A stretch of DNA of 64,000 nucleotides, taken from Longimicrobiales bacterium (lineage in GTDB: Bacteria; Gemmatimonadota; Gemmatimonadetes; Longimicrobiales; Gaopeijiaceae). The position numbers and the translations under genes were made by a program. The stretch spans positions 186,001 through 250,000 of the forward strand of contig JAQWPM010000021.1 of the NCBI GenBank assembly GCA_029245345.1. The letters run 5' to 3'. The notes beneath the pieces were generated by a model. It was given only the letters and a program-made list of their open reading frames with translations, did not search any database and was not told where the DNA came from. Below, piece by piece: positions 1-64,000 of the stretch (within the stretch, counting starts at the first letter, position 1; each line of letters opens with the position of its first letter).

Positions 1-410
1 TTGGTGGCGAGGACTGTACCCGCCCGGCTCTGAACCCGATCGACGACTTCGTGCACGTTATGGTTGGCCTGAATAGGCGTGATCTCAAGTAGCACATCCG
101 ATGGGCCACCTGCACGGCGAGAGGCCCGGCCATCGAACTCGAAGATCTTCTCGGCTTCCTGAAAGAAGCCCATTCGGCCCAGATATCCGATGACATCGGA
201 GCTTTCTGGGAGTTCCAAGTGGGGCATCACCCCTTGCCGATCTCGAGCTATGCTGCCTGCGGTCAGGAGCGCCACCATACCGTTGGGGTCTACCCAACGG
301 AGGTGTCGAGCATCGAACATGGTCCGCTCTTCCGGAGCTCTAACTGCGGAATCGAGCAGTTGGTCCACCGTTTGATGGTCCAGTGATGCGGGAACTGAAA
401 GGACGTTCAA
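1..410 (-). CDS. STAS-like domain protein, 3' end outside window (partial)
   Basis: The frame stays open for 136 codons and runs off the left edge. I translated it by hand from a TTG start that overlaps the TGA stop of the upstream PfkB gene (TTGA), a typical sign of translational coupling. The N-terminal 90 residues look like a STAS fold: an FDARHLRWVDPNGMVALL stretch at about residues 31-48 resembles the strand-loop-helix of anti-sigma-antagonist domains. The part after about residue 100 could begin an ATP-binding anti-sigma domain, but the window ends there. The STAS assignment is pattern-based and tentative. The conserved phosphorylatable serine or threonine after the loop is not obvious. 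It is the last visible gene of the ROK-PfkB operon. Confidence 0.55.
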   Translation of the reverse strand, partial: MNVLSVPASLDHQTVDQLLDSAVRAPEERTMFDARHLRWVDPNGMVALLTAGSIARDRQGVMPHLELPESSDVIGYLGRMGFFQEAEKIFEFDGRASRRAGGPSDVLLEITPIQANHNVHEVVDRVQSRAGTVLAT

Positions 411-1393
411 GCGCCTTCCTCCACATGTGAGAGCCGGCCGGTCAGGTGTCGATAGAGGCTTCGCGCGCCGCGATGCTCGACATTTCGGCCGGCTAACCGG
501 TTCGCCCGAGCCATAGCGTTATCTAAGGTGTCACCCGCTAGAAGTCGTGCGAAGGTCGTCGCCCCCCAGACGTCGCCGCAACCCGTGGGGTCTCCGGTCC
601 TGGGCAGATCTAGGAGCCCGACCCTGCCACTGTGGGCCCCCGTCGATACAGCAAGTCTCGTATCGGGGCGCCACTTCCAGGGATCCGACTCGAAGTCCGA
701 ACTCGTAAGGTACGCTGCCCCGCGCGGCCCCAGCGTGACGGTGAGAAGCTTAAGGTCCGGCCCGAGCGCGGAAGAAGCGAGACTCCAAGGATCGCCCCCT
801 GCGCCCAAAAGCTCGAACTCAGCTTCATTCATCTGCACTGCATCGAAGCAGCCCAGCCACGCCTCCCAGGCGTCCAACGTCTGCGGAGTTCTGACTCCAT
901 GCCTGCTCATGTGGAGAAACAGCGAGTGTAGATCCGTGTACGTGGGCTTCTTGTACCCGACGCGTAGAGCCTGGGCCGTTTCGAGATTCATCTCGAATCC
1001 CGAGATGAAATTGACATAGAGCGCGTCGCACGCACCTACGGCGTGTGCGAGTTCCGGCCAACTCCACGGTGGGACCCCTCCCGTCAACCGCTCTACGCGC
1101 ATGCCCTCGCTTTCGTATCGAAGCTCGACGCGATTGTTGGCCTCGGGCACGATCACAACCGCCGAGTCGTCGACTCCGGAAATCTCGCCGAGAAAACGGT
1201 ACGCCTCTTCGGACAAGTCACGCCCCACCTTCATGATCGGCAGAATCCTCCAACCTTCCGGTAGAGATGCACTGAGCGCGGCGAGCGCATACCCGATCCC
1301 ACCCCATTCTTCTACCGGCTCGGTCCGCCCGTCACGGTCCACGATCCGATCCCAGACAAGTGTGCCCAACACACCTAGGGTCCTACCGGTCAC
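407..1393 (-). CDS. PfkB/ribokinase-family carbohydrate kinase
   Basis: This 328-residue protein belongs to the PfkB family, which phosphorylates sugars, nucleosides or related alcohols with ATP. The N-terminal GGIGYALAALSASL segment (about residues 31-44) matches the glycine-rich substrate-binding start of the family. The C-terminal signature GDPTGCGDVWGATTF (around residue 270) carries the catalytic Asp of the anion hole, with PTGC replacing the more common TTGAG. The gene starts at GTG and overlaps the stop of the upstream ROK gene by four bases (GTGA). It also overlaps the next gene by TTGA, so the three are probably translated together. The substrate cannot be read from the sequence. Confidence 0.85.
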   Translation of the reverse strand: MTGRTLGVLGTLVWDRIVDRDGRTEPVEEWGGIGYALAALSASLPEGWRILPIMKVGRDLSEEAYRFLGEISGVDDSAVVIVPEANNRVELRYESEGMRVERLTGGVPPWSWPELAHAVGACDALYVNFISGFEMNLETAQALRVGYKKPTYTDLHSLFLHMSRHGVRTPQTLDAWEAWLGCFDAVQMNEAEFELLGAGGDPWSLASSALGPDLKLLTVTLGPRGAAYLTSSDFESDPWKWRPDTRLAVSTGAHSGRVGLLDLPRTGDPTGCGDVWGATTFARLLAGDTLDNAMARANRLAGRNVEHRGARSLYRHLTGRLSHVEEGA

Positions 1394-2376
1394 CCGGAGG
1401 CCATCCCTTCCGCGACGAAGACGCCCGCAGCGCCAACGACTCCGGCTGTCTCGGGGAGCTCGCCCGGCAGAATCCTGCAGGCAGCAACCGCGGAGGCGAA
1501 CGCACGCCGCCTGACTTCCGACCGGAGCGGGACGAACAGATGGTCCCCGGCCCTCGTGACTCCACCGACTACCACCACAACCTCTGGATTCAACAGGTTG
1601 ACGATGTTCGCGATTCCGGCCCCGAGGATCTTGGCGGTCTCCCGCATGACTTCGTGGGCGTACTCGTCACCGAGCACGAGCGCCTCGTAGACCGTGAGCG
1701 CCGTCAGACGCTCTAGGTCCCCATCAACGAGTTCAGTCAACACCGATTCGTAACCCACTTCAAGACCCTCACGTGCACGTGCGGCAATATTCGGTCCCGA
1801 CGCGTAGGCCTCGAGGCACCCGTAGTTTCCACAGGCGCACCGCCGACCCGTAAAGTCGATGGTCGTATGGCCGAGCTCTCCGGCGCTGCCGGAAGCACCC
1901 CTGGCGATACGTCCGTCCAGAATCACGCCACCACCGATCCCCGTCCCGAGGGTGACACCCACCAGGTTCTTCACCCCCCGGCCAGCGCCCTGCCAATACT
2001 CACCGTACGTGGCACAGTTGGCGTCATTGTCCAACGTGGCCGAAAGCCGAAGGGGGTTTGCGATGCGATCTCGGATCGGGTAATCGGTCCATCCCAAGTT
2101 TGGCGTCGCGATGACAACACCTGCGTCGAGATCCAACGGACCTGGGCAACCGATTCCAACGCCCACCACGTCGGCCCGAGAACCTCCGTACTCGGCGAGC
2201 GTCTCTTCGATCGCGGCCTCGGCCATCCTCACGATGTCATCGACGCACGCATCGGCTCCCCGTTCGGGATTCGTTGCGCGCGAGCGAAGCCCCATCGGCG
2301 CTCCGCCCTCAACGGGAATCAAGCCCACGACGAGATTCGTTCCACCAATATCGACACCCACGACCCACCGACTCAT
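1390..2376 (-). CDS. ROK-family sugar kinase (glucokinase-like)
   Basis: This 328-residue protein shows the complete ROK pattern. An ATP-binding GVDIGGTNLVVGL motif lies at residues 7-19, GIGCPGPLD follows, and DNDANCATYGE contains the catalytic Asp. GTGIGGGVI comes next, then the zinc motif built from a His in GHTTIDF and the cysteines of CACGNYGCLE. ROK proteins phosphorylate glucose, N-acetylmannosamine or other hexoses. No N-terminal DNA-binding helix-turn-helix is present, so this is an enzyme and not a NagC/XylR-type repressor. Its stop overlaps the start of the PfkB kinase, giving two sugar kinases in one operon. Glucokinase is the likeliest activity but is not proven. Confidence 0.88.
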   Translation of the reverse strand: MSRWVVGVDIGGTNLVVGLIPVEGGAPMGLRSRATNPERGADACVDDIVRMAEAAIEETLAEYGGSRADVVGVGIGCPGPLDLDAGVVIATPNLGWTDYPIRDRIANPLRLSATLDNDANCATYGEYWQGAGRGVKNLVGVTLGTGIGGGVILDGRIARGASGSAGELGHTTIDFTGRRCACGNYGCLEAYASGPNIAARAREGLEVGYESVLTELVDGDLERLTALTVYEALVLGDEYAHEVMRETAKILGAGIANIVNLLNPEVVVVVGGVTRAGDHLFVPLRSEVRRRAFASAVAACRILPGELPETAGVVGAAGVFVAEGMASG

Positions 2377-2515
2377 CGGAACCCACCCAAGTGGGCAACC
2401 TGGGCGCGGGCGGCGAGTGTCGGGGGGAATGTCATGCGATCCTCAAGTCGATTTAGGGCCGTGAACGTCGCAAAGAAATGAGAGGCTCGCTAGGCCACGC
2501 TGTCGACTGAAAGCC

Positions 2516-4318
2516 TTAGTCGTCGCTGAGATTCAGCACGGCGAGAAAAGCCTCCTGGGGGATCTCCACCGTACCGACCTGCTTCATTCGCTTTTTGCCC
2601 GCTTTTTGCTTCTCGAGGAGCTTGCGTTTACGGGAGATATCGCCGCCGTAGCACTTCGCAGTCACGTTCTTTCTGAGAGCCTGCACGTTGGTCCGCGCGA
2701 CGACGTTGTTGCCGATCGTCGCTTGGAGTGCAACCGCGAACTGCTGTCGAGGAATGAGGTCCTTGAGCTTTCGCACGAGGTCCCGCCCATACAAGAACGC
2801 CTTGTCCTCGTGGATGATGACACTGAAGGCATCCACTGCCTCACTGTTCACGAGAATGTCGAGCCGGAGGAGTTTGTCCGCGCGCCACTCGTGGAATTCG
2901 TAATCGAGCGATGCATACCCTCGGGTCCCGCTCTTCAAGCGATCATAAAAGTCGAGCACGATTTCGGAGAGCGGCAACTCGAAGTCGAGTTCGACCCGCT
3001 GCGGGTCCGGATAGCTCATCCCTCGGAAGATCCCGCGCCTCTCGTGGCACAGTTTGTGGACGTTCCCGATGTACTCCGCGGGACAGAGGATCCGAGCCAA
3101 TACGATGGGCTCCAGAATCTCACTGATGCGCCCTGGGTCTGGGAGGGCGGTTGGGCTCTCCACTCTCATCTCGGAGCCATCGGTCAACGTGACGTGGTAC
3201 TCCACGTTGGGCACCGTGGTAATCAGATCGACTCCAAACTCACGATCCAGTCGTTCTTGAATGATCTCCATGTGGAGAAGGCCCAAGAAGCCACATCTAA
3301 ATCCAAACCCCAGAGCTACTGACGTTTCTGGCTCATAATTGAGGCTAGCGTCGTTGAGCTTTAGTCGTTCGAGCGCGTCCCGGAGGTCCTCATAGTCGTC
3401 CGCGTCGGTCGGATAGAGGCCGGCAAAGACCATCGGGTTGGCTTCCTGATAGCCCTTGAGCATCTCCGTCGAAGGATTCGTGGCATCAAGGACGGTGTCC
3501 CCCACCCGCGTGTGAGACACCTCCTTAATGGCGGCGACGATGTAACCAACCTCGCCTGGCTCCAACTGCGGACGCGGAACCTTGCCCAGTCGCATGCACC
3601 CGACTTCGGTCACTTCATACGTCGCGTCCACATTGCCGAACGTGATCGTCATCCCGGGTTTGACCGTGCCGTCGATCACTCGTACGGAAGGGACCGCACC
3701 CAAGTACTTGTCGTAGTAGGAGTCGAAGATCAGCGCCCGGAGCGGAGCCGAGGCGTCTCCGGTGGGCGGAGGCACCTTGTCCACGACCGCGTCCAGGATT
3801 TCCTGAATGCCAATCCCTTCCTTCGCACTCGCGAGCAACACATCCTCCGGCGCGACGCCCAGCAGATCGACCACTTCATCGCGCCGCCGTTCCGGTTCGG
3901 CACCGGGAAGATCGACCTTATTGATGACCGGGATGATCTCGAGATTCGCGTCCAAGGCCAGGAACAGATTAGACAGTGTCTGCGCCTGGATCCCTTGGGT
4001 GGCGTCTACGACCAGGATCGCTCCCTCGCAGGCGGCCAAGGAACGCGACACTTCATAGGTGAAGTCCACGTGTCCGGGCGTGTCGATCAAGTTGAATTCG
4101 TAGTCTCGCCCGTCCTTGCCACGATGTGACATCCGGACAGCGTGGAGCTTGATCGTGATGCCGCGTTCCCGCTCGAGCTCATTGTCGTCGAGGACCTGGT
4201 CGCGCATCTGCCGAGAGTCGAGCGTCTCTGTACCCTCCAAGAGACGATCGGCCAAAGTAGACTTCCCATGGTCGATGTGCGCCACGATACAAAAATTGCG
4301 TATGCGGTCGGTGTCCAA
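2516..4318 (-). CDS. lepA: Elongation factor 4 (LepA), ribosome back-translocase GTPase
   Basis: At 600 residues it has the usual LepA length and order. The G domain has AHIDHGKST at residues 13-21, a RGITI switch I and DTPGH in switch II, followed by the domain II barrel and the LepA C-terminal domain. The conserved C-terminal run of basic residues ([16 protein letters not shown]) precedes the final [12 protein letters not shown]. LepA binds ribosomes and promotes back-translocation or initiation steps under stress. The 139 bases between this gene and the ROK gene show no clear terminator, so read-through is possible. Upstream is a 238-base spacer shared with a divergent lipoprotein gene. 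Confidence 0.97.
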
Positions 4319-4409
4319 GAATCGTCGGCGTGAAGCGGAAAGTGGCTCGAGACGAGGCCAAAGTTAACCGGCCAGACAGGGGTCCCCTACCCCTTTGACT
4401 AGAAAATCA

Positions 4410-4439
4410 TTGACTGGTCGAGCAACCCCTGCCTAGTCT
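4410..4439 (+). promoter_or_regulatory. Candidate sigma-70-type promoter for the lipoprotein/barrel operon
   Basis: TTGACT at 4410-4415 and TAGTCT at 4434-4439 are separated by 18 bases, about 115 bases upstream of the lipoprotein start. The -35 box is good and the -10 box poor. It lies in the 238-base spacer between divergent lepA and the lipoprotein gene. A second TTGACT at 4395-4400 has no matching -10. The rest of the spacer holds nothing I recognise. Confidence 0.3.
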
Positions 4440-4556
4440 TGGATTATGCTAGATTCCGTTCCTCCAGTGTGGATTTCACGCTCTCGGCCCTGATCGCTAC
4501 GATACGTGCCCAGAGGCGGTGTTCGGATTTCCTTACCCAGCCTCCCAGGACAACCC

Positions 4557-5564
4557 ATGAAGTCATTATGGATGACCCCCGTAATTTTGGCGGGTGCCCT
4601 CCTCCTCGGTGCCTGTGAGATTCCAACCGAGGCTCCGATCGTCGAGCAACGGTGGATCATACCCGTGGATGAGACAACCGTCAGCGTCAACGAACTGCTT
4701 CCGAACGACGTCATCGTCAATGGCAGCAACTTCGAGCTTAGTGTCGATCCGTTCAGCACGGTCCAGAATCTCGGGACCCTGTGTGGATGTGCAGCCCTGA
4801 ATGGGCTGACGACCGCGGCACCTGCGTTCAGTTCGTCGTTCACGCTATCCGAAGGGCTTCCCGCTGACGTCTCCTCCGCGACGATCTCGAGCGGCTCCGT
4901 TTCGATCGATATCCAAAACGGCATCTCCTACGATGTACTCGCAGGCGGTGGCAGCCTGACGGTGACCGTCACAGATGGACAAGGCGGCGCCCAGGTCGGT
5001 CAAACCATGTTCTCCGGCAACCTCCCTGCGAACAGCACGGCCACGCAGACGATGGCGATCTCTTCCGCGTCGATCGGGTCTACCCTCTTCATCACTGTAG
5101 ACATCTCATCGCCGGGTGGACAGAGCACAACGATCAACACTGCTGATCAACTCACCGTCACGGCGACCACGACGTCCTTACTCGTGAGTTCGGCGTCTGT
5201 GAACGTCGTGAGTCAGTCCGTCAACTTTGATCCGGTCGACCTCGACGTCGAGGACATCGGGGCCGAAGTCACGGACCGACTCATTCAGGGGACGATCATC
5301 CTAGATGTCGTGAATCCGTTCGGCGTTTCCATCTCGGGAAATGTGGACATCGGCGTCACGTCGAAGAGTTTCTCGATCTCAGCAGACGCAACGTCTGAGG
5401 TATCGATCAGCTACACCGGCGACGAATTGAAGTCGTTCCTCGGGCAAGCTGGAGTGACTTTCTCTGGGTCCGGGACGGCATCGGGTGGATTGATCACCGT
5501 GACTCCTACTCAGGTCATGACCATTGAAGCGACACTCGACCTCACGATCAAAATCGGCGGATAA
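4557..5564 (+). CDS. Predicted beta-rich lipoprotein of unknown function
   Basis: I place the start at the ATG at 4557, giving 335 residues, because the protein then opens with a classic lipoprotein signal. This is a short basic n-region, a hydrophobic core and the lipobox LLGAC with the lipidated Cys at residue 20. An AGGA sequence lies just upstream. The mature protein is acidic, poor in Cys and Lys and very rich in Ser, Thr, Val and Ile, with many alternating beta-strand-like segments. This suggests one or more immunoglobulin-like or LEA-14-like beta domains. The barrel protein begins ten bases after its stop, so both are made together and probably act together at the outer membrane. I recognise no named family. 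Confidence 0.75.
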   Translation: MKSLWMTPVILAGALLLGACEIPTEAPIVEQRWIIPVDETTVSVNELLPNDVIVNGSNFELSVDPFSTVQNLGTLCGCAALNGLTTAAPAFSSSFTLSEGLPADVSSATISSGSVSIDIQNGISYDVLAGGGSLTVTVTDGQGGAQVGQTMFSGNLPANSTATQTMAISSASIGSTLFITVDISSPGGQSTTINTADQLTVTATTTSLLVSSASVNVVSQSVNFDPVDLDVEDIGAEVTDRLIQGTIILDVVNPFGVSISGNVDIGVTSKSFSISADATSEVSISYTGDELKSFLGQAGVTFSGSGTASGGLITVTPTQVMTIEATLDLTIKIGG

Positions 5565-5574
5565 GGAGACGACC

Positions 5575-6864
5575 ATGCGTACGAATAGATTCTTCTCTGC
5601 GGTCGCTCTGATCGCAGCAGTCGGCCTCGGCGGCATTAATGCCACCCCAGCCGAGGGCCAGCTCGCCAACGCGAGCGCAGCGAGCCTCGGCCTTTCAGGA
5701 AATAACACGGCCACGGCCCGTGGGTTTAGCGCCATCAGTGTCAATCCGGCCGGCCTGGGCATGCCCGGGTCAGGCTTCAGCCTCGCCCTCATGGGCGTAC
5801 AAGGGCGCTCGGGTCTAGATCCGCTCAATCTCGCGGATTTCAACGACGTCGCGGGCACGCTCATGAGCGCGGCTGTGAAAGACAATTGGCTCAGCCGGAT
5901 CGATGCGGCGGGTGGGCTCTCGGGTTCATTCGGTGCTGAAGTCTCGGAGATCGCGCTCACGATGGGCAACTTCGGGCTGCAGGTCTCGACCGTTGTTGGT
6001 GGATCGGTCACACTCCCGACCGGAATTGCGGAAGCCATGTTGTACGGCAACGCAGGACGGACAGGATCACCAACTGACCTGTCTCTTTCAGGTGCTTCAA
6101 TAGACGGGTTCGCCATCTCGACTGCGGGCCTGAGCCTGGCCTTCCCGATGTCGTCACCGTCGGGCGATATGGCGATCGGGGCGACGTTCAAGTACTCCGT
6201 TGGCCACGGGGTCGCAGTCGGCAGAAGCACCGCGGGTTCCGTTCAAAGCAATCCGATCCGCGTCGATGTGGACTTCCCCATCGTCCTCACAAGTGAAGCC
6301 GCAGATTTCGCGAACGGCGGAAAGGGCATCGGTCTGGATCTCGGCTTCATGATGAAGCAAGGCAACCTCTCCTTTGGCGCGTCGATTCAGAACGCGGTAA
6401 ACACTTTCGCCTGGGAAGAAGGCGAACTCGCCTATCGGCCCATCGACGTCGAGTTCGAACAGAGCACCAGTTCCGCCGAGACGGACGAGCAGGCCTATGC
6501 AGGTGCGCCTGCCACGCTCAAGGCGCTGGTTACCGCTATGACGATCAAGCCGTCGCTTCAGGTCGGGGCGGCACTTGATTTGAGTGACGACCTCACAATC
6601 TCGGGAGACCTCCACAACCGATTCAGCGATGGGGGCATCGCCTTCACGCCGAAGTTCCACCTAGGTGCCGGTGCTGAATTTCGGGGACTGAAGGTCATCC
6701 ACCTGCGGGGTGGAGCGGCCATCATCACGGATGGCATTCAATACAGTGGCGGACTCAGCCTCGTTCTTGGTCCGGTGAATCTCTCAGCGGCTGCAGCAGT
6801 GCAGACGGGTGACCTCGGCGAGAACTTCTTGGGTCAGTTCACCTTCTCTCTCGGGAACCGCTAA
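5575..6864 (+). CDS. Outer-membrane beta-barrel protein (PorV/DUF5723-like)
   Basis: The start at ATG 5575 is preceded by AAGGAG and gives a 429-residue protein with a cleavable signal peptide ending near TPAEGQ. The mature N-terminus contains NTATARGFSAISVNPAGLG, which resembles the ASxNPAGL segment seen in PorV, PorQ and FadL-like barrels. The remainder is Gly- and aromatic-spaced beta strands ending in QFTFSLGNR. Such proteins sit in the outer membrane and either pass hydrophobic substrates or serve export systems. It follows the lipoprotein gene by ten bases and ends just before a strong terminator. The exact family assignment is by motif resemblance only. Confidence 0.7.
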   Translation: MRTNRFFSAVALIAAVGLGGINATPAEGQLANASAASLGLSGNNTATARGFSAISVNPAGLGMPGSGFSLALMGVQGRSGLDPLNLADFNDVAGTLMSAAVKDNWLSRIDAAGGLSGSFGAEVSEIALTMGNFGLQVSTVVGGSVTLPTGIAEAMLYGNAGRTGSPTDLSLSGASIDGFAISTAGLSLAFPMSSPSGDMAIGATFKYSVGHGVAVGRSTAGSVQSNPIRVDVDFPIVLTSEAADFANGGKGIGLDLGFMMKQGNLSFGASIQNAVNTFAWEEGELAYRPIDVEFEQSTSSAETDEQAYAGAPATLKALVTAMTIKPSLQVGAALDLSDDLTISGDLHNRFSDGGIAFTPKFHLGAGAEFRGLKVIHLRGGAAIITDGIQYSGGLSLVLGPVNLSAAAAVQTGDLGENFLGQFTFSLGNR

Positions 6865-6886
6865 AGCGCGAGATCTGGGCAGAGCA

Positions 6887-6926
6887 AATGGCCCGGTCCC
6901 CAGTTGGGGGCCGGGCCATTTTTTTG
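6887..6926 (+). terminator. Strong rho-independent terminator
   Basis: A 15-base-pair stem (AATGGCCCGGTCCCC pairing with GGGGGCCGGGCCATT, one G-T wobble) with an AGTT loop is followed by seven T residues. It ends the lipoprotein/barrel operon. It also lies immediately after the stop of the converging DUF4384 gene and could stop transcription from that side, though the T run on that strand is only three bases. Confidence 0.93.
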
Positions 6927-6927
6927 T

Positions 6928-8469
6928 CTAACTACCCCCGCGCCCACCGCGGCGTGGCGGTGGGCGGGTCGCTCGCGCGCGAACAGTCGGCCTGGCTGGT
7001 GGCGATGACCGGGTCGATGTAGGCCGACTCGAAATCGACGGACGAACTCGGGCCGTCTTAGGGCGCGCACCCGCGGCGGCGGCGGGACGTGACGTCGCCG
7101 GACGAGATCGAGTTCTGGCAGGAGGTCGGGCAACCGGACTCGAGCGGGTCGGAGGGCGCACGAAGGTCGCCTTCGTAGGTCTGCTGCGGCTGGCTCCAGA
7201 CCCCGTCCTTGCCGGTTGCGGACGAGTCATGGATCGAGTCGATCGACCCGTCTTCGCCCGGCTGCCGGCCGTATTCTGGACAGCAGTGTTCAGCCTTCGA
7301 AGCAACGAGGGTCTTGCGGTACCAGACGATTTCCGAACCCCGCTGTAGGGGCGCTCGCGCGTCGGAGTCGCCGAAGTCGGCGTTCTACGGGTAGGGCCAG
7401 CTCGGGCAGAACCCGTCGCCCTGCGCGTGGACACCGAACCGCTAGAGGGTCTAGCCCGAGCTGGCTTCGTCGGGCGAGACTGAATCACTCGGCTTGAGCC
7501 TTCTCGAGCCACCGGCGCCGTTGAAGGTCGCCTCGTCGGCACACTCCCCGCGTTTGACCGCCGCGAGGCTACACCGGCGGAGGGGGCAACCTTAGTCTGT
7601 CTTGGCGGAGTGAGCCGATCTATTCCGCGGGCAACGTCTGGCTCCTTGAATTGCGCCCCTCGCGCAGGCAGCGGAGGAGGTTCCCTGAACCGCACCAGGG
7701 GTGACCACCCCTCGCCGGGGTTCCTATTCACCACCGTATACCTCGGGCGATTCCTCAGAGGAACCGGGAATACCGCCCGGGTTCCGGAGTAGCGGACCGC
7801 CGGGTAGTAGTATGGATCGTCCCAAACTACGACCCGAAAGTCAGTACACGCGTAGGAGTATGGATTCGAACTGTTGTAGGACCGCTCTCCATGGCATTCA
7901 TAACTCAAAAAGCGAGGATAGCTGTGCTCCTCGCCCACGCTGTAGGAGATGAAATCCAGCGTATAGAGGGAGACCTCCCAATCAGGGATCATCACAGCGA
8001 CGAAATCATCGATCGCCAGATACGGGTCCTCGTACACCCTGGCCGCGACATCACCTAGATCCCAACGGTCTTCTTGGGGAATAAAGCGGAACGCGGAAAA
8101 ATCGAGCGGCTGCTGAGCTGCGATGATGAAGTAGTAGCCGACACCCGGGTCGTCATACACTCGCCACCCGGCCTCCTCCGGGAAGAGGAGTCGGTAGTCT
8201 TCGTCTCCTGCGGTCAGTTCAACGCCTCCCGGATGGGCGGGACTCAACAGCCTCACCGCCCCATCCGTGTCGATACGAAAGATCGCGGTGAAGGCGTCGA
8301 GCGAGGTCCGGTAGTAGACCCGAACCTGATCGCCACGCTGCAGTACCGGCTCATCGCCCCGGTCGAGCCATACCCGGGCTTCGAGTTCTGCCGCAGAGCC
8401 GGCGTCTTGACCGGCTGCAGGCGCCGCCAAAGCAACCGTAACCGCTAGGGCCGAAACGAATGCACGCAC
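6928..8469 (-). CDS. DUF4384-domain exported protein with Arg/Pro/Ser-rich tail
   Basis: I choose the GTG at 8469 because AGGAGAG lies five bases upstream and the protein then starts directly with a signal peptide (VRAFVSALAV ... APAAGQ). It has about 513 residues. Residues 20-135 match the DUF4384 pattern: a WLDRGDEPVLQRGDQVRVYY stretch followed by an FRIDTDGAVRLLSP segment. A central region rich in Tyr and Asp follows. The last roughly 270 residues are low complexity, rich in Arg, Pro, Ser and Thr (for example TRSSPPARPTVRARATRPP), and probably disordered. DUF4384 proteins are secreted or periplasmic with an unclear role. The gene converges on the terminator at 6887-6926. Confidence 0.8.
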   Translation of the reverse strand: MRAFVSALAVTVALAAPAAGQDAGSAAELEARVWLDRGDEPVLQRGDQVRVYYRTSLDAFTAIFRIDTDGAVRLLSPAHPGGVELTAGDEDYRLLFPEEAGWRVYDDPGVGYYFIIAAQQPLDFSAFRFIPQEDRWDLGDVAARVYEDPYLAIDDFVAVMIPDWEVSLYTLDFISYSVGEEHSYPRFLSYECHGERSYNSSNPYSYACTDFRVVVWDDPYYYPAVRYSGTRAVFPVPLRNRPRYTVVNRNPGEGWSPLVRFREPPPLPARGAQFKEPDVARGIDRLTPPRQTKVAPSAGVASRRSNAGSVPTRRPSTAPVAREGSSRVIQSRPTKPARARPSSGSVSTRRATGSARAGPTRRTPTSATPTRERPYSGVRKSSGTARPSLLRRLNTAVQNTAGSRAKTGRSTRSMTRPQPARTGSGASRSRPTKATFVRPPTRSSPVARPPARTRSRPATSRPAAAAGARPKTARVRPSISSRPTSTRSSPPARPTVRARATRPPPRRGGRGGS

Positions 8470-8677
8470 TTGCTCTCTCCTGTAGGGGTCACCGCCCTTC
8501 AATGAGCAACACGTGTGCCAGCCTAAAACTCCGCGTATTCGCTGGACGACCCTGCCTCAGCGTCCCACTGTGGGGACATCGAACAATGGCGCGTAGGACA
8601 CGCCAAGAAAGCGCCGAAGGGTCGCTTTGATCGCCCCGTTGAGCGCGGCACGATGCCCAGGTAGCTTCCCTTCCTCA

Positions 8678-9604
8678 ATGACAGACCCAAGGGCCTCCGC
8701 GGCCACCTCTCGTCCAGATCTTCTTGATCCTGCCACGCTCTCACAGCTGGGGGGCATCGAGTTCATCGCGCGGGAGGTTGTCGAGGGCTTCCTGATGGGC
8801 CTGCACCGCTCTCCGCACCGAGGATTCTCTGCGGAGTTCGCAGAACTCAGGGCCTACCAGGCCGGCGATGACCTGCGGTATATCGACTGGCGTATGTATG
8901 GGCGGTCGGACCGTTACTACGTCAAGCAATTCGAGGAAGAAACGAGCCTCCGAGCTCACCTTCTCATAGACGTCAGCCAGTCGATGGGGTGGTCCTCGGA
9001 GCCCGGGGTCCTTCCGTCGAAACTGTGGTACGCCAAACACCTCGCGGCATCGCTCGGGCTCATTCTGCTGCGACAGGGTGATTCGGTTGGCATGACTGCG
9101 TTTCACGAAGAGGTCGCGGAGCGTGTCCAGGCGCGAGGCGGACGCCGGCAATGGCACGAACTGGCGCGTCGCTTGGGGGCGCTCGAGTCGACGGGTGGCA
9201 CGTCCGCGGAGGGCGCCCTGCGTGATGTGGCAGTGCGCCTTCGGAGAGCGGGGCTGGTCGTCCTCTTCTCGGACCTTCTGGTCCAGCCGGACGAGACCAT
9301 CACCGCGCTCAAATTCCTTCGGCACCACGGACACGAAGTGTTGGTGTTCCATCTGATCGATCCGGGCGAGCGGGAACTCCCACCTGCGTCAGAGGCCCGG
9401 TTCTACGATCCGGAAACGAACCAAGAGCTTCTGGTGAGCGTGGCCGACATCCGCGCCGACTACCGGGAGGCCGTGAACGAGGCGTTGGCCGAATGGCAAC
9501 GCAAGTTACGGCCGCACGGAATCGACTACCAGGTGGTGGACACGGACAAGCCGCTCTCTATGGCCCTCCGTGCCTATTTGAGAAAGCGGGAACGCCTCGG
9601 ATGA
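8678..9604 (+). CDS. DUF58 domain protein with vWA-like core
   Basis: This 308-residue protein has the DUF58 signature around YRAYQAGDDLRYIDWRMYG-like residues (the visible text is LRAYQAGDDLRYIDWRMYG) and then KQFEEETSLRA. A metal-site DxSxS motif (DVSQS) follows in LLIDVSQSMGW. The start at ATG 8678 leaves out a leader that lacks a ribosome site. DUF58 proteins usually act with a MoxR AAA ATPase and Bat proteins in folding or protecting periplasmic and metalloprotein complexes. Here the BatA-like gene is directly downstream, 28 bases away, but no MoxR gene is next to it. It heads the eleven-gene plus-strand cluster. Confidence 0.88.
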   Translation: MTDPRASAATSRPDLLDPATLSQLGGIEFIAREVVEGFLMGLHRSPHRGFSAEFAELRAYQAGDDLRYIDWRMYGRSDRYYVKQFEEETSLRAHLLIDVSQSMGWSSEPGVLPSKLWYAKHLAASLGLILLRQGDSVGMTAFHEEVAERVQARGGRRQWHELARRLGALESTGGTSAEGALRDVAVRLRRAGLVVLFSDLLVQPDETITALKFLRHHGHEVLVFHLIDPGERELPPASEARFYDPETNQELLVSVADIRADYREAVNEALAEWQRKLRPHGIDYQVVDTDKPLSMALRAYLRKRERLG

Positions 9605-9632
9605 AGACCGGCCAGCTCTCCAGGAGGGCCCG

Positions 9633-11582
9633 ATGGGAGCGCTGAGTCCGATGTTCCTCGCGACAGCCGTCGCGATCGGGGTGCCCATCTTCATCCACCT
9701 GTTTCAGCGGCACGAAACGCGCAGGGTATCCTTCCCGGCGCTCCGGTACCTAGAACGGACCGAGCGCGAGCACGCTCGCCAGATCAAGCTACGCCAGCTC
9801 ATTCTCTTGCTCGCACGCGTTGCGGTGTTGCTTCTAGTCGTCGGAGCTGGAGCAAGGCTCTTCTTCAAGGGTCGCGGGACAGCGCATCCGCCCACAGCGG
9901 TCGTGATCGTGCTCGACAACTCGATGAGCAGCGGCCTGGTAGTCGGTGAGGCCCGCGTACTTGATCGCCTGAAGGGCATTGCGCACAGATCGATCGAGGG
10001 AGCGTCCGACGAGGACCGTTTTTGGGTCCTGAGGGCGGGTGAACCGTGGCTCCCCGCCCTGCCGGGCGATGCAGCGGACGCCCGAGCCGCGATTGACGAC
10101 ACACAGCCTACGGATGCACACGGGGCACTCGCCGCCGCCATCGAACGAGCAGCAGGCTTGCTCGCAGCGTCGGGGTTCGACCACCAGGAGATCCACCTCC
10201 TGTCCGATCTTCAGGAATCAGCCTTTCCGCCCGCGGGGGAACAACCGGGTGGCTCGATCCCGATCGTCGTGTGGGCAACCGATGATGAGATCCCGCTGAA
10301 CACGGGGCTCGAAAGTGTGGTAGTGGGAGGCGGACTCCCTCCACTGGAGGGACAACGCTCTGAAGTGACCATCGCCGCCCTCGCATCCGAGTCGGACACG
10401 GCTCGCTTGCCTGTGCGCCTGGTGGTGAATGAACGCATCCGCGGAGCCGCGAGTGTTCCCGCAGGGTCGGCGACGTCGGTCGGCCTGCCCGCCACCGGTG
10501 CGGGATGGGTCCGGGGTTACGCCGACTCCGATCCCGACGCGCTCCGCGCAGACGACCGTCGCTTCTTCGCCTTCCGCTCCCGGCCAGCCCCGGCCGTGGC
10601 GATGACCGGCGCCCCGGGACTCTTCGCCGACCAGGCCCTCTCGGTCTTGGAGCAAGCCGGCCGCATCTCTCGGGGCGCCGTAGCTACCTCTGATCTCTTG
10701 GTCAGCGATGAAGGCCTGGGCCTCGAGAGCCTTCCGGCCTCGGCCAGCGTATTGGTCTTGCCGCCCACCGACCCGACTCGCCTGCCCGCGCTGAACCGAC
10801 GGCTTTCAGATGCCGGGGTGCCGTGGCGCGTCGAAAGCCGAGCGGCTTTCGGGGAAGCGGAGTTGGCCGGTCGCCTGCTACCCCCATCCCTAGCCGGGGT
10901 GCGGGCTCTACGGTGGTATCGACTCCGGCTCGTGGGGGAATCGGACAACGCTTCTTCCGTGCTCGCAGATGCCGGCGGTGATCCTTGGATCGTCCAAGGC
11001 CAGGACGCGATCGGGCGCCGATACCTCCTCGTTGCATCCCCCTTGGACGAGGGGTCATCGACACTCCCGGTATCATCGTCCATGCTCCAGTTCTTCGACT
11101 GGGCTGCCAGCGAATGGGCCGGCGCGGGCGGGACGACGACAGAATACCTAGCTGGTGATCACATCTCGGCCCCTCGCTCAGCCACTCATGTGAGGCTCCC
11201 GGGAGGCGTCGAGATCGAGATCGACGGAACACGCATGGTCCGAGGCACCGGGCAGGCCGGGTTCTACACATTTCTGAGCGGAGACACGGAGGTGTCAGTG
11301 TTCGCGCTGAACGTGCCGGGCGAAGAGTCTCGACTCGCTCGGATCTCCTCGCGTGACCTCGAAGCTCACCTCGGAACCGATATAACGACCGTGGATCGCG
11401 AGGCTCAATGGGATCGCTCTGTGTTCCGAGCGCGCCAGGGGCCCGAACTGTGGTGGCCCCTACTCCTTGCCGCCGCGCTGCTCCTAGCAGTCGAAGCACT
11501 TGTCGCTGCCTCCGGGCGGGTCGAACGCAATGCCAGCAACAGGCGAAGAGTCGAGTCAGCGTCGGTCGATGCCACGGCCTAA
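9633..11582 (+). CDS. BatA-like membrane protein with von Willebrand A domain
   Basis: The 649-residue protein begins with the BatA N-terminal membrane segment: a first helix in residues 1-22 ending IHLFQRHETRR. A second helix (LILLLARVAVLLLVVGAGARL) follows. A vWA domain with a complete DxSxS metal site (DNSMS in VVIVLDNSMSSG) comes next, then a long periplasmic region. A final helix (LWWPLLLAAALLLAVEALVAA) lies near residue 610. The arrangement fits an inner-membrane protein with a large periplasmic middle. It pairs with the DUF58 gene upstream. An AGGAGGG site precedes the ATG at 9633. Its stop overlaps the probable mfd start. Confidence 0.85.
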   Translation: MGALSPMFLATAVAIGVPIFIHLFQRHETRRVSFPALRYLERTEREHARQIKLRQLILLLARVAVLLLVVGAGARLFFKGRGTAHPPTAVVIVLDNSMSSGLVVGEARVLDRLKGIAHRSIEGASDEDRFWVLRAGEPWLPALPGDAADARAAIDDTQPTDAHGALAAAIERAAGLLAASGFDHQEIHLLSDLQESAFPPAGEQPGGSIPIVVWATDDEIPLNTGLESVVVGGGLPPLEGQRSEVTIAALASESDTARLPVRLVVNERIRGAASVPAGSATSVGLPATGAGWVRGYADSDPDALRADDRRFFAFRSRPAPAVAMTGAPGLFADQALSVLEQAGRISRGAVATSDLLVSDEGLGLESLPASASVLVLPPTDPTRLPALNRRLSDAGVPWRVESRAAFGEAELAGRLLPPSLAGVRALRWYRLRLVGESDNASSVLADAGGDPWIVQGQDAIGRRYLLVASPLDEGSSTLPVSSSMLQFFDWAASEWAGAGGTTTEYLAGDHISAPRSATHVRLPGGVEIEIDGTRMVRGTGQAGFYTFLSGDTEVSVFALNVPGEESRLARISSRDLEAHLGTDITTVDREAQWDRSVFRARQGPELWWPLLLAAALLLAVEALVAASGRVERNASNRRRVESASVDATA

Positions 11583-14500
11583 CGTCATTCTCTCCGCGGT
11601 CGGATCCTGTCCGGCTGTCCTCGCCACTGCCTCGGCTCTGCCGACCCCGGGACACACCACTCGAATCGGTGGCGTAAGGGGGGCCCTAGGCCCATTGGTC
11701 TTGGCGGCACTCCATCGGGCGAATCCGGAGCGGGTATTCGTCGCGCTCGCAGAGTCCCCGCGTGACGCAGTTTCTGCGGAAGCTGATCTTGAGGCCGTGC
11801 TCGGTGGCCCCGGCGCATCTCACTTGTACCCGCAACAAGAGGTGCTGCCCTACGAGGAAAGCAAACCACACTTAGAGATCGGCGGCCTCCGGGTCGAGGC
11901 AGTAGAAGCCCTCTTTTCCGGTCGCAGCCAGATCCTCGTCACGACCCCGCGTGCGCTGCAAGAACGTGTGCTGCTGCCCGCCGAACTCACCGGTATCCGC
12001 CGCACTCTGCGAGTCGGGGACGTGACCCCGTTCTCCGAGCTCACACGCTATCTGGAGGAACGTGGGTTTGAGCGGGTTCCACTGGTGGAGGAGGTGGGTC
12101 AATTCGCGGTTCGGGGTGGCATCTTAGACCTGTTTTCTGTGGCTGCCGGTGATCCGGTCCGGCTCGAATTCTGGGGAGACGAGATCGAGTCGATACGGTC
12201 CTTCGATATTCTGAATCAGCGGTCGACGGGTGAACTCGATGCGACGCACATCTTACCTGTAGACTTCCGTCGTCCGGCTGCCGGTGAGGCAGAAGATTCA
12301 GTCTCCCACTCGCTTCTCGAGTTGCTTCCGGCGGACGCAGTCCTGGTCCGTTTCGAAGCTTGGGACATGCACGAAGAGGTGGTCCGAACGTGGAGTCGTG
12401 TCACAACGCTCTACGGCGACCTGGTACACTCGGGCGCCGACCCGCACGAACCACATCAACTCTTCTTGGATCCGAACGAGTTCGAGCGTCTGGCCAAGGA
12501 ATTCCCCAGGCTCGAGCTGCAAGAGGACGAGATCCCTGACGGCAGGAACCTGGAGACGAAGCCAGCTCCAGAGATCGACCGCGATATGGGTCGACTCAAG
12601 GAGCACCTCACCCAGGGGTTCTCTAAGGGTTTTGTGACGTTGTTGCTCTGCGACAACGATGGGCAGCTTCAGAGACTCGAAGAGATCCTCGGAGGGCCGC
12701 ACAAGGTACCCGAGGGCACGACCCTCGGCCTGGGGTCGGTTTCGGCTGGCTTCGAACTCGCAGGCGGCCCTACCCCGCTCCGTGTTCTCAACGATCACGA
12801 AATCTTCCGACGTTCGCGGAGGATTCGTCGCTCGCGGCGTTTCCGGGGAGCGGTAGCACTTGAGAGCATGGCCCAACTGACACCGGGCGATTTCGTCGTT
12901 CATATGGATCACGGGATCGGGCGCTTCCGAGGCCTCGAGCACCTCGAGATCGGAGGTCAGGAAATCGAATCTCTCGCGATCGAGTATGCTGGCGGGGAGA
13001 TTCTCAGGTTGCCTGTTTATCGTTTGGACGCCCTCGAACGGTGGGTCGGGGAGTCCGACGATTCCAAGCCTCCTGGGCTCCACAGGATCGGTGGGAAGCG
13101 TTGGAAGGCACTCAAGAAGAAGACCGTTCGTGTACTCGAGGAGATGACCGCTGAGCTCCTGGAGCTCTACGCCCGCCGGGAAGCCGCGCGCGGATACTCG
13201 TTCTCAAAAGACACTCGCTGGCAAATGGAGATGGAGTCTTCCTTTCTCTACGAGGACACTCCAGATCAGCGCCAGGCCTCAGAAGACGTGAAGCGTGACA
13301 TGGAGTCGATCCGTCCAATGGACCGACTGGTGTGCGGTGACGTCGGCTACGGGAAGACCGAAGTCGCTGTCCGAGCCGCCTTCAAGGCGATTCAGGATGG
13401 AAAGCAAGTCGCCGTGCTCGCGCCAACCACGATTCTCGTCGAGCAACATCGTCATACGTTCGAGGAGCGGGTCGCCGACTACCCGGTCAGAGTCGGCGCC
13501 CTAAGTCGATTCCGTTCTCCCAAGGAGCAGAAGGAGATCCTCCTCGGCGTGGCGAAAGGCGAGGTCGACATCGTGGTGGGGACTCACCGACTCCTGTCGA
13601 AGGACGTCACGTTCAAGGACCTGGGGCTCCTGATCGTAGATGAGGAACAGCGATTCGGGGTCAAACACAAAGAACGCCTCAAGCAGCTCCGGTCGTCTCT
13701 GGACGTTCTGACCCTTTCGGCCACGCCGATTCCCCGCACTCTCTACTTGTCGCTGTCTGGGATCCGCGACATGTCGCTGATCAAGACGCCCCCCCGGGAT
13801 CGGATGCCGATCTACACCAACGTCCTTCAGTGGACCGACCAACTCCTTTCCGAAGCCCTCCATCGAGAACTCGATCGAGGTGGCCAGGCGTTCTTTCTGC
13901 ACAACCGAATCGACACGATCTACAACGTGGCGGAAGAAGTACGAGCGCTCGTACCGGAAGCCACGGTCGTCGTGGGACACGGTCAGATGAGTGGCAAGGA
14001 ACTCGACGACGTCATGCGCTCCTTCGTAGACGGCGACATCGACGTCCTCGTGTGTTCCTCGATTATCGAGAACGGTCTGGACGTCCCCAACGCCAACACG
14101 CTCATCGTCGATCGTGCAGACCGCTTCGGACTGTCTCAGCTCTATCAGATCCGTGGTCGGGTCGGCCGGTCGGACCGCCGGGCGTACTGTTACCTCTTGG
14201 TCCCTGACGGCGTGAGTGAGGACGCTGTGCGGCGGTTGCGCGTGCTTGAGCACCACACCGAACTCGGCTCGGGATATTCCGTCGCCGTTCGCGACCTGGA
14301 AATGAGGGGTGCGGGCAATCTGTTGGGCTCTGACCAGTCTGGCTTCGCCCAGCAGATCGGGTTGGATGCGTACATGCGGCTTCTCAGGAAGACCGTCGAT
14401 GGGATCCAGAAGGGCGCCGAGCAACCCGAATGGCCGGATCCCGACGTCTCAATGCCAGGACCCGCGTATCTCCCAGAGGAGTACGTGGCCGACTCGAGTC

Positions 14501-14889
14501 AAAAACTCCACTTGTACCGACGACTGTCTCGAGTGGCGGGCCGCCCTGAAGTGGAGGCACTGAGACTCGAGCTGAAGGACCGATTCGGGAAGGTCCCGAC
14601 CGAGGTGGAGCGGCTTTTGGACGCCGCAATCGTGAGAGCGCTCGGAAAGACCTTGGGAGTTGAGCGTATCTTGGTGAAGGAAAGCTCCGCTCGGGTTACG
14701 TTTCGGTCTGGTGTTGTACCGCGCATGGCGGTGCTTGAAGGCCCCCTCCGTCAACGTCAGGCCGAAGTCGAAATCAGACGAATGGAGCCTTTCTCGATTG
14801 TTTTGAAACAAGTTGGTATCGAACCGATTTTAGAGACACTCATGGTGGCATTGGATGCGCTTCGGTCCGCACATGCAGCCGCTGCGTGA
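11569..14889 (+). CDS. mfd: Transcription-repair coupling factor Mfd
   Basis: Mfd displaces stalled RNA polymerase from DNA lesions and recruits UvrA. The protein shows the UvrB-like N-terminal module. An RNA-polymerase-interacting CarD-like domain follows ([19 protein letters not shown]), then a helicase core with Walker [12 protein letters not shown] and the DEEQ box [21 protein letters not shown], the RecG-like motif region and a C-terminal TRCF domain complete it. I take ATG 11569 (1,106 residues, close to the 1,148 of E. coli). ATGs at 11500 or 11530 would extend it further into the BatA-like gene, so the start is uncertain. It overlaps the upstream stop and is probably translationally coupled. 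Confidence 0.96.
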
Positions 14890-14926
14890 AGACGAGAAAC
14901 GTGACGAGGTCAGGAGACCAAGTTCG

Positions 14927-16345
14927 ATGAAGATTAGAGCCACATTATTGGGTACAGCCCTCCTCGCGGTGGTGTCGATCGCCTGTGCGGATGTCCAGAC
15001 GGACGAAGGCCTCGTGGCGAGAGCCGGCGCCTACACGCTCAGCGTAGAGAGTGTGGCGGATCTTCTCGTGAATGAGGAACGGTTCCCAGCTCAAGTCGCA
15101 GTGGTCAAGCAGGTCGCTGATCTCTGGGTGGATTACGTCATGCTCGCGGCAGCAGTCGCGGCAGACACGATGCTCTCGGACATCGACTTCGCTCCGCTCG
15201 TGATGGACCAGCTCGAACCGCTCATGATCGTCGAGCTTCGCGACTCGGCCCTCCAGGTCGACACGGTAGTCACGGATGCTGAGTTGCGTTCGCAATACGA
15301 GTCGGACGACCCCGCACTCGAGATTCGGGCACGGCACATCCTCCTGCCCTACCCCCAGAACGCCACCAACATCGACCTGAATGCGGTTCGTTTGCAGGCC
15401 GAAGCGCTTCGGGCTCGGATCCTGGGTGGGGAGTCTTTTGAAGCCCTCGCTCGCCAATTCAGTGGAGATCCGGGTACGGCATCGCTCGGGGGCGACCTCG
15501 GCTTCTTTGGGCGCGGTGACATGCTTCCCCAATTCGAGGCAGCCGCCTTGGCCCTTGAGCCCGGACAAGTCAGCGACCCTGTCCAGACCCAGTTCGGACT
15601 GCACCTGATCAAGCTGGAGGAACTCCGCGCTCAGGGGTTCGACGAAATCGCACCCGACTTCCGCAACCAAGTCTTGGCAGAACGCTACTTCGACGCTGAA
15701 TCGGTATTCGTGGCTGACATCGAAGCACGGGCGGAACTCGAAGTGGTCGAAGGGGCCTACGCAGTCACTCGTGATGTCGCAGAGAACCCGAGCAATCGAC
15801 TTTCGCGACGGGCTGCGGAGCGTTCTCTCTACGATTACAAGGATGGCGAGCTCACGGTCGGAGAACTCCAAGGCGTTCTTCAGGGCCAAGTGCCCGAATT
15901 CCGTGCCCAAGTTGTGGCGGGCGATGACGACCAGATCGACCGCTTCCTGAGAAGCCTGATTCAACGCGAACTCTTGGTCGCCCAGGCTCAAGCGACTGGG
16001 CTCGGGCCATCTGAGGCGCGCTTCGACTCCCTGGTGACGAACGCCCGAGTCCAACTCATGGGAGTAGCCCACTTACTCGGTCTGGTCCGACTTGATCGGG
16101 CATATGGAGAGGACCTGGCGCCCGCGGTTCAGCGTGCGGCCCTCGATGCCGTCGAGAGGGTCGTGACAGGCACCACAGAAATGGTCCAGCTCGGAGCGAT
16201 CACCTTTCAGCTTCGGAGTGGAATGAGTCCGTCCGTCTTCGAGAGAGGTGTCGGCCAAGCTGTGCTAATGATCGGGCAACGCCGCGTGAACCAAAGCCCA
16301 TCGCTGTTGGAAGCAGCAGTCGACAGCGCCGGCCGGAACCCCTGA
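14927..16345 (+). CDS. PpiC-type peptidyl-prolyl isomerase lipoprotein
   Basis: The ATG at 14927, with GGAGAC upstream, gives 472 residues starting with a lipoprotein signal whose lipidated Cys is residue 20 (VVSIAC). A parvulin domain spans about residues 130-230: RARHILLPYP at its start, then FEALARQFSGDPGTASLGGDLGFFGRG and QTQFGLHLIKLEE. The helical flanks resemble PrsA/SurA chaperone arms. It probably helps fold proteins after export, anchored in the inner or outer membrane. Its gene follows mfd by 37 bases and precedes surA by 25, so it is likely the membrane-bound partner of the soluble SurA-like protein. Confidence 0.88.
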   Translation: MKIRATLLGTALLAVVSIACADVQTDEGLVARAGAYTLSVESVADLLVNEERFPAQVAVVKQVADLWVDYVMLAAAVAADTMLSDIDFAPLVMDQLEPLMIVELRDSALQVDTVVTDAELRSQYESDDPALEIRARHILLPYPQNATNIDLNAVRLQAEALRARILGGESFEALARQFSGDPGTASLGGDLGFFGRGDMLPQFEAAALALEPGQVSDPVQTQFGLHLIKLEELRAQGFDEIAPDFRNQVLAERYFDAESVFVADIEARAELEVVEGAYAVTRDVAENPSNRLSRRAAERSLYDYKDGELTVGELQGVLQGQVPEFRAQVVAGDDDQIDRFLRSLIQRELLVAQAQATGLGPSEARFDSLVTNARVQLMGVAHLLGLVRLDRAYGEDLAPAVQRAALDAVERVVTGTTEMVQLGAITFQLRSGMSPSVFERGVGQAVLMIGQRRVNQSPSLLEAAVDSAGRNP

Positions 16346-16370
16346 CAATACATCGGTTTATGACCTAACC

Positions 16371-17690
16371 ATGCGGACTACAATGGCGGCGGTTTTCACC
16401 GTCCTGACACTTATGGGCTCCCCGGACTGGGCTGATGCCCAACTCACCACCGTTGACGACGACGTTGTGGACAGGGTCGTCGCCCTTGTGGGTGACTCAG
16501 TCGTTCTCCTGAGCCAGATCCAGGAAGAGATGCAAAGGCTGCAGCTCACTGAGGGTTTTGAGATTCCCCCGCCGGGTCCTCAACTCGACGAGATCATGAG
16601 CGGGGTCTTGGATCAATGGGTGAACCGAGTGCTCGTACTCCAAGAAGCCGGGCGAGACTCGCTGATCTCCGTGGATGAAGATGTTATCGAGGAACGTGTG
16701 ACCGCGCAGATCGAGACGGTCACCCAGCAGGTCGGTGGAGGGCCCGCGTTGCAACGGGCCCTGGCGGGCGACGGTCTCACGCTCGCGGAGTACCGGGACA
16801 TGTTCAGAACCCAAATCCGCGAAGAACAAACACAGCAGATGTTCCTGCAGCTTCGACTTCGAGACGTGCCCGATATCGAGCTCTCCGAAGACGAGATGCT
16901 CGCCTCGTTCCAAGGCGCCCGCAGCCAGCTTCAGCAGCGGCCGAAGCTGATCACCTTCGAACAGGTGGTGATGAAGCCGACGCCGTCGGAAGAGTCGATG
17001 GGCACTGCGCGCTCGGAGGCTGAACGACTGTTGAGTGAATTGGCCGCTGGTGCAGATTTCGAAGAACTGGCGACGGCCCACTCCGACGATCCGGGAACGG
17101 GTGAGCTGGGTGGAGATCTAGGTTGGTTCCGGCGCGGGCGAATGGTGAAGGCATTCGAAGACGCGGCCTTCACGCTCTTGGATGGACAAACAAGTGGAGT
17201 GGTCGAGTCACAGTTCGGCTTCCACATCATCAAGATCGAGCGTTCCCGCCCCGGCGAGCGCCGCGGCAGGCACATCTTGATCACGGCTGACCTCACTGCC
17301 GCCGACATCCAAGTGGCTCGCGAAACTGCCACGGAAGTTCTGGCTCAAGTGAATGCAGGTGCCTCGATCGACGCTCTCTTCGAACAGTATGGCGACCCGG
17401 AAGCACCCGACTCCCTCACGATCACGTCCGACCAGATTACGAGTCTTCCTCCGGGATATAGCGTCGTTGCGGCCGCTTCGACCGGTGACGTACTCGGCCC
17501 ACTTGAATACGTGACCGGTCAAGGTGAGACCCGATTCGCGGTCATCAGTATGCTGGAGGTTCGAGAAGCTGGCGCCTACACCTTCGAGGACATTCGAGCG
17601 CAGTTGGCAGACCAGCTCCAGCAGCAAAAGAAGATCGCCAGGATTCTCGCGGAGCTGCGGGCGAAGACGTACGTCGAAATTCGCGACTAG
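16371..17690 (+). CDS. surA: SurA-like periplasmic peptidyl-prolyl isomerase
   Basis: The 439-residue protein has a signal peptide (cleavage near ADAQ, residue 24). A SurA-type N-terminal helical domain follows, starting VDRVVALVGDSVVLLSQI. A canonical parvulin domain comes next (FEELATAHSDDPGTGELGGDL, then SQFGFHIIKIE). A second, more divergent parvulin-like repeat begins RHILITADL and ends near the C-terminus. The length and the two-domain layout match SurA, the periplasmic chaperone of outer-membrane barrel proteins. It sits between the PpiC lipoprotein and pdxA, the same surA-pdxA adjacency seen in enterobacteria. Confidence 0.87.
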   Translation: MRTTMAAVFTVLTLMGSPDWADAQLTTVDDDVVDRVVALVGDSVVLLSQIQEEMQRLQLTEGFEIPPPGPQLDEIMSGVLDQWVNRVLVLQEAGRDSLISVDEDVIEERVTAQIETVTQQVGGGPALQRALAGDGLTLAEYRDMFRTQIREEQTQQMFLQLRLRDVPDIELSEDEMLASFQGARSQLQQRPKLITFEQVVMKPTPSEESMGTARSEAERLLSELAAGADFEELATAHSDDPGTGELGGDLGWFRRGRMVKAFEDAAFTLLDGQTSGVVESQFGFHIIKIERSRPGERRGRHILITADLTAADIQVARETATEVLAQVNAGASIDALFEQYGDPEAPDSLTITSDQITSLPPGYSVVAAASTGDVLGPLEYVTGQGETRFAVISMLEVREAGAYTFEDIRAQLADQLQQQKKIARILAELRAKTYVEIRD

Positions 17691-17702
17691 CGGACTCGAC
17701 GC

Positions 17703-18635
17703 GTGCGTCCTCACATAGCGGTTGCTCTAGGAGATCCGCGCGGAATCGGACCGGAGGTGGCCTTCGCAGCTGGCGCGGGACATTCCGACCTCACGTTTTT
17801 CGGCCCGGACAGGTTCGCGGAGAACGTCCCCTCGGGTAGCCATTTCGTGGGACTGGGCGACTTCGACGATACAGAAGAAGCCGCCGGGAGCGCCTCGGCT
17901 CAAGCGATCACAGGGGCTGTCGAGGGCGCGATGCGCGGGGACTTTCAGGCCATTGTCACGGCGCCCGTCCACAAGCCATCCCTCCACGCGGCTGGTTGGA
18001 AGGTCCCGGGTCAGACCGAAATGCTTCAAGAGCTGACCGGGGTCGACCAAGTCGGAATGCTCATGGCTGCTGAGACGACTCGTTTAAACGCGCCGCTTCG
18101 CGTTCTTCTGGCCACGACCCACCACGCTCTTCGCGACGTCCCAGAGCTGGTCACGGAACAACGCCTGATCGACCAGACAATCCTTCTGGCAAAATCGTTG
18201 CGGCAGGATTGGGGGATTGACGAGCCTCGGATCGCCTTGTGCGCACTCAACCCACATGCGTCAGACGGCGGCCTCTTCGGGGACGAGGAGTCGACCCGCA
18301 TGGTGCCGGCCATCGAACACCTTCGAGAGGCCGCGTGGGATGTCCAAGGCCCTTTTCCAGCGGACACCGTGTTCCAAAAAGCCCTGCACGGAGAGTTTCA
18401 TGCCGTGGTCGCTCCGTATCATGACGTTGCAATGGCAGCGTTCAAGACCGTTAGCTTTGGCTCCGGTGTAAACGTCACCTTGGGACTGCCGTTTATCAGA
18501 ACATCCCCCGACCACGGGACCGCCTTCGAGCTAGCTGGCACGGGGCGTGCCGACGAATCCTCAATGCGAGAAGCCATGGCACTGGCACGTCGCCTCGCTT
18601 CCGCCCGTTTTGACACGGATTCCACCGATGCCTAA
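17703..18635 (+). CDS. pdxA: 4-hydroxythreonine-4-phosphate dehydrogenase
   Basis: PdxA oxidises 4-phosphohydroxy-L-threonine in the DXP-dependent route to pyridoxal phosphate. The 310-residue protein opens with the family hallmark ALGDPRGIGPEVA. It contains APVHKPSLHAAGWKVPGQTEML, the metal-ligand region ALNPHASDGGLFGDEE, VAPYHDVAMAAFK and the ending FIRTSPDHGTAFELAGTG. The metal-binding histidines in these motifs are all present. Translation starts at GTG 17703, thirteen bases after surA. It is slightly shorter than the E. coli enzyme (329), mainly in the N-terminal half. Confidence 0.95.
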   Translation: MRPHIAVALGDPRGIGPEVAFAAGAGHSDLTFFGPDRFAENVPSGSHFVGLGDFDDTEEAAGSASAQAITGAVEGAMRGDFQAIVTAPVHKPSLHAAGWKVPGQTEMLQELTGVDQVGMLMAAETTRLNAPLRVLLATTHHALRDVPELVTEQRLIDQTILLAKSLRQDWGIDEPRIALCALNPHASDGGLFGDEESTRMVPAIEHLREAAWDVQGPFPADTVFQKALHGEFHAVVAPYHDVAMAAFKTVSFGSGVNVTLGLPFIRTSPDHGTAFELAGTGRADESSMREAMALARRLASARFDTDSTDA

Positions 18636-18680
18636 CCTTTCGTCCCGGTATCTCTGGGCGCACCTCATAGGGCGGTTCCG

Positions 18681-19376
18681 GTGATCAAACTCACGAATGT
18701 TTCGAAGGAGTACCCGAAACGCGGCCACGCGCTGCGCGACGTGACGCTCCATATGAAGAAAGGTGAATTCGCCTTTCTTACTGGGCATTCAGGATCCGGG
18801 AAGTCGACCACGCTGCGCCTCATCCACATGGCGGATCGTCCCACGAACGGTGAGGTACGCGTCACAGGATATTCCACGGACCGAATCACGGATCGGGATC
18901 TGTGGAAGGTTCGGCGCCGTGTCGGTTTCGTCTTCCAGGACTTCCGCCTCCTGCCTGGCCGGACGGCTTTGGAAAACGTCTCCTTCGTGCTCGAAGTGAC
19001 CGGTACTGCGTCCAAGGACGTCGTACAACGTGCCCAGAGGCTTCTCGCCCAAGTGGGTCTTTCTACGAAGGCAGGGGCATTAGTTCACGAGTTGTCCGGT
19101 GGGGAGCAACAACGCGTCGCTATCGCCCGCGCACTCGCCAACGACCCCTACGTGCTATTGGCTGACGAGCCGACCGGAAATCTGGACGATCGGGCAACCC
19201 GGGGAGTGATGGATCTGCTCTGGGACATCAACGCAAAGGGCATGGCGGTGTTGATGGCCACGCATGACCTCGATCTCGTCCGGCGCTACCCGCACGCTCG
19301 ACTCTTCGAGCTGGATCAGGGTGAAGTGGTCTACGACTCGTTCGCCGCCGAAGGGGACCATGTACGCTCTACGTGA
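18681..19376 (+). CDS. ftsE: Cell-division ABC ATPase FtsE
   Basis: This 231-residue ATPase has Walker A GHSGSGKST, the signature LSGGEQQRVAIARA and Walker B VLLADEPTGNLD. The RTALENVSFVL and GRTALEN-type Q-loop region is typical of FtsE. With FtsX it forms a membrane complex that couples ATP hydrolysis in the cytoplasm to activation of peptidoglycan hydrolysis at the septum. It starts with GTG at 18681. The ftsX start lies inside its last 17 bases, so the two subunits are coupled in translation. Confidence 0.95.
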   Translation: MIKLTNVSKEYPKRGHALRDVTLHMKKGEFAFLTGHSGSGKSTTLRLIHMADRPTNGEVRVTGYSTDRITDRDLWKVRRRVGFVFQDFRLLPGRTALENVSFVLEVTGTASKDVVQRAQRLLAQVGLSTKAGALVHELSGGEQQRVAIARALANDPYVLLADEPTGNLDDRATRGVMDLLWDINAKGMAVLMATHDLDLVRRYPHARLFELDQGEVVYDSFAAEGDHVRST

Positions 19377-20214
19377 GGCTCTCAACGCATTTCGGCGAGC
19401 TCCGATGCTCACCGGATTATCGTCCGCAATGGTCGGGCTCGCGTTGTTCGTGGTCGGGCTCTTCGGCCTAGCCACGTACAACCTTCAACTCGCTCTGACC
19501 ACAATCGAAGAGCGCGTAGAGATCTCCGTGCACCTGCGCGACGATGCCCGTCAAAGCGAGATCGACCTGGCACATCGAGAGTTGGAGGAGATTGCAGAGG
19601 TTCGTTCCGTAACTTTCCTCTCGAAGCGGGGCGCGCTCGATCGCGCGCGCGCGGAGTTCCCGGACTTCAGGGAGCTCTTCAGTGACCTCGAAGTGAATCC
19701 CCTCCCCCAGTCGCTCGAAATCGAACTCGTGCCAGGAGAGCGCAACCTTGAGATCGTGGAGAGTATCGCCGCGACCGCCATGACATACCCCTTCGTAGAA
19801 GACGCATTCTACGGTCGCGAGTGGGTCGACAAGCTCTTCACATTGCGCCGGGTGGGCGCTGCGACCACGGCGGTCCTGGGTGGTGCGTTCGCGCTGGTGG
19901 CCGCCTTGATTATTGCGACGGCACTGAGGATCGCGATTTTCGCGAGGAAGGACGAGATCTACGTGATGCGACTCGTCGGAGCGAAGAAGGGATTCATCCG
20001 ACGTCCCTTCCTCCTCGAGGGCGCGATGACGGGCCTCATCGGCGGGATGCTCGCTTGGCTGCTGACTTGGGGCACATACCGAAGCGTCTACGCCTTCCTT
20101 TTCGAAGTGGCATGGATTCCGCCGTCGTGGGTGATGAGCGGGATTGGAACAGGAGTCGTCTTCGGCGCAATCGCGAGTTCGTTCGCAATCCGACGGTACC
20201 TCCGGGAAGTCTGA
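19360..20214 (+). CDS. ftsX: Cell-division permease FtsX
   Basis: The ATG at 19360 gives 284 residues. A short cytoplasmic N-terminus (YALREALNAFRRAP) leads into a first transmembrane helix. A periplasmic domain of about 110 residues follows, with EERVEISVHLRDDA at its start and the FLSKRGALDRARAEF segment. Three more helices form the FtsX/MacB fold (AATTAVLGGAFALVAALIIAT, then MRLVGAKKGFIRRPFLLEGA). It partners with FtsE and is expected to hold the EnvC-like protein encoded next through its periplasmic domain. Its stop is one base before the start of that gene. Confidence 0.94.
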   Translation: MYALREALNAFRRAPMLTGLSSAMVGLALFVVGLFGLATYNLQLALTTIEERVEISVHLRDDARQSEIDLAHRELEEIAEVRSVTFLSKRGALDRARAEFPDFRELFSDLEVNPLPQSLEIELVPGERNLEIVESIAATAMTYPFVEDAFYGREWVDKLFTLRRVGAATTAVLGGAFALVAALIIATALRIAIFARKDEIYVMRLVGAKKGFIRRPFLLEGAMTGLIGGMLAWLLTWGTYRSVYAFLFEVAWIPPSWVMSGIGTGVVFGAIASSFAIRRYLREV

Positions 20215-20215
20215 C

Positions 20216-21439
20216 ATGTCACGGCTCGCTTCGGTTCGCGTCGGCGCCAGCGTCTTCTGGGCACTCCTTGCAACGGCCCTGCCGACCTGCCTCGAAGCCC
20301 AGACGGATATTCGCCAAGAAATTCTGGCCAGCCAAAGACGCCTAGAGCAGATCCGAGCAGAGCGGGCACGGCTCGAACAGGAGGTCACCGGAGTCCGGAC
20401 CCGAGTCCAGGACGCAGCCACCGAGCTGGCTAACGTGGAGCGGCGACTGTCCGCGTCCCGGTCGGTTCTTGCCGAGATCCAGTTCCAGTCTGACGCGACG
20501 ACGGGGCAGATTCAAGAAACCACGCGAGAGTTGGTGCAGTCCCGAGAGCGCTTGGCAGAAAACAATGCTGTGCTGTACCGCAGGCTACGGGACATCTACA
20601 GGATGGGCCCGCTCCATACGGTCAGGGTCCTGGTGGAGGCCACCTCCTTCACTGACCTCGTGAACCGCTATCGCTATCTGCGACGCATCGCTGTCTTCGA
20701 TCGTTCGTTGGTCGAACGAGTGACTGATCTAGAAGTGGAGCTTGTCACGCGCAACGACGATCTCCAGCAGACCATGGCTGAGTTAGGGAGCCTTCGACAG
20801 AATCGATTGAGCGAAGTGGTCCGCCTCCGCTCGGTCGAAGCGGAACGGCAATTTGCCCTGCAGGACTTCCGGAGTCGCGAAGCGCAAACTCTGTCAACGA
20901 TCGAGCAACTCGATCAAGACGAGAGTCGGATGACGACGCTGGTCGATGACCTCGAAGAGCGTCGGTTAGAAATGGAACGACGAACAGACTCTCCGAGGGC
21001 CGCGTCGACTCTATCATCGGGCGACGCAGGCTCACTCGATTGGCCTATCCACGGCGAACTCATCTATAGCTTTGGGACCGAACGACGCCCCAACGGGATG
21101 GTGCTGCGCTGGAATGGAATCGGAATCTCAGCAGCGCCGGGGAGCCCGGTGACGGCGGTCAAGGCGGGTGAGGTCGTGTTGGCCGGTCCGTTCGAGGGCT
21201 ACGGCCCCACCGTAGTGCTAAGCCACGGTGACGGCTTCTACACCCTGTACCTGTACCTGGAAGATCTGGGTGTCGTCCAAGGTCGTCGAGTGGAAGTCGG
21301 CCAGGTCGTGGGAACGGTAGGAGGTCGCGATACACCTGAGGGGCCGCACATCGAGTTCCAGATTCGCGCACCCGTGGATGGAGGCTCCCCCCAAGCACAG
21401 GATCCGCTGCAGTGGCTCCGTTCGCGCGGTAACGAGTGA
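20216..21439 (+). CDS. envC: EnvC-like amidase activator (coiled coil plus degenerate LytM domain)
   Basis: The ATG at 20216 gives 407 residues with a signal peptide ending near LEAQ. Residues 30-260 form long coiled coils, which place the protein among EnvC relatives. The C-terminal M23/LytM fold (from DWPIHGELIYSFG) has lost most zinc ligands. HxGxD is replaced by RWNGIGI, the YAHL His by LYLYL, and HLHFE by HIEFQ. The same RW-G substitution occurs in E. coli EnvC, an inactive hydrolase that activates amidases when bound by FtsX. The gene directly follows ftsEX. I infer that it is the FtsEX-controlled activator. No amidase gene is visible in this window. Confidence 0.85.
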   Translation: MSRLASVRVGASVFWALLATALPTCLEAQTDIRQEILASQRRLEQIRAERARLEQEVTGVRTRVQDAATELANVERRLSASRSVLAEIQFQSDATTGQIQETTRELVQSRERLAENNAVLYRRLRDIYRMGPLHTVRVLVEATSFTDLVNRYRYLRRIAVFDRSLVERVTDLEVELVTRNDDLQQTMAELGSLRQNRLSEVVRLRSVEAERQFALQDFRSREAQTLSTIEQLDQDESRMTTLVDDLEERRLEMERRTDSPRAASTLSSGDAGSLDWPIHGELIYSFGTERRPNGMVLRWNGIGISAAPGSPVTAVKAGEVVLAGPFEGYGPTVVLSHGDGFYTLYLYLEDLGVVQGRRVEVGQVVGTVGGRDTPEGPHIEFQIRAPVDGGSPQAQDPLQWLRSRGNE

Positions 21440-22599
21440 GCTTACATCCCCTCGTCGGGCACGAAGACGTTCGACAAACGATCCTCGGCGCCGTCGCACG
21501 CGAGTCGCTTCCCGCGGCCCTGCTGGTGCACGGCCCTAAAGGTGTGGGCAAACAGCGACTCGCTCTGTGGATCGGTCAGTTGCTGATGTGCGACAGTCCT
21601 ACGAGTTCTGGCCCTTGTGACAGATGCGGTCCGTGCAAAATGGGCCTCAATCTGGAGCACCCGGATCTGAATTGGTATTTCCCCCTCTTACGACCCAAAG
21701 GGGCAAGCGGCGAACGCCTCGTCGGGGCTCTCGAGGACGCGCGCATGGATGCCTTAGCCGATCGCCGCGCGGAGCCCCTTCAGTCGAGCCATTTCGACGA
21801 ACTACGAGGCCTGTACCTCGGGATGGTTCGGAACCTCAGACGCCGCGCTACCATGCGGCCGGCAATGGCCGAAGGTCAGATCTTCATCATCGGGAACGCG
21901 GAGTTGCTCGTCCCGCAGGAGTCGAGTCCCGAAGCAGCGAATGCGCTCCTTAAGCTGCTCGAGGAGCCACCCGGAGCGGCCCGCTTCATCCTGACCACGA
22001 GTGAGCCGGGCCGGCTCCTCACGACCATCCGCTCGCGGACCGTCCCGGTTCATATCGCCGGGCTCCCGGAGGAAACCGTGGCCTCATTTCTCGTGGATGC
22101 CAGAGGCGTCGATCACCAGGTCGCGCTGTGGGCCGCCCGTCTCTCGCAAGGCTCGATTGGCCGAGCCCTCGGCTTCTTGCCGGACAGAGACGACCTCGGT
22201 TCTCTGGAAGCCCTCAGACGCAAAGCATATGCGTTGATCGCCGCTGCTATGGCCGGTGGCCCCGTGGGCGGGTACACGACCGCCCTGGGCTTTTCACCGG
22301 CCGGCGCTCGAAAGCTCGTGGACCTCTTCGGCTTCGCCGAGGAGTGGCTGCGTGATCTGGGGGCTGTCGCTTCTGGTGCGGGCGACTCCATCTTCAATCA
22401 CGATGCCCGGGAAAAACTGGAGGAAATCGTCTCCTCGACAGGCGTCCTCCCATCCGACATCGCGAACGCCCTCACGAGGGTTGAAGAGGCGAGGGAGCTG
22501 GCATTCGGCAACGTGAACCCGCAGCTGATCGTTGACGGGCTGGTGAGGGCGCTGAGAAAGGCCCTCAAGCCCCAAAGGACCCGAGAGGTGGTGCGATGA
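21436..22599 (+). CDS. holB: DNA polymerase III delta-prime subunit (clamp loader)
   Basis: The 387-residue AAA+ protein begins with LVGHEDVRQTILGAV, then Walker A HGPKGVGKQRLA. A zinc module of four cysteines (CDSPTSSGPCDRCGPC) follows, then the SSPEAANALLKLLEEPP sensor region and FILTTSEPGRLLTTIRSR. This order defines delta-prime and DnaX clamp-loader subunits. A simple C-terminal collar and the lack of a tau-type extension favour delta-prime. It starts at GTG 21436, overlapping the stop of the EnvC-like gene, and its own stop overlaps the moaC start by four bases. Confidence 0.88.
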   Translation: MSLHPLVGHEDVRQTILGAVARESLPAALLVHGPKGVGKQRLALWIGQLLMCDSPTSSGPCDRCGPCKMGLNLEHPDLNWYFPLLRPKGASGERLVGALEDARMDALADRRAEPLQSSHFDELRGLYLGMVRNLRRRATMRPAMAEGQIFIIGNAELLVPQESSPEAANALLKLLEEPPGAARFILTTSEPGRLLTTIRSRTVPVHIAGLPEETVASFLVDARGVDHQVALWAARLSQGSIGRALGFLPDRDDLGSLEALRRKAYALIAAAMAGGPVGGYTTALGFSPAGARKLVDLFGFAEEWLRDLGAVASGAGDSIFNHDAREKLEEIVSSTGVLPSDIANALTRVEEARELAFGNVNPQLIVDGLVRALRKALKPQRTREVVR

Positions 22600-23090
22600 C
22601 AGACAAGGCCGGAGACCTCACGCACATCGACGAGGACGGAAGAGCTCGCATGGTAGACGTGTCGGAGAAGAAGCAGTCCGTCCGTCGAGCTGTCGCGCGC
22701 GGGTGTATCGTGATGGAGAGCGCGACTCTGGATCGCATTGTCGCAGGGGACACTCCGAAAGGCAGCGTTCTTCAGGTAGCGGAACTCGCCGGAGTGATGG
22801 GTGGCAAGAAGACGGCCGACCTCATCCCGCTTTGCCATCAACTGCCGGGGGCCAGTGTCACGGTACGGCTGGAAGTGGATCATGACTTGCCCGGCATCAT
22901 CGCAGAAGCGGAAGCGACAATTACGGGACAGACCGGCGTCGAGATGGAAGCACTGACCGCCGTCAGCGTTTCACTCCTGACCGTTTACGACATGGTTAAA
23001 GCGGTCGATCGCGGCATGTACATCGAGGGAGTGAGACTCGTGCGCAAAGAAGGCGGACAGTCCGGCACTTGGACCTCAGAGACCGCATAG
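22596..23090 (+). CDS. moaC: Cyclic pyranopterin monophosphate synthase MoaC
   Basis: MoaC converts the MoaA product into cyclic pyranopterin monophosphate, the second half of step one of molybdenum cofactor synthesis. The 164-residue protein has all hallmarks: VDVSEKKQSVRRAVARG, TADLIPLCHQLPG with the active-site His, and GVEMEALTAVSVSLLTVYDMVKAVDR (shown in part) with the conserved Glu and Lys. It overlaps holB by ATGA and closes the long plus-strand cluster. No moaA is nearby. moeA lies about 19 kb away in another operon. Confidence 0.96.
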   Translation: MTDKAGDLTHIDEDGRARMVDVSEKKQSVRRAVARGCIVMESATLDRIVAGDTPKGSVLQVAELAGVMGGKKTADLIPLCHQLPGASVTVRLEVDHDLPGIIAEAEATITGQTGVEMEALTAVSVSLLTVYDMVKAVDRGMYIEGVRLVRKEGGQSGTWTSETA

Positions 23091-23110
23091 GCGATCAGAG
23101 GCGTTTGGCT

Positions 23111-24358
23111 CTAAAAGTCATCTCCTGAGGACGTACCCCTCCGGGCACTCGGAGAAACCGGTACCGTCAGCATGGAGCCGATCCTGAGTGTCCTTGGCCG
23201 CACTGAGGGGTTCGCCGCCTCTAGATCCGCGAGTGGGATGCCGTACTGCTGTGCAATGTGCCCCAGTGTCTCGCCAGCAATTACCCTGTGCTCGACAAAA
23301 CTCACCCTCTCGTTTCTCGGTATGCGGGCATAATTCAGTCTGAACGTCCCACCCTTGCCTTCCGGCACCCGGACAAGGGTACGGCGGCGTGGAGGAGTCA
23401 TTCCCCGCACAAACTGCGGATTGAGCCGAGTAATCTCCTCTTCGGACGTCTCGGCAGCTCGGGCAACTACGTCGAGCGTCGTCGCGTCCGGAACCATCAC
23501 TTCTTCGAAATCGAATCCGACTGCTTCCGGGAGCTCATAGCCGTGGGACAACGGGCTCCCGGCGACGACGATCGCTCCGAAAAATTTGGGTACGAAGTCA
23601 CGAGTCTCACGCGGCAGGTATGGCCGGATGGCCCAATACACGCTGTCCGACGCGGGCTCGAGAGGCGCATGGAGATTGATCAATCGCCGCACGCGCCCCG
23701 GGCCGGAGTTATACGCAGCCAAAGCGAGGAACCACGACTCGAAGTCCCGATGCAATTTCGCCAGGAATTTCACCGCTGCGTCCGTTGACACGTAGGGGTC
23801 TCGACGCTGATCCACGAGCGGAGTGATCTCCACGCCATAGCCCCTCGCGGTCGGTGCCATGAACTGCCACAGCCCCACCGCGCTCGCCACGCTCACCGCT
23901 CGGGGGCTGTATCCACTCTCGATGACCGGCAGGTACTTCAGCGACGGCGGCAGGTCGTTCGCTCGAAGCGTGGAGTCCACCGTCTCTTCGAACCACGTCA
24001 TCCTCTCGAGGTAATCCGGGAACCAGCGCGACGCACGAGTGGTCCAGAACTCGATCCATCGGTCCACTTCTGCGCGAAATTCAGGATCACGAAGGAGTGG
24101 AGAGCTAAGGATCTCGTCATCGAGGCCTTCGAGATCAGGAGGGGTAAGGAAAGCACCGTCCTCAAAAGCACTGAATTCGACCGCCGCGGGTTCGAACAAC
24201 GGACTAGGGTAGGGCCCCGGCACCGCCGGAGGTGTTCCGCCCCCGACGCAGCTTCCGGCGAAGCCAGCCACCAGACACGTGACCACCCCAACGTGAATGC
24301 CACGGACTCGCGGATTCCTACCGCGACGCCAACCACATCTCCGTCCGGTGGGCCCCAT
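23111..24358 (-). CDS. MltD-like membrane-bound lytic transglycosylase with LysM domains
   Basis: Lytic transglycosylases cleave peptidoglycan to anhydro-muropeptides. The catalytic SLT domain carries the Glu in IESGYSPRAVS and the motifs SAVGLWQFMAPTARGYG and AYNSGPGRVRRLI. Two LysM peptidoglycan-binding repeats follow near the C-terminus. The second is clear (VIAGETLGHIAQQYGIPLADL) and the first is weaker. A hydrophobic segment ending FAGSC suggests a lipoprotein signal with a rather poor lipobox. I prefer ATG 24358, which has AGGAAGC upstream. ATGs at 24379 and 24505 are alternatives. The gene converges with moaC. Confidence 0.88.
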   Translation of the reverse strand: MGPTGRRCGWRRGRNPRVRGIHVGVVTCLVAGFAGSCVGGGTPPAVPGPYPSPLFEPAAVEFSAFEDGAFLTPPDLEGLDDEILSSPLLRDPEFRAEVDRWIEFWTTRASRWFPDYLERMTWFEETVDSTLRANDLPPSLKYLPVIESGYSPRAVSVASAVGLWQFMAPTARGYGVEITPLVDQRRDPYVSTDAAVKFLAKLHRDFESWFLALAAYNSGPGRVRRLINLHAPLEPASDSVYWAIRPYLPRETRDFVPKFFGAIVVAGSPLSHGYELPEAVGFDFEEVMVPDATTLDVVARAAETSEEEITRLNPQFVRGMTPPRRRTLVRVPEGKGGTFRLNYARIPRNERVSFVEHRVIAGETLGHIAQQYGIPLADLEAANPSVRPRTLRIGSMLTVPVSPSARRGTSSGDDF

Positions 24359-24511
24359 GCTTCCTGCAAGTCGACTCATAGCCGGAAGCTTTGCGGGTGG
24401 TGTGGAATCAAGCGAGTGAACGGCGCTGCGGACGCGATCGTTCCGACGCTTCCCATTCTTATGAATCGCCCCCTGAACCGACTCCCGCGCCAACCGAGCG
24501 GTCACAGAAAC

Positions 24512-25639
24512 TCAAAGGACCTCGGCCAGGGCCCGCTCCAGTGTCTCCACCGTGCGATCGAGGTTGTGGAGCTTGTCCAACCCGAACAGACCGACGCGGA
24601 ACGTGGTGAAGTCCTCAGGTTCGTTGCACTTGAGCGGCACGCCCGCGGCGATCTGGATGCCCGCCTGTGCAAACTTCTGGCCAGACTTGATTCCGCTATC
24701 GGTCGTATAGCTGACCACCACGCCCGGCGCCTTGAAGCCGTCGGCGGCAACGCTGCGAAAACCTTTGCTCTCCAGCAGCGCGCGCACACGGTCGCCAAGT
24801 TCCTGCTGCTCCGCGTGGACCTTCTCGAAGCCGTATGCCTGGGCCTCCTTCATGACGTCGCAGAAGCTGGCTAGGGCGTCGGTGGGCATCGTGGCATGAT
24901 AGGCATGACCGCCCCCGAGGTATGCCTGCATGATTTGATGCCACTTCTTCAGGTCGCAGGCGAAGCTGGTGCTCGTAGTCTCCTCCATCCGCTCCAGAGC
25001 CCGGCCGCTCAGCATCACCAAGCCGCAGCAGGGCGAGCCACTCCATCCCTTCTGCGGAGCCGTCACCAGCACATCGACCCCACGTGCCTCCATGTCCACC
25101 CAGATGGCCCCTGAGGCCACGCAGTCGAGAACGAACATGCCCCCCACCGCGTGCACCGCATTGGCGACCGCCTCAATGTACCCGTCCGGAAGGATCATCC
25201 CCGACGCCGTCTCTACGTGCGGCGCGAAGACCAGATCCGGGCGCTGCGACTCGATGGCGGCGACGACCTCGTCCACAGGTGCTGGCGCGAAGGGAGCCTG
25301 CGGTCCGTCCCCTACCTGTCGAGCTATCATGACCGTCGATTCGGAAGGAATGTCCCCCATCTCGAAAATCTGGCTCCACCGGAAGCTGAACCAACCGTTC
25401 CGGATGATCAGACACTTCTTATCTGTGGCAAACTGACGCGCCACCGCCTCCATACCGAACGTGCCGCTACCCGGCACCACGATCGCAGCCTCGGCGTTGT
25501 AGACATCCCTCAGCACGGCAGAGATGTCCCGCATGACACCCTGGAAGGACTGGGACATGTGGTTGAGCGCGCGGTCCGTATAGACCACGGAGTATTCCAG
25601 AAGGCCGTCGGGATCGACGTTGGGGAGTAGGCCTGGCAT
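24512..25639 (-). CDS. Class V PLP-dependent aminotransferase (alanine-glyoxylate/serine-pyruvate type)
   Basis: The 375-residue protein has the fold-type I pattern of the alanine-glyoxylate transaminase group. A VVPGSGTFGMEAV segment lies at residues 54-66, and LVFAPHVETASGMI binds the ring. LDCVASGA holds the pyridine-pairing Asp, and the Schiff-base Lys is K197 in TAPQKGWSGSP. Members transfer amino groups among glycine, serine, alanine and aminoethylphosphonate. I cannot choose the substrate from sequence. It is followed within 51 bases by the guaB end on the same strand. It would supply glyoxylate or serine interconversion in central metabolism. Confidence 0.85.
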   Translation of the reverse strand: MPGLLPNVDPDGLLEYSVVYTDRALNHMSQSFQGVMRDISAVLRDVYNAEAAIVVPGSGTFGMEAVARQFATDKKCLIIRNGWFSFRWSQIFEMGDIPSESTVMIARQVGDGPQAPFAPAPVDEVVAAIESQRPDLVFAPHVETASGMILPDGYIEAVANAVHAVGGMFVLDCVASGAIWVDMEARGVDVLVTAPQKGWSGSPCCGLVMLSGRALERMEETTSTSFACDLKKWHQIMQAYLGGGHAYHATMPTDALASFCDVMKEAQAYGFEKVHAEQQELGDRVRALLESKGFRSVAADGFKAPGVVVSYTTDSGIKSGQKFAQAGIQIAAGVPLKCNEPEDFTTFRVGLFGLDKLHNLDRTVETLERALAEVL

Positions 25640-25690
25640 AGCTTGGGTCTCCAGGTGGGTCGGGCCGGGTCGCCGGGGCGACCGCGCCTA

Positions 25691-27169
25691 TCACGTGTGG
25701 TAGTTGGGTGCTTCTCGAGTGATCGTCACGTCGTGCGGATGGGACTCGTGCAACCCACCTGTCGTAACCTGAATGAACCGTGACTTGTCGCGCAGTTCCG
25801 CGAGGTCGGCAGCACCGCAGTAGCCCATGCCGCTGCGCAGCCCCCCAACCAATTGATAGATCGTGTCGGTGACAGGCCCTTTGTAAGGCACTCGAGCTTC
25901 GATGCCCTCAGGGACGAGCTTGCGCACGTTGCTCTCTCCGTCTTGGAAGTACCGGTCCGCCGACCCCTGCTCCATCGCAGACAAAGACCCCATGCCTCGG
26001 ACCGCCTTGAAGCGACGTCCTTCGAGGAGGAAGCTTTCCCCGGGAGACTCGTCCGTCCCGGCGAACATCGAGCCCATCATCACGGCCTGCGCACCGGCGG
26101 CCAGCGCTTTCACGATATCACCGGAGTACCGAATTCCACCGTCAGCGATCACAGGAACGGACCCATCGACCCCATCTACGGAATCCATGATCGCAGTGAG
26201 CTGCGGGAGCCCCACACCGGTCACAATTCGCGTGGTGCAGATCGAGCCGGGCCCAACGCCGACTTTCACGGCGTCCACTCCGCGATCCGCGAGCGCCTTC
26301 GCTCCTTCCACCGTTCCGACGTTCCCACCGACGAGCTGGGCATCGGGGAACTTGTCCCGGATCCGTCCAACGGCCTGGAGTACTCCCTCAGAATGACCAT
26401 GGGCGGTATCGATGATCAGGAGATCCGCCCCCGCATCCAGCAGCTCATGGGCGCGATCGACATCGGCCAACGATGCACCAATAGCGGCGCCCACACGCAG
26501 TCTCCCGTGTTCGTCTTTGCACGCGTCCGGATACTGACGGCGCTTGAAGATGTCTTTGACCGTGATCAATCCACAGAGATGCCCTTCGTTATCTACCACC
26601 GGGAGCTTCTCGATCCGGTGTTTGTGCAGGATCGCCTGCGCTTCGTCGAGCGTTGTCCCTACGGGTACCGTGACCAGGTTGTCCGAAGTCATCACGCTCT
26701 CGATCGACAGCCGCATGTCGGTCTCGAATTGCAGATCGCGATTGGTGATGATCCCAACCAGCCGGCCGCCATCCTCGACAATCGGAACACCGCTGATCGA
26801 GAAGCGGGACATGAGTTCGTGTGCGTCACCGAGCGTCGCGTCCCTCATCAACGTGATCGGATCCAGAATCATCCCGCTCTCGGACCGCTTCACGCGGTCG
26901 ACCTCAGCGGCCTGCAGCTCAACCGAGAGGTTCTTGTGGATGATCCCGATCCCACCTTCGCGAGCCATCTGGATCGCCATTCGCGACTCGGTGACGGTAT
27001 CCATCGCCGCAGAAAGGAGCGGGATCTTCATCGTGATGTCGCGCGTCACCTTCGAAGACACGTCCGTCTCCTTGGGGTGCACCAACGAGTGCCCCGGGAT
27101 CAGGAGAACGTCGTCGAACGTCAGCGCTTCCTTTATGATCTTCACGCTGCTCGTTGAGCGGTCAGCCAT
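25691..27169 (-). CDS. guaB: Inosine-5'-monophosphate dehydrogenase
   Basis: GuaB oxidises IMP to XMP with NAD, the committed step of GMP synthesis. The 492-residue protein has the barrel start [12 protein letters not shown]. Two CBS domains are inserted at about residues 95-210 ([20 protein letters not shown] and the repeat beginning [13 protein letters not shown]). The catalytic loop [13 protein letters not shown] contains the active Cys. [13 protein letters not shown] and a flap with the RYFQ segment follow. The length equals that of typical bacterial enzymes. An AAAGG site lies about 14 bases upstream of the ATG. On the complementary strand a long open frame of over 400 codons is a coding shadow. 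Confidence 0.97.
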
Positions 27170-27343
27170 CGGATTTCGGACCTTTCAGATATGACGCACG
27201 CCCGCCCCTCGAGGCCCGAAAACCGGGGCGTCGTAGGGCGAGCGCGGACCCGCTCCGCAGAGCGAAAATATTACCATAGGACAGGATATCCGGAGCGCCC
27301 GAAAGCGTCAACGGCCAGGCACCTTTTTCGGCTAAACAGACAC

Positions 27344-27760
27344 CTATCGGGGTCCAACCTCATCGGGATTCGAGCCAACCGAGGGCCCCTGCCCTCCAGC
27401 CTTGGCGGGATCCGCCTCGATCTGATGCGTCTCACCGTCCACAACCTCTTCCTCTGGAGTATCCAGGACCTCACTCAAATCCGAAAGGATCTGCTTACCG
27501 GCTGAAGACACCCCGGACAACACACGGTCCGCGGCCGAAATCATCTGGAACGCCTCCCGAATCGTGTTCGGGCTCACCGCCTTCTTTCGCAGCTTGTCCT
27601 CGAACCCTTCGGCGAATTTCTGTAAGCCGGAGGCTTCGACTGGGGTCGTTTTGGCGTATTTAGCCTCAAGGAACTCAATGTAGTCCAACACCTGATAAAC
27701 CTGCTCGTCCGGCAGGCTCTCGATGGTGCGGACCAGTCGCTGACGCAGTACGTCGTGCAT
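27344..27760 (-). CDS. Small DUF2281-like helical protein
   Basis: The 138-residue protein opens with LPDEQVYQVLDYIEFLEAKYA at about residues 16-36, resembling the short helical DUF2281 motif found in small antitoxin-like or uncharacterised proteins. The C-terminal 40 residues are acidic and probably disordered. It has no signal peptide and no adjoining toxin. The gene is divergent from the acyltransferase gene at 27842. The 174 bases between it and guaB contain nothing I can identify. The function is unknown and I do not infer a toxin-antitoxin role. Confidence 0.6.
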   Translation of the reverse strand: MHDVLRQRLVRTIESLPDEQVYQVLDYIEFLEAKYAKTTPVEASGLQKFAEGFEDKLRKKAVSPNTIREAFQMISAADRVLSGVSSAGKQILSDLSEVLDTPEEEVVDGETHQIEADPAKAGGQGPSVGSNPDEVGPR

Positions 27761-27841
27761 GATGTCGCGGTGCGTTAGAGGGAGTACAAGTTAAGTGTAC
27801 ACCAGCCGATCAAGTGATGCGACCGCAGGGTTCGTCTTGCC

Positions 27842-28699
27842 ATGATCTCGAATCCAGATAACGTCTTTCCTATGTCTTTTCTCCCTCTCCGGCCCGTGCC
27901 TGTCGACGCAGCAGCGGACGCTCTCTACAAAGAGTGGCTGGACTCGTTGTCCAGCGTTCTCGACGATCCGGATTGTGATCGAAACGAACTGTGCACACGG
28001 ATCCTTACGGATATCTACTATCCGCAGTTTTCAGGCGCCGACATTGAATCTCTCCCGCTCACGACGAGGGTGGCCCTCGCGCAGCTAGATCCGCGCAATG
28101 TCACCTTGGAGCCTGAGTACTACGAAGAAATCGATCTGGAACGTTACGCGCCGCGAAAGCCTCTGATCTGGCTTTGGGAGATGTTCGACCGTAGCCCTCT
28201 GGGCGAGAACATCGAACTGGGAATCCACTTCAGGCGCATCCTCGCGCGTCATGTATTCGGCCGATGCGGGAAGAACTTCAAGGCGTTCACACACATGCGA
28301 TTGTCCTTCGGGTACAACATGGAGGTGGGGGACAACGTCGTCATCCACCGGCACGTGCTCATGGACGATCGGGGAGGAATCGAGATCGGGGACGGTTCCT
28401 CCGTGTCCGACTTCGCGAACGTCTACTCACACTCCCACAACATCGTGGACGGGCGCATCGTGTACCTACCCAAGACCACAATCGGGAAGAGCGTCCGTAT
28501 CACGTACCACGCGACAATTTTGGCGGGTGTCACGGTGGCGGATGATTCGATGGTCGGCGCGGGATCGATGCTGACTCGGGACACAGAACCACACTGGGTT
28601 TATGTGGGCGTGCCAGCTCGAAAGGCGAAGGAGAAACCCGCAGACGAGCGGGCGACCAAGAAGCCGCGCACACCGGACCCGATGCGGACAGACGAATAG
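27842..28699 (+). CDS. Hexapeptide-repeat (left-handed beta-helix) acyltransferase
   Basis: The 285-residue protein has about 150 residues of helical N-terminus and then a left-handed beta-helix domain. The domain shows repeats such as GYNMEVGDNVVIHRHVLM, GGIEIGDGSSVSDFANVYSH and KTTIGKSVRITYHATI, ending WVYVGVPARKAK. This layout fits the maltose/galactoside acetyltransferase group. The catalytic His is probably in YSHSHNI. The acceptor is unknown. It could modify a sugar, cell-surface glycan or lipid. The start is the first ATG at 27842. A second ATG ten codons in (27872) is possible, and neither has a strong ribosome site. Confidence 0.8.
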   Translation: MISNPDNVFPMSFLPLRPVPVDAAADALYKEWLDSLSSVLDDPDCDRNELCTRILTDIYYPQFSGADIESLPLTTRVALAQLDPRNVTLEPEYYEEIDLERYAPRKPLIWLWEMFDRSPLGENIELGIHFRRILARHVFGRCGKNFKAFTHMRLSFGYNMEVGDNVVIHRHVLMDDRGGIEIGDGSSVSDFANVYSHSHNIVDGRIVYLPKTTIGKSVRITYHATILAGVTVADDSMVGAGSMLTRDTEPHWVYVGVPARKAKEKPADERATKKPRTPDPMRTDE

Positions 28700-28701
28700 A
28701 A

Positions 28702-28732
28702 GCCATCACCCCCGATGCCCGGGGGCGATGGC
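28702..28732. terminator. Inverted repeat between convergent genes, probable terminator
   Basis: GCCATC and CCCCC pair with GGGGG and GATGGC, a stem of about 11 base pairs with small bulges. It lies in the 43-base gap between the ends of the acyltransferase and acs genes. No T run follows on either strand, so intrinsic termination is uncertain. Confidence 0.5.
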
Positions 28733-28742
28733 AACTGAGATA

Positions 28743-30701
28743 CTAGCCTTCGTCGGCCTCGTACATCGACTGCAGGCTCGCCACTACGGACGGATCCGCG
28801 AGTGTCGTCGTGTCACCCACAGTACGGCCTTCCGCGATATCGCGGAGCAGTCTCCGCATAATTTTTCCGGACCGTGTCTTGGGCAGATCGGCGGTAAAGA
28901 CGACGAACTCCGGCTTCGCGATCGCCCCGATTTTTGTTCCGACGTGATTGCGGACCTCCGCCAACAACTCGTCAGTCCCATCGAAACCATCCTTCAAGGT
29001 GACGAAGGCAGCGATGGACTGACCCTTTATCTCGTGGCTCTTCCCCACCACCGCGGCCTCGGCAACGGCGGGATGGTCGACAAGGGCACTTTCCACTTCC
29101 ATCGTCCCAATTCGATGCCCCGCGACATTGAGCACGTCGTCCACGCGGCCCAAGATCCACAGGTAGCCGTCTTCGTCTATCTTCGCGCCGTCACCTGGGA
29201 AATAGATGTTGTCCCACTTCGACCAATACGTCTCTTTGAAACGCTCGTCGTCGCCCCAAACCGTCCTCAGCATCGATGGCCAGGGTGATGTGATCGCGAG
29301 GTAGCCGGCCGGCGTGGCCTCCCCTGCGTCGTTCATGATCGTCACGTCGATGCCAGGGAAGGCACGCGTGGCCGTACCCGGCTTCGTCTCCGTAACCCCA
29401 GGCAGCGGCGTGATCATGATCGCGCCCGTCTCGGTCTGCCACCAAGTGTCTATGATCGGGCACCGCTCACCACCAATCGTGCGGTGGTACCACATCCATG
29501 CCTCTGGATTGATCGGCTCACCTACCGTCCCTAAGAGGCGGAGCTTGGAGAGGTCGTACCTCATGGGCCAACGATCTCCCCAACGCATGAAGGCGCGTAT
29601 CGCGGTGGGGGCGGTGTAGAACACGGTCACGCCATACTTCTCACAAAGCTCCCAAAATCGTCCGCGATCCGGAGTGTCGGGCGCCCCTTCGTACATCATC
29701 ACTCGTGTGCCATTGGCCAAGGGGCCGTACACGATATAGCTGTGCCCAGTGACCCAACCCACGTCTGCCGTACACCAGTACACGTCATCGTCTTGGAGGT
29801 CGAACACGACCTTGGTGGTCGCAGCCACCTGCGTGAGGTAGCCTCCGGTGGTGTGCACGACTCCTTTTGGCTTCCCTGTCGTGCCGGACGTATAGAGGAT
29901 GAAGAGCGTGTCCTCCGCGTCCATCGCCTCAGCGGGACAGTCTCGGGCAGCATCGGAGACCAGGTCGTGATACCAGTGGTCTCGCCCCTGAATCATATTG
30001 GCGTCGACTTGGTCGCTCAGATCGCCACCGCGCTGCACAACAACGACGTGCTGGACCGTCGGCGAGGTCTCCATAGCGGTGTCCGAATTGGCCTTGAGCG
30101 GGACAATCCCACCCCGTCTCCAACCGCCATCGGCGGTGATCAGCACCTTGGCCTGAGCGTCATTGTTCCGATCCGAGAGTGACTCAGGACTGAAGCCCCC
30201 GAAGACCACCGAGTGGATCGCCCCAATCCGCGCGCACGCCAACATCGCGATCGCAGCTTCGGGGACCATTGGGAGGTAAATGGTGACCCGATCTCCCTTC
30301 ACAACACCGAGCCCCTTCAGCGCGTTAGAGAAGGCCGACACCTCTGCGTGCAGTTCGGAGTACGTGAAGGTGCGCGTATCACCTGGCTCGCCTTCCCAGA
30401 TCAGAGCTTCCTGATTCGCTCTGGGTCCATCTAGATGCCGATCCAGGCAGTTGTGCGCGACATTCAACTTGCCACCCAAGAACCACTTGGCGTAGGGCGC
30501 GTTCCACTCGAGAACGGTGTGCCAAGGCTCGAACCAGTCCAGCTTCGCCGCCCATTCCGCCCAGAACCCTTCGGGATCAGCTGCAGCTCGCTCATAGATC
30601 TCAGAATCGTGTACCACAGCCCGTGCTGTAAACTCCTCGGGGGGCGTGAATCTACGATTTTCGGTCAGCAAGGCGTCGAGTGATCCTGCGTCGGTACTCA
30701 T
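28743..30701 (-). CDS. acs: Acetyl-CoA synthetase
   Basis: The 652-residue enzyme makes acetyl-CoA from acetate, ATP and CoA through acetyl-AMP. It has the phosphate loop [18 protein letters not shown] and the WWQTETG motif at the acyl-AMP site. The C-terminal swing domain holds the regulatory lysine motif [13 protein letters not shown], the usual acetylation target. The length equals E. coli Acs (652). AAGGAAT lies upstream of the ATG. The gene stands alone and divergent from the metal ATPase, and points to growth on acetate or recycling of acetate. Confidence 0.97.
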
Positions 30702-30839
30702 GCGAATTCCTTATCGATGGAAACTCCAACTCTTAGAAATTTGCTGTGTCTGCCGGGCCGAGCAAGGGATTGCGGAGCGGGGTATCCACTTTTCGGGACC
30801 CCGGCTAGCTTATCAAGAACCATTCCGCATAAGAGTGAC

Positions 30840-32780
30840 ATGAGCGGCTGCTGCGACCCGAACCAACCCGATCTTGAGTCTGCCTGGCGCACCAGCATCG
30901 TGTCGACAGCGGTGTGCGGATTGGCCGTATCCGCCGGCTTTGCATTCCAAATCAACGACCTTGCATCGGCTTCGCTCGTCGCCTTCGTCGTCGCCTACAT
31001 CGCCGGCGGATGGGAGGCGACCGGACGTACGGTACGGGAACTCGCCGATGCATCCATTGATGTAGACCTCCTCATGTTACTGGCGGCCGCGGGCGCTGCC
31101 ACGGTTGGCCATTGGCTGGAAGGCGCCGCCCTCCTCTTTCTTTTCTCGCTGGGCACGAGCCTAGAGACCTACGCCTTCGGCAGGACGCGCCGCTCGATTA
31201 GCGCTCTGATGGACCTCCGTCCTGAGACCGCCCTGCGGGTGGTCGAAGGGCGCACGGAGGCAGTCGCCATCGAGGCCCTTGTCCCAAGCGATGTCGTGCG
31301 GGTCGCGCCCGGAGAGCGCATACCCGCAGACGGCCAGGTAAGCAGCGGCTCCTCGCGAATCGACGAGTCCACCCTCACAGGCGAGCCCGTGCCTGTCCGC
31401 AAGGAGGCGGGGTCAGACGTCTTCGCAGGCACGCTGAACGGTTCGGGTTCACTGGACCTGACCGTGACCCGCCGGGCCGACGACTCTGCCCTGGCGCGAG
31501 TCATTCGCATGGTTGAAGACGCCCGAGAGACCAGGGCCCCGACGCAGAGTTGGATCGAGGACGTCGAGGGGCGTTACGCCGTGGGTGTCATCGCGGCGGC
31601 GGCTCTGGCCATCGTCATCCCCTGGACGTTCATGGGGTGGGCATTCGAAGCCTCGTTCTATCGGGCCATGACACTCCTCGTTGTTGCCTCTCCGTGCGCA
31701 TTGGTAATCTCGATCCCAGCGACGATCGTCTCTGCCGTGAGCAACGGAGCGCGGCGTGGTGTACTCTTCAAAGGAGGACTCCACCTCGACGCGCTCGCAG
31801 ACATCCGGGCGATCGCGTTCGACAAAACCGGGACCCTAACGGTCGGGCGTCCCGAACTCTCTCGTCTCGTTACGAACACGCCCGCGGGTGCGGACCCAGA
31901 AGCCTTCCAGCACCGTGTGCTTCGGCTCATCGCCTCCGCCGAATCCCGATCCGAACACCCGCTGGCCTCAGCCATATTACAGGCTGCTGAAGCACAATCG
32001 GTGGCCATGTCCGAACCAAACAACTTTGAGGCCATCGCCGGCCAAGGAGTTCAGGCCGACGTGGACGGCGTGCGTGTATCGATCGGGCGTCGGTCTTGGA
32101 TTTCCGATCTGATCGACGCGCCGCTTCCCACTGATTTGGTCGACGCCTTCGACGACATGCGGAAGGCCGGGACAACGCCGATGCTCGTAGCCTTTGACGG
32201 TAAGGCCGTGGCTGCGCTCTCAGTGGCAGATCAGCCGCGGTCCGGTACCGCGCACGCAATTCGAGACATTCGTGCCCTCGGGATCACACACCTCGCGATG
32301 TTGACGGGTGACGACAGGGGTACAGCACGAGTGATCGGTGACGCGGTGGGAGTGGATCACATTCACGCGGAGCTCCTACCAGATGCGAAGACCCGGATCA
32401 TCGAGAGTATTCGTGAAGAGTACGGGCCCGTGGCCATGGTCGGCGATGGCGTGAACGACGCCCCTGCCCTGGCCACCGCGGACGTCGGGTTCGCTCTTGG
32501 GGCAGCAGGCACCGACGTGGCGCTGGAAACAGCGGATGTCGTCGTGATGGGCGAGCAACTCGATGGAATCGCCCACGCGATCCGGTTGAGCCGTCGGGCG
32601 CGCAGAATCGTGCGTCAGAATCTGGTGTTCTCAGTTGGCGTGATGGTCACTTTGATCGTGCTGGCGCTCACCGGGAATATCGGTCTAACCGCAGGCGTTA
32701 TCGGACACGAAGGGAGCACGGTGATCGTCGTCTTCAACGGTCTGCGGCTGCTGGTCGACCCCAGGAACGCCGCCGCATGA
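30840..32780 (+). CDS. P1B-4-type heavy-metal-exporting ATPase (CoaT/PfeT-like)
   Basis: The ATG at 30840 gives 646 residues. The N-terminus is short, with a CC pair (MSGCCDPN), and lacks the usual HMA metal-binding domain. The P-type core is complete: TGEP in the actuator, DKTGTLT with the phosphorylated Asp, and GDGVNDAPAL in the hinge. The transmembrane metal site is SPC (VVASPCALVIS) where most copper and zinc pumps have CPC. The last helix carries GHEGSTVIVVFNG. SPC plus HEG(G/S)T defines subgroup P1B-4, which moves cobalt or ferrous iron outward. The following gene encodes a PerR-like regulator, matching the PerR-PfeT logic of iron export under peroxide stress. Confidence 0.9.
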   Translation: MSGCCDPNQPDLESAWRTSIVSTAVCGLAVSAGFAFQINDLASASLVAFVVAYIAGGWEATGRTVRELADASIDVDLLMLLAAAGAATVGHWLEGAALLFLFSLGTSLETYAFGRTRRSISALMDLRPETALRVVEGRTEAVAIEALVPSDVVRVAPGERIPADGQVSSGSSRIDESTLTGEPVPVRKEAGSDVFAGTLNGSGSLDLTVTRRADDSALARVIRMVEDARETRAPTQSWIEDVEGRYAVGVIAAAALAIVIPWTFMGWAFEASFYRAMTLLVVASPCALVISIPATIVSAVSNGARRGVLFKGGLHLDALADIRAIAFDKTGTLTVGRPELSRLVTNTPAGADPEAFQHRVLRLIASAESRSEHPLASAILQAAEAQSVAMSEPNNFEAIAGQGVQADVDGVRVSIGRRSWISDLIDAPLPTDLVDAFDDMRKAGTTPMLVAFDGKAVAALSVADQPRSGTAHAIRDIRALGITHLAMLTGDDRGTARVIGDAVGVDHIHAELLPDAKTRIIESIREEYGPVAMVGDGVNDAPALATADVGFALGAAGTDVALETADVVVMGEQLDGIAHAIRLSRRARRIVRQNLVFSVGVMVTLIVLALTGNIGLTAGVIGHEGSTVIVVFNGLRLLVDPRNAAA

Positions 32781-32810
32781 TCTCCGTCCCTCCATCGTGG
32801 CCTGTTCCGC

Positions 32811-32840
32811 TTGACACCCTTTCCGGAACCTCGGTAAAGT
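32811..32840 (+). promoter_or_regulatory. Sigma-70-type promoter abutting the Fur-family regulator start
   Basis: TTGACA at 32811-32816 and TAAAGT at 32835-32840 are 18 bases apart. The spacer contains the palindrome TTCCGGAA (32821-32828). The -10 box ends one base before ATG 32841, so transcription would start near the second in-frame ATG at 32847. This suggests either a leaderless mRNA or a chance match. A self-binding operator could overlap it. Confidence 0.4.
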
Positions 32841-33305
32841 ATGGTTATGCATCCAGACAATAGTGATCAGCGGCTCCGAGAGGCACTTGAGGCCAGCGGA
32901 CAACGGTTTACAGACCAACGCGCAGCTGTGTACCGCTACCTCGCGGGCACGGATGTCCACCCTACAGCCGACGAAGTATTCCTCGGTGTTCGGCAAGACA
33001 CAGCGGGAATCTCTCTGGCCACGGTATATAAGAGCCTCGAGACCCTTGTCGGCTGTGGACTAGCGGTGAAGCTGACCTACAGTGACGGTTCGGCTCGGTA
33101 CGATGGCCGAACCGATCCCCATCACCACATTCGATGTGTCGTGTGCGGTAAAGTCGCAGACCTGCCGGGAGAAGTGGATCCAGCCGGCATCCGTGAACTC
33201 AGCGCACGGGCGGATGGATTCAGCGTGACCGGATATCGGCTCGAGTTATCTGGATACTGTGTGTCCTGCCTCCCCGGGGGCGGGCCCGGTCCGCTTCACG
33301 CTTGA
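32841..33305 (+). CDS. perR: Fur-family metalloregulator, PerR-like
   Basis: This 154-residue protein has a Fur winged-helix domain (QRFTDQRAAVYRYL, then ATVYKSLETL) and a dimerisation domain. The residues that bind regulatory metal in Bacillus PerR (H37, D85, H91, H93, D104) have exact counterparts at H40, D88, H94, H96 and D107, all shifted by three. The structural zinc cysteines are C99/C102 and C140/C143. An Asp at position 88, where Fur has Glu, is the mark of peroxide sensing in PerR. It lies 60 bases after the metal ATPase and 11 before the DacB gene. It probably senses H2O2 with iron or manganese. The perR symbol is inferred. Confidence 0.8.
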   Translation: MVMHPDNSDQRLREALEASGQRFTDQRAAVYRYLAGTDVHPTADEVFLGVRQDTAGISLATVYKSLETLVGCGLAVKLTYSDGSARYDGRTDPHHHIRCVVCGKVADLPGEVDPAGIRELSARADGFSVTGYRLELSGYCVSCLPGGGPGPLHA

Positions 33306-33316
33306 GCCTCTAGCCG

Positions 33317-35071
33317 TTGGATCTCCTAAATTCCAACAAGAAGTGGATCACAGCAGCACCTCTGCTGGGAATGTTGGCGTGCGCGGTGTTCACCCTTCCC
33401 CAGCGCGCATCCGGGCAAGAGGTTCGCAGACTTCGCTCCGACCTGGAGTCCATCCTCGGGAGTTTTCAGTCACGGGGCGCCACCTGGGGCGTTTTAGTCA
33501 CCTCGATGGATCAAGGCGATACGCTCTTCGCTGTTGGACCCGACTCCGCCCTTGCCCCGGCGTCCAACCTCAAGCTCCTCACGACCGCCGCGGCTCTGAG
33601 AGAATTGGGACCTGAATTCCGATTCCAGACCTTCCTTCTGACCGAGGGGGTTGTCGAGAACGGGGTCTTGCACGGGGACCTGGTCGTCTACGGAACCGGT
33701 GATCCGGGGATATCGGACCGGTTCTATTTTGAGAAGGACGGCGTCTTCCATCTCTTGGTGGATCAGCTCTCCGAGGTTGGGATTCATTCGATCACCGGGG
33801 ACCTGATCGCGGACGCCTCGCACCTTCCCGGCCCGCTCAGGCCCGATGGCTGGGACCCGGCAGACCTGAACGATCATTTCGCTGCCGGCATTTCGGCACT
33901 GTCGTACAACGAGAACGTGGTGTCCTTTCGAGTCGTTGCCGCGGGCCGTGGGGGTGAGCCACCCGAGCTTCACACGGTGCCCCCTAACGCGGGCCTAGAT
34001 GTCGAGAACGTCGCCGAAACCGTAGCCGGATCGGCCCGTCCCCGTCTGGCGATCCTCCGGGAAGACCCGCTTGAAACCATTCGCATCCAAGGCCGTATTA
34101 CCCGCGGCTCCAGAGACGTGTGGCGACAGATGACCGTACCGAGGCCAGCGCACTTTGCTGCCTCAGCTTTCCTCGCGGTTCTCGACGAACGTGGCATTCA
34201 GCTCGGCGGCGGAATCGAAGTGGTCAACGATCCGACAGAGTCCATCGTGGGCCGACTCAATGTCCCTTCCGATGCCGACCGTAGGCGCACTCGCATCCTT
34301 GCTAGGCATACCTCGCCCGCGCTTCGCGAATACCTCGCGGTCATCAACAAGCGTAGTAACAATCTCTTCGCCGAGCTCGTCTTCAGAACCCTCGGGCGGG
34401 TGCGCGACGGGCTGCGAAGCCCCAATTCGAGCGAACAAGCTGTTAAGGAATCTCTGGCGAACATTGGTGTCCCGGTCGACGACCTGGTCCTGCTCGACGG
34501 CTCAGGCCTGTCGGCAGGCAACAGAGTAAGCCCCGGCGCCTTCGTCGGTCTCTTCGACGGGATGGCACGATCTCCCGAGTGGCCAGAATACTGGAAGACC
34601 CTTCCAGAGGCCGGCCAGCGGCCCGGCCTTCCGCGTATGTATCGGACAGCCGCGGCTGGGAACCTCCGAGCGAAGACCGGTACCATTGAAGGTGTGTCTG
34701 CCTTAAGCGGGGTGGTTCGCTCTCAAGACGCGGAACGGCTGGCCTTCTCCATCCTGCTGAATGGAGCCCGGTCGACAACTGCTGCCAAGCGGGTGGAGGA
34801 CCTTATTGGCGCCAGACTCGCGGAATTCGCCCGCGGCCCGGGTCGAGTCCCGGCCACCATCGTGGCGGGTGTGCCGGTGGTGCCTCAGGCGCAAGCCGAC
34901 GACACGGGACGCTACCAGGTTCGGAACGGTGAGAACCTCACGTTCATAGCGCGTCGATACGGCCTGACGATCGACGACGTCCTGAGAGCGAATCCGCGCC
35001 TCGAGCCCAACCGTATTTACGCCGGACAGTGGCTCATCATCCCCCAGCGAAGTGGCGGCGGGTCACAGTAG
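33317..35071 (+). CDS. dacB: D-alanyl-D-alanine carboxypeptidase (PBP4/DacB family) with C-terminal LysM
   Basis: The family trims or cuts peptide side chains of peptidoglycan in the periplasm. The 584-residue protein has a signal peptide (to about residue 34). The nucleophile motif is SNLK (S83-K86), the second motif SNN at 347-349, and KTGT at 453-456. A large inserted domain lies between the first two motifs, as in PBP4. Residues about 535-580 form a LysM repeat (YQVRNGENLTFIARRYGLT), which is not part of classic DacB and would tether the enzyme to the wall. The start is a TTG at 33317, eleven bases after the PerR-like gene. Confidence 0.9.
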   Translation: MDLLNSNKKWITAAPLLGMLACAVFTLPQRASGQEVRRLRSDLESILGSFQSRGATWGVLVTSMDQGDTLFAVGPDSALAPASNLKLLTTAAALRELGPEFRFQTFLLTEGVVENGVLHGDLVVYGTGDPGISDRFYFEKDGVFHLLVDQLSEVGIHSITGDLIADASHLPGPLRPDGWDPADLNDHFAAGISALSYNENVVSFRVVAAGRGGEPPELHTVPPNAGLDVENVAETVAGSARPRLAILREDPLETIRIQGRITRGSRDVWRQMTVPRPAHFAASAFLAVLDERGIQLGGGIEVVNDPTESIVGRLNVPSDADRRRTRILARHTSPALREYLAVINKRSNNLFAELVFRTLGRVRDGLRSPNSSEQAVKESLANIGVPVDDLVLLDGSGLSAGNRVSPGAFVGLFDGMARSPEWPEYWKTLPEAGQRPGLPRMYRTAAAGNLRAKTGTIEGVSALSGVVRSQDAERLAFSILLNGARSTTAAKRVEDLIGARLAEFARGPGRVPATIVAGVPVVPQAQADDTGRYQVRNGENLTFIARRYGLTIDDVLRANPRLEPNRIYAGQWLIIPQRSGGGSQ

Positions 35072-35085
35072 TCGGGTGCTGTCTG

Positions 35086-35334
35086 CTAAGATCTGGTGTC
35101 CGACATCCCTCTTCCTGTTGCCGAGCGGAGTCGGCGGCGCAGCTCTGTTTCCGACATCGTATCAAGGGTCTTCTGCGCAGTTCTTGCGTTGTTCCAACGC
35201 ACGTCGACCAGAGCGTACTCGCCTCCGGTCTCGTCCGACAGTACGAAATAGAAACGCCCCTTATAGTCAGGGCCCGACGCCTCGTGTACCGCCGCAGTCC
35301 ACTGAGTGCCGTCTCCGGCCGAAAATTCCCGCAT
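35086..35334 (-). CDS. Small conserved-looking protein of unknown function
   Basis: The 82-residue protein starts at ATG 35334 with GAGGGAG five bases upstream, a good ribosome site. It has no signal peptide or transmembrane helix. The middle is beta-rich (GRFYFVLSDETGGEYALVDVRW) and the end helical (SETELRRRLRSATGRG). It converges with the DacB gene, 14 bases from its stop. I recognise no family, but the ribosome site and balanced composition support a real gene. Confidence 0.6.
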   Translation of the reverse strand: MREFSAGDGTQWTAAVHEASGPDYKGRFYFVLSDETGGEYALVDVRWNNARTAQKTLDTMSETELRRRLRSATGRGMSDTRS

Positions 35335-35415
35335 CGTGCTCCCTCGTCGTCGATTGAGCAGCGGACCTATCGCCCACTGCTTTTTTGTTCAACCCGCTCG
35401 CCCTTCTGAACGCCC

Positions 35416-35836
35416 TCAAAACCGCCCCCCTGCTCCATCCCAAATCTGAGTCGGCATCGCGCCCACGTAATTCCGTAACGCCCTGCCCAACGCCGCTCCG
35501 TTACAGTAGTCCAACTGTCGAGAAACGCTCTCCTCTGAGCACCCCCGGTCCGTCAACCATCTGCCCGCATGAAGAGACTTGGCCCACACCAACGGAGCGG
35601 CGCGGTCGGTCGGACAGGAGATCGAGCACCACATGCGGATGCACCAATCCCGGACCGTACTCATCCACCTCCACCACAGCAGCACGGTCCGCGCCTGTGA
35701 TCGATGCTGCCTCTGAAACGTTCCTCAGTAAGGCCTTCCGCCCAGGAGCAGCACTGCATAGAGATTCAGTGACCCGCAAGCATTGCAGCCGGCGGTCACG
35801 GTAATCGTCGAGTTTTAGGACGTTGGTTCTGGACAT
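35416..35836 (-). pseudogene. Frameshifted and shortened regulator remnant (GAF-like start, AraC-like HTH end)
   Basis: Two overlapping minus frames look like pieces of one protein. The first, from ATG 35836 (MSRTNVLKLDDYRDRRL), runs through a GAF-like helix and strand (SEAASITGADRAAVVEVDEYG) and loses coherence after about residue 80. The second frame continues with DRGCSEESVSRQLDYCNG and LGRALRNYVGAMPTQIW, resembling the last helices of an AraC-type DNA-binding domain. The frame change falls near 35590-35620. The body expected between a sensor and its HTH is missing, which suggests deletion plus frameshift. An alternative is one or two small real genes. Confidence 0.45.
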
Positions 35837-35957
35837 AAAATGCCCTTCGGGTACTTTGTCGGGGGGCACGAAAGCAACTTAGCATACCGTCTCGCTTGTG
35901 GCACAACGATCGCGTGCATTCCCACCTCCCCCCGCGGCGCCAAACAGCGGAACTCAC

Positions 35958-36863
35958 ATGCCAGATGCCAAGCGAGACCTAAGTACCGATCTCGGGCTCG
36001 TCCTGTTGGCGGTGATCTGGGGCGTGAACTTTTCGGTCGTCAAGGTCGTCCTGGCGGAGTTGGAACCGCTTGCGTTCAACGCTCTTCGATTCCCTTTGGC
36101 CGCCTGGGTCATGTGGGTCCTCGTGCGCCACTTACCTGGGCCAAGGGTGCCAGCTCGCAAAGACCTGGGACGGATCGTCGCCCTGGGGATTCTCGGCAAC
36201 GTCGTCTATCAGCTGTGCTTCATCTTCGGACTCGACTGGACCCTGGCGGGGAACGCGAGTTTGATGCTCTCCACCACTCCGATTTGGACGGTAATCCTGT
36301 CGGCCGCAGTGGGTCACGAGCGAGTCAACACATGGGTCGCGGTAGGAGTCGCCGGCACGTTCGCCGGGATGATTCTAGTCATCCTCGGCGGTGGCGACGG
36401 CTTCGACCTCAGCAGTCAAACTCTTCGAGGTGACATCATCATGGTGTTCGCCTCGATCCTCTGGTCGATCTACACGGTAGGGAGTCGGCGTCCCGTCGGG
36501 ACGTACGGGGCGCTCAGGATGACCGCTTGGACGCTGTGGGCTGGAACCCCGTTCATCTTCTTCATGGGGGTCCCGGACCTTCTGCGAACGGACCTAACGA
36601 TGATCTCGGTGGGAGCCTGGGTCGGCGTTGCATACGCCGGCATCATGTCCGTCGGTGTAGCATACCTGCTCTGGTATCGAGGCGTGCAGAGGCTGGGTAA
36701 TAACCGAACTGCGATCTACTCGAACCTCGTGCCGGTCGCCGCTCTCGGTACCGCTTGGGTTTGGCTGGGCGAGCTGCCGCGGCCTCTACAACTGCTCGGC
36801 GCCGCGGTGATTCTCGTTGGCCTGTCGGTCGCTCGGTTGGCTCAGCCGCCCGACCCGAGTTGA
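35958..36863 (+). CDS. EamA/DMT-family transporter
   Basis: The drug/metabolite transporter family exports or imports amino acids, nucleotides or other metabolites. From ATG 35958 the protein has 301 residues with ten predicted transmembrane helices in two EamA repeats. The first starts LGLVLLAVIWGVNFSVVK and the second DIIMVFASILWSIYTVG. The typical Pro-Leu-rich ends of each repeat are present (VLVRHLPGP and VGLSVARLA). The substrate is unknown. A GTG at 35898 would add 20 residues without membrane character, so I prefer the internal ATG. The 3' end overlaps the converging zinc-ribbon gene by 22 bases. Confidence 0.85.
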   Translation: MPDAKRDLSTDLGLVLLAVIWGVNFSVVKVVLAELEPLAFNALRFPLAAWVMWVLVRHLPGPRVPARKDLGRIVALGILGNVVYQLCFIFGLDWTLAGNASLMLSTTPIWTVILSAAVGHERVNTWVAVGVAGTFAGMILVILGGGDGFDLSSQTLRGDIIMVFASILWSIYTVGSRRPVGTYGALRMTAWTLWAGTPFIFFMGVPDLLRTDLTMISVGAWVGVAYAGIMSVGVAYLLWYRGVQRLGNNRTAIYSNLVPVAALGTAWVWLGELPRPLQLLGAAVILVGLSVARLAQPPDPS

Positions 36864-37615
36864 TCCCGGTGGAGTAACTCCGGGAACTCGTAGTAGAGAA
36901 CACCTTCTTTCGAGATCTCCGAGCGGACCCGGAAGCCATCATCCATCGAAGTCAGGATGTTCTCTGCCGCTGGTAACGACAGATTCATATCGGCAGCGAC
37001 TTCGGTGACCGTCAACGTGCCACCCTTCATGTCAGCCAACTTTAGGATCTTTCTCTGGAGCCCCTGCATGAGCGCCTTTTGCCTCTCTTGCAGCCCTTTC
37101 CAGCCCCAATAGAACATCCCCGAACCGCCGCCTCCGACAACCGAACCCACCGCTACCGCTGCCATCTCCCACTCAACAAACCCGATGAGAACCAGGAGAC
37201 TGGCCATTAGGATGGCCCCGACCCCTGCGATTCTCCGTTTGAGACCAGCGCTGGGGAGCTTCTCGTCCGGTTCAGCCTCGAGCATCACGCGCTCGGGCTC
37301 CGATCCCGCAGCGGCCAATGCCCGTGGCGCGTGCTCCCAACCCAAACCACAACGCGGACAAATCAGATGCTTGCGCCGCGCCAACCAATAGATGAGTCCA
37401 CCAAATCCCCACGTGAAAAACGAGGCGCCGACTAACATGCCCACGTGGCCCGCACGCCTGAAATAGGGAATCCCTTCACCCTGATAGGAACAGCGCGGGC
37501 AGCGCCTTACTCCGGCAGGCCGAGTAACGGCCATCCCAACGGGCGTTCCTGTGCCACACGTGGGGCACTTCACCGCACCAGGCGTGAGATTTTCGCCGCA
37601 GGTTGAACAGCGCAT
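36842..37615 (-). CDS. Zinc-ribbon membrane protein with C-terminal winged-helix-like region
   Basis: From ATG 37615 the protein has 257 residues. It opens with a double zinc ribbon: CSTC and CPTC in the first 25 residues. Then come CPRC, a hydrophobic pair of helices and a further CPRC at about residue 85. Two more transmembrane helices lie near residues 130-170. The C-terminus (about residues 185-250: KILKLADMKGGTLTVTEVA, then LSLPAAENILTSMD) resembles a small winged-helix domain of the kind used in archaeal-type regulators. It may be a membrane-bound sensor. The function is unknown. Its end overlaps the EamA gene in a tail-to-tail manner. Confidence 0.65.
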   Translation of the reverse strand: MRCSTCGENLTPGAVKCPTCGTGTPVGMAVTRPAGVRRCPRCSYQGEGIPYFRRAGHVGMLVGASFFTWGFGGLIYWLARRKHLICPRCGLGWEHAPRALAAAGSEPERVMLEAEPDEKLPSAGLKRRIAGVGAILMASLLVLIGFVEWEMAAVAVGSVVGGGGSGMFYWGWKGLQERQKALMQGLQRKILKLADMKGGTLTVTEVAADMNLSLPAAENILTSMDDGFRVRSEISKEGVLYYEFPELLHRDQLGSGG

Positions 37616-37708
37616 GGACCGCCGAAACAAAGGGTTATTACTCTAGACTCTCCTCTTTACGAGGAGCATGCTACGAAGATTCAGCCTGTGCCGCGGCCAC
37701 ATTCTGGC

Positions 37709-39886
37709 CTACGGAAGCCGGACGATTCTCCAGCGCAGAGCCGCACCAGTGGTACTTGATCCACCAGTTCCCCCGCCGAGTCTCAACGTTACCGAACCTA
37801 GCAAGGATGGTACCACAATGTAGTACTCCGCAGAGGAGGACCATAGCGAGCCCACTTCCTCAAAGTCGCTGCCGCCCAAGACCTCCGGATCCAACGTGTA
37901 ATTGGCCTCGCCAAGGAAGTCCTGAAGGCTGAGTCCCGCATACTCGAGATTCCCCCCTACTCCACTCCCGTCCAAATACGTGGCAGCCCACCAATTGGCG
38001 AGGAGGTCTTCCCAACTGGTGCCTAATCGTTGCGTGACATTGTCGACCCCGATCCGAGTCGTTTTTGTGAGCTGCCCAAGGACGCCCTGCCCGCCGCGGG
38101 CGGACAGGTACAAGACATGGAGAACACCACCTCCGCGCTCTTGAAGGGACCCCTGCCCGGACACCACGATCAGACTGACAGCTTCCGGAGCTTCGAGATA
38201 ACGCCTGATGCGGCCTCGATTCCCCAGCCTGAAAAGGTCCGCCTCTTCCGCGTCGCCTAACCCGTCGTACGCGCGGGCCACGAGTTCTTCCGCCATCTGC
38301 GCGAGTCCTTCGGACAGCCAAAGCGCCTCAGCGGCTTCAGCCTCCAACACGAGTAAGCGCTCGTTGAAGTGCACCATGTGTTGGAACTCGTGAGCGAGAA
38401 TGGCAGGGACCACCTCCAGAAGCTTTTTTTTGGGCCTAGGGTCAGAATACGCCCCGTTAGGATCTGGGATCAGCGTATAAAACACCTCCCCACCGTTGCT
38501 GCCCTGCCGTCCATCCAAGAGGTCGACTCCATAGAAGAAGCCTCCCACGAAGCCCTGGGCTCCCTTAGGGGTCAATCGGTTCACTGTCGCAGTGAACAGA
38601 ATGACGACGCGCTCATTTCCATCTTGATCAGACGTCTGCCCAAAGGCACCCGTGACCGCAGGGAAGATCACGTCGTCGAAGCGCCGCGCGAACGCTGCCA
38701 AGTCTGCTTCTGTGAAGTCATCGGCTCCGACTTCTTCGACGAATAACACCGCCTTCTCACCAACATATTGAGCGACAGCCTCCACCTCATCGAACCCACC
38801 CTCGACGTTGAATACGTTAAAGGTCCGTCGATCACCCTTCACTGGGGCCACAACGGGTGCCGCCTGGGCCGACGCGACCGGCGCCGACGTCACATGGGCT
38901 CCTGAGCTGATCGCGCGGGCCTCTCGTAGTCGCAGCGCCCTTTCAAACGCTGCCTGCACACCTTCCTGCTGAAGGTTCCGAGCAGCGGCCGATGTCGGAT
39001 TCGCACCGAGCCCGAAAGTGCCGGGTACTGCACTGGCTGAGCCAGAGGAAGAGGACACGGATGGGTCCACAAGCCCGGTGAAGACAAACCGGTGTTCTGC
39101 TGCCGCGATGGTGCTCGCGGAATAAGCCACCACCAGGTAAGACACGTCCGCCCCGCCAGGCAGGCGGAGACACGTGAAGCCACCGTCGTCGGCTACATCG
39201 ATGAACTGCCCGGGCGCGAGCTCAGTGAAGTCGTCACCACCTACTACAGCAAGCGCCAGGCTATCTGACTCGACAGCGCCTAGTTGAACCGTGACTCCAA
39301 CGTCTCGGGATGCCAAGCAACTCGGAACTTCGACCGTGAGCAGAGAAGTCGATGCACTCGTTACCCGACCGCGGATTCCAGAGAAAAGCACAACGTTGTG
39401 ATCTGGATTCGGGCTGAAGTTGAGCCCATTCAACTGGATACTCTGGCCCGCCACTCCCTGCTGCGCTGAAAGCGATTGGAGGAGAGGCTCGTCCACCAAA
39501 AAGAGTGTGAACGACACGCTCACAGATTCCTGGTCGGTCACGGTGGCCTTGATTCGCACCTCGCCAGCGGATGCCCCCAGGCGCACGGACTGATACGCGG
39601 AGCCACTCTCGTCCGTCAGGGTGGCCGGCGACGTGACGAAGTCGGCATCCCCCTGAACGACGCTCCAACGAATACTGACATCCTTCTTAGGGGCCGCCCC
39701 CTGGGACGACCGCACAACGACCTGCAACCGATCCGAGAGGACCTGCCCAGCAGTTCCGAACTGACCGTCACCTGAAGCGACCACAATATCTAGCTGCGGA
39801 AGCGTCGGCTCGGAGCCACCAGAACACGCGGTCGCTACAAGGGCGAAGGCCATAGCCGCCGCCCGAGCACATCGCGAAATCCTCAC
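37709..39886 (-). CDS. Large lipoprotein zinc metalloprotease with Ig-like and IPT/TIG domains (M30-like)
   Basis: The 725-residue protein starts at GTG 39886, overlapping the stop of the SH3 gene (GTGA). A lipoprotein signal ends at Cys21 (LVATAC). Residues 35-130 look like a bacterial Ig-like domain (SDRLQVVVRSSQGAAPKKDV), and residues 135-215 like an IPT/TIG domain. The protease part has the zinc motif HEFQHMVHF (H499-H503) and the downstream WLSEGLAQMAEE (Glu526), the pattern of hyicolysin-like M30 and immune-inhibitor-type gluzincins. It is probably a surface or periplasmic protease. The substrate is unknown. Confidence 0.8.
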   Translation of the reverse strand: MRISRCARAAAMAFALVATACSGGSEPTLPQLDIVVASGDGQFGTAGQVLSDRLQVVVRSSQGAAPKKDVSIRWSVVQGDADFVTSPATLTDESGSAYQSVRLGASAGEVRIKATVTDQESVSVSFTLFLVDEPLLQSLSAQQGVAGQSIQLNGLNFSPNPDHNVVLFSGIRGRVTSASTSLLTVEVPSCLASRDVGVTVQLGAVESDSLALAVVGGDDFTELAPGQFIDVADDGGFTCLRLPGGADVSYLVVAYSASTIAAAEHRFVFTGLVDPSVSSSSGSASAVPGTFGLGANPTSAAARNLQQEGVQAAFERALRLREARAISSGAHVTSAPVASAQAAPVVAPVKGDRRTFNVFNVEGGFDEVEAVAQYVGEKAVLFVEEVGADDFTEADLAAFARRFDDVIFPAVTGAFGQTSDQDGNERVVILFTATVNRLTPKGAQGFVGGFFYGVDLLDGRQGSNGGEVFYTLIPDPNGAYSDPRPKKKLLEVVPAILAHEFQHMVHFNERLLVLEAEAAEALWLSEGLAQMAEELVARAYDGLGDAEEADLFRLGNRGRIRRYLEAPEAVSLIVVSGQGSLQERGGGVLHVLYLSARGGQGVLGQLTKTTRIGVDNVTQRLGTSWEDLLANWWAATYLDGSGVGGNLEYAGLSLQDFLGEANYTLDPEVLGGSDFEEVGSLWSSSAEYYIVVPSLLGSVTLRLGGGTGGSSTTGAALRWRIVRLP

Positions 39887-40932
39887 CGACGATCCCGCTC
39901 GAAGGAAAGCAGGTCCAAAATGGGCGTCCCGGTGAGGACTGAGGCGCCGGTACGGACTCGTGCGGTCACGGTTAGGTACTCGAGCGGAATAAGCCCCTCG
40001 ACCGAACTGAGACGATCTGTCGGCACGGCAACATACACGAACGGACCGGCGTCACCGCCGTACCGTGTCAAGAAAAATGGCTCCCCTTCGTAGAAGTCCG
40101 TCCTCACGGCTTCGGCCTGTTCAAGGGAGATGATCTGGAGCCTCCACGATACGACACGACCCGAAGAGGCTGCAGGATCCCGAGCGAGGTCGTCTGGCTC
40201 GAGTGAAGGGCCCTCGACGCCGGTTTCATCCATCGGGATATCCGGCATCCAGGTCCAGCCTTCCAAGCGGACCCGAACCCAGTTTCCCTCTCGGGCCGTG
40301 ACCTCCACCTCAGAGTTTGGGACGGTGACCGCCAACGTGTCTCCATCGATCGCAGTGAGGATTGCTGCGCCCCGTTCGCCAGTCGCCGTGAATCCATCCG
40401 GACGCGATGACGACGGACCGGCCGGAGTCGGCGCTTGGGGCGCCGGGGATTCCCGAGTGGGCTCCTGGTCCCCCGTGCTGCTTCTGATCGCTTCGGGACC
40501 TAGATCGACAGATGGGGCCCAGAGGAATCCGCGGCGGCTCACTTGGATCCAACCCGGTTCTCGCGAGACCTCGTCTAACAACGTCCCTCGACCCAATCGG
40601 CCGACTACCGCACCCCGGGGACCGTCCCGCAGATTCTCCCCCTCGGGCTCAGAAACGACCAAAGTGAAGCCTTGATCCTCACTCACTTGAAGTGACCGCA
40701 TCCACATCCACCCGGTAAGATCTACCTCCAGCCAGTTTCCATCTTGGCCGACAACCGCGAACGTAGCTCCTGCGTCAACCCGAGCGAGTACTTCTCCGTT
40801 GGGAGCGCGCCTGAAGTTCTCTGCCGTGCTGAGTGTGCCTCGCCCCTGGCCCTGTATGGGCACAGCGGCTCCAAGCACAAACAAAGCGGCCGGTAGGACC
40901 CTTCTGTATATCGTTGTTGAGAGCCGCGTCAT
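39883..40932 (-). CDS. Secreted protein with three bacterial SH3-like repeats
   Basis: The 349-residue protein has a signal peptide (LPAALFVLGAAVPIQGQ). Three SH3b-like units follow: RRAPNGEVLARVDAGATFAVV with GNWLEVDLTGWMWM, then NLRDGPRGAVVGRLGRGTLL, then GDTLAVTVPNSEVEV with GNWVRVRLEGWTWM. The last 110 residues form a separate beta-rich domain of unknown kind (WRLQIISLEQAEAVRTDFY). SH3b repeats usually bind cell-wall peptides. The gene overlaps the metalloprotease gene by four bases, so the two products probably work together in the periplasm or at the wall. No enzyme domain is visible. Confidence 0.75.
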   Translation of the reverse strand: MTRLSTTIYRRVLPAALFVLGAAVPIQGQGRGTLSTAENFRRAPNGEVLARVDAGATFAVVGQDGNWLEVDLTGWMWMRSLQVSEDQGFTLVVSEPEGENLRDGPRGAVVGRLGRGTLLDEVSREPGWIQVSRRGFLWAPSVDLGPEAIRSSTGDQEPTRESPAPQAPTPAGPSSSRPDGFTATGERGAAILTAIDGDTLAVTVPNSEVEVTAREGNWVRVRLEGWTWMPDIPMDETGVEGPSLEPDDLARDPAASSGRVVSWRLQIISLEQAEAVRTDFYEGEPFFLTRYGGDAGPFVYVAVPTDRLSSVEGLIPLEYLTVTARVRTGASVLTGTPILDLLSFERDRR

Positions 40933-41043
40933 TGAGGCTGAAACGATCCCGGTCGGAAGGTGTTAGAAGGTTGCACGAAATGTGTTCGGGCCGTCCATAG
41001 CCGTCAATTCAAACCGTCTACGTGAGAGGAGCGCTTGCTCTTT

Positions 41044-41739
41044 ATGCGCGCTTCGATACGAACATTCCTGGGATTAACGGTGGGCGTTGCACTCTTCGCT
41101 CCCACCACGACTCATGCCCAGACGATCCCGTCCAACTACACGTACCTGGAACAGAAACAAGCGACAGGTCCGTTTATCGGCTACATGACTTCCCAGACCG
41201 GCCGCTTTGGTTACGGTCCAAAGGGCGGGTCGGTACTCGGCGTCCGTTGGGGTATCGAGGCCGCCGGCCCGGTCTCCTTCGAAGGGGTCGTTGGTACCGT
41301 GAACGGTGAGAGAGACCTCATCAACCCCGGGAGAGACGAAGGCGATCGTGTGGTGGGGCAAACGAACACGCTCCTGACCACCGTGGACCTGCGCATGAAG
41401 TTCAGCTTCATCGGCGCCAGGGCCTGGAACGGGCTCAGCCCCTTCATCGTCTTTGGCGGCGGACTCGTATTCGACGCGGCAAGCGAAGACCCGGCCGAAC
41501 TCGACATTCTGGCAGCCGACCGCTTCGACTTTGGCTCGAGCTTCTTCGGGACATTGGGGGCCGGGTCACGGTGGTTCGTGTCGGACCGCTTCGGTCTACG
41601 AGCGGATGCGGTTTTCTCCTTATGGAAACTCGATACGCCACCGGGCTTCAGTGACCCCGACCGAACCTTCGAAAATGTCGAGGAAGGCGAATGGTCCCGA
41701 GGACTGTCGTTCACGATCTCCGGGGTATGGCGCTGGTAG
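41044..41739 (+). CDS. Outer-membrane beta-barrel protein of unknown function
   Basis: From ATG 41044 the protein has 231 residues with a signal peptide cleaved after THAQ. A TTG at 41035 has GAGAGGAG three bases upstream and is also possible. The mature part has eight to ten amphipathic strands and conserved-looking Gly and aromatic residues. Examples are GPFIGYMTSQTGRFGYGPKG at the start, FIVFGGGLVFDAAS in the middle, and a C-terminal SFTISGVWRW whose last residue is aromatic, as barrel assembly prefers. It lies ten bases before moeA, but a functional link is not expected. Confidence 0.7.
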   Translation: MRASIRTFLGLTVGVALFAPTTTHAQTIPSNYTYLEQKQATGPFIGYMTSQTGRFGYGPKGGSVLGVRWGIEAAGPVSFEGVVGTVNGERDLINPGRDEGDRVVGQTNTLLTTVDLRMKFSFIGARAWNGLSPFIVFGGGLVFDAASEDPAELDILAADRFDFGSSFFGTLGAGSRWFVSDRFGLRADAVFSLWKLDTPPGFSDPDRTFENVEEGEWSRGLSFTISGVWRW

Positions 41740-41749
41740 AGGAGTTTCT

Positions 41750-43060
41750 ATGAGCGACACGACATTCGAAGTCCGCACGCCGGACTGGCTCAGTCTAGAG
41801 GCGGCCACGCGGCGGATCCTCTCCCAAGCAGTGCCCCTGGAGACTGAGACGGTCCGGGCGGCGGCTTCGGTAGGCAGGGCCCTCGCTGAAGCCCATGTCG
41901 CCCGTGCAACGCTCCCGCCATGGGACAATTCAGCGATGGATGGCTATGCGGTCAGAGGGGATGACATCTCCGGCGCAGGGCCCTCCAGTCCGGTCCTATT
42001 GACGGTCACAGGCGTCCTCCATGCGGGCGACGCCCCCACACAGTCTCTTGATTCCGGACAGGCCATTCGGATCATGACGGGAGCGCCGGTCCCGCCTGGA
42101 GCGGACTGTGTCGTTCGCGTGGAAGACACCGACGCCGAAGTCAGACCAGGCACCCTAAGGGTCCTCCGAGATCGCGACGTGGGTCGGAATATTCGACCGG
42201 CCGGTGAGGACATGCAGTTGGGGGCCCCGATCCTGGATGCGGGGCACTCGATAACCCCTGGCACGATCGCGGCCATCGCGGCCCTCGGTCTCGATCGCGT
42301 CGAAGTGATCCGCCGGCCCACGGTCGCGATTCTGCCGACCGGGGACGAACTTCGAACGGCAGATCGCTACGAGGAGGTCAGAGCTGGCGCGGGTGTTCCT
42401 GAGTCCAACGGGCCGATGCTCGCCGCTATGGTGCAATCCGCATCCGCAACGCCGGTCGGCGGGAAGATTGTTCCAGACGACACTGCCACCTTACGGAGCG
42501 TCATCCAGAGCTACACCGAGGCCGATGTCCTCGTGACCATCGGCGGTGCTTCGATGGGCGAGGCTGATCTCGTGAAGCGTGTGCTGGACCAGGTGGGCTT
42601 CAGGCAAGATTTTTGGCGCGTTCGTATGCGCCCAGGGAGTCCGTTCGGATTCGGCTGGCTACCACGGGAAGGCCGCGACCAGGCGGTCTTCAGCCTCCCG
42701 GGGAATCCCGTGTCTGCTTTTGTGACATTCGAGCTCTTCGTGCGCCCCTACCTCCTGGCGTTGGGGGGACACTCGAACGTGTTCCGGCGCACCGTGCGCT
42801 GTGTCGCGGGCGATCGGCTGTCGGGACCGGCAGATTTGACCTATTTCCTGCGCGTGAGCCTCGATGGTTCCACCGTCCCTCCGACGGCTCGACTCGCGGG
42901 GCCGCAAGGTTCAGGATTAGTCCGTACGCTAGCGGCCGCAGACGGGCTCGGGATCGTACCAGGGAGTGCAACGGAGATCGCGATTGGGGATCCGGTCGAT
43001 GTCGTGTTGATCGACGATGCGCCCGCGTGTGGGGCGTTTGCGCCCAGTGCAACGGCCTAG
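41750..43060 (+). CDS. moeA: Molybdopterin molybdotransferase MoeA
   Basis: MoeA inserts molybdate into adenylylated molybdopterin. From ATG 41750, which has GAGGAG seven bases upstream, it has 436 residues. Motifs are PPWDNSAMDGYAVR in domain I, RIMTGAPVPPGADCVVRVED, the substrate-binding PTGDEL, VTIGGASMGEADL and PGNPVSAFVTFELFVRP. All are in the usual order and the length is slightly above E. coli MoeA (411). A run of 44 bases overlaps the following M23 lipoprotein gene. moaC is in another operon at 22.6 kb. Confidence 0.95.
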   Translation: MSDTTFEVRTPDWLSLEAATRRILSQAVPLETETVRAAASVGRALAEAHVARATLPPWDNSAMDGYAVRGDDISGAGPSSPVLLTVTGVLHAGDAPTQSLDSGQAIRIMTGAPVPPGADCVVRVEDTDAEVRPGTLRVLRDRDVGRNIRPAGEDMQLGAPILDAGHSITPGTIAAIAALGLDRVEVIRRPTVAILPTGDELRTADRYEEVRAGAGVPESNGPMLAAMVQSASATPVGGKIVPDDTATLRSVIQSYTEADVLVTIGGASMGEADLVKRVLDQVGFRQDFWRVRMRPGSPFGFGWLPREGRDQAVFSLPGNPVSAFVTFELFVRPYLLALGGHSNVFRRTVRCVAGDRLSGPADLTYFLRVSLDGSTVPPTARLAGPQGSGLVRTLAAADGLGIVPGSATEIAIGDPVDVVLIDDAPACGAFAPSATA

Positions 43061-43556
43061 CCATCCACGGCTCACGCCACGTCGCTGTCGCACGACATCT
43101 CTCCTCGTGGTCCTCGCAGTAATCCCGGCGCTCTCGGCCTGCACCCTACAAAAGTGGCCGGTAGACGCACCGATGACATCACCGTTCGGACTGCGGCTCC
43201 TGGGGTGGAAGCCAGACCTACACAGAGGCGTTGATCTGGATGTGCCCACCGGCACCGAAATCATGGCGATGACCGACGGCAGGGTCCGGTACGCCCGCGC
43301 CATGTCTGGTTATGGCAACGTCATCTGGCTGGAGCACTCCGGCGACGTCCTGACCCTCTACGCACACCTATCGAGCATCCAGGTCACCGAAGGAGCGTCC
43401 GTAACCGGCGGGGACATCATCGGCCTGAGCGGGGCCAGCGGGGATGTGACAGGACCCCATCTCCACTTCGAAGTGTGGAGACGGGGTCGCCAAGTCGATC
43501 CGGTACCCCTACTTGGGGGACCGCCCGGGTCGTTGAGGTTCGAAGCCGCTCGCTAG
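43017..43556 (+). CDS. M23-family peptidoglycan endopeptidase, probable lipoprotein
   Basis: The 179-residue protein keeps all zinc ligands of the LytM family: HRGVDLD, the His of YAHLSS and GPHLHFEV. It is therefore expected to cleave peptide cross-bridges in peptidoglycan, unlike the EnvC-like protein at 20.2 kb. A hydrophobic segment ending ALSAC (VLAVIPALSAC) suggests a lipoprotein signal with an unusually long Arg-rich n-region, so the true start may be a later GTG. Its ATG lies 44 bases inside moeA. The stop TAG shares the sequence CTAG with the stop of the converging etfA. Confidence 0.85.
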   Translation: MRPRVGRLRPVQRPSHPRLTPRRCRTTSLLVVLAVIPALSACTLQKWPVDAPMTSPFGLRLLGWKPDLHRGVDLDVPTGTEIMAMTDGRVRYARAMSGYGNVIWLEHSGDVLTLYAHLSSIQVTEGASVTGGDIIGLSGASGDVTGPHLHFEVWRRGRQVDPVPLLGGPPGSLRFEAAR

Positions 43557-44542
43557 TCGTCAGCCTTTAGAGCAGCGATCTCCGCCGTCAGCTTCGGCAC
43601 GATCTCGAAGAGATCACCCACGATTCCGTAGTCTGCCACCCCGAAGATGGGCGCATCCGCGTCCTTGTTGACCGCCACGATCGTCTGAGACGTCCGCATT
43701 CCCGCCAGATGCTGAATGGCACCCGAGATCCCGATGGCGAAGTAGAGCTTCGGGGCCACGGTCTTTCCCGTCTGCCCCACCTGCTCTCCGTGAGGGCGCC
43801 ACCCAGCGTCGACAACAGCACGAGAGGCTCCTAACGCCACACCTGGCCCCAAAGCGTCCCTGAGGCCCTCTAAGAGCCCCCAGTGCTCGGGGTTTCTCAT
43901 GCCACGACCTCCCGACACCACGACCGAGGCCGCTCCAACGTCGGTCGCGCCATCTCCTGCACTGCGACGTTCCACAACCCGAAGGCCGGACGTCGACAAA
44001 TCTACCGCGGGCGTAGTCACGACGACTGCCCCAGGAGCTTCTCGCCCCTCTGGTGAAAACACGTTGGGCCGGATCGTCACCAACGCCGGCACCGCATCTA
44101 GGGATACGGTGGCGAAGGCTTTTCCGGCGTAGACCGGCCTCACGACACTGATGAGCCCGTCATGCACTTGGATGGCAGTGGCGTCCGACGCCAAAGGTAC
44201 GTCGAGAAGAGCAGCCACACGCGGGGCAATATCTTTGCCCATGGTCGTCGCCGGCATGATGACCGCCGCGAACTCTGCACTCCTGATGTGATCAGCGATC
44301 ACGGTAGCGTACGCCTCTGGATGGTAGTCGGTGAGCGACTCATGCTCTGCCACCGTCACTGTCGAGGCACCCACCATACCGAGGGCCTCGGCCCCGGCCG
44401 ACACGCCCGGACCGCCAAGCACCAATGCATGCGCCAAACCGCCGACCTGGTCGGCCAAACCCGCTGCTGTAGCGACTGCTTCACGAGCCGCTCCAGCAAT
44501 ACTTCCATCTTTCAGTTCTGCGAAGGCCAGGACGTCGGCCAT
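43553..44542 (-). CDS. etfA: Electron transfer flavoprotein alpha subunit
   Basis: EtfA carries FAD and passes electrons from acyl-CoA and other dehydrogenases to the membrane quinone pool. The 329-residue protein has the C-terminal FAD-binding signature: LGASRAVVDAGW, then QVGQTGKTVAPKLYFAIGISGAIQH and NKDADAPIFGVADYGIVGD (parts quoted). The N-terminal domain pairs with EtfB. It follows etfB by 46 bases. The ETF dehydrogenase is not in this window. The gene pair suggests fatty-acid or amino-acid oxidation. Confidence 0.96.
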   Translation of the reverse strand: MADVLAFAELKDGSIAGAAREAVATAAGLADQVGGLAHALVLGGPGVSAGAEALGMVGASTVTVAEHESLTDYHPEAYATVIADHIRSAEFAAVIMPATTMGKDIAPRVAALLDVPLASDATAIQVHDGLISVVRPVYAGKAFATVSLDAVPALVTIRPNVFSPEGREAPGAVVVTTPAVDLSTSGLRVVERRSAGDGATDVGAASVVVSGGRGMRNPEHWGLLEGLRDALGPGVALGASRAVVDAGWRPHGEQVGQTGKTVAPKLYFAIGISGAIQHLAGMRTSQTIVAVNKDADAPIFGVADYGIVGDLFEIVPKLTAEIAALKADD

Positions 44543-44588
44543 GGGATCTACTCCAGATTCTGTGATTGTATTTGTGGGGTGGATTGCT

Positions 44589-45338
44589 CTAGAGCGCGTT
44601 CGCTTCTTCGCGCAGAAGACGCACCAACTCCGGAACCGCGTCAGGGCCTTCGCCTACGATCCGACCTTCGGGCCGTGTCGGGGGCTCAGTCAACTTCGTG
44701 ACCCTCAGCCGGGAGTCGACCAGTGCGGCATCCTTCTGTTCAAGCGGCTTCCGCTTGGCAGCCATGATTCCCTTGAGCGACGCATAACGCGGCTCAAACT
44801 CGCCTTTCGTAATGGTGACGACAGCGGGCAGTCGGGCTTCGACCACTTCAACGCCACCTTCGACCTCGCGATGGCACGTCACAACCCCGTCACCAATCTC
44901 GAAGGAGGAGACTCCGGTCACTGTGGGGCGCCTCAGCAGCGTGCCGAGCATCGGGCCAACCTGTTGCTGGTCATCGTCCGCAGCTTTGACCCCAAGGAGC
45001 ACCAGTGGCGCGTCTGCGCCCTCTAGTTCGGCTGCGAGCACCTTTGCGGTAGCTAGGCCGTCCGCCGTTGGTTGCCCCTTAAGTAAGACTGCGGCATCGG
45101 CACCAATGGCGAGCCCCGCGCGCAACGTCTCCTGCGTGGCAACGTCTCCGAACGAGACAAGCTTCACCTCTCCCTCCCCGGCTGCTTCCTTTGCACGCAA
45201 AGCGGCCTCGATAGCGAACTCGTCGTACGGGCTGACGATGAATTTGACCCCGGTCGGGTCGATGTCGATGCCAGATTCACCGGTCCGAATGCGGGTCTCG
45301 GTATCGGGCACACGTTTCACACAAACGATGACGTTCAA
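44589..45338 (-). CDS. etfB: Electron transfer flavoprotein beta subunit
   Basis: The 249-residue EtfB opens with IVCVKRVPDTET and contains the conserved SPYDEFAIEAALRAKE segment. LLKGQPTADGLATAKVLAAEL follows at the AMP site, and the C-terminal LPAVVTITKGEFEPRYASLKGIMAAKRKP contains the recognition loop (parts quoted). It starts at TTG 45338 with GGAG seven bases upstream. A perfect inverted repeat lies 21 bases upstream in its likely leader. It forms a heterodimer with EtfA, encoded next. Confidence 0.95.
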   Translation of the reverse strand: MNVIVCVKRVPDTETRIRTGESGIDIDPTGVKFIVSPYDEFAIEAALRAKEAAGEGEVKLVSFGDVATQETLRAGLAIGADAAVLLKGQPTADGLATAKVLAAELEGADAPLVLLGVKAADDDQQQVGPMLGTLLRRPTVTGVSSFEIGDGVVTCHREVEGGVEVVEARLPAVVTITKGEFEPRYASLKGIMAAKRKPLEQKDAALVDSRLRVTKLTEPPTRPEGRIVGEGPDAVPELVRLLREEANAL

Positions 45339-45358
45339 CTGTCACTCCGGGTTGGTCC

Positions 45359-45377
45359 GGGGCGACAAGGTCGCCCC
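45359..45377 (-). promoter_or_regulatory. Perfect dyad upstream of etfB
   Basis: GGGGCGA and TCGCCCC are separated by CAAGG, giving a 7-base-pair stem just ahead of the etfB ribosome site. It may be an operator or an mRNA structure in the leader. No T run follows, so it is not an intrinsic terminator. Confidence 0.3.
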
Positions 45378-45443
45378 ATCATACTCAGACTCGGACCCGC
45401 ACGGCGTAGGTGCCAGGCCCCTGCTAAATATTGCGAATTCGGA

Positions 45444-46856
45444 CTAAAGCGTCGCCCCCAAAATACCAAACATTATCGACGCAATCGCCCCACCTATCAA
45501 AGCGTACGGAAGTTGCGTTCGCACGTGATCGATATGGTCTGTCGCCGCAGCCATCGATGAGATGATCGTGGTGTCGCTGATCGGCGAGCAATGATCTCCG
45601 AAGATCCCGCCGGCGAGCGATGCGGCAACGAACGGAGCCAGAGGAAGGCCGAGCGTCATGGCGGCAGGCACCGCGATCGGAAGCATGATGGCGAAGGTGC
45701 CCCAGCTCGTTCCCGTCGAGAAGGCAATCCCTCCGGACACTAAGAACACGAGGGGGAGATAGATGAAGTTCGGCATGGTCCCGGCCGTCACCTGGGCCAC
45801 ATAGACTCCGGTCCCCAATGCCTCGATCACGTTTCCGAGGGCCAGGGCCAGCAAGAGGATGAGCGCGAGAGGCACCAAGCCGCCCGCCCCACGGAGAGCG
45901 ACTTTGACCAAGCCATCTATCTTGAAGGCGCCTTGGCTGAGAAGCAGAGCCCAGGACACGGCCAGGCCGAAGAGTACGGACCACAAAACGCTCGTCGAAC
46001 CCGACCCGTCCGTGAACACTCCGTTCCCGGTGACGAACAGTCCTACCGGCATGAACAGCACCATGGCCGCGATCGGGGCGATCATGTTGATCGCACGCGG
46101 TTTGATGTGGTCGTTGGGCTCCGGTGAAAGAACGTCTTCGTCGATCATCGGCGTCGCGTCCGGCCAGAGCACCTCGCCACCGCGCGTCCGTTCCTCTGCC
46201 TTCTTCATGGGGCCGATATCGAGTCCGAACATGATCACCACGAGGACGAGCAGAACCGCAGCGATCGCATAGAAGTTGAACAGAATCGACTGAAGAAACA
46301 CGGTGAGAGGGTTCTCGACGCCGAGGCTCTCGAGGATGCCGAGGTTATACGCACCCCAGGCATTCATCGGAATCAAAATGCAGATCGGCGCAGACGTGGA
46401 GTCGATGATGTACGCCAGCTTCTCCCGAGAGACCTTGTACCGATCACACAGCGGTCGGGCCACGGAGCCTGCAACTAGGACAGTGATGTTCGATTCGATG
46501 AAGATCACGACCCCAGTGGCCCACGCGAGCAGCTGTGACTTCTTTGCCGAATCCACCCACTTGTTGCTTTCCAGATAGTTCACAAAGCCTCGGACGCCCC
46601 CGGACGCCTCGACCGTAGCGATCATGGCCCCGATGACTAAGGTGAACAAAATGGCCTTCGTGTCGCCATCGTTTCCAAAAACGGCAACGGTCCCCTGGAT
46701 CGTGTCGCCCAGCCCCTGAATAGGGTTCCATCCAGCGAGAATGGTCCACGCGAGCCACAAGCCGCCGGCGAGCGACATGTAGACCTGCTTGGACCAAATC
46801 GCCAAAAAGATGGCGAGCACAGGAGGGAGCAGTGAGATCCAGGTCGGATCAGTCAT
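45444..46856 (-). CDS. NhaC-family Na+/H+ antiporter
   Basis: The 470-residue membrane protein has about twelve predicted helices and the NhaC-type conserved features. Among them are NKWVDSAKKSQLLAW, STSAPICILIPMNAWG, and the GIAFSTGTSWGTFAIMLPIA region with the ion-site Thr/Ser run. The end shows AASLAGGIFGDHCSPISDTTI, the strongest family signature. It exchanges sodium for protons or an amino-acid-linked ion across the inner membrane, which suits a saline habitat. It stands alone between etfB and a decayed glycosylase gene. Confidence 0.92.
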   Translation of the reverse strand: MTDPTWISLLPPVLAIFLAIWSKQVYMSLAGGLWLAWTILAGWNPIQGLGDTIQGTVAVFGNDGDTKAILFTLVIGAMIATVEASGGVRGFVNYLESNKWVDSAKKSQLLAWATGVVIFIESNITVLVAGSVARPLCDRYKVSREKLAYIIDSTSAPICILIPMNAWGAYNLGILESLGVENPLTVFLQSILFNFYAIAAVLLVLVVIMFGLDIGPMKKAEERTRGGEVLWPDATPMIDEDVLSPEPNDHIKPRAINMIAPIAAMVLFMPVGLFVTGNGVFTDGSGSTSVLWSVLFGLAVSWALLLSQGAFKIDGLVKVALRGAGGLVPLALILLLALALGNVIEALGTGVYVAQVTAGTMPNFIYLPLVFLVSGGIAFSTGTSWGTFAIMLPIAVPAAMTLGLPLAPFVAASLAGGIFGDHCSPISDTTIISSMAAATDHIDHVRTQLPYALIGGAIASIMFGILGATL

Positions 46857-46897
46857 GCGGGCAGTCCTCTTTCGTGAAGTTCATACCATACGAGCCG

Positions 46898-47390
46898 TCA
46901 GCGGCTAGAAACCCCGGCCGAGCCTCGAACATAGAACCGATTCGGCCAGTCCGCTGCTGCGGACACTCCGATCCGCACCAATACTAGAATCAAATCATCA
47001 GGCACCTCCCAACCGCGGAGCAGCCCTAGTGGAGGTTGGGTTGGGTTGGGCGGGGTCAGGTCATGTCCGTAGAGCGCAGCGCTGGTCCCCACCGCCTCAC
47101 CCACTCACCCACAGCCCCGCGACCGAGTGGAACCCGGTTGTGCCGACGTTCGCGCATGTATTCCAAGCCGCTGAGCGGCTCTAAGCAGGGTCGTTACGGC
47201 CTGCGTATGCCTCTACCTCAACAATGACCCCGGAACCCGACTGTCCATCTGCGGAAGAACGCAACCTACAGCCGAGAACCCCCGCGCAGCTTCGAGCCAG
47301 GGGCGCTCGCAATCGGCTCGCGCAACGACAACCGTCTGTCGGGCTCTCCGCCAGCCAGGGGAGGTCGCTCACGACGAGTGAAATCGTCCG
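46898..47390 (-). pseudogene. Decayed DNA-3-methyladenine glycosylase (Mpg/AAG)
   Basis: Fragments of one gene appear in order along the minus strand. The front end reads VLGCRLRSSADGQSGSGVIVEVEAYAGRNDPA at about 47280-47182 (quoted in parts: LGCRL, SGVIVEVEAYAG). This matches the N-terminal active-site region of AAG enzymes, and a stop follows immediately. About 80 bases on, another frame gives ALYGHDLTPP and then RIGVSAAADWPNRFYVRGS with SSR at the end, the family C-terminus. The roughly 70-100 residues expected between the parts are absent or scrambled. Extra frame changes lie near 47270-47400. I read it as a non-functional relic lying directly behind the NYN gene. Confidence 0.75.
47038..47055 (+). 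other. Four-tract G-quadruplex motif
   Basis: The plus strand reads GGGTTGGGTTGGGCGGGG, four G runs with loops of 2, 2 and 1 bases. It lies within the glycosylase relic. Such short loops favour a stable quadruplex, but a role here is unknown. Confidence 0.6.
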
Positions 47391-47396
47391 TGCGAA

Positions 47397-49235
47397 CTAG
47401 CTCGGACCCTTGGCCCTTCCAGCGCGTCGTTCGTAGTCCGACGCCCACGCCTCGAGAACCTGCTCCGCACGGTTCGCAGGCACGGCACTCGAGATCGCCT
47501 TCGGATCGTCCCGAAGCGTCCGGAAGATGTCCGAACCGAAACGCTCGACAAGCGTCTCGGCAGTCTTCTCGCCAACGCCCTTGTACCTATGCGTCATGTA
47601 TCGGACGATGGCCGGCGGATCACTGGGCAACCCAAGAGTGCTGAGGTCCACGTCATCGTTCGACGAAGGCGCTTCGGCCTCTTTGACGTCAGGCTCGTGG
47701 GGGCGTGTTTCCGCAACCGGAGTCTCGGCGACACTCGGCTGGCTCGACGTGACTTCCGGCTCAACCGGCTGCTTCACCGTCGCCGACGGCTCATCCTTTA
47801 CGGCGCCCGCGTCAGACGCTGCAGAGGCACTAGAGCTGCTCGCAACGCCAACGACCTGTCCCTCGAACAGCGGCGGTGCGTCGTCATGCGACCGCCGACG
47901 CGTCGACCCGCCACGACGTCCATAGCTTCGCCCCCGACCGGATGGCGACGGAGCAATTTCGACCACGGTCGACTCCTGGGACACCGGAGCGTCCTCAGGG
48001 ATGGAGGACTCCGGAGCAACTGCGTCCTCAGCCGATGTCGCTCCTTCCGCCTCCGGCTCGTCGATGGTGGCACCACCTTCACTCCTCCACACTTCATAGT
48101 TTCCACGATCCGTGCGCTCGGCGTCGATCACGCCATGGTCCATCGCCTGGACCAAGAATTTGCTGAACTTCGGGAAGCCCAATTCGGCCTCATCGAAGCC
48201 GGGAGACAAAGCGAGCATCTTACGCTTCACGTCAGAGTCACGGACGCGATCACGTCCGGCCTCTTTAAACTGGGTCAAGGCAGCGGTCAGGACTCCATAA
48301 GCGGCCTTGAGCGGATCGTCGGCAGTTTCCTGGACACTTTCAGACGCATCCCCGACTGCGGGAGCTGCATCCGTGCGTGGGCCGCGATCACGCCGCCCGC
48401 GACCGCGATCACTTCGGCCACCACGGCCTCGACTTTCGCTCGAGGGGCTTCGACGCCCCCTCCCTTTTCCGGGGCCAACCTCATACTGGCCATTCTCAAG
48501 TTTTTTGAGAACGACTAGGCCCCGTGAAGACGCCTCAGCCAAGAACTTAGAGAACTTGCTGAACCCGATGGATGCTTCATCAAAATTCGCATCGAGCTCC
48601 TGCAGAACCTGCTTCAAGCGATCGGATCGCATCACGTCGCCACGCGCGACCATCTTCTTGAGAGACTCACTGACGAGCACCCACGGATCGCGTCCGGCTT
48701 GTGTGAGTTCGGTGGTCTTCGTCAGACCGGTCAGGCTCGTGTACGAGTAATACTCGTCACAGTTCTGGACGAGGATGTCGGAACTGGACTCCTGAATGCC
48801 CACCCCGATGACGTACTTCCCGTACTCCTTGAGCTTGAGCACCAAGCTGGAGAAGTCGGAATCACCGGTGAGAAGAATGTAGGTCCCGATCTCGGGTCGA
48901 ACGAAGACGAGTTCCATGCCGTCGATCGCCATCCTGATGTCGGTCGCGTTCTTCTTGCTGCTGCCATAGGCGGGAGCAAAAATCAGGTCGACGGACGCCT
49001 CGGAGAGCGGCACGATGTACTGGGGGTAGCGACGCCAATCGGCATAGGCGCGTTGAACGCTGACCTTACCCTTGATGACATCGGAGCTCAGGAGCGTCTT
49101 GAGCTCCTTTGAAAGATCGCTCCGCATTCCCATCGTGACGTTGTCGAAATCGATGAGCAGAGCGGCGTGGGGCGACTCGTGACCCACAACTGCCCCCCCC
49201 ACCTGATGGGGGGCTTTGACATACGGTAAATCCAT
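47397..49235 (-). CDS. NYN-domain putative ribonuclease with two OST-HTH/LOTUS domains and C-terminal HhH
   Basis: The 612-residue protein starts with a NYN (PIN-like) nuclease domain at about residues 24-165. It carries the acidic site IDFDN (D29, D31), ATDIRMAI (D99) and LLTGDSDFSSL (D125, D127). Two OST-HTH/LOTUS domains follow at about 183-253 and 308-383, each with the FSKFSKFL or FPKFSKFL core. An Arg/Gly-rich linker separates them. A long acidic, Ser/Pro-rich region (about 385-535) leads to a C-terminal helix-hairpin-helix (HRYKGVGEKTAETLVERFG). It should bind and perhaps cut RNA. The start ATG has AGGAA upstream. A run of eight G lies about 45 bases inside the gene. Confidence 0.85.
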   Translation of the reverse strand: MDLPYVKAPHQVGGAVVGHESPHAALLIDFDNVTMGMRSDLSKELKTLLSSDVIKGKVSVQRAYADWRRYPQYIVPLSEASVDLIFAPAYGSSKKNATDIRMAIDGMELVFVRPEIGTYILLTGDSDFSSLVLKLKEYGKYVIGVGIQESSSDILVQNCDEYYSYTSLTGLTKTTELTQAGRDPWVLVSESLKKMVARGDVMRSDRLKQVLQELDANFDEASIGFSKFSKFLAEASSRGLVVLKKLENGQYEVGPGKGRGRRSPSSESRGRGGRSDRGRGRRDRGPRTDAAPAVGDASESVQETADDPLKAAYGVLTAALTQFKEAGRDRVRDSDVKRKMLALSPGFDEAELGFPKFSKFLVQAMDHGVIDAERTDRGNYEVWRSEGGATIDEPEAEGATSAEDAVAPESSIPEDAPVSQESTVVEIAPSPSGRGRSYGRRGGSTRRRSHDDAPPLFEGQVVGVASSSSASAASDAGAVKDEPSATVKQPVEPEVTSSQPSVAETPVAETRPHEPDVKEAEAPSSNDDVDLSTLGLPSDPPAIVRYMTHRYKGVGEKTAETLVERFGSDIFRTLRDDPKAISSAVPANRAEQVLEAWASDYERRAGRAKGPS

Positions 49236-49349
49236 GTTCCTGTTCTCGCAGACTAAATTGTCATGCCGCGAGACCTCCCCACCTCACTCGATCACGAGTA
49301 GGTCGGGGAAGCCTGTCGGGAGCACCCACAACGGATGCCGCGACCCCAG

Positions 49350-50945
49350 TCAGGCCGATGGACTCTCCGAATGAACCACACGGGAGAGTTCGACCCGCCG
49401 CACCTTACCGGTATCCGTTCGTGGAAGAGCGTCGAGGAAGCGAACCGAGTCGGGAACCTTGTCCTCCGCGAGAGTTTCGCGGCACCAGTCCACAATCTCA
49501 TGGCCCGTCACGATCGCACCTTCCACCGGAACCACACAGGCGCAGATGGCCTCACCGAGGAGAGCGTCGTTAATCCCGACGACCGCAACCTCTTGTACCG
49601 CCGGATGAGACTCGATTCGAGTCTCTACTTCCCGGGGATACACATTGAAGCCAGATCGGATGATAACGTCCTTCCTACGGCCGACCAAGTGAAGGAAGCC
49701 CTCTTCGTCGCAAATCCCGAGGTCTCCGGTCAAGAAGAAGCCATCATCGTCGAATGCCGCTGCCGTCTCACCAGGCTGCCTATAGTAGCCCAGCATGACC
49801 CCCGGGCCCTTCACTCCGATCTCCCCCACGCTCTCAACGGGAAGCTCACTTCCATCAACTTCGACGATCTTCAACTGGGTCCCTGGGAGTGGAACACCCA
49901 CCGTGAAACGCCTCTTGTCCGGAGGATGGGACGGCGAGGACACCGACACCGTAGATGCGGTCTCCGTGAGGGAATAGGCCGCCAGCACAGTCACTCCAAA
50001 GCTGGCCTCGATGCGCCCAACCAATTCGTCGCTCACGGGCGCCCCGGCCACCACAGCGAGTCGAAGAGTGTGCAGGTCGCGTGGGCGGCTCTCTAGTTGG
50101 CTCATTTCAGCCACAAAGAGCGTCGGGATGCCATAGTGGACAGTAGCCGCATGGACTTCAGCCGCGTCGAGCGTTGCCGTCGCGTCCGACTCTGCCTGAA
50201 GCACAACGCTCGATCCGGACAAGAGCGGCGCCAAGAGGCCTGGGCCCAGGCCGAAAACGTGGAATAGCGCCGACAGTCCAACGATTCGGTCCTCAGGACC
50301 GAGCCCTACCGCGTCGGCCGTCCCGGCGGCCACGGCGATCAAGTTGGCATGGCTCAACTCGACACCCTTTGGTTTCCCCGTCGTCCCAGATGTGTACACG
50401 ATCGCGAAGCAATCTCCAGTGGCGTCAAGCGTCGGAGACGCATAATCACGCCCGGCACCGGCACTGATGAGATCTTCGAACTGGAAAATCCGATCGTCGT
50501 ACCAAAGGTCCTCTTCACCAACGGTAACCAAGTACTGAAGGTCAGGCAGTAGAGGAATGAGGTCTTCAAAAAGCTGCAGATAATCGACGTCGTAGGCTTC
50601 CTCGATCGTGACCGCACACACGGCTTCCGAGTGCCTGAGCATGTACTGAAGCTCGGTGGTGGTCAGCCTCGGGTTGAGGGGCACGATCGTGGCGCCCAGT
50701 TTTGCAGCCGCGAAAAGGGCTATCGCGAACTCAGGGCACGGCGGGAGGATCAGAGCGATCCGATCGCCTCGTTCCACGCCCAAATTTGCGAGAGAAGCCG
50801 CGAGAGCTTCCGCCCGACTCGCGACTTGGCCAAAACTCACGACTTGGTCTCGATAGCGCAGGTATACGCTGCTCGGATCCGATGTCGCCCGGTTCGCGAG
50901 AGCAGCTGCGACCGTGAAGCCCTGGAAGCGCTCGGTGAGCGCCAT
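49350..50945 (-). CDS. AMP-forming acyl-CoA ligase (long/medium-chain fatty acid type)
   Basis: I choose ATG 50945 because a perfect AGGAGGTGA lies just before it, giving 531 residues. Motifs are the phosphate loop [16 protein letters not shown], the acyl-site YSLTETAS, and the hinge FFLTGDLGICDEEGFLHLVGRRKDVI (partly quoted). A C-terminal PRTDTGKVRRVELSR with the catalytic Lys completes it. It activates a carboxylic acid, most likely a fatty acid, to its CoA thioester. With etfAB and acs it fits beta-oxidation. It lies 41 bases after aroB's end, on the same strand. Confidence 0.9.
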   Translation of the reverse strand: MALTERFQGFTVAAALANRATSDPSSVYLRYRDQVVSFGQVASRAEALAASLANLGVERGDRIALILPPCPEFAIALFAAAKLGATIVPLNPRLTTTELQYMLRHSEAVCAVTIEEAYDVDYLQLFEDLIPLLPDLQYLVTVGEEDLWYDDRIFQFEDLISAGAGRDYASPTLDATGDCFAIVYTSGTTGKPKGVELSHANLIAVAAGTADAVGLGPEDRIVGLSALFHVFGLGPGLLAPLLSGSSVVLQAESDATATLDAAEVHAATVHYGIPTLFVAEMSQLESRPRDLHTLRLAVVAGAPVSDELVGRIEASFGVTVLAAYSLTETASTVSVSSPSHPPDKRRFTVGVPLPGTQLKIVEVDGSELPVESVGEIGVKGPGVMLGYYRQPGETAAAFDDDGFFLTGDLGICDEEGFLHLVGRRKDVIIRSGFNVYPREVETRIESHPAVQEVAVVGINDALLGEAICACVVPVEGAIVTGHEIVDWCRETLAEDKVPDSVRFLDALPRTDTGKVRRVELSRVVHSESPSA

Positions 50946-50986
50946 GTCACCTCCTGGAATGACCAGACCTGACAACCGAAGTCCCG

Positions 50987-52105
50987 CTATTGAAGTCCGC
51001 TGAGGACATCCCTGACTGCATCATCCGGGACCTCTCGACTCCACCCATCACCTTCAAGGGTCTCACCTAACCGCCGAAGTAATACGTACCTCGGCCTCCC
51101 CGAGCGAGCCTTCTTATCAGAAAGGAGGTAGGACAGAGCTTTTTCGACGTCTACATGACCGCATGATGAAGCATCGAAACCGAGCGTCGCGAGCGCATTT
51201 CTCAGGCCGCTCTCGGTCCCAGCTTCGGTCACGCCCAACTCTTCACCAAGTTGGGTCTCCAAGAGCATCCCGACGGCGACAGCAGCTCCGTGCCCAAGTT
51301 GGTAGTCCGACGCCGCCTCGATCGCATGACCGAGTGTGTGCCCGAAGTTCAGGATCTGCCGATACCCGCCTTCTAACTCGTCCCGGGTGACCACATCGGC
51401 CTTCAGCCTCACCGAATGGAGGACGGCTCGAGCGGCCACCGCCGGCGCGGCCGCGAGAAGGTCAGGGACGTCTGCAACCAGAGTATCGAGATAGGCCGCA
51501 TCCAAGATCGCCCCATGTTTGAAGGCCTCTACAAGTCCTTGGGCCCTCTCCGATTCGGGCAGCGTGCCCAAAACCGTGGGATCTGCGATGACACACCGGG
51601 GTGAATGGAAGGCACCCACGAGGTTCTTCCCAGCGCGAACATCGAGTCCGGTCTTTCCACCCACAGACGCGTCGATCATCGCCAAATACGACGTGGGCAC
51701 CTGAACCACTGGAATCCCGCGGAGGTAGGTCGCTGCCACGAAGCCCGCGAGATCTCCCGTCACGCCACCACCCACTGCGATCACAACCGTGTCCCTGCCG
51801 TGACCATCGCCGAGGAGTTCGTCGGTCAAGATCGACCAGCTGTTCCGCGTCTTGGACTCCTCGCCAGCTGGGAACGTATAGATCGCGGCGTCATACCCGG
51901 CCGACATGCAGGCCGACATCACACGCTGACCATACAACGGCGCGACCGTGTGGTCCGAAATGATGGCGTAGCGGTGGGCCTCCGCGTGCGTAGCGAGATA
52001 GCCGGCGATGCCGTCTAGCCCGCCGCAGCCCACATAGACCGGGTACTCACCGGCAGAGGAGCCCACCGTAACTCGGCTGACCGCCTCCCGCTCCACCGAG
52101 GTCAT
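50987..52105 (-). CDS. aroB: 3-dehydroquinate synthase
   Basis: AroB makes 3-dehydroquinate from DAHP, step two of the shikimate pathway. The 372-residue protein has the NAD site VIAVGGGVTGDLAGFVAATYLRG (partly quoted) and SVGGKTGLD. The metal ligands lie in EAFKHG, NFGHTLGHAIE and a later His in QLGHGAAVAVGM. All catalytic regions are intact and the length is normal. Its start ATG overlaps the stop of the metallopeptidase lipoprotein gene (ATGA), so the two are translated together, an unusual partner for aroB. Confidence 0.96.
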   Translation of the reverse strand: MTSVEREAVSRVTVGSSAGEYPVYVGCGGLDGIAGYLATHAEAHRYAIISDHTVAPLYGQRVMSACMSAGYDAAIYTFPAGEESKTRNSWSILTDELLGDGHGRDTVVIAVGGGVTGDLAGFVAATYLRGIPVVQVPTSYLAMIDASVGGKTGLDVRAGKNLVGAFHSPRCVIADPTVLGTLPESERAQGLVEAFKHGAILDAAYLDTLVADVPDLLAAAPAVAARAVLHSVRLKADVVTRDELEGGYRQILNFGHTLGHAIEAASDYQLGHGAAVAVGMLLETQLGEELGVTEAGTESGLRNALATLGFDASSCGHVDVEKALSYLLSDKKARSGRPRYVLLRRLGETLEGDGWSREVPDDAVRDVLSGLQ

Positions 52106-53340
52106 GGCTGATTCGTAATTGAGACCGCCGTCGTTATTCCTCCTTGACCCCCCACCCGGAGTCGCACCGCGGCCCGGCCTTGAACGTCGATGGAATCAAG
52201 CGTCGCCTCTGCCCCGAAGGCCCCGAGAGCCCCTCTCAATCCGGTGAAAAATCGATCTCGCGACCCGACATCATCCCACACTGCATACCAAACCATGGCC
52301 CTTTCCCCATTGCCGGTCTCGAACATCGCATAGCGATCCCCGCCCCATCCCTGCGCGAGCGAGCTACTGCCCGCCCCGAGATGCTCATCGAGAAGCACCC
52401 CCAACTCCAATCTTCCGAGCACGCCATCGTGCACGACCCGGGAACCCTGAACGGCGACGGCCAACTCCACTGGAACATCGTCCACAGCGCCCGTCAGGAT
52501 CTGTTCGGTGGACTGCGGGAGGTGCTCGCCGAAGGGGGCCACTCGATCTTCACGCATCCAAAGCCCCTGCACGAAGCCGGCGCCCTCCACGTACGGAAAA
52601 AGAAGTGCCTCTTGAATCACTCGCGGAGCACTGGCAAGCGCGGGAAACTGCGCCCGCATGCCCTGAAGCGCCGGTCGCAGTTGGTCTGCGAAGTTCGGAA
52701 GTTGGGACAAGTCAATGGAGGTGCCCTGCATCTGCTCGGTCATGTATTCGAGCATGACCAGGGTCGCGTGCCCTTCAATCGCCGCCTGTGCCGCGGTGGC
52801 GCGGTCGTGTCCAAGATCTGGATCGGTGAGCGCGTCGAGGTCAGCCCATTGATCCTGGACCGCGTGGACGAGTTCGTGGACGAGGAGTCCCTGCAAGGCC
52901 GCCTGAGGCTGATCGTCCATGACGAACAATGCGGTCGAGTCAGGCTCGTAGAAACCGGCCACCTGTTCGGTGTAGAGCGCCAGCAACACTTCTCGCAGAT
53001 CGAGGTCCGCAGATACCAACCCCAATAGGGCGTAAGCATCAACTGTCGCCCGTGCTTCCTCCGGAGGGAGTTCTTCGTCTAGCTTCGACTCCAGGTAGCG
53101 AACGAGCTGCTCGCGAGAGCGCATCTCGAGTCGGACCGGTGCGCGTAGGGACAAACCCGAGCGAGCAGCGAGGTCGGGAAGCAAGGCGGCCGCGAGTTCA
53201 CCGAGTGTGGCGTCAGAAGAAATCACCAGGTCGGAGGACGCCTGTTGGGCCCCTCCCCCACATGCGGTCGAGGCCAACAGCAGCCACGTGCTGAGAAAGA
53301 CGGTCCGAGCGGAAAGCGTGTCAAAAGCAGCAGATTTCAC
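52102..53340 (-). CDS. Lipoprotein with HExxH metallopeptidase motif
   Basis: The 412-residue protein has a lipoprotein signal with the lipidated Cys at residue 27 (LLASTAC). The body contains LLVHELVHAVQDQW (H155, E156, H159) and, about 30 residues later, the Glu-containing AIEGHATLVMLEYM (E189). This spacing fits a gluzincin-type zinc protease. A Thr- or Ser-rich linker is absent. The C-terminal half is beta-rich. No known protein partner is evident, and the substrate is unknown. It is co-translated with aroB. Confidence 0.75.
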   Translation of the reverse strand: MKSAAFDTLSARTVFLSTWLLLASTACGGGAQQASSDLVISSDATLGELAAALLPDLAARSGLSLRAPVRLEMRSREQLVRYLESKLDEELPPEEARATVDAYALLGLVSADLDLREVLLALYTEQVAGFYEPDSTALFVMDDQPQAALQGLLVHELVHAVQDQWADLDALTDPDLGHDRATAAQAAIEGHATLVMLEYMTEQMQGTSIDLSQLPNFADQLRPALQGMRAQFPALASAPRVIQEALLFPYVEGAGFVQGLWMREDRVAPFGEHLPQSTEQILTGAVDDVPVELAVAVQGSRVVHDGVLGRLELGVLLDEHLGAGSSSLAQGWGGDRYAMFETGNGERAMVWYAVWDDVGSRDRFFTGLRGALGAFGAEATLDSIDVQGRAAVRLRVGGQGGITTAVSITNQP

Positions 53341-53566
53341 TGAGATCAGCCTGCGTCGAAGACACCGGTCGTCACCGACCGCATTCCTCGTATTTAAGGA
53401 GCAGCCGGGTGATGACTCTGGGCGAGCTCAGAGCTTCGCTCTGTGGCCAACCAGGGTCAAGGCAACATGGGTTTTGCTCGGCGGCGCAACCGCTTGCACA
53501 TTGTTGGTCGAAAGCGACTGGACAACTCCTACTGTCGCGAGCACATCACAACCGGAGGCACCTCAG

Positions 53567-54301
53567 GTGAAAGCACGTGCATCTTGGCTCGTTCCAGCTA
53601 CCCTCGCTCTCATCCTATCTCTCCCCGCTGGAAGCTCAGCACAGGAAAAGGGATGGCAAGTCCGAGGCACCGCCGAATTCGGCAGCTTCTTCTCAACCCG
53701 TGACCTCGCGAAGAACGTGGGGGGCGTAGCGGAATTAATCGCCTTGCAGGTCAGTTCCCGGCTGGACCGGGCGCCAGCGTGGGGCGGAGGAATCGAATTC
53801 GAGATGCCGGACGGCCGGACGCTTTTCCGCGGAATGATCAGAGGGACACTGAATGGACAAGCCTCAGCCCAAGTTGCCTTGTGCAAGGTGCTCGAGGGCG
53901 AGTTGTGCATTCCGCGCAAAGCGAGCTCGCGGCACACGACGGCACATGCAGAGGTGATTTTCGTTCAGGGAACTCGGGAAGACGCCTTCCGGCAGAACTT
54001 CATCCTGGGCCTAGGCCTTCGGTCGTATCAGTTCACGGTAGAGGCCTGTGACTCCTCTGCTAGCCGAAATGAGGACCTCTTCGTCCTGTGCAGTATGGTC
54101 CAGGAGATCTACCAAAACCAGGCTGACGTCCAGGGCTTCGTCCAGTTCGGCTTCGGGTTCTCGTACGACTCGGGCCCCTGGTCCATCGCTGCCCGGATAA
54201 ATGACATGGTCGGCCCCTACGCCGGCGGCAGCGGTAGGGCGGACGGCGACTTCCAGAACGACGTCTACCTCATGGGTAGCGTCAGTTATAAGGTGCGCTG
54301 A
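53567..54301 (+). CDS. Outer-membrane beta-barrel protein (unknown)
   Basis: The GTG at 53567 has GGAGG eight bases upstream and starts directly with a signal peptide (VKARASWLVPATLALILSLP ... SSAQ). It gives 244 residues. A long upstream open extension lacks coding character and is excluded. The mature protein has regular amphipathic strands: RGTAEFGSFFS, WGGGIEFEMPDGRTLFRGMI, FILGLGLRSYQFTVEAC and FVQFGFGFSYDSGPW. It ends YLMGSVSYKVR. It lies ten bases ahead of the GWxTD gene, so both are probably co-expressed. The 226 bases between the divergent lipoprotein gene (53340) and this start hold nothing else I recognise. Confidence 0.65.
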   Translation: MKARASWLVPATLALILSLPAGSSAQEKGWQVRGTAEFGSFFSTRDLAKNVGGVAELIALQVSSRLDRAPAWGGGIEFEMPDGRTLFRGMIRGTLNGQASAQVALCKVLEGELCIPRKASSRHTTAHAEVIFVQGTREDAFRQNFILGLGLRSYQFTVEACDSSASRNEDLFVLCSMVQEIYQNQADVQGFVQFGFGFSYDSGPWSIAARINDMVGPYAGGSGRADGDFQNDVYLMGSVSYKVR

Positions 54302-54311
54302 GGCCTGCTCC

Positions 54312-56255
54312 GTGAACTATCGGCGGGGAAAGACCGGCGGACGGCGGCGCGCCAAGACGATTGGCATCGTCCTGTGCGTCGGTCTCTTGTCAGCTACTGG
54401 CTTCACACCGATCGACGCCCAATCGCATAATGACCTGTTTGAGAACGGACGGACGCTCGTGGAAGACGGCGATTGGAGGGAGGCGCTCGATGTCTGGGCA
54501 TCCATGCCTGACGCGTTCATCGGAACGGGGACATCCGACCCTCGGGTCGGACCTGCTTTCCTGGCTACTGCGGTCGAGCACAACGCAGAAGACCGGTTTA
54601 GTGAAGGGACGACCTTGTACCTCTGGGGGTTTTCAGGCCCAAACCTCGAGGAGCGGCGCGAAGACGTAGAACGTGAGGCGATGCGAATCGTGCCGTTGCT
54701 TTCCCGGCGCGACTCAGTTCAGTGGATGCCCGTCCTGAGCGGGCCAACCAAAGACCTCACGCTACGGATCGCGCGGTTCTGGCTCGAGCACGATCCAACG
54801 CCCGGTTCCGCGGTCAATGAGCGTCTCGTGGAGCACTGGCAACGCATCGTCACGGCGAGGGACCAGTACCAGTACAATCGTTCGAGTGTGTACGAAACGG
54901 ACGACCGTGGGCTCATCTTTGTGAAGTACGGGCCACCAGGCACTCGTACCCGTGGGAGCCTCGGGGCCAGCGAGATGGAGCTCAAGATCAGGATCCCGGA
55001 CGACGTGACAGCTCGAGAAACGCTGCGCCGTCTGGACCCGAACCCACAGTTTGAGCTTTGGAAGTACGCCGGACTTACCCCCGAAGAATTCACTTACTAC
55101 CTGTTCGGCAACGTGCGTGGAACAGGCCCCTTCGAGCTCGTAAAGGGCCCTCTGGACCTGATCGGTGACGCCGCGCGATCGCTCTCATCCGCATCCAACA
55201 CACCAGGTGGGGTGAGGGCTCAGCACTACCTCGAGTTGTTCTACTACCGAGACCTGGCCGTGCTCGGCGGTCACTTCGGGCGTCGCTTCGACCAATTGTC
55301 CGACCTCTGGGACGGATTCACGATGCGCCGGAACGTCTTCGGTGGCGGTGGACGGGCACCCTCGGCTCCAACCCTGGAATCCTTCAGCTATCGCTTCGCT
55401 GAACAGGATAACTTCGATCCTCCAGGTGTACCGACAATATCAATTCGGTCCAACTACGAAGGGTCGGCGCGCGGCGTGGAAATGGTAGTCCAGGCCGTGC
55501 GGATCCTAGACACCAGTGACCAACCGATGCTGGTGATCCAAGGGTTATCGGCACCTCGCATGCGCCTCTCGGACCGAGACCGCCGCTCAGGATATCGCTC
55601 TGCGCTACGCGACACCGAACACACACTTGTCGTGCGCGACCGAGAGCTGGTCCAAGCAGGCCAAGTTGTCCAGTTGGCCCCGGCGGCCGGCGGAGGCATT
55701 TCGGTATTCCACCTGAGGCACCCGCCGCAACCCATGCACCTGACCTTGATCGCGCGGCCCATTGGAGATCCGGTCACCAGTGGGGACACCCTCTCATTGG
55801 TGGGCCAAGGACATGCTTATGTGGAGGAGCCGCTAACCGGGGATCCGGCGGTCTTCGAGGTGAGTGACATCTCCGTCGGCACCCCCTGGGACGCTGCCCC
55901 GGGAAGCATGAGCCCCCTACCCTTCCCACTCCTACCCGGCTCTACGGTCTGGACCGGTGACGCCCTGAGGGTCTACATCGAGCTGTACCATCTCCGAACT
56001 GATGTGGACGAAGTGGGCCGGTACGGACTGGACTTCCGACTCTTGCCGCTCGACGACGTGGGAGAAGTCCGCTCGTCGCCGGAACCAGTGACGTTGGGTA
56101 TCCAACTGGAATCCGACGGACCGCGGGCTCAGCGTCACTTCGACATGGGTCTCGCGGGCCTCGAGCCGGGTTTCTACCGACTCGAGGTCGACGCTACCGA
56201 TCTGTTGATCGGCACGACGATCACCCGCGTGAGCCAAATCGAGATTATCGGATGA
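54312..56255 (+). CDS. GWxTD-domain protein
   Basis: From GTG 54312 the protein has 648 residues with a signal peptide (IGIVLCVGLLSATGFTPIDAQ) preceded by a basic n-region. The GWxTD domain spans roughly residues 150-300. It shows NRSSVYETDDRGLIFVKYGPP, followed by FELWKYAGLTPEEFTYYLFG. GWxTD proteins occur across Gemmatimonadota, Bacteroidota relatives and Acidobacteriota, and their role is unclear. The C-terminal half has beta-rich repeats with segments such as VMVVQAVRILDTS-like strands (the visible text is MVVQAVRILDTSDQPMLVIQ). The start of a tetratricopeptide-like helix pair lies near residue 40. Confidence 0.8.
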   Translation: MNYRRGKTGGRRRAKTIGIVLCVGLLSATGFTPIDAQSHNDLFENGRTLVEDGDWREALDVWASMPDAFIGTGTSDPRVGPAFLATAVEHNAEDRFSEGTTLYLWGFSGPNLEERREDVEREAMRIVPLLSRRDSVQWMPVLSGPTKDLTLRIARFWLEHDPTPGSAVNERLVEHWQRIVTARDQYQYNRSSVYETDDRGLIFVKYGPPGTRTRGSLGASEMELKIRIPDDVTARETLRRLDPNPQFELWKYAGLTPEEFTYYLFGNVRGTGPFELVKGPLDLIGDAARSLSSASNTPGGVRAQHYLELFYYRDLAVLGGHFGRRFDQLSDLWDGFTMRRNVFGGGGRAPSAPTLESFSYRFAEQDNFDPPGVPTISIRSNYEGSARGVEMVVQAVRILDTSDQPMLVIQGLSAPRMRLSDRDRRSGYRSALRDTEHTLVVRDRELVQAGQVVQLAPAAGGGISVFHLRHPPQPMHLTLIARPIGDPVTSGDTLSLVGQGHAYVEEPLTGDPAVFEVSDISVGTPWDAAPGSMSPLPFPLLPGSTVWTGDALRVYIELYHLRTDVDEVGRYGLDFRLLPLDDVGEVRSSPEPVTLGIQLESDGPRAQRHFDMGLAGLEPGFYRLEVDATDLLIGTTITRVSQIEIIG

Positions 56256-56259
56256 GCAG

Positions 56260-56754
56260 CTAGCGACGAATGCCGGTGCGCACCTCGAGAGACAGGTCGC
56301 CTGCCACTGTGTTGAACACCCTTTCGACGTCTTCGCTGGGTGACGCCGGCCTCCATTGGTCACTGGCCCCGCCGCGCACCTCGTACTCGCCGTACATCGT
56401 TACTCGGAATTGGGCGCCTCCGTCGAGCTCGCCCGCTATCCGACGGCCTCGGATGATAATGCGCCCCCGAGCCTCCGAGGGGCCTGTTACCGCAGATCCC
56501 TCAGGAGCGTTGAAGGCGCGCCATTCGGACTCCCAGTACAAGTTCTGGGTCTCCGACTGCTCGCGGCGAAGGTGCCAGTTGTGTTTGGCCCACACCTTCA
56601 TCCGGGCCTCGGCTAAGGTGGGTACCAGAAGGCGCCCCAAATCACGCTGAAATCCGTCGATCGAGCTCGCACCACCGCTACCACCGGCCGACGCACACCC
56701 TGCCAGCAACAACACACATGGCAACCAAATAAAGAATCTCTGCAACCGCTTCAT
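56260..56754 (-). CDS. Small lipoprotein of unknown function
   Basis: ATG 56754 has GAGGAGG six bases upstream, a near-perfect ribosome site, giving about 164 residues. The lipoprotein signal ends in LLLAGC with the Cys at residue 19. The rest is mixed alpha/beta (RLLVPTLAEARMKVWAKHNWHL, then GRIIIRGRRIAGELDGGAQF). It has no recognisable domain. It is encoded opposite and downstream of the GWxTD gene, with stops five bases apart. It is separated from susD by the terminator at 56838-56880. Confidence 0.7.
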   Translation of the reverse strand: MKRLQRFFIWLPCVLLLAGCASAGGSGGASSIDGFQRDLGRLLVPTLAEARMKVWAKHNWHLRREQSETQNLYWESEWRAFNAPEGSAVTGPSEARGRIIIRGRRIAGELDGGAQFRVTMYGEYEVRGGASDQWRPASPSEDVERVFNTVAGDLSLEVRTGIRR

Positions 56755-56837
56755 GCGAACCTCCTCAGAGCAACCTGTCGGCACCTTCTTCGAGTATCCC
56801 TTCGTCGCCACCCATCGTCAAGGCGCACCTCCATGCC

Positions 56838-56880
56838 CAAAAAAAGAAGCGGGCCGCCGCGCCGAAGCGCGACGACCCGC
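56838..56880 (-). terminator. Rho-independent terminator of the susC-susD operon
   Basis: On the minus strand a stem of about 14 base pairs (GCGGGTCGTCGCGC paired with GCGCGGCGGCCCGC, two G-T pairs) has a TTCG loop. It is followed by TTCTTTTTTT. The TTCG tetraloop and T run make it a strong intrinsic terminator 33 bases after the susD stop. Confidence 0.93.
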
Positions 56881-56912
56881 AACTGTACTTCAGTTGAGCT
56901 TTTCCGCGGTGA

Positions 56913-58556
56913 TTAGTTCATCACGCCCGGGTTCATCTCAGTCCTCATCGCGTCGCCGTACGCTTCGAGAGCCTCAGCCCTCCAGCGAATCGTCCCCGCG
57001 TCCATCACGTCCGTCCAGAGGCGCGGGGCCGAACCCTCACCACCACCACCAAACGTGTAGATGTCCATGAGAAGCAGGTCGAGTTCAGCGCCCGGCACCG
57101 GGAAGTGCACTGGCGTGTTGGTCAGGAGATCACCCCAGCCTCGGTCGTCGAAGAACGCAACACCGTAACCGTAATGCCAAACCTCCATGCGCTTCTCGTA
57201 CTTGAGCGCTTCCCAGAGGTCACCACACGCGCCAGATATCGTGCGCGGTGTGCAGCGAGCACCCGACGTACCGCTCGTGGTCACAGCGGGAAGCCCGCCG
57301 GTCCCTTCGCGGTATACGTTCACGATGGCAGCAGCCCCCGCGAGATCGCCTGTCCGGTAAAGAGCCTCAGCCTTAATGAGGTCGAGTTCTTTGACCGGGA
57401 ACACGCCGTTGGTGCCAACGTAGTTCGCCAGACGAATCGGATACCACCGGTTGTCGGAGTAATTCGAGAAGTGGTACGTACCACGCTCCGGCCGGAAATA
57501 ATGCGCCGACACATAGCGTACGTACAGACCATCCGAACTCGGAACCGCGTCAGTCGTGATGCGATCGTCATCCGTGTCGATCTGGAACGCAGTGCGCAAC
57601 TCGGGGTTGCTGATCCCTTCCCAGGCCTGGTACGCCCCACTTTGATCCGCAGGACCCAAATAACGCAGATCCAAACGGGCCCAGATGTCGTTGGACCCGG
57701 CGTGTACCTTCAGACGGTCCCATGCCCAGTTGACATCATCGTGAACCGTGTTGAAGTCCTCGGTGTGCGCTGCATTGACCTCTGACAGCACCGCACCCCA
57801 GTTCGTGCCTGTGCGATCCGCTTCGGTTCGCGCCACGCTGACCATCGCGCGTGCCTTAAAACCGTGCGCTATCTGAGCTAAACGCGTGTTCGTCCACGTG
57901 CCATCGTCACCAACCCACGATGCCGGAATCGTGAAGCTACCCTGGCCAGCCATCGAAATGGCTGCGTCGAGCTTCGCCAGACCTGCCGCGTGCACTTCCA
58001 TGTACGGCGACATGGTCGGCAGAGCATTCGGATCATCGAGAGACGTGGTCTCGTCGACGATGAACGCCTGGTCGAAGGTGTTCGACAAACGGATCAGAGC
58101 TAGGCCCTGAACCAGAGATGCGAACGTCTGGGCACGGTGCGTGTCCGCACCACCCGCACCCACTTCGACACCACCCTCGATGGCCAGAAGGCCATCGCGG
58201 ACGCCGGAAAGCGCTGCATACGAATCACGCCAGGTGTTGCGCGTCTGACTCGAATTACTCGCCGAAGGATCGTTGTTCCATGCTACGCGCGGCTCAGAAG
58301 ACATCTCGCGCATTGCGAAATTGCCCCACGAGGATGTGTGGGAATCAGCCATCGTCGACATGGCAATGCCGATGGTGCTGTAGTGCCCGGAACTCCACCA
58401 GCTCGAGAACGAGCCGGAGATCAAAGCTTCTACATCAGTGGGGGTCGAGATCGCACGCTCGCGGTCCGGATCATTGAGGTTTACAACATCAAGATCTCCG
58501 CACGCGCTAGCTGCTATAGCGATCGTCGCCACTGCTACTAGTCTGAAAATTTTCAT
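56913..58556 (-). CDS. SusD/RagB-family nutrient-binding outer-membrane lipoprotein
   Basis: The 547-residue protein has a lipoprotein signal ending at Cys19 (AASAC) followed by DLDVVNLNDPDRERA, a typical SusD mature start. The helical body contains tetratricopeptide-like repeats and the family feature LDLIKAEALYRTGDLAGAAAIVNVYR near the C-terminus (partly quoted: ELDLIKAEALYRTG). SusD caps a SusC channel and captures the substrate, often an oligosaccharide or peptide. It lies 13 bases after susC. No glycan-degrading enzyme is near, so the substrate is unknown. Confidence 0.9.
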   Translation of the reverse strand: MKIFRLVAVATIAIAASACGDLDVVNLNDPDRERAISTPTDVEALISGSFSSWWSSGHYSTIGIAMSTMADSHTSSWGNFAMREMSSEPRVAWNNDPSASNSSQTRNTWRDSYAALSGVRDGLLAIEGGVEVGAGGADTHRAQTFASLVQGLALIRLSNTFDQAFIVDETTSLDDPNALPTMSPYMEVHAAGLAKLDAAISMAGQGSFTIPASWVGDDGTWTNTRLAQIAHGFKARAMVSVARTEADRTGTNWGAVLSEVNAAHTEDFNTVHDDVNWAWDRLKVHAGSNDIWARLDLRYLGPADQSGAYQAWEGISNPELRTAFQIDTDDDRITTDAVPSSDGLYVRYVSAHYFRPERGTYHFSNYSDNRWYPIRLANYVGTNGVFPVKELDLIKAEALYRTGDLAGAAAIVNVYREGTGGLPAVTTSGTSGARCTPRTISGACGDLWEALKYEKRMEVWHYGYGVAFFDDRGWGDLLTNTPVHFPVPGAELDLLLMDIYTFGGGGEGSAPRLWTDVMDAGTIRWRAEALEAYGDAMRTEMNPGVMN

Positions 58557-58569
58557 TGGTCGACGTCTC

Positions 58570-61500
58570 CTAGAAGATCAGTTCCAGAACTGCCGTAATC
58601 GTACGGAAGTTCGGGTACTGATAGGCGTCGTCACCACCAACGATCCCACCGACTTCTGGGTCGTAACCCAAATAATCGGTGAACGTCAGCAGGTTGCGGC
58701 CTGTGATCGAAAGTGCGGCGGATTCGAGGCCCATGCCCCCACCAATCCGCGAAAGCATTGACTGGTCCAGCGTGTACCGGAGGGACACCTCACGAATCTT
58801 GATGTAGGTGCCGTCTTCAACGTAGTGGCTGTTGTCCTGGTTCACGTTGTAGAGATCGGAGTAGTACGCTACCGGCTTCTTCAGACCGTCGGCCTTACCG
58901 TTCTGGTCGACCTCCCCGCCGCGCCACTCACGCAACGCCCACTGGCGCGTACCGTTGTACTTGTCCGTACCGAACTCGCCATCAAGCAGAATCGTCGCCT
59001 GCAGGTTGCCGGCGCGGAACGTGTTGGCCCAGTTCAAGTTGTAGTCAGGGACACCAACACCAAGGAAGAGGAACGGGTTTCCGTCCTCATCACGGTCCTT
59101 GATTGGGCGGCCCCATTTTTCGCCGTTCGGACCCGTGGTTCCCCACAGACCCTTGGCGATGCCGTCCTGGTAGCTGTTGCCGGCGCCGACGTATACGAGA
59201 TAACCGTCGTCGTTGACCTGGTACTGCGAGCAGTCCGTTCCAGCAGCCATTGTGCTGCAATCTTTCGTCCAGCGATCACCATAGTACGTACCGAGCGCTT
59301 CACCCTCACGGATGTAACGCGGACCGGAGCGGTATGCCGGACGATTGAGGTACGTGATTTCCTGGGTTGTGCGGTCGAAGTTGATGCGTGTCGACCAACT
59401 CAGATCCGGGCGGTTGATGATCGAGGTCTCTAGAGACGCTTCGAAGGTGTTGCTCTCGAGCGTACCGGCGTTCTGCCACTGGCTCTGGAAGCCAGCATAA
59501 CCGGGGAGCGGCACGTTGAGGAGCTGATCCTCAACCTTGTTGTCCACGTAAGTGAACGTGGCCGCAACCTTGTTCCAGAGGACCATCTCGAGACCGAATT
59601 CCTGCTCGGTCGACAGCTCAGGCTTCAGCTGCGCGTTACCGAGCGTCCGCGGCGTGATCACACCTGCTGACACGCTGTAGGTCTCGTACTGGCTCGCGAA
59701 ACGAGGACGACCACCGGCCGTACCGATCGAGTAGCGAAGTTTGAACTCGTTGATCGCGTCAACGGGCCACCAGTCTTCCTGCGCAACCCGCCATGCAGCG
59801 GCTGCACGGAAGTACGTCTGCCAACGCTCCTTGGGACCGAACAGCGACGAACCGTCGCGACGGACGAGGAAGTCACCAATGTACTTACCCTGGTAATCAA
59901 GGGCCGTGATGAAGAAGTAGCCCTGCGAGACCACGTCCGTGATGCTGGACGTAGCGTTCGTACCACCAGCGATGTTGTCAAACGAAGGAACGCTTCCGAC
60001 CGAGAAGTCCTGGCCTGTGACCGAGAAGCTCTCAGAGTGCTGGTCCTCAAGCAGGTACCGCGCCTTCGTGCGCACGGTGAGGTCCCCAAACGCGCGGTTG
60101 AACGACGCCGTCAACGACGCGTTGATGTCGTTGTTCAGATTGTTTGAACGGGTCATGTCACCCTTATCTCGCACGATCGGCTGCTGCGGCCCACCCTGCG
60201 AGTTCGCATAGTTCAACGGCGTGATGTTCATCCGGTGGAAATCGTACCGGTCCACGCTGTAGTTGGCCTCGAGATCGAACCAGGAAGCCGGGGACCAGCG
60301 TGCGTCAACCGCAGCCATGAAGCGCTGACGGTCATCATTCAGGTCCCGGTTCTCAACCGCGTAGAGCGGGTTTTCTTGATTCGCCCGAGGATCCGGGTTG
60401 ATGAAGAGGCAACCGCCCAACTCTGCAGCTTTCGGGCACAACTGGTCGTTCGGGTTCCGCTTGGTCAAATCGATCTGCGGACCCATGAACGTGATGTTGA
60501 AGAACGCGCTACCAGGCATTTCGTCCTGGTGCGACTTCGCGTAGTACGTGTTGAGCGCGATGTCGAAGTTGTCACGAACCTGGTGATCGAGGTTGAGGCG
60601 GAAGGTACGACGGTCGAAACCGTCATTCCCATCGATAACACCTCTCTCAGCCGCGTTCGAGAACGACGCGCGGTAGTTCGTCGTACCGGTACGCCCTTCA
60701 ACGGCAACGTAGTTCGTGTAGTTGTCGCCCGGCTTGAAGAGCCGGTTGATCTGGTCGTACAACACGCCGGGATACGCGTTGTCCTGGAACGCCGTGTCAG
60801 GCGTACCACCATCGTCGAGCGTAGGATCCCCAGAGTCCGGATCCTGCAGATCGATGATGTTACCACTGCCATCGACGAAGTCACCGGAAGCGTTCAGCTT
60901 GTAAGGGTGGTGGGTGGAAAGGTCAATCTGATTGCCGAGCGCGCCCTGGCCGTATTCGTTACGGACGGTGATCCGCGCTTGGTCGATGTTCAGACCTGAA
61001 CCACGACGGGTCCGGATCTGAATGACGCCGTTCGAAGCACGCGAGCCGTAGAGCGAGGCTGCCGCCGCACCTTTCACGATTTCTATGGACTCGACGTCAA
61101 GTGCGTCGATGTCGGCCATGGTGTTATCCGTGATGACACCATCAATGATGACCAGCGGAGACTGCGAGCCAGTAATCGACGTGGGGCCACGGAACATCAT
61201 CTGCGCTTCGTCACCGGGCTTACCGCTGGTGCTCACAACTTTCACACCAGCGACTTTACCCGCGAGAAGCCCGTCAGCCGAAGCAGCCGGAACAGGCATC
61301 TCAGTGAAGTCGACCTTTTCCACTGTGAACGGCAGCTTGATGCGGGGTGTCGCACCTGCAACACCCGTCACCACCAGCTCCTGCAAACGCAGGGCACTGC
61401 CGGTCAGCCGCATTTCAATGGTCGTGGTCTGTCCAGCGGTCACCGTCATACTCTCGGTGGCTCCGCTGTACCCGATCAACTCAACACGAAGGTCGTGTGA

Positions 61501-61728
61501 GCCCGTTGGTACGTTGAGAATGAGAAACCTGCCCTGTTGGTTCGACAGTCCGCCCATATTGAGCGACGGAATGTAGACCTGAGCTGATTCCAATGTGCGC
61601 CCGCTCGCCGCGTCAACAACAGTACCTGTAACGGTACCGGTCGACTGCGCCTGAGCCGGCGGGGCGGATAAAGCGAAGACCATCGCTCCTGCCGCCGCTA
61701 TAGGAATGCACTTACCCCAAAGCTTCAT
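58570..61728 (-). CDS. SusC/RagA-family TonB-linked outer-membrane transporter
   Basis: From ATG 61728, with GAGGAGG six bases upstream, the protein has 1,052 residues. A signal peptide (cleaved near PPAQAQ) leads to a CarboxypepD_reg-like domain at about residues 30-95 (GTVVDAASGRTLESAQVYIP). The plug carries GLLAGKVAGVKVVSTSG and the ending VKGAAAASLYGSRASNGVIQI (parts quoted), both hallmarks of SusC. The barrel ends in TAVLELIF with a C-terminal Phe. The family imports bulky ligands by TonB energy with SusD as lid. A promoter-like TTGGTC-TATATC lies about 50 bases upstream. Confidence 0.95.
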   Translation of the reverse strand: MKLWGKCIPIAAAGAMVFALSAPPAQAQSTGTVTGTVVDAASGRTLESAQVYIPSLNMGGLSNQQGRFLILNVPTGSHDLRVELIGYSGATESMTVTAGQTTTIEMRLTGSALRLQELVVTGVAGATPRIKLPFTVEKVDFTEMPVPAASADGLLAGKVAGVKVVSTSGKPGDEAQMMFRGPTSITGSQSPLVIIDGVITDNTMADIDALDVESIEIVKGAAAASLYGSRASNGVIQIRTRRGSGLNIDQARITVRNEYGQGALGNQIDLSTHHPYKLNASGDFVDGSGNIIDLQDPDSGDPTLDDGGTPDTAFQDNAYPGVLYDQINRLFKPGDNYTNYVAVEGRTGTTNYRASFSNAAERGVIDGNDGFDRRTFRLNLDHQVRDNFDIALNTYYAKSHQDEMPGSAFFNITFMGPQIDLTKRNPNDQLCPKAAELGGCLFINPDPRANQENPLYAVENRDLNDDRQRFMAAVDARWSPASWFDLEANYSVDRYDFHRMNITPLNYANSQGGPQQPIVRDKGDMTRSNNLNNDINASLTASFNRAFGDLTVRTKARYLLEDQHSESFSVTGQDFSVGSVPSFDNIAGGTNATSSITDVVSQGYFFITALDYQGKYIGDFLVRRDGSSLFGPKERWQTYFRAAAAWRVAQEDWWPVDAINEFKLRYSIGTAGGRPRFASQYETYSVSAGVITPRTLGNAQLKPELSTEQEFGLEMVLWNKVAATFTYVDNKVEDQLLNVPLPGYAGFQSQWQNAGTLESNTFEASLETSIINRPDLSWSTRINFDRTTQEITYLNRPAYRSGPRYIREGEALGTYYGDRWTKDCSTMAAGTDCSQYQVNDDGYLVYVGAGNSYQDGIAKGLWGTTGPNGEKWGRPIKDRDEDGNPFLFLGVGVPDYNLNWANTFRAGNLQATILLDGEFGTDKYNGTRQWALREWRGGEVDQNGKADGLKKPVAYYSDLYNVNQDNSHYVEDGTYIKIREVSLRYTLDQSMLSRIGGGMGLESAALSITGRNLLTFTDYLGYDPEVGGIVGGDDAYQYPNFRTITAVLELIF

Positions 61729-61784
61729 TTCATGCCTCCTCGGGGGTGGGGAAGAACGCACGGATGGTCAGATCACGGGCGTAC

Positions 61785-61812
61785 GATATAGCACCTGGTC
61801 CTCGTGGACCAA
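61785..61812 (-). promoter_or_regulatory. Candidate susC promoter overlapping an operator-like dyad
   Basis: On the minus strand TTGGTC (61812-61807), a 16-base spacer and TATATC (61790-61785) form a promoter-like pair about 55 bases from the susC start. A perfect inverted repeat TGGTCC-TCGT-GGACCA spans 61796-61811 across the -35 box and spacer. This is where a repressor or activator dimer could bind. Confidence 0.4.
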
Positions 61813-61825
61813 ATGCCAATACAAG

Positions 61826-61861
61826 ATCCGTCCCCTGCTGACTGAAGTCGCAGGGGCGGAT
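61826..61861. repeat. Long inverted repeat upstream of susC promoter
   Basis: ATCCG and CCCCTGC pair with GCAGGGG and CGGAT, a 12-base-pair stem with a single bulged T and an 11-base loop. It sits just upstream of the susC promoter and lacks a T run, so it is more likely a protein-binding site or cruciform than a terminator. Confidence 0.45.
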
Positions 61862-61988
61862 GTGAGCGCTAAGCTCTCGAGGAGTTTCGAACCGGGCGGG
61901 CTCCAAAAGCTCTCTCCAGGTCTGACAAGTTGCTCAGACTCCACCCCCCTCACCACACCCCACCACACTAGGAGCCTTCGTTTGAATC

Positions 61989-62006
61989 ATCAGGATCTTT
62001 CCTGAT
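61989..62006. repeat. Perfect 7-base inverted repeat (candidate operator)
   Basis: ATCAGGA-TCTT-TCCTGAT is a perfect 18-base dyad with a 4-base spacer, the size of a binding site for a helix-turn-helix dimer. It lies in the middle of the susC/PBP spacer, so it could serve either direction. Confidence 0.4.
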
Positions 62007-62270
62007 TGCTCTGAATGTGCGCGGCACATATCGCTAATGTCAAGCACAGTTGGTCCATTAGCTACAGGGGTCTCTGGTGGATTTCACATGCATGATTATG
62101 CGCCGCTTGGGCCACCCTCCAAAATCGCGCTAGCTTGCTCGGGCGGATCGGGATGGCATTCCGCTTGCAACAGAATCGACCAGATATGCTCCCGACCTAG
62201 GACCCGTTCAAACATGTCGACAGCCAAGCCAAAGAATCCCTCGCCCTCCGCGACCCGTTTGACAGCCGTT

Positions 62271-64000
62271 ATGGCCAAGTTCTGGCACCCACGGGCTTAC
62301 CTTTCCGGCGTGACCTTCGCGGGGATGTTGGGACTAGGGGGCGCATGGGGCTCTTGGCAGAACATGTGCGTAGGGGATGCATGCCCTTCGATCGCGCAGA
62401 TTAGGACATTCGAGCACCAGCAAACCAGTAAGCTGCTGAGCCATGACGGACGGCAGATCGGGGAGCTGGGGATCGAAAAGCGCACGCCAGTGTCGATCCA
62501 CGCCATTCCCGAGTATGTCCCTCAGGCTGTAGTTGCGATTGAAGACAAACGCTTCTACGACCACGGCGGCTTCGACCCCATCGGCTTCGCACGGGCGATC
62601 GTCGGCGAACTCACCTTCCGAAACCTGGGTGGGGGAAGCACCATCACCCAGCAGCTCGCTCGAAACCTCTTTGACGAGATCGGCTTCCGAAGGAGGTACA
62701 TAAGGAAGGCCCGAGAGATTCAGGTCGCGCTCGACATCGAGCGCTCCTATACCAAGGATCAAATCCTCGAGGCGTATCTCAATGAGATCTACATGGGGCG
62801 TGGGAACCTGTATGGCTTTCAGAACGCCGCTCAATACTACGTTGGCAAAAACGTTACGGATCTGAACCCTGCGGAAGGGGCCCTACTCGCCGCCATCCTC
62901 AACCGCCCGGCTGCGTACGACCCATTTCGGCACCCGGACCTGGCAAAGGCCCGCCGCGATAGGGTTTTAGCACTGATGGCTGCCGAAGGATTCCTCTCCG
63001 AAGAGGAAGCGGCTCGATGGCAGCGGTTCCCGCTTCCCGACACGGAGTCGTCCGGGCCTGGGACGTCCATCGCACCCTACTTCGAGGAATGGGTGCGGCA
63101 AATTCTCCAGGACCGCTTCGGCGACGAGATCTACCGAAGCGGGCTAAGAGTCTATACCACCCTCGATGTCGGGATGCAGAAGGCGGCTCGCGAGGCGATG
63201 GAATGGGGTTGGGCCAAGATCGAAGCGGATTCTGTTCGATTCAAACATCCACGCTACGCGGAATACGACACAGTTTCGTCGTTCCCAGGCTCCTCGCCGT
63301 ACTTGCAAGGCGCCTTCGTCGCCCTTGACCCCGAGAACGGGCACGTTCGTGCGCTGATTGGGGGCAGGAATTACCAGCAATCGAAGTTCGATCGGGCCCG
63401 GCTCGCTCAGCGCCAGGCTGGCTCGTCCTTTAAGCCCTTCGTCTATACATCAGCGATCGCGAGCGGGCTCCCAGCGTCGCATATCGTTGTCGATGCACCG
63501 GTCGTTTACTCTCAGGTCAGCGGAGAAGACTGGAGGCCGGCCAACTTTGGCAACGAATTCCAGGGCCCAATCACCATCCGCGAGGGCATGTATCGCTCGG
63601 TCAACATGGTCGCGATCAAGCTGGGTTGGGAGGAAGTCGGCATCGAGACGGTTGCGCAAACCGCCCGGCGCATGGGAATCCAAACAGAAATCGAGCGATT
63701 CCCCTCGACCACCATCGGTGCCGCGGAGGTGATCCCGATCCAGGTTGCTGAGGCCTACTCGGCATTCCCGAACATCGGCACCAAGGTCCGGCCCTTCCCC
63801 GTCCTGCGCGTCGAAGATGCCGATGGGAATCTGTTGTGGGAGCCACAGCCCGAGCGTACACAAGTGCTCGACAGCCTTGTGACTCGCATCATGGTATCGA
63901 TGCTCGAGGATGTGGTGACGCGCGGGACTGGGTACGCGGCGATCCGCCTGAACGCGGGACTCCCTCGTGAGGTCCCGGCAGGCGGCAAGACGGGTACAAC
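62271..64000 (+). CDS. Class A penicillin-binding protein (PBP1a-type), 3' end outside window
   Basis: I translated 576 codons from ATG 62271, in frame to the window edge. After a short cytoplasmic start and a hydrophobic segment (AYLSGVTFAGMLGLGG), the glycosyltransferase domain shows AIEDKRFYDHGG with catalytic Glu91 and GGGSTITQQLARNL. RKAREIQVALDIERSYTKDQILEAYLN follows (partly quoted). The transpeptidase has SSFK (S385-K388), SVN (RSVNMVAIKLG) and KTGT at the very end of the window. It polymerises and cross-links peptidoglycan. The start lacks a clear ribosome site. It is divergent from susC. Confidence 0.93.
   Translation, partial: MAKFWHPRAYLSGVTFAGMLGLGGAWGSWQNMCVGDACPSIAQIRTFEHQQTSKLLSHDGRQIGELGIEKRTPVSIHAIPEYVPQAVVAIEDKRFYDHGGFDPIGFARAIVGELTFRNLGGGSTITQQLARNLFDEIGFRRRYIRKAREIQVALDIERSYTKDQILEAYLNEIYMGRGNLYGFQNAAQYYVGKNVTDLNPAEGALLAAILNRPAAYDPFRHPDLAKARRDRVLALMAAEGFLSEEEAARWQRFPLPDTESSGPGTSIAPYFEEWVRQILQDRFGDEIYRSGLRVYTTLDVGMQKAAREAMEWGWAKIEADSVRFKHPRYAEYDTVSSFPGSSPYLQGAFVALDPENGHVRALIGGRNYQQSKFDRARLAQRQAGSSFKPFVYTSAIASGLPASHIVVDAPVVYSQVSGEDWRPANFGNEFQGPITIREGMYRSVNMVAIKLGWEEVGIETVAQTARRMGIQTEIERFPSTTIGAAEVIPIQVAEAYSAFPNIGTKVRPFPVLRVEDADGNLLWEPQPERTQVLDSLVTRIMVSMLEDVVTRGTGYAAIRLNAGLPREVPAGGKTGT

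Follow-up and report, generated by a model that had tools for sequence, protein, structure and literature searches.

Bacterial proteins that join an LK-nuclease (DUF88/NYN) domain to a single or duplicated OST-HTH (LOTUS) domain were described by Anantharaman, Zhang and Aravind in 2010 (PMC2848206). Their layout, an N-terminal NYN followed by two OST-HTH domains in a predicted standalone RNase, resembles that of the protein described here. The part of that paper available to us reports no link between these proteins and known RNA-processing systems and mentions fusions to S1/cold-shock and Zn-knuckle domains; a helix-hairpin-helix (HhH) domain, an R/G linker, a leader RNA and Gemmatimonadota do not appear in the same part. 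NYN followed by LOTUS is also found in Arabidopsis DNE1 (cytosol) and MNU1/MNU2 (mitochondria) and in animal MARF1, with two LOTUS domains in DNE1 and MNU. The MARF1 NYN cuts single-stranded RNA and DNE1 sites are flanked by G-rich motifs, whereas, unlike the protein described here, these enzymes are eukaryotic, have decapping or RNase P partners and carry no HhH tail. Binding of G-rich and G4 RNA has been reported for LOTUS domains, bacterial ones included (Ding 2020, cited in PMC12247748). In the searched literature we found no work naming a target for a bacterial LOTUS-NYN protein.

The protein described here is encoded in a window of 64,000 nucleotides, the whole stretch of DNA analysed, from a Longimicrobiales bacterium. 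An intact open reading frame at 47397..49235 (minus strand, as are all features of the gene below) specifies an NYN-LOTUS-LOTUS-HhH protein of 612 aa. The NYN (PIN-like) nuclease domain spans aa 24-164 (48744..49166) and matches Pfam NYN (PF01936) with E 2.7e-24 and 86.8 bits, against a curated cut-off of 24.2. It is followed by a first LOTUS/OST-HTH domain (aa 183-256, 48468..48689), a basic linker rich in R and G (aa 257-304, 48324..48467), a second LOTUS/OST-HTH domain (aa 308-385, 48081..48314), a disordered and mildly acidic region (aa 386-530, 47646..48080) and a C-terminal HhH domain (aa 531-609, 47409..47645). This is the order given in a preliminary description of this DNA, and the analysis confirms it. 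The two OST-HTH domains proposed there were recovered by HMM as two matched stretches (protein E 8.2e-9, 35.6 bits versus a cut-off of 23.8). Scanned singly, each LOTUS domain falls slightly below the Pfam cut-off (22.8 and 20.4 bits, E 8e-5 and 5e-4), and for this reason the folds were tested independently. With an alignment of 43 relatives, AlphaFold predicts both as wHTH folds with pLDDT of ~95-97; the top Foldseek matches of the models in the PDB are the human TDRD7 LOTUS domains (3rco, 2lh9), with the bacterial LOTUS structures 2kpm and 2kzv lower in the same list, and the profiles of the two domains match each other with E 4e-25. NYN and OST-HTH are each detected in 43 of 43 relatives. 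Judged by these profile matches, the protein is a member of the bacterial NYN plus OST-HTH (LK-nuclease) family.

The linker between the LOTUS domains contains 25% R and 19% G in the window protein (family medians 20% and 16%). The number of RG dipeptides varies from 0 to 7 among relatives, which leaves the earlier suggestion of condensation through this linker unsupported, and we rejected it. The second linker has a net charge of -0.12 per residue (family -0.05). It contains a short linear motif, GRRGGSTRRR..PPLFEGQ (aa 439-460, 47856..47921), which recurs as RRGSTRRR..PPLFEGQ in those relatives whose disordered region is long. An N-terminal motif, [YF]xRAPH, is also present, and both motifs look like docking sites.

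Five aspartates of the NYN domain, D29, D66, D99, D125 and D127, are invariant in 73 relatives, in line with the intact acidic site of the preliminary description. The spacing D29-D66-D99-D125 is 37, 33 and 26 residues, compared with 37, 31 and 26 for the four Asp that mouse MARF1 needs (D178, D215, D246, D272; PMC10226599), a fit by spacing only. D99, D105, E108, D125 and D127 align with the acids of Vibrio VPA0982 (PDB 2qip), which shares the NYN fold; that structure is a 165-aa NYN chain of unknown function, with no LOTUS or HhH in the chain. Structure prediction gave confident LOTUS and HhH folds and poor NYN models (pLDDT about 40-70), because the alignment was too shallow for a domain that hardly varies within it, and the acidic pocket of the preliminary description is therefore not visible in them. 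A second NYN fold run was also of low confidence, its match to 2qip being poor (prob 0.77) and ranked under spurious KaiC matches. RNase activity is a sound prediction for this domain.

The gene was found in 186 of 200 genomes of a Gemmatimonadota phylum sample and was absent there from each of the six members of another class and from the two members of one family; by this distribution it belongs to the core genes of one Gemmatimonadota class. A scan across 85,000 species genomes gave 211 relatives, and nearly all of the best 80 of these 211, the set analysed, are labelled Gemmatimonadota, most matching over the full length. Two MAGs labelled Gammaproteobacteria (L051, L055) carry the Gemmatimonadota gene and gene order and are probably mislabelled or misbinned. 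Apparent homologues in another class (f10) were set aside as a different NYN protein with an N-terminal extension and no LOTUS by profile search; loci L125-L128 encode this unrelated protein of ~420 aa, with NYN C-terminal, beside a TrkA-like gene. Among 154 NYN matches in a plasmid search, none reached 80% coverage of the query. A defence role was rejected: no PADLOC family matched at E up to 0.1, and the acyl-CoA ligase, AroB, NhaC and EtfAB neighbours are metabolic.

Class-wide NYN identity to the window protein is 78-94%, measured in genomes not selected by NYN peptides and thus free of the upward bias of the 80-locus set, which was found partly via such peptides. RNase E/G identity in nearly the same genomes is 52-80%. 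At 48 syntenic loci the NYN domain is more conserved than EtfA and EtfB in 48 of 48 (medians 93% versus 58% and 67%); EF-Tu was unusable as a yardstick, its gene being split at contig ends. As far as the searched literature goes, such strict NYN conservation appears to be new. With a NYN domain under so much tighter conservation than RNase E/G, the protein probably has a central place among the RNases of these bacteria. Replacement of RNase E/G by it was rejected, RNase E/G being present in 16 of 18 genomes. The RNase E/G of the window's genome (L133:591-2171, minus strand) has a Gly/Arg-rich insert (KKSGGGGGRGGRRRP) near its N-terminus; RG-rich linkers are found in at least two RNases of that genome.

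A conserved leader RNA lies at the start of the gene (49233..49287; match to model R1 of 58.2 bits). It consists of a G-rich Shine-Dalgarno sequence, GGUGGGGAGG (49274..49283), at a linear distance of 38 nt from the AUG, and a hairpin with a covarying 8-bp stem (49244..49273), which leaves 8 nt to the AUG. Fifty-seven leaders share this order of a GGUGGGGAGG-type Shine-Dalgarno, a hairpin at most 3 bases further on, a short spacer and the AUG, and a G-tract, GGUGGGG, is conserved. RNAalifold recovered the stem unaided. Stem cells are paired in 92% of cases, versus 18-54% in slid-partner controls; double-change cells number 20 versus 6.9 in shuffles (0/500), and changes on both sides occur in 5 of the 8 stem pairs. 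At one stem position 34 of 57 sequences have a G-U pair, which favours an RNA over a DNA palindrome. By minimum free energy the window's full leader does not stand out (z -0.83), and the hairpin alone has a z of -2.47.

A stem of at least 6 bp directly follows the Shine-Dalgarno in 53 of 57 leaders, as compared with 7 in shuffled spacers, and the hairpin reduces the median distance from Shine-Dalgarno to AUG from 41 nt (linear) to 9 nt (effective). In terms of sequence and predicted pairing, these 53 leaders are structure-bridged Shine-Dalgarno elements of the T4 gene 38/25 type with an effective spacing of 9 nt. In T4 genes 38 and 25, bridging of a distant Shine-Dalgarno by a hairpin between it and the AUG is proven (22 to 5 nt and 27 to 11 nt; PMC3014915). 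The E. coli rne 5' UTR, through which RNase E feeds back on its own gene (PMC10989929), is likewise a leader structure before an RNase gene, the RNase being a predicted one in our case. Sequence and layout of the rne and T4 leaders are unrelated to those of the leader described here, for which feedback is a proposal.

The covariance model was run over 198 genomes of the class under strict filters, with which weak second copies may be missed. The window's own genome gave one match (E 1.4e-10). All 23 checkable matches with E < 1e-3 lie at the start of a NYN-LOTUS gene, a near-exclusive location, and 39 of the 198 genomes match at E 0.05 or better. No Rfam family was matched at the gathering threshold or at E up to 1. 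To the extent of the searched literature, the leader RNA would be new. Most of its occurrences are in family f1; f2 has a likely form (L094), and a clade of ~20 loci (L056-L081) is mostly without it. In several sequences of that clade the end of the upstream gene lies near the start codon, and coupling to the upstream gene may replace the leader. Most loci in L056-L081 are also without most of the disordered region, with 7-15 aa compared to ~100 (41-54 in L075 and L078). Loss of the one mostly goes with loss of the other, an exception being L065, in which the linker is short and the leader is kept.

The preliminary description had pointed to a G-quadruplex motif right behind the gene. This motif (47038-47055) is 342 nt past the stop and on the plus strand, and is therefore C-rich in the NYN-LOTUS mRNA. 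It lies inside a pseudogene, and the window holds 5 such motifs against 8.1 expected from mononucleotide shuffling; we rejected it as a functional element and attribute it to chance. The relevant G-rich element is upstream, in the leader.

In the mechanism we propose, the N-terminal NYN would cut single-stranded RNA via its metal-binding Asp set, and the two LOTUS domains, together with the basic R/G-rich linker, would select G-rich or structured RNA. In its own mRNA, the hairpin would bring the G-rich Shine-Dalgarno to ~9 nt from the AUG. The protein would most likely feed back on this leader by binding its G-rich part, by cutting the hairpin loop, or both; a cut in the loop would separate the Shine-Dalgarno from the start codon. 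Combined, the T4 bridging, the RNase E feedback and the reported binding of G-rich RNA by LOTUS domains point to leader feedback as the most economical reading. Its full form, with LOTUS binding to the G-rich Shine-Dalgarno and NYN cutting of the bridging hairpin controlling the protein's own synthesis, is put forward tentatively, as a possibility that we consider less likely than not. Given the mostly leaderless clade of ~20 loci and the 39 matching genomes of 198, feedback would, if it exists, be limited to part of the class.

A purely translational role comes close to feedback in likelihood and retains a substantial minority of our confidence. Here the hairpin would serve only to bring a distant Shine-Dalgarno to a working distance, and the protein would not act there. 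The shrinkage of the median spacing from 41 to 9 nt and the precedents of T4 genes 38 and 25 (PMC3014915) fit such a role, and a single copy per genome suits any cis element. The conserved GGUGGGG, however, exceeds what a Shine-Dalgarno needs, and there is no obvious reason why the NYN-LOTUS gene alone should keep such a layout. All checkable strong matches, moreover, are at a gene for a predicted RNase, and leader feedback is a known feature of RNase genes (rne; PMC10989929).

By Pfam the HhH tail is marginal (HHH_5, E 0.046), and 32 of 32 relatives match the RecD2 N-terminal region; its profile also matches the XPF (HhH)2 in the PDB, and its fold is predicted with pLDDT of ~97. It resembles RecD2 and the XPF C-terminus in sequence profile and helical layout, and differs in having neither a helicase nor an XPF nuclease domain. 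The RecD2 helicase model TIGR01448 is matched with 23.7 bits, against 500, and only over profile positions 68-137. The first hairpin is canonical (YKGVGEKTAE), with an invariant GxG (G553, G555). The second is degenerate: in all sampled relatives it has no GxG, which a tandem (HhH)2 would show twice, and in its place is a helix, the last of the domain, in which R, W, D and R are invariant. GTDB families f1, f2, f3, f7 and f9 have the HhH; f4, f5 and f6 are without it; their second LOTUS is present but matches weakly, and the protein often has a lysine-rich end. In three f5 loci (L090, L099, L100) a histone-H1-like tail rich in lysine and alanine forms the C-terminus and may serve instead of the HhH as a nucleic-acid contact. 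A tree of NYN and the first LOTUS explains the HhH trait by one change (support 91/92). Of the unusual architecture claimed in the preliminary description, the lineage-restricted HhH tail is what stands; NYN with two LOTUS domains has been known from bacteria since 2010 and is shared by Arabidopsis DNE1 and MNU1/2. Within the literature searched, the HhH fusion appears to be new as a conserved trait of the class.

The RecD2 and XPF matches would also suit a DNA-associated nuclease, in which the HhH holds DNA while NYN-LOTUS clears away nascent RNA or the RNA of R-loops, or has a part in repair; we regard this as unlikely. RecD2 was not found in any of nine class members tested, seven of which carry the NYN-LOTUS family, and a 3-methyladenine DNA glycosylase gene (MPG) follows NYN-LOTUS in 84 loci. 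Relatives share the gene order lipoprotein, AroB, acyl-CoA ligase, NYN-LOTUS, MPG, NhaC, EtfB and EtfA, which in the window occupies 43553-53340, all on the minus strand. Yet in the window MPG (46907-47312, minus strand) is the pseudogene mentioned above, with in-frame stops and its middle missing, beside an intact NYN-LOTUS gene, and a functional MPG partnership was accordingly rejected. MPG is intact at the same place in most relatives, and no other copy was found in the window's own genome. The HhH is missing, moreover, in 3 of 8 GTDB families carrying the gene, and the degeneracy of its second hairpin is a further argument against this reading. RNase HII is present in 7 of 7 carriers tested, and RNase HI too, so there is no R-loop gap to fill. 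A non-catalytic, LabA-like RNA-binding regulator, its NYN fold kept to bind and not to cut, is quite improbable: NYN activity is a prediction and the LabA-type model TIGR00288 is weakly matched, but its 34.3 bits are far from the equivalog cut-off of 178.45 and every candidate catalytic acid is invariant in the 73 relatives.

The best reading is still a standalone RNase with probable feedback on its own leader. In lineages that keep it, the HhH tail would add a backbone-type nucleic-acid contact or a partner contact. As a whole, the reading of a class-wide housekeeping endoribonuclease for G-rich or structured RNA, feeding back on its own leader, has in our estimate an even chance of being right. 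The prediction that bacterial LOTUS-NYN proteins are RNases dates from 2010, and the leader is a first concrete lead to what such enzymes may act on. It is a defined candidate substrate that is simple to make; with it, recognition by bacterial LOTUS domains becomes directly testable, which bears on the proposal that the germ-granule and plant decay enzymes of the NYN-LOTUS family have a bacterial origin. Autoregulation, if true, would constitute a new RNA switch and, within the searched literature, would give a bacterial LOTUS-NYN enzyme its first identified target.
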